Below, piece by piece: positions 1 through 64,000 of a stretch of DNA of 64,000 nt. The notes beneath the pieces were generated by a model. The model was not told the DNA's origin, did not search any database, and saw only the letters and a program-made list of their open reading frames with translations. Within the stretch, counting starts at the first letter, position 1. Every line of letters starts with the position of its first letter. The position numbers were made by a program, and so were the translations under genes. Source of the DNA: Trichodelitschia bisporula (taxonomy: Eukaryota; Ascomycota; Dothideomycetes; Phaeotrichales; Phaeotrichaceae); contig ML996707.1 in the NCBI GenBank assembly GCA_010356995.1, forward strand, positions 452,680 through 516,679. The letters are read 5' to 3'.

Positions 1-775
1 GGGCAAGTCTTACCCCTTCGCCAGCTGGATCCCGGCTTGGACAGTTGCGGCCGCGCTGCCGACGCTGGCGACGTGGCGCGGAATGGGCGGGACTTTTTGC
101 GCGGGTGGAAGCGGAGTCCAGCGCGGGGAGGTGCGAGACGTGGCGTTGGTTGTGCGAGGCGTGGTTCTCGATGAGGTCGCGAGCGTGGTGAGTCCCCGGT
201 CTGCGGATGTGGATGTCATTTCTTGGATCAACGGCCTGCGCAAAGCGGTCCTGGATCTGCGTTCCTACCCCTCGGGCGAGAGCCGCGCGGATGTGGCGCG
301 TGCATTGCCGATTGGCGCGGCGGCGGGGCCGGTGGTTGAGCCTCCGGCTGGGAAGGTGCCGGGCATTCTTACGGGGACAGCATCGGCAGGATGGGCATCG
401 TGGCCGAAAGACTACACGAAATTGGTGGAGCGGGCGGGTGTTGGAAGTGTTGGGGATATGGTTTCGTTCCTCAAGCGGCCACCGGCGGAGCGTGAGGTCG
501 TGTGGAATTATTGGCAGACTGCCGGGGCGTTTGAGGGAAGGTTTGGGAGCGCTGGGGCAGTGGGTGCTGTACTGGGGAAAGGATGGGTGGGAGTTCTCAA
601 TGCGGGAGTTGAGAAGGGAGATCAAGTTGTATTGCTTGAGGGAGCGGCGTGTCCGCTTGTACTGCGGGGGGAGGGGGAGAGCTGGAGAGTGGTTGGGGAG
701 GGGTACGTGCATGGAATTATGTATGGGGAGCGATGGGAGAAAGAGAAGGGTGGGAGGGAGTTTGTGCTTGTTTGA
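1..775 (+). CDS. Heterokaryon-incompatibility (HET) protein, C-terminal part
   Basis: Open reading frame that is already open at the window's first base (frame 2) and ends with TGA at 773-775; the N-terminus and any HET domain lie off the left edge. The visible part has the C-terminal signature of fungal HET proteins: an ASWIPAWT-like tryptophan motif near the start (comparable to PSWVPDWS in the family), a predicted beta-rich middle, then CPLVLRGEGESWRVVGEGYVH followed by GIMYGE. That last stretch is the usual end of these proteins, where a small hydrophobic motif precedes a V-H-G-I-M-x-G-E box. HET proteins trigger cell death when genetically different hyphae fuse. The ATG at 83 is internal, not the start. 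Family assignment comes from motif recognition; the allele specificity and partner are unknown. Confidence 0.75.
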   Translation, partial: GKSYPFASWIPAWTVAAALPTLATWRGMGGTFCAGGSGVQRGEVRDVALVVRGVVLDEVASVVSPRSADVDVISWINGLRKAVLDLRSYPSGESRADVARALPIGAAAGPVVEPPAGKVPGILTGTASAGWASWPKDYTKLVERAGVGSVGDMVSFLKRPPAEREVVWNYWQTAGAFEGRFGSAGAVGAVLGKGWVGVLNAGVEKGDQVVLLEGAACPLVLRGEGESWRVVGEGYVHGIMYGERWEKEKGGREFVLV

Positions 776-2766
776 TGCTATGGGTTAGGTGCAGTGTCCT
801 GGATAGCGGTTGGGCTGGGGAGGGTGTCGGCGTTGCAGAACTCGGCGTTGCCGAAGGCGCATTGCAGAACTTGGGCTTGGAAGGCTGAAGTTGGGTATGC
901 AGGCATATTGGGATCGGAACATGGGGCGTGACGGCATCGCGGAGTTTGGCCGATGCTACGGTATTGGATACCTGGACATCTTGGGTTCTACCCCGCTTCT
1001 CCGGCCCAGCAAGTGCGGGATGCGCAACCAGCATTATATCCCGCCAAGGGATGAGGTTGGAGCGAGCGTGCCTGCGTGCATCTGCAGGATCCTGCATTGC
1101 AAAGTGTTGGGCGAGGGCTGAATCGGGCGAGGCTGAAGAAGGCGGAAAGAAGACGGTGGTTGGACGAGGGGTGCATTGGCGGCACGGTCACGGCATGAAC
1201 TAGTAGCTAGTTCTACGGTAGTTCTAGGAGCCTGAGCCGCGGCTTCTCGGGCCTTGGGACTTGGCTAGGCTCGGACACGGGGGTACCGGTACTCGTTCCA
1301 TCAGCCCTGGGATGTGGTGTTTTCTCCGGCTTCACGGAGAGATGAGGAGAGGGGAGGAGGGAAGTGGATGCGATTTAGGTGGGCTCAGCCGGAGGTCACG
1401 AGTAGATGTTGGACAAGCGCATCAGATACTGTACTCTGCACGAGGCGAAACGAGGGTACAGCGGGCTCGAGCGCGATAGCATGTGTGATAAGAGCCCTTT
1501 CCGTGGCGGGAGTGTCGGGTAATTTCACGGCCACTTTCACGAGACGCCGATGGACGTATGCCGAGCCCCACTCACCTCTTCCCACCTGCCGATGCCGGTG
1601 GAGACGTGGACACTGGCGTCGGGATTCGGGAAAGAGGAGGAACGGGAACAAACTACGGGTCATTTTTTGACTGGAGAGTTGGAATTTCGGTGGGGCCGTG
1701 GGGCCGTGGATCGAGGGATCGGAGTGTCGCGTGCGGTTCTACCTAGGGTGGTTCCCCAGATTTAAATGCGAACGGCTCAAGGCCGTTGGCATGTGAAAGT
1801 ACATACCGGGAGAAGGCTGAGAGGGACAAAGGGCCAAAAAAGTCATGGCCGCTCTGCCTAGGTGTCTTTGCGGACGGAGCGGCTGCGACTTCGGATGGCC
1901 CCAAGACCCCGAGGCTTGCTGCAGGTTGGGTGTTCATCCTCTGATAATGACGACCCCGCATGGCCGAGAAGTGCCGACTGGCGGGTCGACGAGCAGAAGA
2001 TTGGAGATTTTGAGATGAGATGAGACAAGATGATATGCCAGATGGCTGGCCGCCGATGTGCATCTCGTATGGATGTATGGATCCAATTGATGCTCTGAAG
2101 ATCCTGCTGGATACCGCGTACCGGTACAGTAACCCATCCGGGGAAATGGGCGATTCTCTCGTGGACACATGTCGAAAGGCCTAGGCTCAAGCTTCGGCGA
2201 ACAGCAAGGCAAAAGGCGTGACGACGATAAATGGGCGTAGATTGTCTACGGTTCTGCTAATGGAGCGCTGGAAGCGGGAAGGGGTCGGGGTCAGTGGTTA
2301 GCGTTCTTCTTTGATGCTCTGCCGAGCTAGGATTCCCCAGTGTGCGCACCGACCCTTCCCAACAGTTTTTTTTTCTTTGGCCAGCAGAAAATCAACCGAA
2401 GACGCGCTGAAAAGCTGTTGAACCGAGACAAGAGATCACTATATGTGCCGGACGGATGGAGAGGTCGTGCGGATAGCGAAGAGAAAGAAAAGGGCTAGTT
2501 GGTCTGCAGCGGAAAGGCTACGTGTAGTGTCCACTTTACCTTCTCGTGTATATACAAGTGACGACCACATCGAGGCACGCGAGAGACTTTTGTTGTACGT
2601 TGAACAGGAAGTGACGAGAAGAGCCTCTCCCTCGTTCTACAGATCTCGTGACCTGGCGCTTGGTGAAGAGTTTGCCAAGAAGCGCTGCACGTCATAGCTA
2701 CGCCCCCAGTTGGTAAGGTACCTTTTCAACAACCTTTTCCCACCAACATCCTCACATCCTCACTCA

Positions 2767-2805
<39 letters not shown>

Positions 2806-3054
2806 TGTTTCCGATTTGCGTCCTGCCTGTTGGCCCGCTTGTACGGCTGATACCAGAGTCTTCGGTGCGCCTCTGCGTCCAATCCCTTCGAGAAGGCGGC
2901 AAGAAAAGCTCCGTGTCAAAGCTTAGCCCGTGGTAGCTTTCTTCCAACGACCTACAAAAAAAAAGCAAACACCCCGCTCGCGCAATAAAACCTCCCGCTT
3001 TCGAAGTCTACAGCTTCTTCGTCTGCTCTCACAACTCCCTACAACACCACGGCT
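776..3054. other. Intergenic region, HET gene to elongase gene
   Basis: About 2.3 kb with only short, overlapping, compositionally unconvincing frames. The last 300 bases are CT-rich and contain a TC microsatellite, as expected for the promoter and leader of the elongase gene. The 84-codon frame at 2443-2697 shows no recognisable family. I see no tRNA. Confidence 0.5.
2769..2803. repeat. (TC)n microsatellite in the elongase promoter/leader
   Basis: About 17 uninterrupted TC dinucleotides, roughly 250 bases before the elongase start codon. CT-rich tracts are common just upstream of fungal transcription starts. Confidence 0.9.
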
Positions 3055-5857
3055 ATGTCCGGGCCCAGCCTGACGCTGCGGCTGCCGCCCAGGTGGCTGT
3101 TCGCCTTCCCTCCCGACCCCGTTCCCCTCGCACTGCCGCCGCCGACCGACGCTCGCACCTTCGCCAGCCCGTTCCCCATCGATGCGAAGCTCTTCAACGA
3201 TGCGCTTGATTGGAAGGTGCCTGTCACCATTGGCGCTGTCTATGCGACCACCGCCATCTTCATGAACCGGATCAACCGCGAGCGTGGCAACAAGCCCTGG
3301 GGCTTCTCCAAGACGGCCGCCTTCCACTACTTCGTCCTCGCGCACAACATCTTCCTCGCCGTCTTCTCCGCTCTCACCTTCGTTGGCATGATCCGCGCCC
3401 TCGCACACTCGTGGCCTGGCAACCGCGAGCTGTACATCATCGGCAAGTGGTGGCCGGGCCTGCGCACGCAGAACGGTCTGGCGGGTGCGGCTGATGCGCT
3501 CTGCAAGATGCATGGTCCGCGCGGTATTGGCGATGCGACCTACTACGACCCGCACACTCATACCTGGCTGAACAAGAACCCGAATGTGTTGCTCGCGGCC
3601 AACGGTGCTCCTGAGAACAGCGATGTTGGGCGTCTTTGGAACGAGGGTCTTGCATTCTGGGGCTGGTGGTTCTACCTCTCCAAGTTCTACGAAGTCCTCG
3701 ATACCTTCATCATCTTGGCCAAGGGCAAGCGCAGCTCCACTCTGCAGACATACCACCACACGGGTGCCATGGCGTGCATGTGGGCGGGCATTCGCTACAT
3801 GAGCCCTCCTATCTGGATGTTCTGCTTCTTGAACTCGGGTATTCATGCTATGATGGTAAGTGCAGCGCTCTGCTGTTGTCGCTTCCGGACGCTAATGGCC
3901 CCAGTACACCTACTATACACTCTCGGCGCTTCGCATCAAGGTTCCCCAGCGCATCAAGCGCACGCTGACGACCATGCAAATTTCCCAGTTTCTCATCGGC
4001 ATGACCTTTGCGGGCCTGCATCTCTTCGTCCACTACACCGTTCCCGTTTCGGTGCCGATCACCGTCACCGAGACCATCAGCTCCGCTATCTCGAGCGCTT
4101 CGGCTGCTGTCGCTAGTGTCGCATCTGAGGCCTCGTCGGCTGTTGCTGCGGGCGCCACGGCTGGGCTCATGGACGGTCTTAAGAAGGCGCTTTTCCGCGC
4201 TGCTGGTGAGGAGGGGCTTGCGGAGAACGTTGGGCGTCGCACTCGCGAGCCTGCGTTGAGCCGTCCTTCGAGCATTCCGGGCCACCAGATCCGCAAGCAG
4301 ACCCATATGCACACCGCGTACCAGGAGATTCCGTGCATCGACACGCAGGGACAGGCCTTTGCCGTCTGGCTCAACCTGATCTATCTTGCGCCCTTGACGT
4401 AAGTGTTCCACTGAATTGTTAGAAGACTCACCTAATCGTGTTTAAGCCTGCTCTTCGTCCGCTTCTTCATCCGCTCCTACACGCGTCGTGGCTCTCCCTC
4501 TACCAAGCACCAGACGGACCGCCGCCGCGGACAAAAGGCCATTGCTGATGCCGTGCACGGTGTTGATCGTGAGCTCAAGACTCTCGGCTCTGACGGCGCC
4601 GCTCCCGACTCTGCCCCGAATGGCAAGAAGCACACCAACGGGTCCGCTCAACCGAACGGTCGTCACCACTCGGCGGGAAACGACCAGGCCGCGCATGATG
4701 AGGACGCTCCGCTTTCTCCTACTCTGCACACTCCCCGTCAACCGGAACGCAACGAGGCTCTCGAGGCCCCTCGGAGCAGCTCTTCCTGCAGCGACAAGCG
4801 CCGCGTCAGCTCCACCATCGAGCGCATCGCGCAGACCTTCGCAAAGGGATCCGATGAGGCTGTCCAGGAGGAGCGTCGCGGCAGCGGTTCGGTTCGCGTT
4901 CTGAGGCAGAAGGCGAGCGAGGGCCACGAGAATCTGCGTCGGCGGTTCGAGGAGGGCGCGAAGGCGGTGCAGCCTCGCTCTGAGGACACTATCCGTCGCC
5001 AGGCGAGCTCGAGCTCCATGCGTGGCGCCTCGGCCAAGGATGACGATTCAAAGTTCTCCATGAGCTCGGATGTTATCGATCGTCTGGCGGACCAGGCTGA
5101 GGAGATGGTCAAGCGTGTGAAGCGTGCAGTCGAGACGGAAGTGTCGGTGGACCATGTGGATGATGAGGAGTCCGACGGGGCGGAGCATGAGGCTAGCTCG
5201 GAGTCCGGTGTCCTGGTTAACGGACCGGGGTTCTCGCCTGAGGAGCTTGTGCCTCGCTCGTCCAGCCCGCGCAAATCGCGCATCCCTCTGGCTAAGACGC
5301 GCAGCGCTAGCCCGATGAAGAAGGGCGCGAAGGAGAGTGCGCCGGGTAAGAACGCGGAGGAGCGGACCCAGGATGGAACTACGGACCAGCTGATGACTAA
5401 CGGTAAATCTACCCAGGAGACGAGTCCCGCGTCCCCACGCCCGCGTGCGGCAGCGCGCGGCGCTAGCTCGCGTTCTCTGAACGACGGCGCCAGCAGCGAT
5501 GAATCCCGCGTGGCTGACGACGAGGGTGTGGGCAAGGCGGGGCTGGGGAGTGCGGAGGACAAGAGGGCTGATGATAACGAGCAGGCTTCTTCGACGACGG
5601 ACGGGGACGAGCAGGGTGCGCGGGGGAGGTCGCCGAGCCGTGGGGCTTCAGCGCCGGCGTCGGAGCGGCGGGATGGGTCTGCTGAGGGGGAGGGGTTGAG
5701 TACGGATGATCCGCGCGAGGTGGGGGTTAGTTATGCGGATATGTTGCACAAGGGAGATGCTGAGAAGGAGGAGAAGGGGGAGAAGGAGGGATTGAGTGCG
5801 GATGATCCACGCGACGTGGGCGTTAGCTACGCCAACATGGTGCAGGCGGGAGCTTGA
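3055..5857 (+). CDS. ELO-family fatty-acid elongase with long disordered C-terminal tail
   Basis: Three exons: 3055-3855, 3905-4398, 4447-5857 (introns of 49 and 48 nt, GTAAGT donors); 901 residues. Residues about 50-330 form the multi-pass ELO domain, which carries out the condensing step of very-long-chain or polyunsaturated fatty-acid synthesis in the ER membrane. Visible motifs are KFYEVLDTFII (about 211-221) and the histidine box QTYHH (231-235), then a hydrophobic segment rich in Trp and Met. The box is QxxHH rather than the classical HxxHH, a variant seen in part of the family. After about residue 400 comes some 450 residues of charged, Ser/Arg-rich disorder, about twice the usual elongase length. 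It ends in two copies of an LSxDDPRxVGVSYAxM motif. Start chosen as the first ATG of the frame. Family call is firm; chain-length specificity is unknown. Confidence 0.88.
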
Positions 5858-7110
5858 GCGCGTTCGGTGCGGCTGATGGCTGTGCGGCTGGGGCTTGTGC
5901 GGGGTTGGTTCTGGTGTGGCGCGGAAACCTGTATCTGTATGGCTTTGTGTCTTGTGGTGCATTGGGCATTGGCGAGGGATTGGTACTCGTAGCCTTGCAC
6001 AGCCCGCGTGAGGCAGACTGGAAGGGTGCAAACTTGAGAATGATGAAATGCCTTGCCTATCTTCTTTTGCTGCGATCGTGAGTTTACGCGGGTATCGATC
6101 AGGGCTGGGCGGTCGCGTGTCTGCCTACCTGCCTGTGCCGTGTCGCACCTTCCAGAAGCGCGGGGCGAACCGTGGTTGCACCCAGGGTCGCGGGGGGTGG
6201 TTCCCGCAATGGAAGGCGCGTGGCGCTGTGCATATTTCTCGCTACCGAGCGGCCTCGCGCCCGCAGCCGATGTTCGGCCTCGTGCTGGGGATGCGAATCG
6301 TGCGGCTCCCTTCGCGGGAATCTTCGCGGGAATCCTCAAACGGTGCAACGCTTCCCGTACAGCTGCGCCAGCCGACGGCTGCGGCGCAGTGCCACATTCG
6401 CTTATAGCTGGGGATGGGAGCGATAAACTTGCGCGCGGGGGGATACCGAAATGGTACAAGGCTGAGGCCGGGGGAGCGGGCGGGCACCCAGTTGGTCGCA
6501 GATGAGGCGAGGCGGAGACGGGAATGCTGTTCTGCGTGGGCCTTTTAGACAATGTCCGAAAGGGCAAAAATGATAGCCGAGCGTGGCTGAGGCTGCCGGT
6601 TGCTTCGATTACGTATCGTAAACCCGCAAGATAGGGCGATCAATGGGTATCTCACAAACCGCCCATCTCGGCCAGCATATGTCCCGTAAATTAATGCCGT
6701 TCTTCCCTTTTCCGTCCCATCCCAGTCCATATCTACCATCTACACGTAGCGACCGCGGATGCCATGACCAAAGGAAATGCGATCCAGTCTTATGTCATGT
6801 CTACCGTCTACCCATAAGCGACCGCGGATGCGAAGACCAAAAAGTAATATACAAAGTGACGGCGCTTAAACCAAACGCCTCCAAAGAAAAGGAAGCGGAT
6901 GCGGTGACCAAAGATTTAAACGGGAAAAGCGACCGTTATTCGCTCCAAAGATTCCAAAGACTCCGAAGACTCTGAAGAAAAAGAGGCGCCACGCTAAAAC
7001 ATTCGTATCGACGGGCCGTGCCGAGAGCCTGTCTACCCTTGCTGGCTCTCAGCCGATGGGACATCATCTTTCCCGAAGTCCCCTCCTCCCGCACAATCCT
7101 GCTCGGTGAC
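5858..7110. other. Intergenic region with short degenerate repeats
   Basis: No convincing gene; several frames up to 150 codons overlap on both strands without family resemblance. A 13-base duplication (CTTCGCGGGAATC) lies near 6308-6334, and a set of degenerate GCGACCGCGGATGC repeats is at 6734-6912 (listed separately). It includes the 3' flanks of two convergent genes. Confidence 0.45.
6734..6912. repeat. Degenerate ~40-66 bp repeat, three copies
   Basis: A block reading TACC(A/G)TCTAC, then GCGACCGCGGATGC, then GACCAAA occurs at 6734-6772 and again at 6801-6841. A third, partial copy (GGAAGCGGATGCGGTGACCA) sits near 6890-6911. Spacing is about 66-90 bases. Origin unknown; seen directly in the sequence. 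Confidence 0.6.
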
Positions 7111-8295
7111 CTATCCGTCACCCTCCCCATGCTCTTCATTCCCGGCCGAGTACTCCGGGAAACCAGGTCTCATTTCCTTGCTGCGCAAGTCCGCGGCTCC
7201 CGTATCTCCATTGCCTGCCTGCACAGGCGCTACCTCCCGACTGTTCCACGGTGGAGGGGAACGTCGCCCAGCGGGCGTACCCACATTGGCGCTCATCATC
7301 GATGGCAGGCGCCTGTTGCCCGCACTGTCCATCGCCAAGTTCTCAGACGAAGTAATAGAAGGGGGAAGGGAGGTGAATTGCTCGCCAATGCCCTCGAAGA
7401 TGCTGGCGTCCGGGGAAGAGGCGTGGGGTTGTTCGGAGGGGGGTTCGAGGAAGGTAAAGTGGTTGGTTGAGGGCGGGTGATCTGTTGCGTCGTAATGGTT
7501 CGATCCGTTCGGGTTCGATTGGGAGGGGGAAGTCTGGCCTCGGGACGCGGAGTGTGGGTCGTCGTCGCTGTTCCGGAGGCTGTTTGACGGCTCGGCGCGC
7601 GTGGACCGCGAGCTGAAGCGGCGCAGGAAGTTGCCTGACGGTGCCAGGCCCGTGGGACTTGAGGACGCGGAGTCGCTGTCCTCGCTGGAGGATAGCCGGG
7701 AGGCGTGATTGTGTTGCTCTGGCCGTTGGGCCTGGCACGGGCAGTCCTGAGTGCAGGGGCAGCAGGGGCAGCCATTGGCGGGAGCGTTGCCGGTACGGGC
7801 CGGGCAGACACGCGGTGCTGGGCCATTGTCATCGAGTTGACTGGGTGCGGAATCCTCGGACTCGCGATGGGTGTTTGGGTTGGCCTGAAAGGGCGTTCCT
7901 GGGGTTACAGGTGGGGTGTTTTCTGGTTCTGCTGCTGGAGGTGCGGGTCGACGGTGGAATCCTTTTGCGCCTTTGAAGAATCTTGCGATGGTCTTAAGGT
8001 GGAGCACTTTGAGGAAGAGCTCTTTTGGTCGCGACATTTTTTGGACGATCTTGAAGATTGTCGCTTCGCAGTACTGGCAGCGGGCGAAGCAGATGAGGGG
8101 ACCGACTATGGGACTAATGAAGGAGCTCTGGTAGCGGAAGTGGAAGGTATCCTGTGTGTTGCTGGTATGGCAGGCGGGACACTCCGGTTTGCAAAGAGTC
8201 CAGAGGGTGAAGGGAGCGGGTGCGGAAGCGGTGCTTGGTGGGCCATGATGAGTGAGGGGTTCGGAGCGGCGCTCTTGGCTAAATCGGCCAGACAT
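7111..8295 (-). CDS. Hypothetical protein with zinc-ribbon-like N-terminus and Cys-rich motif
   Basis: Uninterrupted 394-codon frame, by far the longest in the region, starting at ATG 8295. Residues about 36-80 contain CPECPACH followed some 33 residues later by CQYC, a spacing that could bind zinc. Between them is a hydrophobic stretch (SSFISPIVGPLICFA). Near residue 165 is a striking CPCCPCTQDCPC cluster. The rest is Ser/Pro/Asn-rich and probably disordered. I do not recognise the family. Reality is supported by length and by the paired cysteine motifs, but no homology was checked. The opposite-strand frames over the same bases are judged to be shadows. Confidence 0.5.
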   Translation of the reverse strand: MSGRFSQERRSEPLTHHGPPSTASAPAPFTLWTLCKPECPACHTSNTQDTFHFRYQSSFISPIVGPLICFARCQYCEATIFKIVQKMSRPKELFLKVLHLKTIARFFKGAKGFHRRPAPPAAEPENTPPVTPGTPFQANPNTHRESEDSAPSQLDDNGPAPRVCPARTGNAPANGCPCCPCTQDCPCQAQRPEQHNHASRLSSSEDSDSASSSPTGLAPSGNFLRRFSSRSTRAEPSNSLRNSDDDPHSASRGQTSPSQSNPNGSNHYDATDHPPSTNHFTFLEPPSEQPHASSPDASIFEGIGEQFTSLPPSITSSENLAMDSAGNRRLPSMMSANVGTPAGRRSPPPWNSREVAPVQAGNGDTGAADLRSKEMRPGFPEYSAGNEEHGEGDG

Positions 8296-11200
8296 AGTTC
8301 GGTGAGGAATGTGGATGTGGGCGGTGATTCGAGAAGAATTCTAATTGTGGGGATGAGGCGCTTGGAATGGAGGCAATGAGGCGCCAAAATTTGATATGGA
8401 GGCGGCAAGGTTGTTGCGTCTCCTTAATGTCTAGCAGGCTGGTAGTTAGGACGGCGACCCCAAAAGGGCCCCTCAACAGAGAGATCCTAGATGGACGTCC
8501 AGGGAAGGCGATTCAAAAGCTTTCCTCGTGGAGGATGAAGTTCGGTGAGGTATGCAAATATGCCTGTGGATCTCGCGATGCCGAAGTATAGAGGAGGACC
8601 ACTGAGCTGGAGAGAGCGTAAGCCAATTTATGTCCAGGCAGTCGGATAGGAAAAACTTTGAGGCTAACATACAAGACCGAGGGTGGGGCTTATCTTTGTA
8701 CTGAACAACCGCTTTCCGCAGCAGCTAAGCGGTGAGAAGTACATCCGGCAGCCTGGGAACTTGTGCGTGCACAGCCCTTCTTCAGCCTGACGCTATAGCC
8801 AATTTCGATGCCACCATTAATTTGCAGCAGATGGAAGGACTGAACATCCCCAAGACATAACGACCAGAAGACCGTGATGATGCCAGCAGGTTGTTGTGTG
8901 ATGCCAGCTTCAGCGAGCCATCTCCTCATGACAGACTGGAACTTAGCAAGGCTGCATCTTCAAGCATACCCCTTGTTTATGATCGATTGAGTCGTTGTCT
9001 GGTTTTCCCGCAGCTGTTATCAAATGCTGTTGGAGTCATGTAGGAATAAATGGGATGTTGGAGACCATGACAAAGGCAAGGAATCGAGATCGATGATGGG
9101 CATTTGAAGCGGGAAAACACACTGTCGGTGGACTCCCTCGATCGAGTTCAAAACCCAGCGAACTCAGCCCTGGAATGAACGAGGCTCACAATGAGGCTAT
9201 GCTAAGAGTAACGACTTTGAGGCTTTACGAAGCCACAAACCAGTCATGCGCTAGGAGGGCGGTGGACAGGCCAACCGAAATCTGTTTAATGGAACAGCGA
9301 AGCCTGGCTCTCACAGCTACAGAAGTCAGAAACACGATCGTCAAGTAGCATCTTTGAGATGCTGTGAAGGACTACCAAGGTAGAGAAGTTGAGGTACAGG
9401 AGTGATGTCAGTCAAGCGCTGAGAAACCTCTTTCCAGATATGGCTTAGCGGTTCAGGCATACTTCATTGATTCTGCAAACCTGAATATTTCGAATCGTCC
9501 TCGGCCGCTCTTGCGCCCACCTTCCAAGGCTGCGGCCTCATGCGAGAATAGCGCTTCACTTTGTCGCTGTGAAAGAAGGCTACCTGTATACCGTAGATTG
9601 CTGCTAAGAGCGTCCCTAATTGGCCGCCGAAGAAAATGCCAGCCGGATGGGTATCGGAAATCAATCCTTAATGGTACCGGTCGGAACGTCTTGATATGGA
9701 GCGGCGAACAGCCGGAGCTCGCCGCCAACCGCTCAGGGATGCCGACCATGTTCAAATAATCCCGAAGCCGTTTTGACGCCCGACGCTGAAGCGGAAATGT
9801 CGCCGCTCTCCTTTCGGGCACCGTGTGGCTTAAAGTGCCCCATGAATTTACCCGCATACCCGGGCTCTATTTGCATATCAGCTGAGATAAAATGACTTGG
9901 CTGAGCCTTACTGTAGTACAAGACACTGAGCAGTGACCGCTTGTTCCCATACTCCAGCCCTTTTGTACCTCAGATGTGTGCTATTCCAACTGAACTTCCG
10001 TAAGAGCGAAAGACGGAGTCGACCGTGTTCGTTCACCGACTCATGGCACCATAGAATGCCATCCCATATTGTAACATCGCTGACTTGCCATAGATTGCGA
10101 TGACAAAGCTTTGTAAAAGGGCGTGGTTGATGTCCAACATCATGACACGCCCTCGCCGTCCGTCTTGAGACGGTCAGAAAAAGTGTGAAGGTCCTGAGAG
10201 CAACCGAAGAAGCATCCCGGCGGAGATCCTTTTAAATCATGGACCATTCCGTCGGTCACACTCCGTGATGTCAGCATATCCATGGAGTTGTTAACCATGA
10301 CCGAGAATAGATGAAAGGTGGGTGTGGAGAGACAGCTCATGAAGAAAACTTGTCCGATCAGTTCAGGATCTAAGCATTTTCGTGGGCAGACTTACCATGG
10401 TGCACCTGCAATATCGAGCTCCAGCGTCCTCGGCATACGATGTGGGATCAAGCTTCTGTCAGGATCCCTTGCCTGCAGGACCAGACGCAGACGGCAGCGC
10501 TCGCTTTAACGGTGGTCGCTCCACCGGCGAAGCAAACGCACATCGCAGAGTCCGCATGGCGATTTGCGTAATCAAGTAACCGAAGGCAGCCGCAGTGCTC
10601 GTACTCTTTGCCGCATTACAAGTTCTGCCAGACATGGGACAAGTGTGTCTCTGTGGTAACAAGTAGTGTCAAGAAGTTATTTCGAGGGATACATCGGTGA
10701 CGGGGCAAGTTCGCGGACGTTGGACTTTGAGCTGGAGGCAATGAAACGTTTTAGTGGCAACCTCCAAATGCTACGAGTATCGGAGGTAACGGTTCTCGAG
10801 AGGCAAAGACGTCAAGTTAGCGTCCTTCGTATTCGAAGTCTCCGTGGATGGTACTGTGACATTTCGGAGGGTATATCATCGGCTGCCTAAGAATAGGCTC
10901 ATCTTTAATCACGAGTACGCAACTACTCGCCCAGCAGCCATGTTCCCTCCCGCAAATCTCGACCAACGACCAACCAGAAGCGCCGATTCCTTTCCACGCC
11001 CCAAACATGTCAGCTCAACTGGCGATCAATATTGATTTTTTGCGTATTGGTCCACGAGAGCAGCTGGTCGTGGCAAGCGACGTCGAATGACATTCGGTGA
11101 TGACAAACCGTAGACTGCGGTCAAGATCGTGGTTCGTGGCAAGTCGATTGTTCAGCTTTCAGCTTTCAGCTTGCTGGAAACCGGAACTCAGCCTTGGAAG

Positions 11201-11314
11201 GGTACGGTACTATGGAGTATATTAAGTCAGGTCACAGGCGCCTTTTCGAAGCTGAAATCAGCCTCCGCTTCGACATTCAAAAGATTCAGAAAGGATAAAC
11301 CTCAATCCACAAAC
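8296..11314. other. Gene-poor 3 kb region
   Basis: No complete gene could be supported. Minus-strand frames at 9464-9664 and 9736-9900 look weakly protein-like (a hydrophobic GTLLAAIYGIQVAFF segment followed by a charged tail and stop) and may be remnants of a decayed gene; see findings. The final 200 bases are the promoter and leader of the secreted-protein gene. Confidence 0.4.
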
Positions 11315-11907
11315 ATGCCAACCAACTTCGATATGGCAGGAATCAAGATCGCCGCTCTGCTGCTGCCGTTTCTTCTCGCGCCAACTCTGGCCTCGCCCAC
11401 TGGAAGCCCTCGGCATGCAACCTTCACGCTGAGCAACATCAATTACAACTCTTCCATGATATACTCTACGCCGGCCCACCTTGCCGTCTCAGAAGGATAC
11501 ATCGACTTTGATCTGGAAAACAGCGCCGTCCCCTACACCGCGCATTGCAGCGCATACAGCTCCCGGGGATTCGGCTTCTTTTTTGGCGACCAAGTCTATC
11601 AATGCACCGTCCCGGCAGGTAGTGCTAGCTTCACCTTCTCCCAGCCGGACGGCGTATTTAATGTGAACGAGACTTGGACACAGGAACACGGGCACCGGAG
11701 GTACGTAGTGCAGTTTCCGAGGCTTAGGCGCCACTCACACTTCGCAGTCAAGATTACCTGGGCACGGGGTCGGGCAGCATCACCCTCGATTGCTCGACGG
11801 TTGTGTACACAAACCCCAACTGGACTATTGGTGACATCTACAGCACCACGACGGAGACGTGCCAACCCGGCGAGTTGACCATCAAGCCGACTGTTGTTCG
11901 CGTGTAA
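11315..11907 (+). CDS. Small secreted AA1-like (AltA1-like) protein
   Basis: Two exons, 11315-11700 and 11748-11907 (47-nt intron, GTACGT donor, CGCAG acceptor); 181 residues. The start is either ATG 11315 or ATG 11333. Both give a signal peptide around IKIAALLLPFLLAPTLAS, so the protein is secreted. The mature part matches the small-secreted-protein pattern of the AA1-like family: a beta-strand start (FTLSNINYNSSMIYST), four cysteines (AHC, VYQC, LDC, TETC) that could form two disulfides, a VNETW motif, and a closing NPNWTIGDIYST segment. Such proteins are known from plant-associated Dothideomycetes and relatives, some as allergens or effectors; their biochemical role is largely unknown. The in-frame sequence upstream to 11129 is likely leader. 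Confidence 0.68.
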
Positions 11908-12259
11908 TGCAGTGGAAACAAGAGTCCGGGGTGATGGCGGTTGTGTCTGATGCTCCAGGATGGTGATCTGTGAAAATATTCTGTTAATGTAATTGGGATC
12001 GTAACGGGATGGGACACATAGCTGCATAATGCTATAAAAGACTCAACCTTCATCGTGAAGGGCTTGGTGAAGAGGATGCCCTTCGAAGGCCCGCAAGTTG
12101 CGAGCACGATGCTAGGCCCCACTCAGAGCCCATACAAGAAAGCAGACCCCAAACCTCAAACATCAAAGGAAGCGCCGAAGCGCCGAAACGCCCGAACGCC
12201 CGAACACCAGATCGCCGAACGCCGAACTCCGAAGGATAAGAGCACACGCTCCCTTTGAA
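11908..12259. other. Intergenic, with CGCCGAA-type repeats
   Basis: Contains about nine degenerate copies of a 7-9 base CGCCGAA(C) word between roughly 12172 and 12236, ending just beyond the stop codon of the small minus-strand gene. No gene seen. Confidence 0.5.
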
Positions 12260-12493
12260 TCACTTTCTTCGCCGAAGTGAAGTCTGTGAGAGCCTCTTGC
12301 TCAATGGCTCCTTGGGAGCCGGTGGTCGATAGTCGTCCCAAGGAGGAGGAGATCTTGAACTTCGTTTGGGAACATGAACCTCATGCTTGCGTCGAGGAGC
12401 ACCCTTCCAGATGGGCATTTCGGCGATCTTCTTTGCAGGATCACCTTTTGGAAGGATCCCAGGTGGACGGTATGCCGACACAACGCAGCCCAT
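12260..12493 (-). CDS. Small basic protein with N-terminal MGC (candidate lipidation) motif
   Basis: 77-residue frame beginning MGCVVSAYRPPG. Gly2-Cys3 is the arrangement used for N-myristoylation plus palmitoylation (as in G-alpha and some fungal membrane-anchored proteins). The remainder is rich in Lys, Arg and Pro and ends in a polybasic LSQTSLRRRK tail, which would add affinity for acidic membranes. The frame extends upstream to 12811, but that part looks like a CT-rich leader (several Phe from TTC repeats just before the ATG). I do not recognise the gene. Coding status rests on the plausible start context and composition only. Confidence 0.4.
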   Translation of the reverse strand: MGCVVSAYRPPGILPKGDPAKKIAEMPIWKGAPRRKHEVHVPKRSSRSPPPWDDYRPPAPKEPLSKRLSQTSLRRRK

Positions 12494-13201
12494 CTTGACG
12501 AAGAAGAAGAAAGGTGAACGAGTGGAAGAAGAGGAAAGGATGCTCCCTGAATCCCGGGGAGGAGAACCTTGAAGATTAGGAAAAGATGTGCTGAATAGCT
12601 GAAGCTCTGCGCCTACTCGAGGTTCCTGGAGTAGAGGGAAAAGAAGTCCATGCTGATATCTATGGGAAGAGCCACCGGCACGACAACTTCGGACAAGTTG
12701 TGGCAGGCTCTGGGAGGTCTTTAAGGGACTTGCATTAGTTCTGGTCGGTGGGTCAGGACGCGCAAAGAAGACGCGCTCCAGCCTTACGAATTCACTCTCT
12801 AGAACACACATTAACTCTCAGCAAGAGAATATTGTTCATCGGGCTTTCATGGTTGAGGTTTTGATGTCCTTGACATTGCCGTGGTATCGCGAGGCTGGAA
12901 GGTCCGACCAATAGGTTAGGGCCGCGAACTACAGAGCGGGGCCAGGAAGTGCTTGCCGAACCCCACAGCACGAAATGCGGGGAGGAGGCTGCAACGACAA
13001 CCTGTTGCATGCACTTGAAAGTTCGGTTGTGGTTGCGTCAGGCTGCCAAGTACCAGGTTCCTACCCCACACCCGCCGATAACGGCGGAAATGGGGCTGTC
13101 CGATGATCGGCGGCGATGGTTGGCAGTCCCGCATTGATATTTCCGTTTGCCATCAGCATTGAGACCCCTCCGCATCGCACTTCCTCTCACTCTATCCCAC
13201 A
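12494..13201. other. Divergent promoter region between the MGC protein and LEU2
   Basis: About 700 bases without a supported gene; it should hold the promoters of both flanking genes. No specific operator recognised. Confidence 0.4.
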
Positions 13202-14609
13202 ATGCCTGAATTCAATATCGTTGTCTTTGCTGGTAAGTTGCACTCCGCAATCGCCTCTCCCGAGCGCTCCTGCTGACTCTCTCACCTCCAGGCGACCATT
13301 GCGGTCCGGAAGTATGCTCCGCATCCCCCGCTTGAAACCATTGCTTACCAGCTCGTCAAGGTCGTTTCCGAGGCCATAAAGGTGTATACTTCCTACCGCA
13401 CTGGCTATCGATGGCTAACATGTACTCCAGATTCTCAAGGTCATTGAGAAGGAGAAATCAGACGTAAAATTCAACTTCAATGAGCAGCTACTCGGTGGGG
13501 TGAGTGGCCCCGTCGTCCGCCGGATGAAGAACCCGAGCTCATACCCCACAGTGCTCAATCGATAAGCACGGCGAGCCCCTCACGGCCGAAGCGCTCAACG
13601 CTGCTAAAAGCGCCGATGCCATCCTCCTCGGCGCCATCGGCGGTCCCGTAAACACACCCACTCCGCTCTACCAACACTGCTTACCATGCCTAGGAATGGG
13701 GAACTGGGGCCGTCCGCCCGGAGCAGGGTCTCTTGAAACTCCGCAAGGAGCTGCAGCTCTACGGCAACCTGCGGCCGTGCTTCTTCGCCGCGCCATCCCT
13801 CGTGGCCAGTTCCCCACTCAAGGAGTCCGTCTGCCGGGACGTCAACTTCACCGTTGTGCGCGAACTGACGGGCGGGCTGTACTTCGGCGAGCGCAAGGAG
13901 GACACGGGCGACGGCTACGCCTACGACGTTGAGCCATACAGTAGGGCCGAGATCGAGCGGGTGACGCGTCTGGCGGCAAACCTGGCTCTGGCGGAGAACC
14001 CACCTGCGCCGGTGTGGAGCTTGGATAAGGCGAATGTGCTGGCCACATCGCGGCTGTGGCGCAAGACGTTCGAGGCGACGATGAAGAATGAGTTCCCGCA
14101 GCTCAAGTTCGGAAACCATCTCATCGACTCTGCGGCTATGCTCATGATCAAGAACCCGCGTGCGCTGAATGGCATCATTGTCACGAGCAATCTGTTCGGC
14201 GATATCATCAGCGACGAGGCTAGTGTGATCCCGGGCAGCTTGGGACTTCTGCCCAGCGCCAGCTTGGGCGCGATCCCCGATGGCAAGAACAGGGTGAACG
14301 GGTTGTATGAGCCAATTCACGGTACGGGCCCTAGAGTTTGTATGCTTTGCTTTTCGTCTGACATGATCAGGATCCGCGCCCGACATTTCCGGAAAGGGCC
14401 TCGTCAACCCTATTGCGATGATATTGTCAGTGAGCATGATGCTCAAGTACTCGCTCTGCCAGCCGGAGCTCGCCAAGGCCATCGACAAGGCTGTGGAAAC
14501 AGTGATCGAGAGTGGCAAGCGGACTGCCGACATTGGTGGTACTCTGTCGACCAAGGAAGTAGGTGATGCTGTTGCGGAGGAGCTGACACGGGTGCTCAAG
14601 GCAGTGTAA
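13202..14609 (+). CDS. LEU2: 3-isopropylmalate dehydrogenase
   Basis: Seven exons: 13202-13232, 13292-13311, 13361-13381, 13431-13499, 13552-13647, 13694-14321, 14371-14609; 367 residues, the normal family length. It catalyses the NAD-dependent oxidation and decarboxylation of 3-isopropylmalate in leucine synthesis. Motifs seen: GDHCGPEV at the N-terminus, [20 protein letters not shown], the Arg-rich substrate region [15 protein letters not shown], the metal-binding [20 protein letters not shown], and the NAD-binding [14 protein letters not shown]. The first five exons are unusually small, and each joint restores the conserved sequence. The second intron uses CAAG as acceptor. An AATAAA polyadenylation-like hexamer overlaps the stop codon. 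Converges with APC10, 142 bases apart. Confidence 0.95.
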
Positions 14610-14751
14610 TAAAAAGTAATCGTTTTTGGGTAGAAACCTGTATGATGCATGCCGTTATGGAGATTGACGGATATGCCTACACCGAACGCCATATGCTTAT
14701 TTCCCCGCCACCGAACTCCGCTCCTAGATGCCAAAGCACAAAGGTACATCC

Positions 14752-16004
14752 CTAACGCAGAACCGGAAGTGAGTCCCACTCCTTGTCCTCCGACAGCATC
14801 TGGGAGAAGTGGATGCGCGGCTTGGCCTTTTTGAGCTTGGGCATGATGGGGAGGCCCATCTTCTCCATGTCCATGGCCTTTGAGCTCTCCGGGGCGTCCT
14901 TGGCGAAGAGCTGAACGGCACGGAGATGGGTATCCTTGCCGTTCTGATGGTTCTCGCACACACGCACCTGGACCAGCATGCAACGCAGAAAGGGGTCCTC
15001 GTCTTCGTCCGTTTCCGAATCTTCATCCGCGTCAGTCATCGCGACATCGTCCTTCACGACCTTGGGGGCCATGACACCGGCGAAGTCAACGTTAAGCCAG
15101 CCGCGCGGCATGGAGAGAGTCATCACGCTGAACTCCTGGAGGTCGTTGTAGCCGGTTCCAGCGAAGAACTTGATGACAGTCGGCGTGTAGGACTCGTCGA
15201 GCTCGAAGTCGAGGTAGATGCGGATGCTGACTAGCTCGACCATCTTGAAGAAGTGGATGTTTAGGTGATGGGGCTGCGGGCCGTCGGATTGCCAGTAGGA
15301 GGAGGTGGTGGGCTGGCGTAACTCGGCTACGCCGCAGCCCGGCTTGTTGCTGGAGACGGTCCAGGAGGCCAGTGATGAGACTTCCTTGAGACCGTCGGGC
15401 GGTGGAGGGTAGGTGGTTGGGACAGCTGTTTGCTGAGGTTAGCGTACGTACGTAAGGCGAGTCTTTACAATGAAACGATATGCTTTGCATATGCTTCGAA
15501 GGTCTGCTCGCCCTTCGAAGCGAGACGACGAATATAGGGGAATGATGCTGGACGATCTGAATATCACAGCACCTACGTGTCCCAGCGGCACTGTGCATCT
15601 GGGGACGATAGCATGCTTGCCATGAGGCCCAAGCCTGCATGCATAAGCCCAAAATGGAGGGTTAGATCCTTGCAAGGGACTTCGCATGAAGGGGTCACTG
15701 CGATGCCACCTGGGGACAGGGAGCAATATCAGGGAGCAATATCAGGCCGAAGGCCAGGATATGCAACCAAAGTCGGGCGGTTTGAAAGCAAAGCAAAAGG
15801 AAATAGCATACCCATTGGATCCTCTTCAACTTCTTCTTCTTCCTCTTCAGAGTTTTCCTGACCTGAGTGCGGGGAATCGTGTTCTGCGTGGTCTTCGTTT
15901 TCGCTCAGTTCCTCATCGTCTTCTTCAGAGAGCTCAGGGCCGGGGTGAGTGAGTGGGGAGGGCGGATCGAAGATCTCGGGGATTCGGTTCGCATGATTGG
16001 CCAT
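14752..16004 (-). CDS. APC10: Anaphase-promoting complex subunit 10 (DOC domain)
   Basis: Two exons on the minus strand, 16004-15812 and 15425-14752, with a long (386 nt) intron; 288 residues. Residues 1-64 are an acidic, disordered leader. The DOC/APC10 jelly-roll follows from about 65, with SSNKPGCGVAELR, SSYWQSDGPQPHHLNIHF and VSIRIYLDFELDESYTP all matching the family core that helps recruit degron substrates to the cyclosome. An acidic insertion (DADEDSETDEDED) interrupts the domain near residue 200. The C-terminus ends in Leu-Arg, close to the Ile-Arg tail by which APC10 docks on TPR subunits. Because intron 1 is long for this genome, an extra small exon inside it cannot be excluded. Confidence 0.88.
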
Positions 16005-17796
16005 TCTGCGGTGACTGGAGTGCTAAATGTGCCAAGAGTCGATGTTCAAGTGACTATCTACGAAAAGGTCGGTTGATGTTGTCTGTTGTTTGTGGACGGT
16101 TGATATGTCAACTTTGCCTGGATGCGACGAGAGACTGATAGGGACAGAAAGAATTGCCAATCAGCGGAGAGCAAACTTGACTTGGCATATTTGGGCCAGG
16201 GTTTGTTCACGCTATTTACCATCTCCTTCGGACTTCAACTTTCTGGCAGATCCAGACTGTCTCCGTGTAGCCATCCGCTACTGGACTTTGCGTTCCAGTA
16301 CCCTCTACTTGTCTACTCCCGCCCTCAAACGTCATTGTCAGTTCCAGAAGCCAATGTGGACATCTGATACGGTGAAACAAGATGTCGCGGGCCGGTGCCA
16401 CCACGGGGCTGCAGCCGTCAACGCGTCGAAGGCCCGTAGAAGGTCTTTGGAAGCCGTCTCAACTCCCTCTCTGACATCCCCCCCTCTCCTTCTTTCATGC
16501 ACGCATAGGTCTGCAAGACGGATAGCGCACCTTGCGCCATAAGCCGTCTCGAAGCCCGTTAATGCAGTAGCCTCAGCCACACTGCTGCAACAAGCGTTTT
16601 GCCCTGTCGCAAGCCAACCTCACCTCGACTCAGCGGTGCCATCTCTCCTCGCTTGAGCACCGCTCGCTACTCGGTGAAGCGATCAATCACGCTCTCCCTT
16701 CCATAGCGGGTCTGGGCCGCTGATGATTGACATCAGCAGGAAAGGTCGGTGGAATGAGTACCGAACTTCGTGGGTTAGCAACCCTCGACGATATTGCGGC
16801 CATCAGCACTACGCCACACGTCCCACGTTCATGACGCGTCTGTTGTCTATTCCAGGTGCCGCAGCGGTGCAAAGCTGCCTTTACCATCTAAGGCGACTTG
16901 CTCCGATGATGCTTGCTCCGGATTACCAATGACAGATCGTGGGGTTGGGGTTTGCGCAGGTTCCAGCTACACTCGGCCGGCACGTCGGGTTTACCGCATG
17001 GGTGCTGAAACGCCTTTGCAGCGTATACCCGGCCACCTTTAATCTATGGACTTCTTTACTATAGCCATGGACATTCTTATTTGCCAGCGTTGATTACATC
17101 TCGCTTGCACAATTCAGCGCTTGCGGCGCTCTTCCTGGCAAGAAAGCACGAGCGGAGTTCGAAGTCGATCTTTGCTCGTCATGGTCCCCGCAACCCGCGG
17201 CAACAAGGACGCTTGACTCCCGACTCTGAGGCTCCGGACCGTGTGGTCCAACTCCAATTACAATGCATCACCAAGCCTTTCCCCTCCCTATCCTGAGTCC
17301 AGTGAAAGCCCTCATACAGGCCCGTGAGCGTTTAGCTTGCGTCTTGTGTTTTTCCCCATGCCACAATCTGCACGTCACAGCCCTTGCAGTCCGCACGCGC
17401 CCTAGTTTCCGCATCCACCCCATCAGCGTCGACTTGAGGCCATATCGTTCAATCTATTCCGTCTTATCAGGATGAATCGGAATGCCTCTTTGCACTATCA
17501 TCCCTGACACGGGCGTTTGATGGAGACCCTGGTTCCCCGTTCGCCACCGTCACAAGATCGCTCCATACGCCTCACAGATCTTCTTATTGCCAGATTCTCC
17601 CGGCCTTCCATCGGTGTCTTAATTAAGCTCTTCCAGTGACGAACTTTATCTCCCGGATAGCTTGATGGCCGTCGTCATAGCGCCTGCGGAGATGCCACGG
17701 AGTAGGATCTTCCTCTTGTAGCCCTCGTTAGTCTTTATACCAAAAGGTGAGCGCCGCGCCCTGATTCCCGCCGTTTGCTGGCTTGTCTTGCTTACC
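16005..17796. other. Intergenic region, 1.8 kb
   Basis: Contains the promoters of APC10 (minus) and the rhodopsin-domain gene (plus). Frames of up to 150 codons at 16090-16580 lie opposite each other and show no family features. No repeats or RNA genes noticed. Confidence 0.4.
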
Positions 17797-19397
17797 ATGG
17801 AGTCCTTAGATACTTGGCCGGCAGATATGGCTGGCGATACTCCATCAAAGGCTCCGGCCCAGATCGCTGTGGTTGCGGTCCTGGTGGTCCTGACCATGAG
17901 CGCTGTCGGTCTGCGGCTCTGGGTGCGGATCCGCATGATCCGGTCGCTGGGCTGGGATGATATCTTTATGGTTGTAGCATTGGTAAGTTGCGCTGATCAC
18001 GATGCTTGGGACCAAGGCTGACCGGGCTGCAGTTTAACTTCCTTATGTACGACTCTTCATTGATGACCATTGTGCATTACGGCGGCGGCACACACATTAC
18101 CGATCAATCAGATCTTAGAGCGGCCACCAGCGTACGTTGAGCTTCACGGGCACTCTACCGTCAAATAACCCCTCGCAGTGGATCCTGGTGGCAGAAACCT
18201 TCTACCTCACGACCATTCTCTTCCTCAAGCTCTCTCTCGGCTTCTTCTTCCTACGCGTCGCCATCAAGAAGTGGCAGCGACGAACCATCATCACCACCAT
18301 GACAGTATCAACCATCATCCATTTCTACCACATCTTCTTCGTCATTTTCATGTGCGGCGACCCGCGCAACTACCTGCAGAACCGCCTCAACCACAAGTGC
18401 GTAGGCCGCAATGTCGAAGTCGCGCTCGCCTACGAGCAAGCAGCCGTCACAACCGCCACAGACTGGATCTTCGCCCTCCTCCCCATCCCCATGCTCTGGA
18501 ACACAAGCATGGACCTGCGCTCCAAACTCTCCGTCGGCTTCGTTCTCAGCCTCGGCGCTCTGTAAGTCATCCCACACACCACCTCTTGGTAACGTTTCGC
18601 TGACAGGTCTCAGTGGGAGCATCTGCTCCATGATCCGTTTCAAGTACATCGAGGGCTTAGGCTCGCATGACGATTTCTTCTGTAAGCCCCATAATAACCC
18701 CTCTTAATACCCCACACCCCGCTAATGGCGCTCAGGGTCCGCGGCCAACGTCTCCACCTGGTCCATCCTCGAAATGGGCACGGGCATCATCGCCGGCTGC
18801 CTCGCCACCATGCGCCCCCTCTTCAAGCGCTTCATGTACCGCGCCGCGCAACTCACCTCCCGCACCAACGGGACCTCGTCACGCTCCTGGCTGCGCTCGC
18901 ACCGCAAACATCCCTCCCGCACGAACGGGTCCGGCTGGGCCTACTCCACGAATTCGACCTTTACGACGACGTGCGTCGGCGGCAAGGACGTCGAACTCGG
19001 GTCCCCCGGCGACGAGTTGCACAGCGTATTTAGGGAAGAGAAGGATCGCCGGAGGTTTCCGGCTGAGGTGTGGAGCGCAGACCCCGAGCGCGCGGTTATT
19101 TGGCCCTACTCCAACCACGCCGGTCCGCGCAGTGTGTCGCCGGCTGTCGAGGGCGCGATTAGTATCTCCAAGGTTGTGGATGTGGAGGTCAGTGTGGTTG
19201 GGCCGGACGATTTGTGGCCCGTGGTGCGGGGAATTCAGAGGCCAGAGAGGGCGAAGAGTCCGCCCCAGATGAGTGGGGATGTGCCCGAGTGGGAGCGGAT
19301 GCCGGATTTGGTGACGCCGGAGGAGAGGGGGCATGGGAGGAAGGGGAGTGGAGGGAGCAGTAAGAGTCGTGGGGGGAGTCCGGTCAGGATCAACTAG
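17797..19397 (+). CDS. Rhodopsin-domain (PTH11-like) integral membrane protein
   Basis: Five exons: 17797-17982, 18033-18131, 18179-18561, 18614-18681, 18736-19397; 465 residues. It shows the seven-helix fungal rhodopsin domain: helix 1 AQIAVVAVLVVLTMSAVGLRL, then the conserved RLWVRIRMIRSLGWDDIFMV loop, helix TFYLTTILFLKLSLGFFFLR, a cysteine-containing loop, WIFALLPIPMLW, and a closing ILEMGTGIIAGCLATMRPLF helix. The C-terminal 160 residues are hydrophilic and probably cytoplasmic. Members of this family are plasma-membrane proteins, some acting as receptors. The intron-3 acceptor is the CTCAG at 18609-18613; the nearer ACAG at 18603-18606 would break the frame. No ligand can be inferred. 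Confidence 0.85.
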
Positions 19398-19977
19398 TTC
19401 TAGGTGCTTTGGGGGGTTTGGAAATGCTTTAGCGGGCGTTTTGGGGAAGGTTTAGGGAAGTTGGCTACGATTTAGATGGCGTGTTTTTCGGTGTTTTGAG
19501 GGCGTCGATGCGCGCTTGCATGGAGCATGGAGGTGGGGAGTCGGGTTTGAGCTGGCGCGTTGAGGTTCGGATACCCCAGGCCATGGTTACGGTTATGAAG
19601 ATACGTAGAACGGACGGCGGCAGTAGTCGTGCGCTCCAGTCTAATGAGCACGCGATGCTTCATCTCACACATCACCACTGCTCTGCTCTAATGGCGCATA
19701 GACTTGACACGTCTAATGGCTACAGTGTAAAGTGAAAAGTTTGATAAAAGGCAAAGAGAAGATGAGAGTCAAGAGACGCTCGAGACTCGCGTAAATACAC
19801 GATGCAGCAAATGTCTCTCTATGGTCCTTCCTCCCATCATGCGCGCATTACATCATGTTCGACCTGTTCCTTCCAGACACAACAATGCTCCTGCCTCACG
19901 TCTACCTCACGCTCCCACGTGGAGCTCCCCTCTTCCTCACCCTTCCGGCCCAGCCGAAAGACGTGACGAAAAAAGAA
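19398..19977. other. Intergenic region before the U2 snRNA gene
   Basis: 3' flank of the rhodopsin-domain gene and of the minus-strand U2 gene. Nothing else recognised. Confidence 0.4.
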
Positions 19978-20168
19978 TTCGCGTCCGACCCAGGTAGTGT
20001 AATAGGATCGACACGGTGCTGCGGGACATGCGCTCGCGCAGCGGTTCCCGCAGCGGGGTTCAAAAATAGATAACGGTTGAAAGACGTCCGAGTTGAACGC
20101 CGCTTCAGCGGTTAAACTGAGCAGAACAGATACTACACTTGATCTAAGCCATGAGGCAAAGAGAGCTG
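19978..20168 (-). ncRNA. U2 spliceosomal small nuclear RNA
   Basis: Read on the minus strand, the sequence opens with CTCTTTGCC...GGCTTAGATCA (stem I), followed by AGTGTAGTATCTGTTCT, which is nearly invariant in U2 from yeast to human. It contains the GTAGTA branch-site recognition element (complement at 20131-20136), then a CAGTTTAA segment, stem II, and an Sm-type site CTATTTTTG (complement at 20061-20068). After that come two GC-rich stem-loops; the last contains CCTATTACACTACCTGGG, resembling U2 stem-loop IV. Length is about 190 nt, as expected. The 5' end (20166-20168) and 3' end (within about 10 bases of 19978) are estimates. U2 base-pairs with the intron branch site during splicing. 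Confidence 0.92.
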
Positions 20169-20199
20169 GGGAATGAAAGAAATGGGGGAGGTGGGCGGG

Positions 20200-20207
20200 T
20201 TTATATA
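20200..20207 (-). promoter_or_regulatory. TATA box of the U2 snRNA gene
   Basis: TATATAAA on the minus strand, about 32 bases upstream of the inferred U2 5' end; this is the normal spacing for an RNA polymerase II TATA box. Confidence 0.7.
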
Positions 20208-20498
20208 GGGTGGGGGTGGGGGCTGCCTGGTAGGCTGTAGTGACTCAGCGAATCCTTCGGTTCGGTGGGAGGATTTGTGGTATGGAAGTATGATCCCTCC
20301 AGAAACCTGTGGGAGTTTAGGTCATGGATGGAATTGTGGCCTAGTAGGATTCGGAGGGGTTTATATGCCGTGTGGCTCAGTCACCATCCCATGGCGCTGC
20401 CAGCTGTAGAGCTAGAACATGTTACCGGCTTCACCAGCCTTATCATTTTCCCAAGTAGTTCCAAATAGCGTATATCATCCGAGTCCAGTCATCAGTCA
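20208..20498. other. Spacer between U2 promoter and ferroxidase 3' end
   Basis: Short spacer on which the minus-strand ferroxidase transcript must end before the U2 promoter. No further feature seen. Confidence 0.4.
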
Positions 20499-22528
20499 TT
20501 ATTCCAGTTTTCCCACAGGCCTCGTACCAGTGACCTCCCCTTCACCAACTCCCTCCCCAGCCTCAGCAACAATCCCCCTCGCCGCCATCTCTGTCCCCTT
20601 CCCCAACGGCTGCGCGCCATACCACGCAATAGCCGCCATCCCCAGGAAGGCACTGATGATGCTAAACACCAGTGCCACAATCCCACGCGCCGTGAACCCC
20701 GCTGGCAGCGGCTTGGGACTCACGTTCGCGCCCTTAAGGTCGAGGAAGTCCTTCTCATTGCCAGCGGCGTTGCCCTTGAAGGGCTGCTTCGCCGCGCGGC
20801 AGGCTGCGTAGTGGTCCTCGGGGATCGTAAGCGAGGATTGTAGCTCGAGGGGCGATTCGATCATCGTTGCGATTAGGCCGGAGGCGGTGTGCCTAAGGTG
20901 ATGGGTTAGTTAAGCCGAGCAAAGGCCCGTGGGGACATACCATTCAATGTGGCAGTGGAACAGCCAGATCCCAGGATTATCTGCGCGGAAGCGCAAGACG
21001 AAGTTCCCATTCGGCCGCACGAGGATGGTGTCACGGCGCATGGGGACGGAGGGAAAAGCCGCCTCAATCGAGGCGTTGGCGACGAAGGGGCCGGCTTCGT
21101 CGGCCGAGCGGGATACGACTTGGAAGTTGTGCCCGTGGAGATGGAAGGGGTGTTTGCCGGGGTCGTTGTTGTTGACAACGATGTCGACGATGTCGTCCTT
21201 TTTCAGGATGAAGGCGTTGGTGTTGACGCCGTAGACGGCGGGGTTGGTGGCTAGGTCGCCGGTGGTGAGGGCGGTGTAGATGGTTGGCACTTTGGGGACT
21301 ACATAGGTGATGTCGTTGAAGAAGGCGCTGGGGGGTTAGTGAGGCTTGAGGTGGGATGCTTGACGTACTAGTTGGCACCGTCGCCCAGGTTGTCCATTTT
21401 CAGGTCCAGGGTCACGGTGTAGTCGGCTTTGTCGAGCAGTTTCTCGCCGTCCTGCGGTACGAGTCCGAAGTCGTCGAATGGCTCAAAGGCGTCCAGAGGC
21501 TGCGCCTTCGGGAGCTCCTTCGCGCCATCGTACACTAGCCACCCGGTCACGTTCGGGTTCAAGCCGTCCGGAACAGCATCGAAAAGATCCTGGTCCATAC
21601 TGCCCTGGATGGCAAAGTTGGCACCAGTTTCGTTCTTCGCCGTCACCAAGACGCTGTAACGCTGCGCTGCTGTTAGATACAGCATGCTTGCTTCCGCTGG
21701 TTCAGTATATACGCCGTCAACTTCGACGACGCGCATGGTATGGCCCTCAATCCAGAAATACTGAGCGGCGAAGGCGGCCATGTTGATGATGCGGAACATA
21801 TACGTCTTTCCCGGCTGAACGTGGATCTGCAGGTTCTGCGTGTCGTTCATCAAGGCTGCGTCCGGGACTGGCTCGGCACCTGTGGGGTTCGCGAAGCTGA
21901 TGAAGCGGCTCATGAGCGTCGTTGACACCATCTGATGGTACCAATCACTGAGAGGTAGCACGATTTCTTCATCGTACTGGTCCTTGAAGGGCATGTCCGG
22001 GTCGTGGACGATGAACGGCCCGCGCAGGCCTTCTGGGTACTGCGCCTTGACATGGCTGTGGTACCTACGAGGGTTAGGTGCGGACCTCCAGCATTCATGG
22101 CTCTTACCAGTAGGTGCCTGGTTGATCAACCTAGCAGAATCAGTACCGGTGCGCTATACAAGACAAGCCGTGGAGCTTACAGTGAAGTTATAAGTGAAGG
22201 AACTTCCGGGCGGGATCGAGCACTGCGTCACGCCGGCCGCACCGTCCATCTCCGTTTGACCGCGGAGGAAGATACCATGAAAATGCAAAGCGGTCGAAAC
22301 GTTTCCCAGTCCATTAAAGACATTGATGACGACGCGGTCGCCCTTGTTTACCTCGATTTTTGGGATGGGCCATTGGTTGTTTATGCCAATAACCGATCGG
22401 TTGAAAGCGCCATCTGGGTTACCATAGGCCCAGGTGATATTGAAATCCTTAGTGACCGTTGCCGCTTCGATAAATGGGAACAGGTGCAAGCCTGCTATTA
22501 TGAGGAAGTTGAACAAAGACAAAGCCAT
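20499..22528 (-). CDS. FET3: Plasma-membrane multicopper ferroxidase
   Basis: Five exons on the minus strand: 22528-22181, 22130-22108, 22064-21369, 21327-20941, 20892-20499; 615 residues. An N-terminal signal sequence ([20 protein letters not shown]) is followed by three cupredoxin domains. Copper ligands are visible in all four expected motifs: [17 protein letters not shown] and HCHIEWH. A single transmembrane helix near the C-terminus ([21 protein letters not shown]) leaves the oxidase outside the cell and a short tail inside. It oxidises ferrous iron with oxygen and hands ferric iron to the FTR1 permease. The divergent ftrA gene and six iron-GATA sites in the shared promoter fit this role and argue against a laccase. 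The 23-nt second exon is needed to restore the WYHSH motif. Confidence 0.94.
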
Positions 22529-22591
22529 TTTTGCTGGATGTCTTTTGCTCCTTGCGAGAACAAAAGCCTGACGGGTCCGCGCCGTAAGTAA

Positions 22592-22785
22592 ATCAGATAA
22601 ACCGCCAAGGGAGCCGTAGAAGCGCCAGAACAAGCAGCAAGGCTTTAGTCTCGCAGATTGATAAGATGGGGAGCCCTGCAGATGCACCCTCGAGGATCAG
22701 ATAAGTCAGGCGACCGGAGCCACAATAATCGTAGCGCAGGATGCCGATTCCGGACCGCGTTCACGGCCTGCAGAAGATCAGATAA
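22592..22785 (+). promoter_or_regulatory. Three iron-GATA repressor sites near FET3
   Basis: ATCAGATAA at 22592-22600, 22696-22704 and 22777-22785, all in plus orientation, 64-257 bases upstream of the FET3 start codon. Confidence 0.85.
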
Positions 22786-23082
22786 TCGACGAATAGCCGG
22801 GGGGTACAGCGTTAGCGTCACGGCCGTGCGATGCGGCCGGCCAATGGAGCCGGAAATGGCGCGGCGGGCTATGGGTAAGTGGCGGGCTCGACGACTTGCA
22901 GCTTTGGGCGTCAGACCGGTTGTCTTGGAAAGTTCAGTGAAAAGCTTAAGGGAAAGAAGCCCAGCGCGAGTGTTGATCCAAGAATGCTTCTGTAGACTGC
23001 AGGCCGTGGCAGCTGATGAGCGCCAGTTCTGTTGTGTCCTCTTTGTAATTCTCTTCGGTCGGGTTATTTTGATATTGGCGGG

Positions 23083-23091
23083 ATCAGATAA
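23083..23091 (+). promoter_or_regulatory. Iron-GATA repressor site, central
   Basis: Exact ATCAGATAA in the middle of the divergent promoter. Confidence 0.8.
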
Positions 23092-23698
23092 GGCCTTCGA
23101 GGAATTTTCGCATCGGCTAAAGTTCCTCCAATGGAAAGATTGGTGTGGGTGAATTTGGTAGTCAATGGCGTGAGATGTTCTTGCCTCAGCCGCAGGGTTT
23201 TGATGCTGTCCGTCAGCCGGGGGCGGGATATGTGGTGGGAAGAAGGCGCAAAATCCCGAATACCCGGAGTGGAACGACACTTCCGAATGTCGAGAGACGA
23301 GCAAATGCATCAGCGACCAATGGAGACTTATGCAAAGTCTGAGAAGCGAGGAAGGCGGCAAGCAAAAACAAAGGCGGGGTCGAGATACAGGCGCTTCCAT
23401 GACTGAAGATATTACCCAAGCTTCTTGGACCAGAATATGAGCCGAAGCGCTCAAAGCGATTTGCAGGACGGCCAGTCGTCGATCCAAAGCTTCGCCTGAT
23501 AGGACGTAGGGTGAAGACTGCCGGCACTCATCTCGGGTGCAAAGCCGTGGAAGTGTGCCAGTCAAGCCTCACCTCGGCCGAGTCGGAATGGTGCGCAAGG
23601 AAGGACCAGGACGCGCCTTATTGCACCTGGTCCAAGTCGGGTTGAAGTGTCATGCAGGTCGATCCTCGCCATTCGCAGCGTTTGACGTGGGTTTAAGG

Positions 23699-23738
23699 TT
23701 ATCTGATTCCCACCTCGTTCGCCCTCGCTTTATCTGAT
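23699..23738 (-). promoter_or_regulatory. Two iron-GATA repressor sites near FTR1
   Basis: TTATCTGAT (reverse complement of ATCAGATAA) at 23699-23707 and 23730-23738, 68-107 bases before the FTR1 start codon. They are in opposite orientation to the four others, i.e. arranged symmetrically around the divergent promoter. Confidence 0.85.
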
Positions 23739-23805
23739 TTCCTCACCATCGCCCACCCCTCCGCTTCCTACAACAAGGCGCCCTACTGGCGTATCCACAG
23801 CAATT

Positions 23806-25130
23806 ATGGTAAACGTTTTTGCTGTTCCAGGTAGTCAAAATACTTGCTGTTTTCCAGCCATGAACTGATCACATCAGTGTTTTTCATCTGTTTTCGAGAG
23901 TGCCTTGAAACAAGCATCATCGTGTCCGTGCTGCTCTCGTTCTTGAAGCAGACCCTAGGACCCCAGCACGATGAGAAGGTCTACAAGAAACTCGTCAGAC
24001 AGGTAAAATTCCCACCGAACCTACAGTCGTCCTGTGTTTGACGAACAATTTCGCGCAGGTCTGGTTAGGCGTTGGTCTGGGCCTGGTGATATGCTTGATC
24101 GTTGGCGCGGGCATGATCGGGGCCTTCTACGGCATCGGCAAGAACTACTTCGCCCTGACCGAGGACCTATGGGAGGGCATTTTCGCCCTCTTCGCCTCGC
24201 TCATCATTACGCTGATGGGCGCTGCCCTCCTGCGCGTGTCCAAGCTACAGGATAAATGGCGCGTCAAGATCGCCAAAGCCATCGAGGCCAAGGATACAGC
24301 AACGGGAGTGAAGCTGAGCCATCGTATCAGGCGGTGGACCGAAAAGTACGCCATGTTCGTGCTGCCCTTCATCACGGTGTTACGTGAAGGCCTCGAGGCT
24401 ATTGTCTTCATCGGCGGCGTCGGCTTGGGTATGCCTGCCAGTGCGTTTCCGCTCGCCGTTATCTGCGGGCTGCTTGCCGGGGTGGTCGCCGGCTACCTCA
24501 TCTACAGGTATGGCCTTTGGGTTCTGCTGCAGGTCATTATGACTGACGATGGTTAGGGGAGGGAATCATGCATCGCTGCAGATCTTTCTCATCATTTCGA
24601 CCTGCTTCCTCTACCTCGTTGCCGCCGGGCTCTTTTCCAAGTCCATCTGGTACTTGCAGAACAGAGAAGTGGGTTATCAGTTTGCATAACGAGTCTCTTG
24701 CTGACTCCAAGAAGTGGAACAAGATTGTCGGCGGTGATGCTGCTGAGGTCGGCACCGGACCTGGCTCGTACGACATCCGGAGAAGCGTGTGGCACGTCAA
24801 TGTAAGTTTTCTCCCGGCCTTCAGCGACTCTGCTGACTCTTAAAGTGCTGCGGTCCTGAAATCGGCGGCGGAGGCGGATGGGGCGTATTCAACTCGCTCT
24901 TTGGCTGGCAAAATTCGGCGACGTATGGATCCGTCATCTCGTACAATGTGTACTGGCTTGCCGTGATCGTGGGCTTCCTCGCTCTCGGGTTCAACGAGAA
25001 GTATGGACACTGGCCATTCTTGAAGGCCAAGGCAGGCACGGCGGACGACAGCAGCTCGGATACCACTCCTCCAATCCACTATTCGGACAAGGGCGAGGCT
25101 ACTGAGGGTACTGTGAGAGAGGTGCGATGA
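23806..25130 (+). CDS. FTR1: High-affinity iron permease
   Basis: Six exons: 23806-23830, 23878-24002, 24059-24532, 24582-24668, 24712-24801, 24846-25130; 361 residues, the family length. It is a plasma-membrane permease with about seven helices that imports ferric iron produced by FET3. The two iron-binding motifs are seen: RECLE in the first helix region (exon 2) and REGLE in exon 3. Other family blocks are [36 protein letters not shown], and a C-terminal [15 protein letters not shown] then [20 protein letters not shown]. The donor of intron 3 is GTCATT at 24533, which alone restores the [20 protein letters not shown] segment. The cytosolic tail is acidic and short. Adjacent and divergent to its oxidase partner. 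Confidence 0.94.
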
Positions 25131-25694
25131 TGAGGAGCATCGATGTCAGGAGGGCGTTTCCAAATGGCCTGAAATGGCATGAAGTTTCAGCCTGATTGCT
25201 CAGCCTTGTTGTCTTCTGATATCCACACTTACCATCGCTCGTGCCGCTCAGGGAAGCGGCATCTACCTTGAATCAGCCTCTTTATTTCGCGATTAAGCGC
25301 GTGTCAATTGCTTTCTCTCAGCATCACATATTGAGAGTGTGCCTTGGGATGAATATTCATCCAGGCGATCCGTACACATGTATCATCTTTGGTGGTAAGA
25401 GGTCATGGCTGCACGCCATTAATTTTGAAGTGGGGCTGTGTTGGGCCTGATGGGGGTTACAATTTTCGTTGCCACTTCCTCTACCAACTTTTGGTGTGGT
25501 TTTGGGGCAACTACTTTTGTCATCTACCCCATGTGCCGGGCACAGCCACCTACGACGCCACAAGTGAGATCACCGCCCGAGACATCGCCCGAACTTCTCA
25601 CCTTACTCGCACACACATCTCTCTCCTCCAACATACCTTCGTCCATCACACCGACCCGTAAGCCATCAGCCTCCGCACAACACCCTCTATCATA
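25131..25694. other. Intergenic region
   Basis: 3' flank of FTR1 and CT-rich leader of the BTB-like gene. No further feature recognised. Confidence 0.4.
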
Positions 25695-27209
25695 ATGTCG
25701 CCCACAGACATCATCATGTCGACCACTGAGCGCTCCCCCTCTCCCCCCTCCGCGAGCTTCATCACCCCCATCGCCCTAGCAGGCAACCTCCTCCTGACCA
25801 TCAGCACCACCCGTCCTCAGCTCTTCTCACGCACTTATCGCGTCTCCACCACCGCCCTAACATCTGCCTCGCCCTTCTTTGCCGCACTCCTCCACCCCTC
25901 CAAATTCGCCGAAGGCCGCACCGTCGCCGAGATTCTAGCCAATCTCCCTTCTTCTCTCGGCGACATGGACTTGGCCCAGCTTCCGCGCGTGCACGTTGAG
26001 GACGTGGGCCGGATATCGGCCGTGAACGATGTGGGTGCGTTGATCGGAGACTTTCTGCGTATCATGCACGGCGAGGAGCTTGACAAGCCGACGATGCCGG
26101 TGGCCAATCTCGCGAATCTGGTTGCCGTGGCAGATCGGTTTGAGGCGCTGGACGCGCTGCGCGAGTGGGCAGAGCGGCGGAAGGTGGTGGAATCGATGGA
26201 GCGGCGACAGGTGGTGAAAGCGGCGCATACGAAGTCGGCAAGGGGGAAGGCGGGACCGGAGACGCTGAGTGAGGAGCGGCTGCGGCAGAGGGTTTTGGCT
26301 GGCCTGACGCTGGGGTACTCGCCGTGGGTGGGCACATACAGCAAACAGTTGATATTGGGGCCTATGACGCGGAGAGAGCGCGAGGCCGAGAATGAGGAGG
26401 CGGCGTTGTGGTGGGATTTGCCGAGTGGAATAGAAGGTCGGTTATTCACTTGTCAGGGCTGAGAGAGGGAGGTGTAGAAGCGGGCAAGGCGCTGTGCTGT
26501 TGGACAGCTGGATTTCCTACTACTCATATGGCGCAAAGCGAGCCTCTAACACGGGCCAGACGAAATACACGTCCGCCGCACCTACATTCTCGACACTCTC
26601 GCATCGATTCAATCCTACTTCCTCAAACGTTACATGTCGGGCGAGCGTCAGTGCCGACTAGGCTACGACACCTCGGCGGCCTGCGACTCCTTCCAGCTCG
26701 GAGAAATGGTGCGCTTCTTCGGCCGCACAGGGCTGCTCCGAATGTCAAGTACATTGCTGAGCGCCTCGGATGCCGACTCGGATGCGGGAGGCACGGAATA
26801 TACGGGCAGTATATCCGCCATCATCGAACAGCTCAAACAGTGCCCGGGCTATCAAATAGATCCGAACCACAAATATTGCGGGCTGCGCTCGAAGCTGTCG
26901 CCCTTGCTCTCGACTTTTGCTTCGATGTTTAAGCCTAACTATCGCGCTGGCAACGTGGGTATCTGTGGTGACTGTTGGGAGAAGTACCGCCAGCGGTATG
27001 CGTGGGGTAGGGCCAAGCGGCCGGTTACATGGGCCATGGAGACGGCAAACGACGGGGAACGGAAGGGTTATGGCTATGATTACGGTGAAACGTCATGTCT
27101 GAATGGTCACTTGCCGGCGCGGGATATGTTCATGGCGGCGATACGGGATTGGACTGATGTTGAGCTCGCACAAACAGGGTGGAGTACGACACCGTTTCTT
27201 AGGGTGTGA
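25695..27209 (+). CDS. BTB/POZ-like fungal protein
   Basis: Two exons, 25695-26436 and 26560-27209; 463 residues, with an unusually long 123-nt intron whose removal joins ...PSGIE to DEIHVRRTYILDTL in frame. Residues about 25-160 have the BTB pattern: a strand pair, then RVSTTALTSASPFFAALL (the usual start of the central helices), and further on DFLRIMHGEE and LANLVAVADRFEALD. The C-terminal half contains CRLGYDTSAACDSFQLGEMVRFF and a cysteine-rich CGDCWEKYRQRY stretch; I recognise this only as a conserved fungal arrangement. Comparable proteins are uncharacterised; BTB domains mediate protein interaction. An ATG at 25716 is an alternative start. Confidence 0.6.
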
Positions 27210-28068
27210 TGGGAGATGCTTGGGATGTTAGAGCTGTCTGGAGCTGCTACTCCTTGCTTTACTTTCTCTCAGTGAGTTATACCCTTGGGTTCGGTTAGGC
27301 GCGGTTAGAGCAGGGGGCTCCTGCGAGGCATACAGGCGTTCAGGCATTGTTGAGGCAGTGAGGCACTTCAGAATCCGCTGAAACGACGCGATAGAGGAAT
27401 TCAGGAGCAATAAAGCCATACGCGCCTGATCTAACTCAGAGGATGCCATCATGAGGTGATCGTTGTGGTGCAAAATGATGCCCATAAGGCTGTGCAGGAG
27501 GCGCAGTTTGTAGAGAATGACTGCGAACAGGCTGAGTCGGATATTTCGATTGGCTTTGATTGGCTGGTTGCAGCTCAGCCACCTTGTGCAGAGTTTAAAG
27601 ATGCCTGACTTTGCTTAATGTTGCCTGACCTTGTTGGTGGCTCCGCGTTCAAGCAATCTGGTTCAATGCCACACCCGCTGCATGAGTATACCGGAGACTT
27701 CTCCGCACGCACATACCGATGCAAGGCGGCTGGAGTATCAGCCGGAGGCAATTTGAGGCCCTTTACCTTAACCACCTGGCGTAGATCGTGAGCTCACCTG
27801 AATGCGCCGCTGGGGGCGAAATGAACGGCGAGGCAGACTGATGGGCAACTTCGCCTTCATCAGGAGTCATGATGGAAGCTGAATGCTGAAACTGTAATAT
27901 CTAGTTGTGTATAAGAACAACGCGTCCTCCACGAGGGAGTGGAATGCTAAACACTAGCTCACCAGTGAACAAAGGACACTTCATACCGATCCGCGTCACC
28001 AGCCTTGGTCACCGAACGACAGAAGCTGCTACCCAACCACTTGGCCTCCCCAACCACCAACTAATAAC
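27210..28068. other. Intergenic region
   Basis: About 860 bases without a supported gene; the last 100 bases are the leader of the VWA gene. Confidence 0.4.
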
Positions 28069-29148
28069 ATGGCTTCCTTCTCACTCATCACTCCCTCTCC
28101 CACCATCTGCTTTACCTCCCCCTCATCAACCCGACCATCCGCCCCCAGACAGAACACCATGTTGCGCTCCCTAAAGGATAGTTTCACCCGCCGCAACTCA
28201 TCAAAGGGCGACTCTTTCCTGCGAAAGAATTCAGACACTCCAAACCCCGCCACCAAGCCGACACGCCGGCCAGGTACGTCCAACGCAGCGAGCTCGCACT
28301 CAAACACAGCTAACCCACCAGACCGCCCAAACATGAACGCCTTCACAACCCCCACCAATGAACCCCCGCCCGCCTACACCCCGGCGGCAGCTCCCTTCCC
28401 CGGCAGCATCGCCCCCGCAATGAACCCCGCCCCCGGCGCCTTGGCATCAAACCCCGCATCCACCACCGAAGACGATCGCTACGCCTTCCTCTCCACCTTC
28501 GACACCGTCTTCCTAATCGACGACTCGGGGTCCATGGCCGGGCGCAGCTGGCGCGAAACCGCGCGCGCGCTCGAAATGATCACACCGGTGTGCGTCGAGC
28601 ACGACGCCGACGGCATCGATTTGTACTTCCTGAATGCGCCGGACACGCCCTGGTACCGCAATGTGTCCGCGGCGTCTACGATACGGGAGATTTTCAGCTC
28701 CGTGCGGCCGCGCGGGGGGACGCCGACGGGACAGCGCCTGAATGCGATTCTGCGCCCGTATTTGGCGCGGTATGCGGCGGATCCCGAGCGCACGAAGCCG
28801 TTGAACATTATTGTCATCACCGATGGCGAGCCGAGTGACGACGTTGAGAGCCCGCTGATTGCGGCGGCGAAGAAACTGGACCGTCTCGAGGCGCCGGCGT
28901 GGCAGGTTGGTGTGCAGTTTTTCCAGGTTGGGAATGAGCCTGGGGCGCGCGAGCATTTGAGGCAGTTGGATGATGATCTTGGGGAGCTTGCGGGCGATGA
29001 CGATCTGAGGGATATGGTGGATACGGTGCCGTATGCTGAGGGGATGGAGCTCAATGCGGAGCATATACTTAAGGTGCTCCTGGGGTCGGTGGTTAGGCGG
29101 TGGGATCGCAAGCGCTCGGCGGAGTTTCAGCGGACGCGGAGATCGTGA
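28069..29148 (+). CDS. von Willebrand factor A (VWA) domain protein
   Basis: The frame runs uninterrupted for 359 codons, but a 48-nt in-frame intron at 28274-28321 (GTACGT donor, GCTAAC branch site, CACCAG acceptor) is likely, giving 343 residues. The first in-frame ATG is 28069; ATG 28159 (MLRSLKDSFTRRNSS) is a good alternative because the first 30 residues look like translated CT-rich leader. After a Pro/Ser-rich N-terminus, the VWA domain covers about residues 143-335. It has a complete MIDAS metal site: DDSGS (Asp151, Ser153, Ser155), the Thr in GGTPTGQRL, and Asp in VITDGEPSD. Proteins of this type are cytoplasmic in fungi and mostly uncharacterised. Domain call is firm; the biological role is unknown. 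Confidence 0.82.
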   Translation: MASFSLITPSPTICFTSPSSTRPSAPRQNTMLRSLKDSFTRRNSSKGDSFLRKNSDTPNPATKPTRRPGTSNAASSHSNTANPPDRPNMNAFTTPTNEPPPAYTPAAAPFPGSIAPAMNPAPGALASNPASTTEDDRYAFLSTFDTVFLIDDSGSMAGRSWRETARALEMITPVCVEHDADGIDLYFLNAPDTPWYRNVSAASTIREIFSSVRPRGGTPTGQRLNAILRPYLARYAADPERTKPLNIIVITDGEPSDDVESPLIAAAKKLDRLEAPAWQVGVQFFQVGNEPGAREHLRQLDDDLGELAGDDDLRDMVDTVPYAEGMELNAEHILKVLLGSVVRRWDRKRSAEFQRTRRS

Positions 29149-29938
29149 GTGGTTTCCGCAGATTGAGGTGTCCCCTAGTCTTTTTTATTCGGCGTTGTGG
29201 GACGGTTGAGAGGCGTAACGGACAGGTCGCTATTGGCACGGTAGAGGTTTCCTCCTCCCTGGAGGACATCACTTGCGGTTCCTATACGGTTATCATTCTT
29301 TTCCTTGTCGAGCTTTCTCGTTGGCCCGAAACCCTAAAACAGCCCGATAGATAGAGCATCACAGCTATTCGATGCTTAGGCAGTTAAATTTCCATTCCTT
29401 GACGAGCATTCTCTCTGATCCGAAAGCTTAGACGAAAACACGATAGACTGAACAGTGCAAGCATCCGATGCTCAAGCAGTTCAAATTTCATTCTTCAAAT
29501 TTCATTCTTCAACGAGCTTTCTGTCTGACCCGAATGCTTGGACTAAAGCACGATAGACGGAACGCACAAGCATTCGATATTTGGACATTTGAATATCATG
29601 CCTCGACAAGGCACGCAACCCAGCCCACCAGCTCACCCTCGTTGGGTCCTAACCGCAAAACACTCGAAAAGTCATGCCCTTCCTGCTTGTGTGCTTTGAG
29701 GGCGAGGCAGGCCACAACCTTCTCGAGCGACCACTGGACAGGACCCAACCCTGCTGGCCCAATCCCACTCGGTAATGATAGACACCTAACCCGCCCGGGT
29801 ATATTCTAACCAATGACAGTAATGACAGACACGCTAGCCCGCTGGCTATTTACATCTCAGGAAGGACGGTTTCTGATAACCACCAACCCACCAACCCATC
29901 ATTGCTTCCAATACTGCCCAATCCGCTTATTCAACGCC
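29149..29938. other. Intergenic region with tandem degenerate repeats
   Basis: No gene supported. Holds the ~100-bp direct repeats listed next. Confidence 0.4.
29364..29610. repeat. Imperfect tandem repeat, ~100 bp unit, 2.5 copies
   Basis: Copy 1 (about 29364-29456) and copy 2 (29457-29562) share blocks such as GATGCT, CAGTT, AAATTTC, ACGAGC, a CTGA(T/C)CCGAA block, GCTT(A/G)GAC and ACACGATAGAC. A third, partial copy begins at about 29563 with CACAAGCATTCGAT. Copy 2 also contains an internal 14-base doubling of CAAATTTCATTCTT. Copies differ by both transitions and transversions. Confidence 0.65.
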
Positions 29939-30466
29939 TCAGAGCGAAAAGAAAATCCTATAAAGCCAAAGAGCCGCGTTCACCGCGGCCAGCATCACGC
30001 TCATGAAGGCGCCGGTCGTATCGATCTCGAGGAAAGCATCCGGCCCGGGAACCGCCTCCGGCTCGGGGGTATCCGAGTGCGGCTGCTCGCGCTGCTCGTC
30101 CTCGGAAAAGCCTTCGATAAGGCCGCGTTGGTGCCGCAGCATCGCCGCGGTCGGCGTAGTGCGCGAGGGCCCGCAACGCCGGTAGGCGCGGGGCGGACCT
30201 TGAGGAGTGGCGGACCGGTAAACAGACACCGGGGGGACGAAGTCCGGGGGGGAAGGAGCGCGCGAGCGGACCGAGCGCGCGGACTGCGGAGGCGAGTCCC
30301 CGACCAGGGTGGAGGAGTCGGAGGAGTCGGAGGAGTCGGAGGTTGGCGGGGATGGGTAGGGAGAGCTAGGCCGAGGCGCTGGAGCTTGAGATTCAATAGT
30401 CTCCTGCTCCTCCTCGAGGACTAGCCATTCAAAGACGCGCTGGTTGAAAGGAGTGTTCCGAGCCAT
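29939..30466 (-). CDS. Hypothetical Pro/Ser-rich protein with C-terminal membrane anchor
   Basis: 175-residue frame from ATG 30466 (MARNTPFNQRVFEWLVLEEE). An earlier in-frame ATG at 30517 would give 192 residues. An amphipathic N-terminus is followed by a low-complexity acidic/Ser/Pro middle (runs of DSS) and a hydrophobic last 25 residues (FMSVMLAAVNAALWLYRIFFSL). This would make it a tail-anchored protein of ER, mitochondrial or peroxisomal membranes. No family recognised; opposite-strand frames of similar length exist, so the gene call rests on the coherent protein architecture. Confidence 0.45.
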   Translation of the reverse strand: MARNTPFNQRVFEWLVLEEEQETIESQAPAPRPSSPYPSPPTSDSSDSSDSSTLVGDSPPQSARSVRSRAPSPPDFVPPVSVYRSATPQGPPRAYRRCGPSRTTPTAAMLRHQRGLIEGFSEDEQREQPHSDTPEPEAVPGPDAFLEIDTTGAFMSVMLAAVNAALWLYRIFFSL

Positions 30467-30689
30467 ATTGGCGAATGGCTTGAGAACGAAGAGCGAGTTA
30501 AAAAGGCCCAAGGCCAATTTATGCTCCTGCTTGAAGGGCCCCCGAGAGATGAAAAGAGGACACTTTTCGAAAGCAGAGGGGAGAGGTCAAGGTATTTTCA
30601 AGAGCCACTTCAAGATCTAACCTGGTCGCCGATATCTCGTTACGGCTCTCCGCTCTCTAGGACGCGTAGGCACAGTCGCAGTGCTTGCG

Positions 30690-31130
30690 TCGTCGCAGGG
30701 ACGGCCAGCATGGTAAGTTGACGATGCGGACGCCATCCGGCCCGTTCGAGTCCCGATCTCCGAGATGCATATGCCAGGGAAAGTCGCAGAATCGTAGTGA
30801 CTCACTGGTTGCAGGGACGCCAGCATGACACTGTGAATACGTAAGTTGACGATTTGGGGGAGCCGCTATGCCAGTTACAGCGCGTCTACGTACTCTGCCC
30901 ACCGTGGATTAGGGACAGCAGGATGAGAAATCAACGACTTTGACTTTCGCCGCTGATATCAGGGTTTGGGAGGATGCAAATACTTGCTACATTATCATGC
31001 CATGGCTACGCAGCTTATCACGCTTGTGACTACGAAGCTGCCATCATCGTCATCGCAGGGAACGGGGTACCGACCCGGCAGGCCGAGAGTTCAATGTGCG
31101 GTACGTTAAGTCGGCGATTTTGACTGCGAC
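30690..31130. repeat. Dispersed degenerate repeat (GCAGGGACG...GTAAGTTGACGAT)
   Basis: Related blocks at about 30691-30726, 30811-30855, 30904-30935 and 31055-31125 share a GCAGGGACG-CCAGCATG core followed by a TACGTAAGTTGACGAT-like core. Similarity falls from the second to the fourth copy. Directly visible; origin unknown. Confidence 0.5.
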
Positions 31131-33898
31131 TTCGATGTTGAACCCCCGGATGCTTACGACGCGCGCGCGTTTAAGCTACAGGCCAAGAGCTAGAGTACCA
31201 TGGAACGCTCTCTGTCTAAAGCTTGGCTCAACGGCTGTTAGCGCTTGCACCACAGACTGAATATAAATGGAGTTGATACCTCGGAGTTTGTGTAAAAGAA
31301 TATCAGTCGACGGTGTAGCTGCAACTTGGGCGTCGAGCCCAGATTCCGCCGAGGCGCGGATATACTAGAACTAGCGACGGGTCCAAAGCTATGGAACCAC
31401 GGTGCGTACTCTGTCCGGAGTGATGATGGGCCCGCTGACAGCGCCAATGTTGCAAAAGATGAGATTTCCAAACGGGCGAGAAATCGGAAGTCACAGTGCA
31501 TGCGTCTTATGCGCGACCACACGGGTATTCTCGGTGATTAAAACAGCGTCCTCGGCGTGTGATCTAGAACTTCAGGTACGAGTCATCCCGCTTAAGGTTA
31601 GGCAGTATCGTACGTCCATTGGCTAATTGTCCCCTCCCTCATGTGAATTTCAGCCTTCGTGAGGCTGAGAGTGGTCGTAGTGGGGATGGAGTAGTGGTCT
31701 AGAAACAATCCACGCCAGCCAGAACGCTATTCCAGCTTTGCACAGCTCACTACAACCAAAGTCAGAGAAGGGCAAAGTGCGCGTCAAGTCCTCACTGGCA
31801 TCACTATACACTCCAGGCGGTAAGTCTCGGCGATATCACAGCCGGAGACACGTCGGCTCACCCCAGTGGGTCTGCTTTCCCGGAACCGGTGCATTGTCGT
31901 TCCTGTTGCGAGTGCGGCCTAGAACGAAGATGGTGATCGTACCCGCGGGGAGGTGACGCCTCAATCCTAACTTCGGGACCCGGTCAGCTTGGTCGAGAGT
32001 TTAAGGGACGATGTCGACCGTGAAGGTAAGCAAGTGACGTTGTCGCCCTGGTCTTTGAGGCTCAGTCGGCTAAGGCGCGGCTGGGGGCACTTGGCGGTAC
32101 CATAGGCCGGTCGGGCCGGCCCATAGATGCGGAGCCGCAGCACACGAAGACAAAACGAAGGAAGCTTCGCCACTCACGCGACCGGATCCTCTCCCAAAAT
32201 ACCACCCCGCACCAACGCTACGACATTCCGCATCCACTGCCCCGCACACCTAACCCGCCCCACGCGGACGACGACGAGGGCGACCGCACCCCGGGAAGCG
32301 CTCGCCTGTTATATACTGGTAAGCGCTATGCTCGTATCCCCTTTATTGAGTTGCCAAATATGGTACCCATGCTCCAAGCGCACCGGCCAATGGCACCGCT
32401 GTACGGGAACGGCGATGCCTGTCACGCGAGGGCGAGTACGGTACGGTAGAGACGCACGATCGGCCGTCGCCAGATGTCATGCTGCGCAGCTCGAGGTCGC
32501 TGCTGGGGTTTGTACGGTATGCACCGGAGCAGGATCCGGTGGGGCAGCTTGGGTGCGCGAGCGTAGGACTCGCCGTTCGTGTGCGCGATGAAGCGAGGAA
32601 GGTGGCAGTGCTGTGGTTGCAGCGGGCAAGAGATACTACTCGTATGCGTGCCGAGTGTGTTTGGCGGGGATGTTTGGTTAGGTGGTGCGATATTGGTGAG
32701 GATATGGGTGAGTTTGGTGTTGGCAAGTCGTTCAACACCCCTCCTCTGCGCGTCGTCTGCTCCTTTCTCCTCGCCGCACCGACACCGGCAGCTGTTTGGC
32801 CCAGGAGGCAAGCGCGCACCGACCAGGAGTTGAGAACATTTTGATCACCCGAAAGCTTCATCTTCGGCCTCCTCCCACGCCGCAGAACAAAAACGCACAC
32901 CGACCGCCCTTCGGCACCCACCACCGGAACAAGCTTCGCAGCGGAACGCCGATGCAGCAAGAAAAAAAGAAGAAGGCCGGAAACTCGCTTGCCCCGCGCC
33001 ATTGTGTCAGAGCAGCGGAAGCGCGCAGGCCCAAGCGGGAGAGTTGGTATCGGTGCAGGCTTGCAAAACCTGAGCCGCGCAGGGTAGGGGAGGTTGCTCG
33101 GGCTGCACGGCGTGTTTGGGGTGGAAACGGAACGGGTGGTGGTGGCGGCGGGCGTCAGTCTCTTGTCTCCTTTGTGGAACTCCGCACTCCGCTCCGCGAT
33201 TCTCTTACCGTGCAAAGTTTGTACCGACCGGTACGGTGTGCGACCTCCTGCGTCGTGACAGCTGCAGCCAGCAGTATCACCGAGGGGGGAGGGTACCGGT
33301 GATATGTAGGAGAAGGGGAGGGAATGACATGTTGACGTCGGGTGTGTCTCTTGTCAACTTGTCTGACGGGGCCGAGCATTCGGTCTCTGGTTACGTATGG
33401 GCGACTCTCTCGTCTGGTTTTTGCCGCTCTTAATCCTCCACCGTCGCCGCGGACATCACGACGCCGCACCCCGCGAGGCTGCACGCCCTCTCCAGCCGCG
33501 GGCGCTGGGGCTACCGCCAGGGGCTGGGGGGGCCTGGAAGTGCTTGACTCTTGGTCTGCAGGAGGGCACGAGGTGAGTATGGGGCAACAATCGAAGAGGT
33601 CGGGGGAGAAGAGCCGTATCGAGCAGGTCTTGTTCTCTTCGCCGCGCTAGCAAGCTACTCCGTAGATGTCGTATTCCGGGGATGATGACCGACAACAACG
33701 ACTACCTGGTAGATTGTCCACAGCCTGATAGGCGGCGATCGTCAGGTCTCATTTCCTCTGTTCTCCTCTCTTCTAACCCCCGCATCACTCGTAGATTGTA
33801 CGGTAGGGAAAGACAGAGAACTGTCAGATCCATCTCTTCGTCTCTCCATAGGCATCATCATCCTTGGACGGCAGCGAACAGTTTCTAGCATCTTTCCC

Positions 33899-33919
33899 TC
33901 TCTCTCTCTCTCTCTCTCT
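33899..33919. repeat. (TC)n microsatellite
   Basis: About ten TC repeats in a CT-rich block. Confidence 0.85.
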
Positions 33920-35072
33920 GTATCTCCATCCTCTCTCCAAGGAGCACGCCTCGTTTCGCCAACCGCCCGATGCCAATTTTTTGGCCCCCGCCAATGCCGT
34001 CCACTAGCGACGCCCCCGAATCAGCCCGCGTCTACGGTAGTCCTTCACCCCCAGCATTACCACTTACAGTCCCCCGTGGCGCACCCCAAGCCCCATGAAA
34101 ACTCCTTCTGAATGGCCAGTCCCCAAGCCCCAGGCTTCAGACTTCCCCAGGAACAAAAAGCTCCCCTGACTTCACCACACCTCCTCAGCCTAGCCTGGTC
34201 CTTAAGCAACCACCACACCAGCAACATACCCCCCCTTCGCCCCCCGTTCCCCCCCCCGCGAGCTCGCCTCTTTCTCCATCACCAACCGTAAATCCTGTGG
34301 CTTGGCCCCGTCCAAATTTCAACTGCGTCGTGAATTGCTCGTGCGCCTAACTGTTACAGGCTGCTCCTGACCCTCTTCCCTGCCCGCACGATGCTCTCGC
34401 CTGCCCGCCTCAGCCAAACCTCGTACTCTGCCCTCCGTTTATCCCCTCATCCCCAGCGAACATCATTTAGCCTGGGCATCATGGCTCGTTTCGACCGTTC
34501 CCCAAGAAACTGCGAGAAGTGATCCCATGCTCAACAGCCTCTCCTCCCATCAAAGTTTCGAATACTTGAACCCACCGCCTTGCCGCCTTCACGGCATACT
34601 CCCGCCCCCTCCCCCCACTGCCCGCCTTGTCCGCATTAGACTCCGCAAAACCCACACGGCTGAAGACGCCACAGCACCCTTAGCGACGCCTATCTGCCAA
34701 CCTAATTTCCCCCCTCTCGCCGAATATAGCCTGCGCCAACGCCTTCTTATACCGGACTTCCAGCCTCGCAGCAGCGCCAAAGCACAGCACAGATCCTCCA
34801 CCATCAGCCCACCGCGCACGCTACGCACGCCTCTCGCTTCTAGTGTCACTCGTTCAACCGCCGCCCAACGCCAGCGACCTGTACCACAGACCACCACGGC
34901 TCCCACCGCATCTACTGCACAAGACTCAATAAAACCACACTCACTCCCCGTCCCCCTGCTCGACCGCCAACCTTCTCGCAACTACATTCTTTCACCTCCC
35001 AAACGACACTAATTTTCGTCGCCGACCTTCGCTATCACCGCGTCCCTCGTTTCCACGCAACCTACAGCAACG

Positions 35073-35832
35073 ATGAAGTTCACAACCCTCCTCCTCCCGG
35101 TCTTCGCTGGCCTCGCCCTCGCTGCGACCTCCGCCCCCGCCCCCTCCCCGAGCGATTCCTGCGCCGCGGGCAAGATCCTCGGCATCAACGCCATGTGCGG
35201 CAACTCGCCCGTCGACTGCGGAAGCGGACGCTGCTGCCTCAAGGGGCAGAAGTGCGTATCCGGGTCGAAGGGCGTGCCTGCCTGCACGGATCCAGATCTC
35301 AAGGATGACAGCGGGTGAGCAGTCCCAACGACGTTGCACAAGCAACGTCATAATACATGAAGCAGGAAGTGCTAACCCAGCCTCCAGGAAGGGCCTCACC
35401 GTCAGCGCCGCCTGCTACGGCTCACCTTCGACGTCCAGCAGCAAGCCCACGGGCACCGGGTCCTCCACGGCCAAGCCGACCGACAGCAAGTCAGGTACAT
35501 TTACGCACACCGGTTCCGGCCCCTCTCACCCGACCGGCGGGCCAGGCGGACCCCCGTCAGGCCCGTCGCACCCGGGCGATGGGACTCCAACGCCTTCCTT
35601 CCCCGGCGGCGCGTCCCCGAGCCACAGTGGCCCTCCCGGCCATGGGTTCCCCCCTTATTCCTTTACTAACTCGAGTGATACAGGCTCTGGTGCGTCTGGT
35701 ACGACCGGTGGTGACAAGGGGAGCAAGACGGGCGGCGTGGTGCAGCAGACCACCAACGCGGCGCCGCGCAGCGTGCAGATGCAGGCGGCGGCGTTGTTGG
35801 CGGGTGTTGGTGCAGTTGCTTTCTGGCTTTAA
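35073..35832 (+). CDS. GPI-anchored Cys-rich cell-surface protein
   Basis: Two exons, 35073-35314 and 35388-35832 (73-nt intron with GCTAAC branch site); 228 residues. The signal peptide MKFTTLLLPVFAGLALAA is followed by a small cysteine-rich module (about residues 30-95: SCAAGK, AMCGNS, DCGSGRCCLKGQKC, PACTD, AACYG). Next is a Ser/Thr/Gly/Pro-rich stalk suited to O-glycosylation. The C-terminus has the GPI-transfer pattern: small residues near NAAPRS, then a hydrophobic end (AAALLAGVGAVAFWL). It should therefore sit on the outer face of the plasma membrane or in the wall. The cysteine pattern is not the CFEM pattern, and no function can be assigned. Confidence 0.75.
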
Positions 35833-36644
35833 GCGCAGTCTTTGAGGGTTACCTTGCGGTTTGACAACGAAAATTCGGCGCGTATTTGTCGGTCTTCGGA
35901 ACAAAATCGCTGCTGTCTTTTGCGCGTTCGCATTTCGATGATATCATACTGGCGTCCTGTCCTTTGCGTTGGTGTTGTTTATATTCCCCCCTGGCTCTGT
36001 TCGGGCGGTAGCTGGTGAGGAGCGGAGTGCATGGTACCTTAATGTGTATATAATCGGGGGTCAATGTATATGACTGGTTGGACGATGGAGGAGAGATACT
36101 TTGGTCATATTCTGGAAATATGTTGGCCTGCTGTCTTCAGCGGTTCCCAGCTGTTGCACTCCCGTTTTTCTGTCGTTCGTGTGTCTGGTGTCTTCTGATC
36201 GCTGCTCGCCTGCATGGATTGTCGTCGACCTTCCTATCGCGGTTATGCAGGTCCGTGGTACGCAATATTATGTGCAGGGCTGGGATCAGAGATTCCGAGT
36301 CTGGACCCCTCCCGCCAGCGAATCTATGACTCCGATTCCGAAAATCGCCTGCAAAAATCCACAAACCAACGCTTTTATGAATTAGAATTAGTTAAGTGAA
36401 GAGTGACGTACCGCTCCGTCGATGCTCCCTGTCGATAAACTTTCAAGACTGACGACAAGGCTGAGCCACGCCTATCGGTCGCAAAAGCGGCCCCACCGCT
36501 CGGGCACCCGCAGGCGCACCCAACCTCAACCCAATCCCCCCGCCTCCGGACCTCACCCCGGAACCCCAACCACAACCACATCCACATCCTTATCTACAGT
36601 GCATCATCATCTTTTTCAATTCACCAGCCACTATCGAAGTCCAC
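35833..36644. other. Intergenic region
   Basis: 3' flank of the GPI-protein gene and promoter/leader of the EBP-like gene. Frames of up to 148 codons overlap the next gene's first exon out of frame. Nothing else recognised. Confidence 0.4.
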
Positions 36645-37491
36645 ATGGCCACGGCGGCCCCCTCCTCCCCTGTCCCACACCCCTACTATCCGCCTTCAAC
36701 GCTTCTGCCCAACTACGTGCCCAACAGCTGGCACTTTCTGACGCTGCTGGGCACGTTCGCAGCAGGATGCACGGCCGTGCTGGGCGTCGCGGGGCTGGGC
36801 GCGCGGAGCTTGAGGCCAGACCTGCGAGGGTCGGAGTTGGCGACGGTGCTGTGGTTCGTGTTGTGTGAGTAGCTTGTTGGGTGCTAGTTCTAGTACAGCT
36901 GAGCTGATGCGAATAGCGGGGTGCATACATGTATTATTCGAAGGATACTATGTGTACAACTTTGACCGCATTGCTGGGGCTCAGGACCTGTTCGGTCAGC
37001 TGTGGAAGGAGTATGCGTATTCTGATAGCCGGTATTTGACGACCAATGTCGGGGTGTTATGCATGGAGGTTATCACCGTGGTACGTCCCGCAGCAAGGCC
37101 TAGGTTTGTGCAGACTGACGATGAGATTTAGCTGCTCTGGGGTCCGCTGTGCTTCACTGTCGCGGCGATGATCGTCACTGATCACCCGCTTCGGTACCCA
37201 CTGCAGGGCCTGGTGAGTCTGGGGCAGTTGTATGGCGATGTGCTGTACTATGTGACTAGCTTGACGGATCTTTACCTGCTGGGCGTGTCGTATTCAAGGC
37301 CAGAGCGGTTCTTCTTCTGGGTGTATTTTGTGGGATTGAATAGCTTTTGGCTCTTCATTCCGGCCCGGTTGATTTGGAAGAGTGTGAGGGAGACGGGGGA
37401 GTCGTTCGCGGTTAGACGAAAGATGGAGAGGACATTGAAGCGGGGAAGAGAGAGGTTGGAGTGGGAGAGGGAGGGGAAGAAGGTGCTTTAG
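36645..37491 (+). CDS. EXPERA/emopamil-binding-type sterol isomerase
   Basis: Three exons, 36645-36864, 36917-37080, 37132-37491; 247 residues. It closely follows the EBP family, which moves the sterol double bond from C8 to C7 in the ER. Segments resembling animal EBP are CIHVLFEGYYV (catalytic His and Glu region), LFGQLWKEYAYSDSRY, CMEVITV followed by LWGPL, HPLRYPLQGLVSLGQLYGDV, and FVGLNSFWLFIP, containing the Asn and Trp expected in the pocket. Four to five hydrophobic segments are present. Most fungi use the unrelated ERG2 for this step, so this may be a parallel enzyme or may act on another sterol. The C-terminal 40 residues are strongly basic and may be a cytosolic tail. Confidence 0.85.
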
Positions 37492-38556
37492 AATGGGCCG
37501 GTGATGGTGAGGCGTGCCCATATGGGTTGAATGCCGAAAAGTCAGCTCATACGTTCGTAAGGTGTCGGTGGCGACATCTTGCAAACGTTCCATGACGTGC
37601 TTTATGACCTCATGAACTGCTCTGTCTCTGATATTGAAGGCAAGCGCCTTCGACACTGTAGAACTACAGTCTTGAACTCTGATCTTAAGGCACCCGAACA
37701 AAGTGCTGGCAGCCGTGGTCCGCTAAAACGTCCGGGCAGGGCGGCCATGATTTTCAATTCGTCTCTCGACGTTGAGACACCAGATCAAATTTGCCTCGAA
37801 TAACGGTTCTTATATCGAACACCCCAACTAGAAGCTTACATATCGACTGAGATAGGCTGTTACCAGCAGGATATCGTCAATCTGATATATCTTCTATGAC
37901 TATTTGCCAGAGATGTCCTGCCAATGTATGGCTGTAAATAGATAGGCTAGCGCCACAGTGTGCGGGTAGCCATGGTGACGATCGCAAGGCACAAGCAGGG
38001 GTGGCGAGCCTCAAACATCCCGGAAGGGAAAAAACAATGCTGACTCGCCATGATGCAGCACATCAATTCTCCATCTCATACTCTTTCCAGATGCGAAATA
38101 AATAATTGTTTGTGCGTATCTAATCGACGACCACAAACAACACGTCTATCTTCCAGCGGCCTCACAGACTCTGCGCTGTGAAGGCAAGTAAGCCCAGCAA
38201 AGGCAACTGCACCTCGCCGTCGTGGACCAACCGCATCGCTCGGCCCTGTGTACCTTTTCCTAGCGCTGCAGCGAAACCTCAACCTCACAATCTCCATCCA
38301 TCCCCCACTCCAACTTCCGGAGAAACGACTTTCGAAGACCACATCCTTCTCTCTCCCGTGTTTGATGGGCCCATTCTTCCCGGGCACATCATAGCTATAA
38401 TCTACGACCATTTCCACCCCGCCAACCCGCGAAACCCCACCCAAAACTACATGTAGCAAGGCAGTGAGGTGGGTAAACAAACGCTCCTTCCGGCTTTCTC
38501 TTCACCCCACCACAATTCCGTTCGCGATTCTGACCGTGCAATCATTTGTAGATTCC
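37492..38556. other. Intergenic region
   Basis: About 1.06 kb between two plus-strand genes; no coding frame with family features. A valine codon (GTG) at 38464 opens the next gene's frame but is not a start. Confidence 0.4.
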
Positions 38557-41500
38557 ATGCCTGCGCCCCTTGCATCGCAGACACGAGCGTCTGCGCCTGC
38601 AAAGGCCGCGGACCCCGCGAAACCCGCCCCAAAGCTCACGACGCGCAACCTCGTTGGCGGCAAACCGATTGACGTCCACAGCAACGCTACAGTGCGCGAC
38701 AAAGTGCGAAAATGGCATCTTAAAGGCGGAGGCGTAATCACGCAGGATGACGTTTTGGCGGACTCTGATGCGGAGGTGCCTGCGAAAGAACCCGTGAAGG
38801 AGGCAAAGGAGTCAAGGGAGCCGTCCGTGGTCGAAAACAGCAAGGAGCTGGTGCTTGTCAAGCCTGATGGCGTCAAGTCAGACGTCTCCTCCAGGTCCAA
38901 GGGCAAGGGGGAATCGGTGCTTGTCGCGCCGGATGGCGTCAAGTCAGACGTCTCCTCCAGGTCAAAGGGCAAGAGCAGAGCGGGCTCCGAGACACCTGTT
39001 GTCGTTGTCGAGTATGACACCGCCGATGCGCCAGCAACCCCACAGCGTAGCCACGTTTCAATCCGCGAAGCCGTAACCGAACCTGCACGTCCGCGCATCA
39101 TCGAACATCGACCAAAGGCAGACAGCGCGGAGGGTCGAATTGTCGATCCTCCCTCCACCCCTCACCAAAGCGACTTATCGCTCCGCGAACCACCTGCTAC
39201 CGATCCGCTCAAGCCGCGCATCGTCGAACGCAAGCCCCGTCCGAACACGCTTGATGAGGAAATCCACGAGGCTACGGCGCCAAAGAAACGCGTTGTCAGC
39301 GACAGTCGTTGGCGGCGACAGCACTCTCCCACCAAGCCCACCCAGCCGAAAGAACCGGCGCCGCCTCCTGCATCAAACCTTTCTAAGAAGGACGTCAAGC
39401 TTGCGTGGGTCCGGCCACCGCTCCTTCCACGCCAGAGCGGCGGGACGGAAGAACCACCGAAACCGAAACCAAAGCCTCCTGCGAAGCCGATCGGTGTGTA
39501 TTCTGGCAAGGTACAGCAGCCTCGTCGTCCGCTCGCTGCCACCGTACTCAGCCCTCTCCTTAATAAACTGGAGGGCTCGTTCCTCGACACGCCTCCACAG
39601 CAAATCCAGCCTCTCAGCCCGCCTCGTACGAGATCCACTCTTCGCAAAAAGCCTCCTCAACCGCGTGCTACGTCACCAGATTGGGTCAGCAGTGACGACG
39701 ACGACATCCATCCTAGTCGCAATAACGCTCGTCGACGCCGCAGCAGCGCACAGCCTGAACCATTCATTGACCGACGCACCTCGAAGAACCGGCGAAAGAG
39801 CCGCGAGACCCTCTCTGAACCCTCTCTCTCATCCTCCGAAGAATCCCCAGAGCGACGTCCTAGCGATCGTCGGCGAAACAAGAGTGCCGGGCCTGGAGGT
39901 CAAGACTATCGTGGCTATGTTAGTGACCGCAGACCGAGCAGCGATCGGCGAGCCAGCATGACAAAGAAGCCATCAATGGACGCGCACGATATTCCACATG
40001 GCATGCGGCGTGAGAATCACATGCGATCGAAAACCGAAGGCAGTTATATGGAGGATAGAGGCTACAAGCAGTCCCCTCGACCGCGGCAAGATCATGATTA
40101 TGGCCGAACAGCGGCCGATTATCGTAGCGAGTACGAAAAGTTTGCGCCTCGGCGTGATCCGTACGACACAGAGCGGAGTGGCACCGTGCGGAGAAAGCAG
40201 CCTCCTGCTTACGAGGCAGCTGAAGATGAGCCCCCTCCACTCCAGCCAGTCTCTGGCAACCGCGTCGAGGCATGGCTTTCCGGGACTCCAGATCCCTTCA
40301 CAACTCCTAAAAAGAAGCCTGATCGCAGAGTGTTCTCATTTGAGCAAACGAGCAAGCTTGAGCTTTCGCCTTCAGATGTCACCTCAGAGAGCCACAGTCC
40401 GGATGTGCGGTCTAGCAAGCGAAAGTCTTCATCGAAGAAAAGCAAGGATCTTAGGGTGGAGACTGAATTGCGGCGACATGTACGCGCGCACTCTGAGCCA
40501 CTTAACCACGACTTGGAGTCAGAGACGGGCTACTCATCCACCACATCTGCATCGACATTGAAGCGCAGCGGCGCGCACCGCGGTCACGCACGTACCCCGA
40601 CGCGCGACTTGAAGTCTCCTCGATACGATGACACAAACACGGATGTCTCAACGGCGACTTCCTTGACTGAGAGTTCTCGCCTCACCGAGACAACCGTCAC
40701 TGACAGCTCTCATCTCACCGGATCTGTCATCACCGAATCTGTCATCACAGAGTCGACCATCACTGATTCAACCCTCACCGAGTCAACTCTCACTGAGAGT
40801 GATTTGACTTCGAGCGCGCTCTCATCGTCAGTTGATCCGCGGCAATTTGAGCTTCCCGAGCTCCGCCCGCGGCCTGGCATGCCGGGGTACGTTGCACGAC
40901 GGATGTTCCCCTCCACAGGCAAACGCCTCTCGACCATTGCATCAGTCGAAACATTCAACACGAAAGCACAACAGGCGCCTCCATCGGAGATTTCAGAAGG
41001 CGGCTCGGAAGTCAGCCAAGCCACCGAGCGGCCAGCCAGCGACATCGTCACGGACCTCCCGAACATGGCTGGTGACAACACCGTGGGAGCATCCAAGAGC
41101 CGTGCTAGCCTGAAGAGACGCCTTACGAAGCACTCCGATCTGATGACCGTTCTCTCGATGCCGGGTGCGACGAGGAGCAAGAGCATCATCTCTGCTCGCA
41201 GCATCCGCACGCACCGCAGTCGTCTCGAGACGGCCACCGTGCAGGATCTCATGCGAGAGCTCGCATCCGATGAGTCCAAATACATGCGCGAGCTGCGCAC
41301 CCTCGCTGACAGCGTTATTCCCGTGTTGCTAAAATGCCTGCTCTCCAAGTCCGAGGCCTCGGTGGCCGTTGGGCTTTTCAACAAGGCGCTCACGACGGAG
41401 AAGGAGGCCATTGCGGCGACGACGAAGACGATAACCGACATGAGTATCGCAGTCAAGAAACTCAAAACACTCCATAAGCGGATTCCCAAGGAGAGCCATA

Positions 41501-44500
41501 CCTCGTTTCTGATCTGGGCGCAAAGTGCACACAAACACTACTCAGAGTACGTCGGCACATGGCGGCTCGGGTTTCAGGACGTAGTTGTCAATCTGGTTGC
41601 GGAAGAAGGTGCCTCGACGGTCGTTGGAACGCAACTGACAACGGGGATTGAGGACGGCATGCAGCGGAACGACGAGGGATACATCGTCACCGGTGATGGA
41701 GAGCGTGTTGACGTCGAGTACCTCCTGCGGCGACCGCTCGTGCGCCTCAAGTACCTGACCAAAACGGTCAAGGGCATCAACTACAAGCAACCCTCAGAGG
41801 CGACGTCCGCTCTATTCACCAAGTTCCAGAACTTACTCGATACCTGCAGGAAGAAGATCAACGACGAGCGGGCCCGGATCGAAGATGAAGTTGCGGCGAT
41901 GATCGATGCCACTCGCGCTCGGGATCCCAGGACCCTGGCACCGTTGGCTGGTGTCAAAATCGATCCGACACGTCGCGTGCGCGCACGCGACTTCTTCGAC
42001 CTTAGTTTCTCACACTCAAGCGGGCAGCAATTCGACTCTCGAATCGAAATGCTGATGCGCGACGATGCTCCCGGCAAAGGCAACGGTGGCGATGTCTTGA
42101 TTTGCGACGTCGACGTCACTGGCCGGTGGTTGTTCCTTCCTCCTGTACAACTCAACCGCATCTCCACCCGCGCTGGAGATGAATTTGGCGAAATTGTCGT
42201 CATGATCCGTGGGGGTGTGTCTACGAATAAGGAGTGGCGCGAGATGTTCACACTCCGGACAGATGATGAGGAAGTTCGATTCGAGTGGATCTCGATGCTG
42301 GGTCTTACCCCTGAACCGCCTAAAATGGTCCGCACGCGAACTTTTAGGGAAGCTTGCCCTACAAGCAGCCACGGCTCATCACTCGTTTCTACATCGACCC
42401 GTACCGACTCCACTTACACATATACCAGCGGCTCATCGGGTGCTCAGGAGAGCCTCGTTCCAATTGGTGCTCGGCCTGGTGCCAATGCAAAGAAGTGGAG
42501 TGCGGATACCCCAGAGCGGCGTTCACCAGAGGTGGGCTCGCCGGTATCGCCGCCGAGCAGTGACAGCACTAGCCACCATTCGAAGCTGGACGACGTCGAT
42601 ACCATCTCAACTTTCTCATGGGGCACAAGCTACATCCCCGCACATCGGCGAAAGACACCAGAACCAATTGAAGGAGCTTCAAGCACATCCTCAATCCTGC
42701 CTCAGGAACAGGTTCCGGACCGTTCCGCGAGCATGCCTCGAGACTTGAACGAAGCCATGGCACTTGCCGGCCGGGCCGAGCCTTCCACTCCGACATTGAA
42801 GCGCACCACCGCCAAGCGCTACCACCACCGCAAGACTCCTTCTTTGCCAACGACGCCTGAGGAACGGTGCTCTCCTCCACTGGCGGCGCCCACGAAGTCC
42901 CCAGTGCAGCCGTCTTCCGAGCCCACTCGCCGTTCCTCTGGTACGAAGCAAACATCGTCACGCCAACCAAGCAAGCGCCAAGCCAAGAAGCCCGAGTCCA
43001 AAGGATTCAGCGTCTGGTTACCGACATCAGATGCAGAGCTGAGCGACGATTCTGACAAGTCCGGCGAGGAGACGTCGCCAATTGCTAGGTCTAAGCATAA
43101 TCGCTCATCTTCAGTGCCGATTCTCGACCTTCCGAATATCCCGAAGTTGAGGAAACCGGAGGTGAACTCGGGAGATCGTCAGGTAAGAGAAAATCGCAAC
43201 ACGAGCGGTCCTAGCAGGACGCAAACAAAGTCTCGTCCACCTTCTGGAAAACCTTCACCCAGCCCCCCCGAGCCCGAGACCCCGCCTCCCCCTCCACCGC
43301 ACCGCTCGCCGAGTTCATCTCAGGGGAAGCTTGGAACAATACCTACTTTCACACCCACTCCTACCCAACAGAAGCGCAGATCTTCCTCGCCCCTGAAGCA
43401 CGAATACCAGCCGTCCTCCCCGAGTTTGACCTCAAGCTCGTCCGAGGAGTACACTGATGACGATATCTCGCAGTCTTCATCGAGTGATTCGGAAGACGAT
43501 AGCATCGACAACATAGAAGACGACGATATCATCAGTCAGTTATCCTCAGCCATGGTCGCACCATCTCGTATCGCAGCTCAGGAGAGAATGTACTCGATTC
43601 CAAACGCCCCGGCCACGGTGACGCCTTCTCAGTCAGCTTCGCAGGCGCCATACAGGAAAGTCGTGAAGCAGTCCAGCGATATCATGTTCAAGACTTACGC
43701 CACCGTCTTCGCTTGGCTTGACGACCGTGGCCGCCATGATAATCTTCATACATCTGAATGCCTGATCGTTGTCTCTCCCGGTCTCATCGAAGCCTTCGAT
43801 GATGGGTCTGCGGACGGTCCGCCGCTCATCGCACTGGAGCTGACTCCGATTGTGAGCATCCATCGTGGGACCGTGATTGACGTCAGCATCCAGTCGCCTG
43901 TGACCGAGGGCTCCAAGCTGAAGCCGAAGTCGCGGCAGTTCATGTTCCGTGTGCGCGACTCTTTGGAGGCCGAGGCTTTCTATGGTCAAGTGAACAAGGC
44001 GCGGAACAACAATCCAACATACAAGCTACTGCAAGACGCACGCCCGGCGCCGCCAGCTGACCCAGCTTGGGCATCTGGTCTGGATCGCGCAAACAGCTTC
44101 CGTGCGCAGGGTGCCGGGCCTGCGCCTAGTTTCTGGAACATTGGCACTCGTCGCTCTCGTAGTTACCGCGCGTCTACTCGTGCTCCGTCTACCGCCGCAA
44201 ACACCGAGAGCTCAGTCCGGACCATTCAATCTGTTCTTTCTGCGATGAAGCGTCTCGGTGCTAGCCGCTTGTTCAGCAACACCCGGGCCAATTCAAGCAA
44301 CAATGAGGGTTCGTTCGAGAACGACGGATCCGGAGGCGAGACTCCCCCGACCGAGCTTATTGGCGGTGCGCAGGGATTGATCGCCAGCGCAAAGGTCCGG
44401 CTCTACACTCGGCCCCACAGCACCTCGCGGAATTTTCGTGACATTGGCTCAGGACGTCTCTTCATCAAGCGCCCGGAGCCGGACAATACGCCCAACGCGC

Positions 44501-44820
44501 CTGCCCGCTTGCACACGGGGTCGGAGAAGCGTGTCATGGTGGTCAACGAGAAGCGCGGCAATGTCATGCTTGATGTTACTCTAGGCTCGATGTGCTTTGA
44601 GCCTCTGGCTCGTGTCGGCATTGCCGTCAGTGTGTGGGAGAATGTGGCCGAGGAAGGTGGCGTTGCTCATCAGGGCGGCGTTAGTGAGCGGCGTGTGCGC
44701 CTCTATGTTCTTCAGGTAAGTCTCTATGCTCTGGGATACAATTCAGATACTAACGTCTTGCAGTTGAAGGACGTCCAGAACACGGCGTACATTCTCTCGT
44801 TGCTGAGGGGTCGGAACTAG
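38557..44820 (+). CDS. Very large RhoGEF-like (DH/PH) scaffold protein
   Basis: Two exons, 38557-44715 and 44764-44820, with a 48-nt in-frame intron (GTAAGT, ACTAAC branch, TTGCAG); 2,071 residues. The first ATG of the frame is 38557. Residues 1-880 are disordered, rich in Pro/Ser/Arg, and include a tandem 22-residue duplication (DGVKSDVSSRSKGK twice, 38851-38970) and a run of T(L/I)TES-type repeats (40661-40810). Residues about 890-1110 resemble a DH domain (VQDLMRELASDESKYMRELR as helix 1; LVRLKYLTKTVKG later). A PH-like unit follows to about 1260. A second PH-like unit spans about 1710-1830 (FKTYATVFAWLDDRGRHDN). The tail RLYVLQLKDVQNTAYILSLL closes the family pattern. Probably activates a Rho-type GTPase at growth sites. 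The domain calls are by eye; the GTPase is unknown. Confidence 0.75.
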   Translation: MPAPLASQTRASAPAKAADPAKPAPKLTTRNLVGGKPIDVHSNATVRDKVRKWHLKGGGVITQDDVLADSDAEVPAKEPVKEAKESREPSVVENSKELVLVKPDGVKSDVSSRSKGKGESVLVAPDGVKSDVSSRSKGKSRAGSETPVVVVEYDTADAPATPQRSHVSIREAVTEPARPRIIEHRPKADSAEGRIVDPPSTPHQSDLSLREPPATDPLKPRIVERKPRPNTLDEEIHEATAPKKRVVSDSRWRRQHSPTKPTQPKEPAPPPASNLSKKDVKLAWVRPPLLPRQSGGTEEPPKPKPKPPAKPIGVYSGKVQQPRRPLAATVLSPLLNKLEGSFLDTPPQQIQPLSPPRTRSTLRKKPPQPRATSPDWVSSDDDDIHPSRNNARRRRSSAQPEPFIDRRTSKNRRKSRETLSEPSLSSSEESPERRPSDRRRNKSAGPGGQDYRGYVSDRRPSSDRRASMTKKPSMDAHDIPHGMRRENHMRSKTEGSYMEDRGYKQSPRPRQDHDYGRTAADYRSEYEKFAPRRDPYDTERSGTVRRKQPPAYEAAEDEPPPLQPVSGNRVEAWLSGTPDPFTTPKKKPDRRVFSFEQTSKLELSPSDVTSESHSPDVRSSKRKSSSKKSKDLRVETELRRHVRAHSEPLNHDLESETGYSSTTSASTLKRSGAHRGHARTPTRDLKSPRYDDTNTDVSTATSLTESSRLTETTVTDSSHLTGSVITESVITESTITDSTLTESTLTESDLTSSALSSSVDPRQFELPELRPRPGMPGYVARRMFPSTGKRLSTIASVETFNTKAQQAPPSEISEGGSEVSQATERPASDIVTDLPNMAGDNTVGASKSRASLKRRLTKHSDLMTVLSMPGATRSKSIISARSIRTHRSRLETATVQDLMRELASDESKYMRELRTLADSVIPVLLKCLLSKSEASVAVGLFNKALTTEKEAIAATTKTITDMSIAVKKLKTLHKRIPKESHTSFLIWAQSAHKHYSEYVGTWRLGFQDVVVNLVAEEGASTVVGTQLTTGIEDGMQRNDEGYIVTGDGERVDVEYLLRRPLVRLKYLTKTVKGINYKQPSEATSALFTKFQNLLDTCRKKINDERARIEDEVAAMIDATRARDPRTLAPLAGVKIDPTRRVRARDFFDLSFSHSSGQQFDSRIEMLMRDDAPGKGNGGDVLICDVDVTGRWLFLPPVQLNRISTRAGDEFGEIVVMIRGGVSTNKEWREMFTLRTDDEEVRFEWISMLGLTPEPPKMVRTRTFREACPTSSHGSSLVSTSTRTDSTYTYTSGSSGAQESLVPIGARPGANAKKWSADTPERRSPEVGSPVSPPSSDSTSHHSKLDDVDTISTFSWGTSYIPAHRRKTPEPIEGASSTSSILPQEQVPDRSASMPRDLNEAMALAGRAEPSTPTLKRTTAKRYHHRKTPSLPTTPEERCSPPLAAPTKSPVQPSSEPTRRSSGTKQTSSRQPSKRQAKKPESKGFSVWLPTSDAELSDDSDKSGEETSPIARSKHNRSSSVPILDLPNIPKLRKPEVNSGDRQVRENRNTSGPSRTQTKSRPPSGKPSPSPPEPETPPPPPPHRSPSSSQGKLGTIPTFTPTPTQQKRRSSSPLKHEYQPSSPSLTSSSSEEYTDDDISQSSSSDSEDDSIDNIEDDDIISQLSSAMVAPSRIAAQERMYSIPNAPATVTPSQSASQAPYRKVVKQSSDIMFKTYATVFAWLDDRGRHDNLHTSECLIVVSPGLIEAFDDGSADGPPLIALELTPIVSIHRGTVIDVSIQSPVTEGSKLKPKSRQFMFRVRDSLEAEAFYGQVNKARNNNPTYKLLQDARPAPPADPAWASGLDRANSFRAQGAGPAPSFWNIGTRRSRSYRASTRAPSTAANTESSVRTIQSVLSAMKRLGASRLFSNTRANSSNNEGSFENDGSGGETPPTELIGGAQGLIASAKVRLYTRPHSTSRNFRDIGSGRLFIKRPEPDNTPNAPARLHTGSEKRVMVVNEKRGNVMLDVTLGSMCFEPLARVGIAVSVWENVAEEGGVAHQGGVSERRVRLYVLQVSLYALGYNSDTNVLQLKDVQNTAYILSLLRGRN

Positions 44821-46729
44821 GCGGCGCCGCTATCTATACACCATTGCTAGTCTTGCTATCCCACATTCTTCGTGTGATCTTTGTATCTTTGTAATTTTTT
44901 TTCTCTTATTAGCGTGGTGTTCTGGCGCTGATTTTGCGTGACACGGCAACGCGAATGGGGGATTATGGGGCACGGAGGCTACGGGATAGAGAGGGTCGGC
45001 GGACTGTTGTTCAATGTTTTTCGTTGTATGTTAGGCTGCGTCCGTCTTGGACGTGAGCAGAGTGAGAGCAGCGCCAGTAGTAATGCACGAATAGCAACGA
45101 TACTACATTATCATACATCTATTTGGCTTGTACCCGTGGTTTTCCTCGGCCCGAACACGGCATCCCGACGTTCGCATTGCGCCAAGGTAAGGACTGCGGC
45201 AGCACCGGTTGCTCCGGCGCAACAAGGGACCGGCGGGCGTAGCGATATGCAGACTCGCTTAAGTTGCACCGGCGGTCTGGCCCTGGGCTCGCCGGCACTG
45301 TGGCGCCTGTAGTGGGCGGAGGTGGATCCGCGCTGCAATGTGCTGCAAGTGAGGAGGTGACAGAATAATAGGGCTTGCATAACAACTGACCGACGGTGAA
45401 GCCGCGGTCGTGGCTGCGGGTATGGGTGGGGGACTACTTGTATCGGTTAGTATGCGTCCTTGCTACTTTGGTATGCGTGGTCCACTATTATATGCGTGGC
45501 TAAGTCATTACGCATCGTTAAATGGCTACATATCGCGGTCTTCGCTGGGCGGGACTGCGGTGCGCGCTCCGCTACGCCGCACATGGATACTTCGTAGTCG
45601 AGCTCCTGCGGGAGTATGAGTATCGATGCATATGCTGCAGCGCACGGCTAACAGTGCATTTTGAGCTGGAATAGGGAATTTGGGAGGATGGGGTTGTTCG
45701 AAGCGAGGTTCGGTGGAGGATGAAAAGGCGGTGATTGGATAGAAGGTTGAGGATTTTTCTTCTGGGTGGTGGAGAGGAGGGGGCCGGCGACGTGGCCGCG
45801 GTTATACGCGAGATCTCGGAGGGATATTGGGATTTTGGATTGGGTTTAGTTGGTTGGGGGTGGGATTGGATGGGATGGGGATGCGATTGGGGGCGGCGCT
45901 TCCCGTTGCTCCAGATGCGGGTTCATGCGGGGTGGTCTGAGGGATCTGAGGAGGCTTGGATGGACGGGTGAAGCGAGGCGAGGGGAGGATTGAGGATGGG
46001 AACTGGTTGAGGTGGTGATGTGCTTGGGTGGAGGTGGACGATTGGTGTTGTGGGACAGAGGTGAGGTTACCGTGATGGCTGATGGAGAGACGAGAGGATG
46101 ATGCGCACACCGACATAGGAGATGAATAGACTGGGGGGAGAAAGATTGATAGATGACGACACACACATAATGATGTCCGACGTTTAGAGCGAGGATTAGC
46201 ATTGCATTAGGTGTTGCATTAGGTGTTGCACTAGGACAGTGCTACAATCCGCGTTGAGAGCCGGGTTTGATATTCTGTTCCTGGCCTATGGCATGGCGTC
46301 TTTTTCCCAATTGCCTCATCTATCCTCCCCGTTCCTCGTCCACTCTCCTCGCCTAATTTGGGTCTCTCTTCCTTTTCACCACCTCAATCTTAATTCAATT
46401 TCTCTTGCAGCCCGACGTCCCCTCCCCCCCATCCCTCTCCTCCGCGCAGACGACGCAAAGACGCGCAGTTCGCACTATCCTCCACCCCGGTCTACCCGGG
46501 ACATCGCACCCGACCGACCGGGCGCCGCGGCGCGCATTGGTACAGGGAACGAGAATTGTGGTCGGAGAAGAGCGACTGCCATCTCTGTCCATCTCAGCAA
46601 TTGGAAGGTGAAGAAAACACCACCAATTCCTCATCGCCCGTCCATCCCTCGCCTTTCTTCCTCCTCATCTTCCCTCTCTCTTCTCCCAACAGCAACGCAC
46701 TATCCCCTCCCACCCCGCCTACAACCACA
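44821..46729. other. Intergenic region, 1.9 kb
   Basis: No supported gene. GT-rich on the plus strand at 45.7-46.1 kb. A perfect 12-base tandem (GCATTAGGTGTT twice, then GCACTAGG) lies at 46204-46235. The last 400 bases form the CT-rich URA3 promoter and leader. Confidence 0.45.
46204..46235. repeat. 12-bp tandem repeat
   Basis: GCATTAGGTGTT at 46204-46215 and 46216-46227, followed by a diverged partial unit. Confidence 0.8.
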
Positions 46730-47862
46730 ATGGCACATCACGCAGTCTGGACCATGTCCTTCAAGGACCGCGCCGCGCTCCCAAACACTCCCCCACTAGC
46801 CGCCTACCTCCTCTACCTCATGACAATCAAGCAATCAAACCTATGCCTCAGCGCCGACGTCACCAGCACCGCGGAGCTCCTTGCCCTAGCCACCGAAGTC
46901 GGCGACAGCATCTGTCTCCTTAAAACCCATGCCGACATAATCGACGACTTCGGCGACCGCACCGTCCGCGCATTGCGCGAAATCGCACGGCAAAAAAACT
47001 TCCTCGTCTTCGAGGATCGCAAGTTCGGCGACATCGGCAGTATACCTCCCCCACCATACCATCCCCCCCCCCCCTTCCCCTCCCAGCTAACCACCCCACC
47101 CTAGGCACGGTGCAGAAACAATACACCGCCGGCCCCCTCGCCATCGCCAAATGGGCTGAAATAACAAACGCCCACCTCTTCCCCGGGCCCGCCATCGTCC
47201 CCGCGCTCAAATCCGCCGCCGCCTCCGCCATCGCCGCGTACAACACAACCGTGCACACCGAGATTTCCGTCGGCCCACCCGCCTCGCCCTCCCCTCCCTC
47301 GCCCTCACCTCCCTCCTCCTCCCCCCCCGCCGGCCCAGTGGGACGGAAACAATCCACCGTGTCCATCAGCACCACAATCTCCACCCGCACCGAGCCCATC
47401 TCCCCGCAGCCGACACCGGGACTCGCCGGTGAACCAGCGGATGTGCTGGCCCGCCTGGGCGCGACGCCGTATCTGCGCGCGCTGCTGCTGCTCGCGGAAA
47501 TGAGTTCCGAGGGACACATGCTCACGCCTGAATACCGCGAAGCATGCGTGAAGACCGCGCGCGAGCATCGCGATTTCGTGATCGGGTTCGTGGCGCAGCG
47601 CGCGCTGAATGCGGAGCCGGCGGATAATTTCATCACGTTTACCCCGGGGGTCAGCTTGCCGCCGCCTGGACAGGAAGGTGTGCGCGGGGATGGGTTGGGA
47701 CAGCAGTATGAGACACCGCGGGATGCGGTGCTGGGCAGGGGTTGTGATGTTGTTATTGTCGGTAGGGGGATTTTGAGGGCGGAAGATAGGGCGAAGGAGG
47801 CGGAGAGGTATCGGAGGGAGGCGTGGAGGGCGTATGAGGAGCGGGTGGGCGCGGCGGCGTGA
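46730..47862 (+). CDS. URA3: Orotidine 5'-phosphate decarboxylase
   Basis: Two exons, 46730-47039 and 47105-47862; 355 residues. The 65-nt intron contains a run of about 13 cytosines. It catalyses the last step of UMP synthesis and is the pyrG/URA3 gene of fungi. The active-site motifs are intact: LLKTHADIIDDF, FEDRKFGDIG and the phosphate-binding VIVGRGIL near the C-terminus. The intron lies exactly at the FGDIG motif, as in many Pezizomycotina. A Pro/Ser/Thr-rich insertion of roughly 70 residues (after HTEISVG, up to PTPGLAGEPADV) sits between strands of the barrel, in a loop position where filamentous ascomycetes commonly carry extra sequence. Confidence 0.95.
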
Positions 47863-48337
47863 GGGGGAAACCGTGGGGTTTTTGGTGTTGATGTTTACGA
47901 TTTACGGGAGGTGGATGTGAGATGCGAAGTTGGGAGGTAGTCGATGGGACGGCGCTACCGGGGAGACGGAATTGGACTTCCTGGTTCTAGAGGCTGGGTT
48001 TGGGTTGATGCCGAAGGGGCGGGATCTTGCGCATCTGGGGAGATGGGCGCGTCAAACGTTTGTCGTCAGGGATGCACATGAGGCCTTATTAGAGGCGGCC
48101 GGATGAGAAGGCTTGAAGGGGAGCCAATGTCCATAGCGTCATCCAAATCCGTACATGGAACCCATATCTACGACTCCATCCTATATCCCTTCAACGCCGT
48201 GGACCGCTTGAACCCGATAAAAATCATGTCGGTCCCAAGATACCAAACTCCACCATCTAACGCCTCCCTCTCGGCACCCATCTACTAGAGTCATCCGTCC
48301 GCATCTCCCTTCAACCACTCCTCGGCCCGCCCCACCC
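47863..48337. other. Convergent 3' flanks
   Basis: 3' region of URA3 (plus) and of the Pro-rich gene (minus). No gene seen. Confidence 0.4.
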
Positions 48338-49452
48338 CTACCACTGCGTCGGCTTCGGCGGAATCGGCGGCGGCGGCCCTCCCGGCACCCCCGCCCCCGG
48401 CGCCGCCCCCGTCGCTGCCGCACCTTCACTCTGCCCGGTCGCACCTCCCCCATATTTCGCCGCTAACCCCTGACCCCTCTGCCATCCCGCCGCAACCTGC
48501 GCCCCATGCCGCTGCTGGAAATTCCCCGCCACACCCGCCGCACTCCGTGCATCCGCAAGACTCACGCTCCCTGGATTCGATTTCAGCGCCGATGCCGTCC
48601 GCAGCGCGGCTTGTTTCTCCGCGAATGACGTCCCCCTGCCCGGTGCCGGAGCCGCGGGAGCCGGCGCATCCCCCGTCCCGAGCCGCCCAAACCGCGCAGC
48701 CAGCCCACCCATCTGCGGTCCCGGACTAGTCGGCTGAGCCAGCGTGGGCGGCGGGATTACCCCCGTTGTCTGCCCAGCAAACGCGGGAGGGGACGCGGTT
48801 GTCCTCCGCGCCGGCACAGGCGGACTGGCCGTGCGCCCGATCCCGAGCCCCGCGACCGAGACACCCGCACGACTCAACCCGTCCAGCGCGCTGGGATTCA
48901 TTATCCCACGGCTGGGATCAGCGGCGGGGGTATATGGCGGGGGCGGGGATGTGAACGTCGACGTAGGGCGGGGTGGGAGGCGAGGTGGGAGGGCCGAGGG
49001 TTTTGCGCCGACAGGAGGGGGGGCGCGCGGTGGGTTGGTTGTGCGGCGGGGAGGTGTGGGGAGGCCGGTTGTTGATGGGACTGTGGAGGCGCGGGGGGGT
49101 GGTGCGGGTTGTTCGGGCGCGGGCGCGGGCGAGGGCGCGGCGCGTGGTGCGGGAGGGGGGAGCGGGCGGCGCGGGTCGCGTTTGGGGGGTGGGCCGAAGG
49201 TGCTTGGGTCGGTTAGGGAGGATAGAGGGGTGGATTGGTGGTCTAGGGCGGCGGCGTGCGGGTCTTTTCCTTTGCCCATGAGGCCGGCCTGGGTGAGGGG
49301 TTAGTGCTTGAGGGACATGACGGGTGGCAGGGGAGGGGGGGGGGACGTACGACTTTGTTCACGCCCGGGAAGTCTTTGCGCCAGCTTTCGCTGCTGCCGT
49401 CTTTATTTTTTGGGTGCCAGCCGCCCTTGGCGAAGTCTTTGAGGCCGGACAT
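48338..49452 (-). CDS. Proline-rich conserved fungal protein
   Basis: Two exons on the minus strand, 49452-49351 and 49288-48338 (62-nt intron with a CACTAACC branch site and a poly-G tract on the plus strand); 350 residues. The N-terminus GLKDFAKGGWHPKNKDG followed by ESWRKDF, then MGKGKDPH and PLSSLTDPSTFGPPPKR, is the only recognisable conserved part. The remaining two thirds are Pro/Ala/Gly-rich with several PPPxPP tracts that could bind SH3 or profilin-type partners, and the protein ends PPPIPPKPTQW. It looks similar to proline-rich cortical actin-associated proteins such as the AIM3 type, but I cannot confirm that. Antisense frames over it are GC-driven shadows. Confidence 0.68.
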
Positions 49453-49867
49453 GATGGATTAGTGTTTGGGAGGGTGCGGGGAGTGTCGTGATGGTGATGG
49501 TGGTGGTGAGGGGTGGTGGCTGGTGGGTGAGGTGCACAGGACTTGGGGTGACGTAACCGCTTGGCTCGAACTGGGTGGTTAGTCAGCAGGATCGCCTAGC
49601 TCGAGGCTTGGGGAAGGCTGAAGCGCTGATCGCTTCGCCGTGAGAGGAAGCTGAGAGAAGATCGAGCTTTAATGCCAGAAATGTTAGACAGAACTTGCCG
49701 TAACCGCGGTGTGCTCTGTGCATCCGTTCAAAGCTTGAGATTGTGTGCCATGGACTAGCAAAGCTGGGTTTCACAGGCAGCACAGGGCAGGAGGACGTTT
49801 TGCCACTGAATCAATCGGAACTGACAGCCGTAATCATGAATTCTCCATCGATGTAACCAAGGACCAG
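49453..49867. other. Intergenic region
   Basis: Promoter of the Pro-rich gene and 3' flank of the AAA gene; nothing else recognised. Confidence 0.4.
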
Positions 49868-52607
49868 CTACCAGTCAGCACAACCAAAAAAATCCGGCTT
49901 ACGCCCAAAGAGAGGGGTCAAGGGGTCGTTCCGTTCTTCCGACTGCATCGGCAAAGCTCTCGTTCTGGGAGCTATAGTCAACCCCTCCGTGATCCTCAAC
50001 ACCTTCTCAATGTCACCGTATCGGACAGCACGACCCGTCTGACTCGCCAGGATCCGCGCCGTTTTGACCACGTTGCTGACCTTCCGTCCATCCAGAGCAG
50101 CCTGCGCCAGCCGATTGATTTCAGCATCGGAGACATCAGCCACCGGTTGCGCCCGCTTCAGGAAAGTTTTCCAGATAGTGGCACGCGACTGGAAGTCTAG
50201 CTCCGGATATTTGAGCGTTAGGTGAATGCGCGAGGTAAGAGCGCTGTCTAGCACTTCGGGCCGGTTCGTTGTCAGGAAGAGCAAGGATGGATAGTACTCC
50301 AACTTCTGTAGGAAGGCTAGGAGGGGAGTTAGTCAGAAAGCAAGATCGAAGGCTGTAGATACTAACTGGCAACAATACGGCTTTGCGGCCCTTCGCTGTT
50401 AGTTCCAGACCGTTGTTGAAGATATGTGTCGCATTCGTCGAGGAGAAGCACCGCGCCCCACTGTGCAGCCATTTCGAAATCACGCTCAATGTTCCTTACA
50501 CTGTTCGCATCGCCAGGAAGGGAGTCAGGGTGAGGGCCATGGTTACATTGGCACGACTCGTGCCCGTAATACTCGTGATGGCATCGCGGTTTCAGCCTTC
50601 GGTGACCCGAGGGGACTGTTGGCCGGGAGCGGGCGCTCATGGCTTTTTCGAGTGGCCCTTGGGCGTCTTGGAGTTCCATTTTCAAAAGGGGCTTTTGAAT
50701 CTTTTCGGCAACTGACATTCCGTTAACAAAGCTGATTAGCAAGAACTTCCTAGTTGGGAACTTGCCTGATTCTGCAGTAAGTGTCTTACCCACTCCGGGC
50801 CCACCGGCAAGAAGTACAACGAGTCCTCCGCCTACCCGGTTAGAATTGGGTTAAGGAGACTTCTGATCTCGTTACCTTTCCCATTGATCACGTCTCCGAA
50901 TTCCTCGCCTCTAGTGAGCTGACTCTCGACGAAGGCAAGGACAAGCTCCTTGTACCCATCCGGCAACACCAAAGCCTCAAAAGGCTCAGCATTCCACTTG
51001 ATGTCCTCGACATGTTCCACATTGAACAACTCTAAAGAGATGGCTTAGCAATGTCACAGTGGACTTTATACATTTTCACTCACTCCAATCCCTCTCTTTG
51101 AAGCAGTAACCGTTCAGCTCGGAGCCGCAAAGAAGAAAGATGTCATCTGTGAGAGCCTGCAAGGAGACAGGAATGCTTCCTGCGACTGTTGAGCAAATCA
51201 CGCCAGTAGGCAGGAAACAAACAAACCTTGGTTTACTGCGCCGTGGGACGACGGTCCAAGTCCCGCCATTCCCCCTCCCAAAGGTGGTAGCAACACCCCT
51301 GATAGCAACCCCAATGGTGGTACCAGCTCGTATGCGGGAGGATATACTGGAAGTTGGGGATATTGAATCGGGGGCGGCGGCGGTGGCACCGCACCCGGTG
51401 GGTGCCCGTTGGGCCACGTTTTATCAATGTGTTTTGGAGGTGGGGGCGGCTCCTGAGATATAAGCCGAGTTGATAAAGCAATCCCGCCTTCCAACGCATT
51501 CAAGTGCTGATAAGTTCTAGCACCTGTTGGCGGCACGTCGATCATGATGCGACGGGGAATCGCCTATAGGTCAGTCCTTTTTAGTCCTTCCAAGCGAGAA
51601 ATGATACTTACAACTTTGGACGCTGTCCTTCTCGACTTGGATATTTGCGGCTCCTTGTAGGCCTTGAAGTGGGGGCCTATGAAGCTGCAGAACTTCCGAC
51701 CCCTTGCCACCATCTCCTGCTTTAGTGTCGCAAAGTTCTCTAGATACGAAGCGGGGAAGACGGGCAACTTCGTGATTTTGGTTAGCCCAGTGAACGAATA
51801 GATCGGGATGTCGTGGGATGAATAGCCAATAGTGTTGCCGTTGTTGCCTACGGACACGCATTGCAAAATGCTAAAGGGTTCCTGAATCGATGCGACGATG
51901 CCAAATCTGTGGGTGCCATCTGAATGCCAGTATATCAGATCCCCCGGTTGGAACAAAATCCATATGTAATTGTGAGTGATCACCCCGCGGTCTGCCAACT
52001 CTCGCTTGGCGGCAAGGGCTGTCGAGATGGCGGGCTTGACAATGAGACGGAGAAGGTTCAGCTGCTTGGCTAGCTCGGCATCTGTTTGCTCCTCGATGGC
52101 GGCTTGAAACTTTTCCCAGCGCCAGAAGAAAGGGCGGAATGGCTTTCGGAAAACCAGGTGCTTTGGGCCGTCTATGATGTTGTCCCATCCACGGAAAAGC
52201 TCGATGAGGGCGGTGCGAAGCTTATGGCTGTTGATCTCGATCATAACCGGTTCCCATGTGTTGCTTCCTGGAGTTTTCTCCTTCCGCCGAACAACTATCG
52301 GAGGTTCATCGTCTTTGTCGTTCTCGAGTTCATCGCCCTTCAAGGTCAATGGCGGCGTAGTGACCCAGTTGGGACAGCAAGTGCAATCTCCCGGCCCTTC
52401 ATAATAGTCTAGTACGAACTGCGCGCGATCCTCCTTGAGCTGAATCTGAGACTCTTCCGAGTCTTCGAAGGCCTGTCCATCAATCACCGAAAACACTTCG
52501 CCCAAGATGGACGATCGTTCGCTTTGGTCATCGGTTGCGCTGACACCACCTTCATTATCCCCTTCATTATCCCCTTCAGTATATGCTGGTATGTGAATTC
52601 GCTCCAT
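49868..52607 (-). CDS. AAA+ ATPase with fungal N-terminal domain (DUF7025-like)
   Basis: Seven exons on the minus strand: 52607-51612, 51563-51227, 51146-51084, 51031-50876, 50831-50766, 50711-50367, 50316-49868; 803 residues. The intron at 50765-50712 uses a GC donor (GCAAGT) and removes 54 nt. The N-terminal half includes a CTCC motif and FQPGDLIYWHSDGTHRFGIV, typical of a fungal-specific domain found before this AAA type. A Pro-rich linker follows. The ATPase has Walker A GGPGVGKT (about 525-532), Walker B VLLLDECD, sensor-1 LFLTTNR and an arginine finger in SRIHL. Between Walker A and B lies an unusual Cys/His-containing segment (50490-50670) that may be an insertion or a further undetected intron. 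Substrates unknown; fungi carry many paralogs. Confidence 0.8.
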
Positions 52608-54443
52608 TGTGAGGGCCTGGATTTGGAGTTAGGTGGGAGAGGTACAGGACGGTCGAAGGCACCGAAGATTATACGCAGTATTCGGTTCGGGGGGAAGCAT
52701 TGAATCCGTTTCCAACTGGGAGGACTTCCCCGCACTTGTGGCCAGGATAAGGTTACGTTCAGATCCTCCAGCATGTGCCTGTTGCCTGAAACATATTGCT
52801 CTGGGCAGCTCGAACCAATCCGAAGCAACTGGGGCGCAGCGACAGCGATAGGACGTGCCAACCCCCCACTTCAACCAGGATACTACTGCGGTAAACTGTG
52901 CCTAACCAAGTGAGCTGCGCCATTTAGCCGCACATTACCCAAGCCTTGCCTACCATGGCGTGCTACCCATCTCGAAGGATTCCGGAGCCCAAAATCAAAC
53001 ATGTCCTAATATTTTGAGATGCTTTGAACCCTTCTCAATTCATCTCACCGTCGGATCCAGCATCCATGGCCTCGAAACTTGAAAATACAGAATGCATTGC
53101 GAAAGAAGCGAATGGCTCCCTCCCGGAAAGGGATACAAAAGTCTTCCTTCGGTATCCCGGAAGGAGACTTCGCCTCTGGGTACGGCACACTAATGTCAAA
53201 GGAGTATCAGCACGACCGTCGAAAGACCGCTAGCTACCACGGCACCACCATCACCGGGCGTGGTCGCCGTTGATGAGTCTGGATACCGCCGCGGAGTATT
53301 TCAAGGGAGAGAGCGGGGTTATCTTGTCTTGCTTCGCACGCTTTCAGGACACCGCCCCTCAACAGCTTCTCTCAACATCCATAGGCACGACAATCCACGC
53401 GGCTGTCAAGTAGTAATATTGTTGTACATCGGAGTGCGTGATCCCTCATATAGTCCAGTACACACCGAGCACCGGACAAAGCGAAGCTTATTGGCGGCCA
53501 GGCGGAGACCGGAACGAGGCTGGATGGTGAAGCGATTGGACAGGGCCGCGAGGACAAGACCGGAGAGCGTCATACTCCACGTAGGGCCTAGAAACGCGAG
53601 CGGCCCCGCAGTAGCTCCAGACGTTCGATTCTACGCCACGTTGGAAGTCTGGCGTGGCAAGTGCAAGGTCATGGTATGGGCGGCGCTGCGTCATGCGGAT
53701 CCAAGCGAAGATCTCAGTGCGCAACGTCGTGCTCGCGCCCTGGAGGTGGGGGTTTCCTGCACTGTTCGGACAGAGACAGCCTTCGAAGGCAGCGATTGCT
53801 TTGAATGAATGAAAGCATTGCAGGAAGACTTGATAGCGATCGTGAGACAAAGCTCGTGAGTACCCTTCGATGCAGGCAGCCGCGTGCCGATCGGCCGTTC
53901 TTGGGATCGGCCAACGCACTCAAGCAACGAGGCTGAGCTCTGTGAGGTTAGCGGTGACATGGGAGCCCCTGTCACGTGACTGACACGCTGTTCAACGCTC
54001 GAAATAACAGCATGTCACTAAGCAATTCATGCCGCTTCCTGCACAGGTGACATGACCTACCGGTGGACCTCTCAAGATCTTGTGCATGGGAGTGGAGCAT
54101 AGAAAGATACCGGCGACCCCAGCTCGGACGCGCGGTGGAGTTTCGACCATGCAAATGTCATGTTGGAAGACGCAGTACCATTGGAAAGCGGGCTGGTACT
54201 GTAGCGACAGTCTTCATGTGCAACTCTGACGAAACCGAGAGGCCTCCAATCGAGGGAATACGTGCGCGGCTGAATCCGTCGTCAAGCATTGCCACGTCGC
54301 GATGGTCGACACACCTGCCTCAGCCACGCCCGGCCTCTGCCACGTCTGCATCAGTGAAGTCATGTACGGAAACACGATGAGAATATAAGATCAGAGGGCA
54401 AAGGGCGCAAGTTGCGACGGTTGCTGCATCGATAAGCATTAAA
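52608..54443. other. Intergenic region, 1.8 kb
   Basis: Only overlapping frames up to 182 codons without family features. It should contain the AAA gene promoter. No RNA gene seen. Confidence 0.4.
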
Positions 54444-54989
54444 ATGGGGGCACTCAAACCCCCGTGGGGGGGAAAGGTACTCATTTACCCAAACCATTAC
54501 GATATGTCCAGTGATCAATCCGAACTGAACGACATGACTGCCTGGCAAGCCTGGTGGGACTGTGAGGCTGAGCTTGCCTTCTTTCAGGAAGAGATGCTCC
54601 GCCTTGCGCCTCCGAGTGCATCAACGGAAGGGACGCAGAAAGGCTCAGAGGAGCCGGCTGGAGAGACTAAGGTCGACAGGTGCACATAACTTCCCCTCCC
54701 CCCTACTGATAAGCGTGACAATACTGACGGCAACAGTGAGGAGCACTTGGGAGTGGTGCTCAAGACGGGACGACTGCAATGCAGCCACACTGAGTGCTTA
54801 CAAAGGAGCTTCAGTCGACTCGCCGACCTTAGACGCCATCACCTCTCCTCACACGTTAAGGAGCCGCTCTGGTGTTCGGCCGACGGATGCCCGCGCAGCA
54901 AGGCCTCTGACCGGCCGTTTTTCAGACGAGATAAGCTCATGGAACACGAGCTTAAGATGCATGGAAAGGTGTCAAGTGTCGGGAACTAA
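54444..54989 (+). CDS. Small C2H2 zinc-finger protein
   Basis: Two exons, 54444-54679 and 54737-54989 (57-nt intron); 162 residues. An internal ATG at 54504 (MSSDQSELNDMTAWQ) is a plausible alternative start. The C-terminal half carries two Cys2His2 fingers of the fungal type with a long loop: CSHTECLQRSFSRLADLRRH with the second His following, then CSADGCPRSKASDRPFFRRD followed by LMEHELKMH. The N-terminal part is acidic with a tryptophan-rich motif (TAWQAWWDCEAELAFF), which could act as an activation region. It may be a compact transcription factor; its position beside the LigB/ABM/flavin-reductase group is suggestive but not proof of regulation. Confidence 0.68.
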
Positions 54990-55293
54990 GAAGCCGTGCG
55001 GGCCGATGATTGTTAAGCTTTGCGATTAGGAACAGAACAGACGGATTTAATTGTTGAGTGGGTTTGATAATGGAGATTGAGACTGACAAGTGCATGTCGT
55101 GTGTGCATTCCAACGCCGGCCCGAAGGCGATCCGGTGATTAGAAAGCAACCCCCAGACGGAACGGTTCCGTCCTCATCCGCTGTGCTTGACGAAGCATCT
55201 CATCGAACTCTGATCAATTGAGCAACTAGCTGCAGCGAATAAAATGGCCCTCTCAATGGCCTTGACTGCACGCCACAGCTCTTATACACCATC
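54990..55293. other. Intergenic region
   Basis: About 300 bases between the zinc-finger gene and the LigB gene. No feature recognised. Confidence 0.4.
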
Positions 55294-56331
55294 ATGCTCC
55301 CAGCCCGTCTCTGTAAACCAACTACTCTCTTCACCTTCGCGCTTCGAACCTTTGCCCAGCACAACCCGCTCAACCTCTTCCCCGCAGCCCAATTCCACTT
55401 ACCCGCCGACCAGCTGCCGTTACCTGTCACCAACAACACCAACACCAATCCTCTCTCCACCAACATGACGCGCGCTTCTGTAATTGCTCTCTCCCACGGC
55501 GGAGGCCCTATGCCCGCCATGGGCGATCCTTCGCACAAGGACATCGTCAAGTCACTCAAGCGTCGCCTCCCCGAGATCCTGAAGCTGAATACGCCGGAGC
55601 GGCCGCAGGCCATTATCCTCATCACAGCTCACTGGTCCGAGCGCAATCCCACTGTCTCTAACGGCGAGAAGCCCAAACTCTTCTACGACTACTACGGCTT
55701 CCCGCCCGAGGCGTATAAGCTGCAGTACGATGCGCCGGGCTCGCCGGCCATCGCCAAAGAGGTGGTCGATGCGCTCAAGAGCGCGGGCCTGAAGCCCCAG
55801 ACTGACTCCCAGCGAGGTACGTACACAGTGATTGCCATGGACGAAGGCTAATTATCAGGCTGGGACCATGGCGTGTTCATTCCGATGCTGCTAATTCACC
55901 CCGCCGCCGACATTCCCATAATCCAGCTATCGGTGCTCTCATCCGAGTCGCCCACAACGCACTACGAAATGGGGAAGGCACTTCGGCCTCTGCGCGACAG
56001 AAACGTGGCCATCATCGGCTCAGGCTTCGCATCCTTCCACAACCTCCGCCTGATGTTCTCCGGCGCGCTCAACGACCCCACCTTCCGCGCCCGTCACACC
56101 GACTGGAACAAGGCCGTCACGGAGGGCGTCTCGGAGCCAGACGCGAAGCTGCGGCAGAAGAAGCTGGAGGACTGGCGCAGCTGGCCCATGGCGAATGAGT
56201 GCCATCCCCCTTCTGCGGGTGAGCATTTCATGCCACTGCTTGTGTGTGCGGGAGCGGGTGGGGATGGGGCTGCGGGCAGCTATGTGGATGAGTTCATGGG
56301 TCTTGATATCCATAGCTATTATTGGACTTGA
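55294..56331 (+). CDS. LigB-family extradiol ring-cleavage dioxygenase (4,5-DOPA dioxygenase type)
   Basis: Two exons, 55294-55816 and 55859-56331 (42-nt intron); 331 residues from the first in-frame ATG. ATG 55465 (MTRASVIALSHGGGP) gives the usual 274-residue family protein. The extra 57 residues look either like leader or like a mitochondrial presequence (Arg-containing, no acids). Metal-binding and catalytic histidines are visible in SHGGGP, ITAHWSE and GWDHGVFIP, and further family blocks are DYYGFPPEAYKLQY, GSGFASFHN and EHFMPLLVCAGA. Enzymes of this group open catechol rings (for example DOPA or caffeate) using non-haem iron or zinc. It faces the ABM gene tail to tail with only 10 bases between the stop codons. 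Confidence 0.88.
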
Positions 56332-56341
56332 GAGGAGTAAT

Positions 56342-56768
56342 TTACAACTTTCCCCGATCGAAACCTGCAACGCCCTTTGTCGAGATGACCTTCATCGGCT
56401 CTGTCAGCAGATCTTCCTTCTTCATTGCGCGGCCAAAGTCCTTGAATGCGGCGCTGGAGCCGTGGGCGCGCAGGGCCGCGACATCGGTGTATCTATGATG
56501 TAAGCAGTACCCGGCCAGCGCGGGGTGCAGCCTATCATACCTCTCCAGCAAGACGAAAGTCGGAGTATCGCCCTTCACCTCACGCTGGAGGTGGTAGCGG
56601 AGAGTGCCCGGCTCATTCTGCTTCACGTGGTTGGCAAAGTTGCCCATTATTTCCTCGAACTGGGAGCATCAGACAGGCTCAATTGGCAACAGACGTCGAG
56701 CTCTCACTAACCCTATCAGCCTTGCCAGGCTTGGGCTTGAAGATGACAACGATTTCGATTTCAGACAT
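56342..56768 (-). CDS. ABM-domain (antibiotic biosynthesis monooxygenase-like) protein
   Basis: Three exons on the minus strand, 56768-56712, 56659-56541, 56492-56342; 108 residues, the size of a single dimeric ferredoxin-like ABM fold. The second intron is 48 nt and leaves the frame open if retained, but splicing gives the proper strand FVLLERYTDVAALRAHGSS. The N-terminal strand EIEIVVIFKPKPGKAD, the FEEIMGNFANHVKQNEPGT helix and the LRYHLQRE strand match the family. Such proteins act as cofactor-free oxygenases or quinol-processing enzymes on small aromatics. It lies between the LigB dioxygenase and the flavin reductase, and shares strand with the latter. Confidence 0.82.
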
Positions 56769-56961
56769 TGTGATTGTGGTGTTTCAATGGATGGGAAAGA
56801 CTGGAATTTTATTTGCGAGTTGATGCGGCCGCTCTGGAATTAGCTAACGCGAGTGCAGGGTCGGATGTACCGAGGCCGATGACGCGGGGCTCACCCCGCA
56901 CTCCCCGGCAATGCCTTGCATCACACTAAACCGGACCGAATCTCTATCTACCAACCCTTGT

Positions 56962-57962
56962 CTATTGATCGTCCCCTTTAGGTTTGACCAGATGCTGCGC
57001 ATCCTCTGTAATTGCGAAGTCTGGCCTTTCGAGTTCAAAAGCCTGCATGATCCGCCCGTAGCTAATGCCCCCAAGCCTTGAGATCGGACGAAGCACCTGT
57101 ATGGTCAGAAAACACTCAACAATTGGCAAAAAGCCTTACCGCAGGATCAATGAGATTCTTGTCCTCATTGATAGCATCATCTCTAGCCCAGAATTGCACG
57201 CCCTCGAGGATGACGAGGACATTCGTCTTCTTCCCTGGGGTCACACGGCTTTCGAACTCGCGCGTCTCGACGAGTTTAGCTTCAATGGAGAAGACGGCTT
57301 CTTTGACGCGCGACGCCTTGACATGCGTACACGGCGCTGCGTGCAGGCCCGATAGCGCCCACTCCGAGACGCCGTAAGGGGCGTTGATCGAGGTCGCGTT
57401 CGCTGCTTCGGCGAAGTGCTCAGAGATGATATTGATGCAGCCTAGGCGGTCAGCGAGTTGCATCTCGTGATAGAGCGCACCTACATTCGCCCGAGTCCAC
57501 CAAGTTCCGCAAGCTGTCCTTTGCCTTCTCCATTCCGCCCGAGAAACTGACGATGAAGAGCGGCGGATCGTGCCCGATGACATTGAAGTACGAAAACGGC
57601 GCGAGATTTGTGCTCGTTCCTGCACCAGCCTTAGCATCGCCCAACATACATCCAAGCTCCTAACCGTCCTTGCTCCTGGTACTCAAAAACCCAATCGGCC
57701 GCGGAACAATCGCCGAAATAAGCAGCTTGTAGTTGAACGTCGCCGGCCTTCCCTCCTCATACGGGTCAATAGGCACATGCTCCTTACTCAAGCTCGCCCC
57801 GCCATCATTCCCGCCATTGCCCAACTTCCAGTCCGTCTTCCGCGTCTGCGTGAACTCGGGCGGCGCATCCTCATGCCATGCCGGCCGTCCAGCTTCGACT
57901 TTTTTGAAGTCCGGGTGCGGGTTGCGCTGGATCTTCTTTTCGGCATCGACCTTTTGCGACAT
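56962..57962 (-). CDS. Flavin reductase-like / FMN-binding split-barrel protein
   Basis: Four exons on the minus strand: 57962-57665, 57619-57485, 57441-57140, 57096-56962; 289 residues. The split-barrel core is clear: YKLLISAIVPRPIGFLSTRS, then SKDGTSTNLAPFSYFNVIGH and DPPLFIVSFS (flavin-contact region), followed by VDSGE, NIISEHF and INAPYGVSEW. The last exon adds PISRLGGISYGRI, a typical end for the family. Members reduce FMN/FAD or act as flavin-dependent oxidoreductases. The 193-base gap to the ABM gene's start and the shared orientation suggest both work with the facing LigB enzyme on aromatic substrates; this is inference. Confidence 0.87.
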
Positions 57963-58916
57963 GTTGTGAGCGTGGGTGGGGGTGGGGGTGATGTGGAGGC
58001 GGGGTAGGTGACGTCTTGAGTCCCACGTTTAAGTAGAGGACGGAAGCGAATCCGCTGCGACATGCGTGGAGGCATTAAATTTATGTATCGCATTATTGCG
58101 CACCAGCAAGGTGAGATTCACCGGAAGTGGCAGGTGGTGGTTAGACATGATTGGCCTCGGCAAGGCTAGAACTGCTGACAGATTGTTCGAAGCATATTAT
58201 GCATCCATGTCTGGGGAGTGCATCGAAACTGCTCTTCGTCACTGCTACATCATAGATCTAGACTGTAGATCGACGCTTATCGCTTCCCGCAAAGCTTAAC
58301 CGGCGTACCTCGAGGCTTATCACCTCAAACGTGAACCGATGTCATAGCCGGGAGCAAAATTACACGCTGAGGTTAGGCATCTGAGATTAGAGTCTCTTGA
58401 GAGGTAGCATACCACAGTACACACCCTTCATGTGTGCTGTCCAAGATGATCCCAGCCTATCGCGCCCCCTGATGCCTCCTGCAAGGCACACAGTTCAGAG
58501 TGGGGGGCGTTGGTGACAGGTTGCTGTGTCAGGTGTTGTGCTCGCGCTGAGGCGGTTGAGAAGATGCCGATGCGGGAGCCATAGCCGGAGTGGCGCACTG
58601 CTTCACCGGAACTGTTAGATCAACGTGTGTCATCGAACGTGTAAGGTTGCTCACTTTCCCCGGACCTAGAGCTTACCCTCGGTCGCCCAGTGGCGGACGA
58701 CGTAAGGTGCGAGCACTTGATGGAGCTCGTGAAAGCTAGAGTTGAGCACACGCGGGAGGTCAAAGCGACCCCGTTCAGCATGAGCGCATGTACACGGTAA
58801 CCAAGTTCTCGCATTCCTAGAACAATCAAACGCCATCACCGTACAGCGCTAAGCCGACCAAGCTGCAACCTATGCTAATTATAGACGAAAACGAATGGGA
58901 ATCGTACAAAAAAGCT
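57963..58916. other. Intergenic region
   Basis: Promoter of the flavin-reductase gene and 3' flank of ATG27. No supported gene. Confidence 0.4.
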
Positions 58917-60039
58917 TTATACCGCGCTGTATCCACCCCTCGATCCGCCGCTTTGCACGGTTGAAACGACTCTCCTGCCCCAGTCCTTCATGAGGAACGG
59001 GATATCGCGGATCGCATCTCCGTGAGGCACCATATCTAGACCACGTGCGCCATACCTCGAAAAAGTTAGCTTGTGCGGCTTGCTCATCGCCGGTGCCTTA
59101 CCTGTTGTAGTTCAACCAAGAGCCGAAGATAAGGTATGCAGCAACGACCATGAAGAGACTATGCGCGTTAGCTATGAATATAGCCCCCGGAATCTCATAA
59201 CACCCACATAATGATGAACCAGGTGAAAAATCCCCAGCCTCCCGAGCTGGAAGATGGCTGACCGTTGGAATCTTCGCATGCATACTTTGTACGCCAGTCG
59301 AGCCGTAGAACGCCCCATTCATCATCACGAATAGTCTCCGTCTTGTAGCTGATAAAGCTCAGACTCTTCGTAAGTGGCTTCTCTGCGCCCTTCTTCGGTT
59401 CGTCGCGCCTTGTGAGAGATTCGCCGTCGTCATCGATCTTATCCCGGTTGTCCGGCTCGTCGCCCTCCAGCCCAGTACGATCGCGGTCGCAGATAAACTC
59501 GATGATAGCCTTTTGCTTCACGCCGCCTTTGTTGAGGGGGTCCTTGCCCCCCTTCATCTCCAACCGCACGCCCTCTCTTTCCGCATCCGCATGCGACCCA
59601 GATGTGCGAAGGCGCGTCGGCGTGATTTCGAGAGGCGTTCCGGTCTTGAGCGTGTAGTCACCGGCGATGGGTACAACATGCGCGATAGTGGACGTGTTGT
59701 CAACGGGATTTGAGATGCGTTGTATTCCACACACTGGCGGAATCAGCGATAGCCACCAGGTACTTCGTTCTACCAACCTCTAGTCATCCCGGGACACTCG
59801 TCCGAGGCGGGCACTCCTTTCGTCCGTCTCAACGGTCGACATATATCCAGCGTGAACGTCCAGTTCGAGATCCCAGGACTCAGCTCCCGGATGTAGTGCA
59901 CCGAATGCGGTCCTCCCAGCTCTCCGAGGTTCCATTTAACTTTGTCTTGCACAATGGCCTTGCAGTCGAAGCCGAGACCGGCGATTAAACTTGGTAAGGA
60001 GGCCAGGGCAGCAGCTGTGTGCAGCGACGAGCGAACCAT
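58917..60039 (-). CDS. ATG27: Autophagy-related membrane protein Atg27
   Basis: Four exons on the minus strand: 60039-59778, 59733-59208, 59158-59102, 59055-58917; 327 residues. The signal peptide (LHTAAALASLPSLIAG) leads into a lumenal mannose-6-phosphate-receptor-like domain with paired cysteines (DCKAI, DICRP, DECPG, TRVCG, FICDR, KYACE) and blocks KWNLGELGGPHSVHY, NWTFTLDIC and AHVVPIAGDY. One transmembrane helix (FFTWFIIILFMVVAAYLIFGSW, completed by splicing) precedes LNYNRYGARG, PHGDAIRDIPFL and the C-terminus GGYSAV. The final YSAV is the known Atg27 tyrosine sorting signal for endosome/vacuole trafficking. Atg27 supports Atg9 vesicle transport. Start chosen at ATG 60039 because the frame further upstream lacks a signal peptide. 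Confidence 0.93.
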
Positions 60040-60788
60040 GATGGAAGCCGGAGGTCGCCGACAGCGAGGCAGGGCAGTATAGCCTCTTAGAAAAGTTAAA
60101 TGAGTCTGTAAGAAGGGAAGATGAAGAGGGTCGTGGCACAAGCGTGGTGGTTTGACGGGTCTGAGAGACTTGATGGCACGCGGCCATGTCGGCATGACGC
60201 TGTTCGCTGATCGATGGCAGGTTATGCACGTGATCATTCTCGCACAAGGGTCAAGGACCACCTTAAAAAGTCGTGGCAGTCCTGTCAGAATCTCTTTGCG
60301 GAAAGGGGCGGCCACGACATTCTCTGGTGGCCATTGGCTCGGCAGATAAACGGCTCAATTCAACCCTCAAGCTTCACGGAGCGGACAAAGAACCATCTCT
60401 TGTGTAAATTATCTCTTCATAATTATGTTCCCGCTAACTACAAGCACATACGGCCATAGGTCGGAGACTGCACCTACGTTCGCGTTCCCAATTTGGTAAA
60501 ACTCTGAATTTAGGCTAGCGTCATATATCCTTTGTCATCAGGCTTGGCGAATATTGTCTAATTAAAGTTGCCATTATTAAGCGCGCGACTACGGAAGGGA
60601 ACTGTCGATTCTGCTTTTCAACTTTTCAAAACTCCAGGACGACGAATAAGGCGTCCTCAGATGCCTTCGGTAGGGGCGTTGTTAGATGGTCCTTAGGAGG
60701 GCTGGGAGGTAAACTGGTTAATGCTCTGACTTAAATATCCCCGAAGACCAGTGCTGGTTCAGAAGTCAACCTTCTGCCCTCGATCTAA
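60040..60788. other. Intergenic region; possible left boundary of a mobile element
   Basis: Promoter of ATG27 (minus) and 5' flank of the recombinase gene (plus). Base composition becomes more AT-rich after about 60360, consistent with a junction, but no target-site duplication or terminal repeat could be identified inside the window. Confidence 0.35.
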
Positions 60789-62546
60789 ATGTCAACGCAA
60801 AACTTCGCTCACCTTCTCTCTAGGCTGAAAAGCCGCCGAGTGGAGGCAAGATACTCGAAATCGGCAAAACACAGCCTGAGCCGAATCCACCGCCAATGGA
60901 AAGAGTTCTGTGAAGCTGCACGAGCCTCCGATATACCTAATGGAGATGCACTTTTCAGTGACCCTGAAAAGTATATGGCGGAGGCTGACCCTGAGCTGGT
61001 TATGTTGTTCCTGAAATGGACTTTGGACACGCGAAAGGGAATCCGAAAAGAGATAACTATTAACGCCTACTATGACCGGTGGCACACCACTCGAAGACAA
61101 ATACCGCATCACCGAGCGTGGAGCCTTGAGGACAGGAAGCGTGTTAATTCAGTAAGAGACTCATCTTGATAAACTCGAAACTAATTTTGTATAGTTCATC
61201 TCTTTGGATCTAGCCTCTGAGCATGGACTCAGTAGAGAACGACAGCCGAAGCCTGTCCTAAGCTTTGCCGATATTACCATCCTTCTCAACCACCTTTGGA
61301 AATGGGACAGGCTGCAGTATAGAAACGAGAGATTACGAGTCCAAGTGGCCTTGGTTTTACTGATTTCGATGGCTATGGCAACAAGGCCAGCGGCATTGCT
61401 TGAGACGGAGTACGCCAAAGAAGATCTTGGGGAACCACCCAAAGTACTTTGTTATGAGCATGTCAGGCTCTTCTTAGTCCGCGATTCCGAACGGATGAGA
61501 CAGAAGCTGGTTCTGGAAATCAACCTTGTCTTTCACAAAGGATATGAGCGAAATCCCAAACCGTAACTTCAGTTTGGCATTTGCATGCTAATAATCTTCT
61601 ACAAGAACCACCCACATTCTTACCGAGACAGAGAATCTTATCGTTGATCCCATAATACTCCTGCTGGTTCTCGCATTCCAGGATGACGCCTTTAGGGGAG
61701 GAATCAAATCATATGAAGACATTCAAAGACTTGTTATCCCGGATCATCTTGAGAGGTTGAAACTCTCCTGGCAGCCAAATATGCACGGCATTCCAGTGTT
61801 TCGTCAAGCAAAACCACGCAGCAAAGAGATGGAAAGCAGGAAGCCTTTCGCATATACGTCATATTTGCACTACATGCAACGCCTTGGTGCGGAGGCGGGG
61901 TTCCAGACTATGCTCACGCCTTACATGATTCGGCGCGGTGTTGGAGAGGCGCTTGAAAGTCAGTATGCTTCTTTCCACGTAGTAATTTAACATCATCGTC
62001 TGTAGATCCGCAACGGAGCAACAACTTCAACAACTTATGGGTCATCGGCTTGATCGAACGTTCCAGTCCTATATCAACCGCGTAAGTCAAGTGCATACGC
62101 AGGCAGTCTTTGCCAATGAGGAGCCGGACCACGGGGCTATGGACCTGCTGTCACACCAAGCCGTCAACCGGGACCCGCGTGCCCAGCCGTCCAATATGGT
62201 GCTACGGCACCAGCCTGGTTACAACTCTCAGCCCGGTCTTTCCCAGCTCTTGAAGAAAAGGGATGATGCAAAATTCGCAATTCTGATGACTGGGTCAACC
62301 GTCAGAGATGCACATATGAACTGTCCTGATCTTGCTCAGCTGTATAAAACTGTCATGGGAGGATACCATCTCTCCCATGTCAAATGGCCACATGTCCTGT
62401 ATGGGTCACGTGACTCGGCAAGATTGATGCCGGATGCTGCAATTCCAGCCCCGGCTAGACTTGCCGGTGAGGGCTTGGCGCTGGCCTGTGCGCTAGCACC
62501 CCCAGCTCCCCCACGCTCCACATTCAGACGCGAAACCTTTACATAG
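60789..62546 (+). CDS. DUF3435 tyrosine recombinase (Starship captain-type)
   Basis: Four exons: 60789-61151, 61195-61562, 61606-61962, 62006-62546; 542 residues with all joints in frame and no internal stop. Family blocks: LSFADITILLNHLWKWDR, ERLRVQVALVLLISMAMATR, INLVFHKGYERNPKP, THILTETENLIVDPI and LVLAFQDDAFRGG. Tyrosine-recombinase residues are in place: Arg185 (ATRPA), Tyr350 and Arg353 (TPYMIRR), His376 (LMGHR) and nucleophile candidate Tyr385 (FQSYINR). Enzymes of this family cut and move large fungal Starship elements and normally form the first gene at the element's left end, reading inward. At 542 residues it is shorter than many captains. It could alternatively be a solitary relic or a Crypton-like element. 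The splice sites look functional, which favours a recently active gene. Confidence 0.88.
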
Positions 62547-62762
62547 TTCTTCAAGCTTTCAATGAATCTTATTCCACAACCAATGCTGTGCAGCCAGTGA
62601 TTTGTGCGCCCCTGACAATATCTAAGAACCATAAGCTAGAAGAGCCCAGCGCTACGTCTAAATGACTTATACTAAATATAAGTAATCTTAGGGCAGCGCC
62701 TACTATTAAAAGCGGTACCTCGATCTTAATCGATTAATCGTCCTACCAATGCTTCTGTTCTC
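62547..62762. other. AT-rich spacer after the recombinase gene
   Basis: About 215 AT-rich bases; nothing recognised. Confidence 0.4.
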
Positions 62763-63228
62763 TATCCCACCGAGCATGCCAAGCTCCACTACATCCTGTT
62801 CCGCACCAAAGGAAAGATGTCCGCTCCGATCGTCGGCCGCATAGGAAAGATAGCATGAATCATTACCAGTCTGCGGAGATGATCAAGGATCTCACTCAGG
62901 CCCTTGGTGATTATGACGCCACCCGTCGTGCGGAACGTCGCCGCGACGATCGTTCCGACTTCCCGATGAAGGAGAACGAGGATCTCGGGAGTACATCACT
63001 CGGTTCGCTAGCGTGGTCAACGACATCCCTTGGTACCATTATAGCCCGGGTGTCGAGAGGCAGAAAACCAATCTCTTCCGCCAGAACTTAACGAAGGAGA
63101 TCCTTCAGGCTGTCTGCCACATGGACGAGGACCTCGGCTTTGAAGCTATCCGCTGTGCTGCTGCCAACTACTATCATAACGCGCACCGTGACAGGGTTAG
63201 AAGATATATTGATCAGGCAGTAAGTTAG
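62763..63228 (+). pseudogene. Decayed retrotransposon Gag fragment
   Basis: Three short stretches in three successive reading frames together resemble the Gag polyprotein of fungal LTR retrotransposons: a YPTEHAKLHYILFRTKGK segment (from 62763), then YQSAEMIKDLTQALGDYD (from about 62861), then a third-frame segment with TRFASVVNDIPWYHYSPGVE and FRQNLTKEIL up to a stop at 63228. At least two frameshifts and one stop break it. No LTR or polymerase region is seen nearby, so it is a relic of fungal origin. Confidence 0.6.
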
Positions 63229-63367
63229 GGAGGTGGGTATTTCTAGTATAAGCTCCGACTACTTATCAAGTTAAAGATACTCCGAAGGAAGAAGAACCGG
63301 TAACTCCCTTTTAGCTCCATACCATACCCTCCACGGTTTAGCAGAATAGACCTGGGGCAAAACTATT

Positions 63368-63890
63368 CGAGCGTCTAAGGCGACATATCCCCTACTGCTG
63401 AGCGGCCTACCGGTACTATAGCCTATACTCCCTCCACCTTCTAGCGGCCTACCTCCTACTTTATTAGGCGGCATATTCCCTACCACCTAGCGGCATATCC
63501 CCCACCAATCGGCACATCCCATACCACCTAGCTGCGTATCCCCTACCACTTAGCGGCATAGCCCCTATTAAAGGTCAGTGTGGGTCCAAGGTGCCAGGGC
63601 TACCCGTAACAAGTCCTGAGCGAGCCCCCCGGGACTGTTTACTAGAGAAGCGCTCATAACTCTTAGGTGTACCCTGGACCCACATATGCGACATTGACCT
63701 TTAATAGGCCTGATACCGTAGTACCTAGCGGCGTATCCCCTACCACCTAGCGGCATATCCCCTACAACCTAGCGGTATATTCTCCACCTAGCGGCATATC
63801 CCCTCCCACCTAGCGGCATGTCCCCTACAATTTAGCGGCACATATCCTACTACCTAGCTGCATATCCCCTACCACTTAACGGCCTAGACC
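63368..63890. repeat. Degenerate 22-bp minisatellite
   Basis: About 13 units related to CCTAGCGGCATATCCCCTACCA, in two blocks (about 63368-63562 and 63717-63890) separated by the foldback insertion. Units vary by substitutions and 1-4 base indels. Confidence 0.85.
63565..63707. repeat. Foldback (MITE-like) insertion with 28-bp inverted arms
   Basis: The arm at 63565-63592 (CTATTAAAGGTCA... TGTGGGTCCAAGGT) is matched in inverted orientation at 63671-63707, where the arm carries a 9-10 base insertion. About 78 bases lie between the arms. It interrupts the 22-bp minisatellite, so it probably inserted into it. Confidence 0.6.
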
Positions 63891-63896
63891 GCTTCT

Positions 63897-63995
63897 GAAT
63901 GGCCCTCGAGCGTCTGCAGCGCCTTTCCCGACCTGGCGTCCCACAGCCTAGGACGCCGGGTCGGGAAAGGCGCTGCAGACGCTCAAGGGCCATTC
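63897..63995. repeat. Near-perfect 45-bp inverted repeat with 9-base loop
   Basis: Left arm 63897-63941 and right arm 63951-63995 are reverse complements apart from two C/T-type mismatches; the loop is CACAGCCTA. The arms are GC-rich (core GCGTCTGCAGCGCCTTTCCC), unlike the adjacent minisatellite. This would form a very stable hairpin in DNA or RNA. Confidence 0.85.
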
Positions 63996-64000
63996 GAGTG

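Follow-up and report, generated by a model that had tools for sequence, protein, structure and literature searches.

Does the gene at positions 60789-62546 encode the intact captain of a giant Starship that continues beyond the DNA at hand, as the initial annotation had proposed, or something else? We refer to the whole stretch that was analysed as the window; it comprises the final 64,000 bases of contig C21 (positions 452680-516679 of 516679), and the end of the window is therefore the end of the contig. Our searches covered the assembly from which it derives, which comprises 25.65 Mb in 30 contigs (labelled C1-C30). Published accounts describe Starships as elements with a DUF3435 captain at the 5' edge and with accessory genes that include NLRs, and place some of them in 5S rDNA (PMC12506042, PMC12153272, PMC12134995, PMC10128009); their sizes are given as 15 to about 700 kb (PMC12134995). 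We conclude, with high confidence, that what survives here is a decayed captain belonging to a Starship-like element that sits in a 5S rRNA gene, where tyrosine site-specific recombination presumably placed the element. The DUF3435 gene, the short introns and the dispersed 5S genes point to a filamentous ascomycete as the host. A giant size for this element is unsupported.

The DUF3435 gene and the LTR that truncates it

The four-exon reading of the gene on the forward strand could be reproduced. Exons at 60789-61151, 61195-61562, 61606-61962 and 62006-62546 splice to a frame of 542 amino acids, and the three introns (61152-61194, 61563-61605 and 61963-62005) are 43 nt each with GT...AG borders. 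The spliced protein matches Pfam DUF3435 (PF11917) over residues 147-467 with an E value of 1.1e-52 and 179.9 bits (cut-off 25.8), and a Phage_integrase match over residues 322-387 (E 5.4e-6, 26.7 bits) falls just under its cut-off of 27.1; together these bear out the assignment to the DUF3435 tyrosine recombinases. The active-site residues named for it are all where they had been placed, with R185 in exon 2, Y350 and R353 in exon 3, and H376 and Y385 in exon 4. Two solved structures were matched at E values up to 5, one of them a tyrosine recombinase (XerA, a weak match at E 0.4), and this weak alignment sets Y350/R353, H376 and Y385 opposite the HxxR, H and Y of XerA.

The gene had also been called intact and undisrupted, a description that does not hold, because exon 4 is interrupted at 62351 by an LTR, with loss of the C-terminus. 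The LTR (62351-62617, forward strand, 267 bp, TGTCA...TGACA) begins within codon 478, so that only 62006-62350 survives of the fourth captain exon; residues 478 and beyond are LTR-encoded, the final part of the annotated frame coming from the first 196 nt of the repeat. Accordingly, the DUF3435 match covers profile positions 3-316 of 418 and is not full-length, with the last 100 or so positions absent. A profile search for this missing C-terminal part further along contig C21 did not find it. The short length of 542 residues, which had been taken as a possible sign of a Crypton-like lineage, comes from truncation.

We regard the 267-bp repeat as an LTR because of the target duplications found at other copies. 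The family occupies at least 26 other genomic places (40 of 45 candidates scored), and among six copies read with their flanks, perfect 5-bp target duplications border five and a duplication matching at 4 of 5 positions borders the sixth. All six resemble single LTRs. The window LTR has no 5-bp target duplication at its flanks, which means either that it belongs to a larger inserted segment or that a deletion came after it.

No complete DUF3435 gene was found among the five loci (9 rows) that match the family in the readable part of the genome. A diverged pseudogene on C13 weakly matches DUF3435 positions 319-366, just beyond the point where the match of the window gene ends (E 0.0027, 17.2 bits, cut-off 25.8). 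When the captain exons of other copies were compared with those of the window copy, dN/dS ranged from 0.29 to 1.41 and lay between 0.48 and 0.93 in 11 of 13 comparisons (16 table rows, three of which repeat the copy C3a), values that suggest weak constraint only.

Ends of the element and the 5S rRNA gene target

To the left of the captain lies an ATG27-like gene on the minus strand (59195-60040; Pfam ATG27 matches on two minus-strand frames, start codon taken from the sequence), which confirms the annotated neighbor and which stands outside the element. An element start had been expected between 60040 and 60789, and it could be located there. A DNA search of the genome showed that a dispersed repeat begins at about window position 60440, and the shared sequence opens with ACATACGGCCATAGGTC, that is, nucleotides 1-17 of 5S rRNA genes of the same genome. 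In the window these 17 nucleotides occupy 60446-60462 on the forward strand, are identical to those of intact 5S genes, and represent the left direct repeat and integration site. The element's own sharp left end follows at 60463, and 326 bp of non-coding left-end DNA (60463-60788, forward strand), common to 12 other left ends, lead to the ATG of the truncated captain. The captain thus stands first at the left end and reads inward, as had been suggested.

Thirteen left ends were counted genome-wide, including that of the window, ten of the others matching it at 91-96% and two at 74-76% (19 search rows, 14 of 14 candidates scored; an inner fragment on C29 was left out of the count). The 5S genes of this genome are dispersed, with at least 47 listed (47 of 1770 candidates scored). 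We read the window and nine other left ends, those of C25, C11b and C5 lying outside this ten-end comparison, and all of them begin at a 5S start, which in C3a is a changed one. The 200-bp flanks upstream of these ten ends are similar in a single pair among 45 (C3b and C4, 41 bp at 78%). C3b and C30 each have a left end identical to that of C11a over 293 of 293 columns, and therefore movement looks recent. The first nucleotides of the left ends themselves appear 5S-like to a degree that is strong in only four of ten copies and weak for most: in a random-letter control the probability of at least 10 matches of 12 was 5e-5, a score reached by these four, and the remaining six score 8-9 of 12, where at least 7 already has a probability of 0.13.

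The right end was recognised in a short copy on C1, where what follows it is the remaining part of a 5S gene. A search with this right end returned 52 rows, of which five short fragments and 25 matches to 5S only were dropped. The other 22 represent right-end blocks, and 16 of these extend as far as the junction. Contig C25 starts within such a block, which makes it a candidate partner for the end of C21. The right-end sequence of the family is like GGATACGGACACAGGTC, and the 18-nt right-end pattern GGATACGGACACAGGTCA occurs at 18 places with up to two mismatches, 16 of them within right-end blocks. With up to three mismatches there are 35 matches, compared with 15 for the reversed pattern.

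Six of the ten right ends that were read (C1, C11b, upstream of C3b, C3 at 170 kb, and C5 at 131 kb and 102 kb) run straight into 5S nucleotide 18 onward. In another three (C4 at 500 kb, C11a and the beginning of C25) a spacer separates the right end from a 5S gene whose start is changed and reads GGAACGCGGCCATAGATC or nearly so; at the tenth right end, which lies upstream of C3a, this spacer leads to the C3a left end. The distance from the end of the match to the 5S gene is 129 bp in five loci. Changed-start 5S genes lie 129 bp past right ends at C3 239729, C11 730464, C18 764958, C25 568 and C8 1263325, and the spacer might be the margin of a further element that targets 5S. A second family with this target is hinted at on C25 (202500-202800), where a different sequence (CAACACGGACACAGATC, followed by 5S) breaks off at the same 5S position.

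Six right ends close with 17 nt that agree with 5S nucleotides 1-17 at 10-13 positions, an imperfect repeat. In random letters, at least 12 of 17 has a probability of 0.001, and four of the six reach this score at their best match. Two 5S genes directly behind right ends pass the Rfam cut-off of 38 with 42.5 and 48.6 bits; the scores are 61-72 for the five with the 129-bp spacer and 85-96 for 39 of the 47 genes listed.

Uninterrupted versions of two insertion sites were found elsewhere in the genome, both paralogous and not allelic. The left flank of C3a matches an uninterrupted site at C11a at 95.2% over 694 bp, the match ending at about 5S nucleotide 22, and C3b matches C1 over about 1 kb at 93% with the same end point. 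These sites place the crossover at about 5S nucleotides 17-22. The 5S gene that houses C3a has a changed start, which shows that insertion into such genes can occur.

Interiors and spans of the copies

Beyond the LTR, the window copy holds an open frame at 62917-63228 (forward strand) that is gag-like by eye only, has no Pfam match over cut-off and has a single match in the readable genome. It is followed by a degenerate, interrupted array of 22-bp tandem repeats (63380-63886, forward strand), inside which lies a MITE-like insert with inverted ends (63564-63708; a single similar place, on C22, at 80%). A palindrome (63897-63995) with 45-nt arms that are 96% complementary lies at the contig end. 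Rfam matches of the miRNA type on this palindrome were below cut-offs and were read as chance matches to a hairpin. Of eight right-end loci that were compared, five have this palindrome at the beginning of their right-end block, 1.2-1.3 kb ahead of the junction. Therefore, on the simplest reading of these positions, the right end of the window copy is predicted to lie about 1.3 kb past the contig, which would give an element of about 5 kb. A giant element extending 20-500 kb beyond the window had been envisaged; the window end being the contig end, the palindrome and the spans of the copies with both ends give this no support.

A telomere was considered for the end of C21 and rejected, as triplets of TTAGGG occur three times in the genome and nowhere on C21. 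The ends of contigs C9, C14, C21, C25, C27 and C30 fall within copies of the family, and so the family probably breaks the assembly.

Four other copies (C9, C27, C3a and C3b) retain the captain only up to the equivalent of window position 61678, after which comes an LTR-like piece of about 140 bp. C27 and C9 are 95% identical over 717 columns, from just before this point to the contig end of C9. In C3a and C3b the LTR-like piece gives way to DNA that resembles a Copia retroelement by eye. In C4, the same LTR-like piece, standing before an NLR gene, meets the captain at about window position 61221. The two meeting points (about 61221 and 61678) look as if separate LTR-driven deletions had occurred.

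In C27, the gene behind the LTR-like piece has PNP_UDP_1, NPHP3_N and NACHT domains over their cut-offs and is thus a PNP-NACHT NLR; a WD40 start at the contig end was seen by eye only and had no Pfam match. We searched the genome with a 1355-bp piece of this gene and used 25 of the 31 rows, dropping six weaker or split ones. A right-end block lies 4.8-7.2 kb downstream on the same strand in 13 of the 25 NLR copies, compared with a chance expectation of 0.006 per copy, and a left end lies 0.9-4.2 kb upstream in seven, placing the NLR just inside it. Both ends are in reach of the NLR in three copies (C3a, C11b and C5), where left end, NLR and right end follow in one order and span 7.3-9.8 kb. 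Twelve copies have no right end in reach and 18 no left end; therefore there are many NLR-plus-right-end blocks without a DUF3435 captain. Examples of such blocks without a captain left end are found at C4 494876, C5 125359, C3 164734, C12 123170 and C19 636006, among others. The readable part of the window copy holds no NLR, and we infer that it has been lost. DUF3723 had no matches in the genome, and none in the control genomes either.

Five of the 13 left ends could be paired with a right end, at spans of 1.3 (C1), 7.3, 7.6, 9.2 and 9.8 kb. In C4, the 5S remainder is reached at 8.7 kb. For five left ends (C21, C9, C27, C30 and C14) a contig end is no more than about 5 kb away, C3b lacks a right-end partner within 40 kb, and the sole partner of the C25 left end is a 5S remainder 25 kb away, a possible span of 25 kb. 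Several copy interiors consist partly of N, including stretches between NLR and right end.

Movement of the family and its relation to Starships

These copies make up a small, multi-copy, 5S-targeting, Starship-like family, with about a dozen relatives of the window copy. Several Starship features are present: the first gene is a DUF3435 gene, though a truncated one, at the 5' edge that reads inward, the ends carry imperfect direct repeats at the target, and there is cargo in the form of an NLR. The length of at least 15 kb is lacking in the five paired spans (1.3-9.8 kb), and since size fails where both ends are seen, we call the family Starship-like and do not file it under Starships. The size below 15 kb is the novel point; we make no claim that it is absent from the literature. 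One study, as far as its account goes, set aside captain-containing elements of less than 15 kb as captain-gene indels (PMC12153272).

Among known systems, the captain tyrosine recombinase and the 5S rRNA gene target recall Osiris, a navis of the Enterprise family in Aspergillus fumigatus described as comprising Starships that insert in 5S rDNA (PMC12153272). Osiris haplotypes are reported to average 37.6-138 kb (PMC12153272), whereas the five paired spans of the present family measure 1.3-9.8 kb and all its readable captains are incomplete. The Sanctuary Starship of Bipolaris sorokiniana likewise has its captain first, at about 350 bp from the 5' edge, and NLRs among its accessory genes, but it measures 170-196 kb, has a 6-bp direct repeat and is described in the text consulted without mention of 5S (PMC12506042). 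DUF3435 genes outside a recognised element have been described as solo genes (PMC12134995), a condition that the present gene resembles, except that left ends, right ends and target are recognisable here.

A working recombinase would excise the element and insert it into a new 5S gene through tyrosine site-specific recombination at about nucleotides 17-22 of that gene, where the ends of the element resemble the 5S start. The DNA upstream of the 5S gene and its nucleotides 1-17 would then remain to the left of the element, and the rest of the gene to the right, behind a 5S-like start that the element supplies. Excision and insertion would be the work of the DUF3435 enzyme, and copies with broken captains were presumably moved by an enzyme from elsewhere. 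The same captain cut is present at different 5S genes in C9, C27, C3a and C3b, and hence either the captain was supplied in trans or the cut arose repeatedly, the former being the simpler explanation. Spread by ectopic recombination or gene conversion among 5S genes, and not by a recombinase, would draw on the fact that these genes are dispersed and similar (at least 47 listed) and that the right flanks share about 100 bp of 5S. We nevertheless consider it improbable, because the left side shares only some 17-22 bp with the target and the upstream flanks are dissimilar in 44 of 45 pairs.

As to what kind of unit moved, we tentatively put forward that these are 'mini-Starships' of about 7-10 kb, made up of a captain and a single NLR, which multiply at dispersed 5S genes, bring a 5S-like right start so that the target may survive, and in some copies moved in trans without a working captain. 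The copies could instead, though this is less likely than not, be the decayed ruins of ordinary giant Starships, in which deletions have joined the ends, so that the stretches of 7-10 kb never moved as units. Against this stand three sites where left end, NLR and right end follow one another in a shared arrangement over 7.3-9.8 kb. In addition, one truncated form, cut at 61678, recurs at four 5S sites (C9, C27, C3a and C3b) and three left ends agree over 293 columns, and from these two observations shortened copies seem to have moved. A further reading takes the gene as captain-like but part of a Crypton-type element. Cryptons are tyrosine-recombinase DNA transposons as well, defined by a Crypton-type recombinase without cargo. 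They are described as only very distant relatives of captains (PMC12134995). The short protein and the 1.3-kb span of the C1 copy would suit this reading, and the initial annotation had allowed for a Crypton-like lineage. It is very unlikely, as DUF3435 is the best-matching family, the relatives carry an NLR (inside seven left-end copies), the 5S target and captain position match those of published Starships, and truncation accounts for the shortness.

If the mini-Starship reading is true, captains, which have so far been known from Starships as giant cargo movers, would also drive compact elements and their non-autonomous copies. Some fungal NLRs have been linked to self/non-self recognition, according to one account (PMC12506042), and the spread of an NLR gene would here be tied to transposition into 5S genes.
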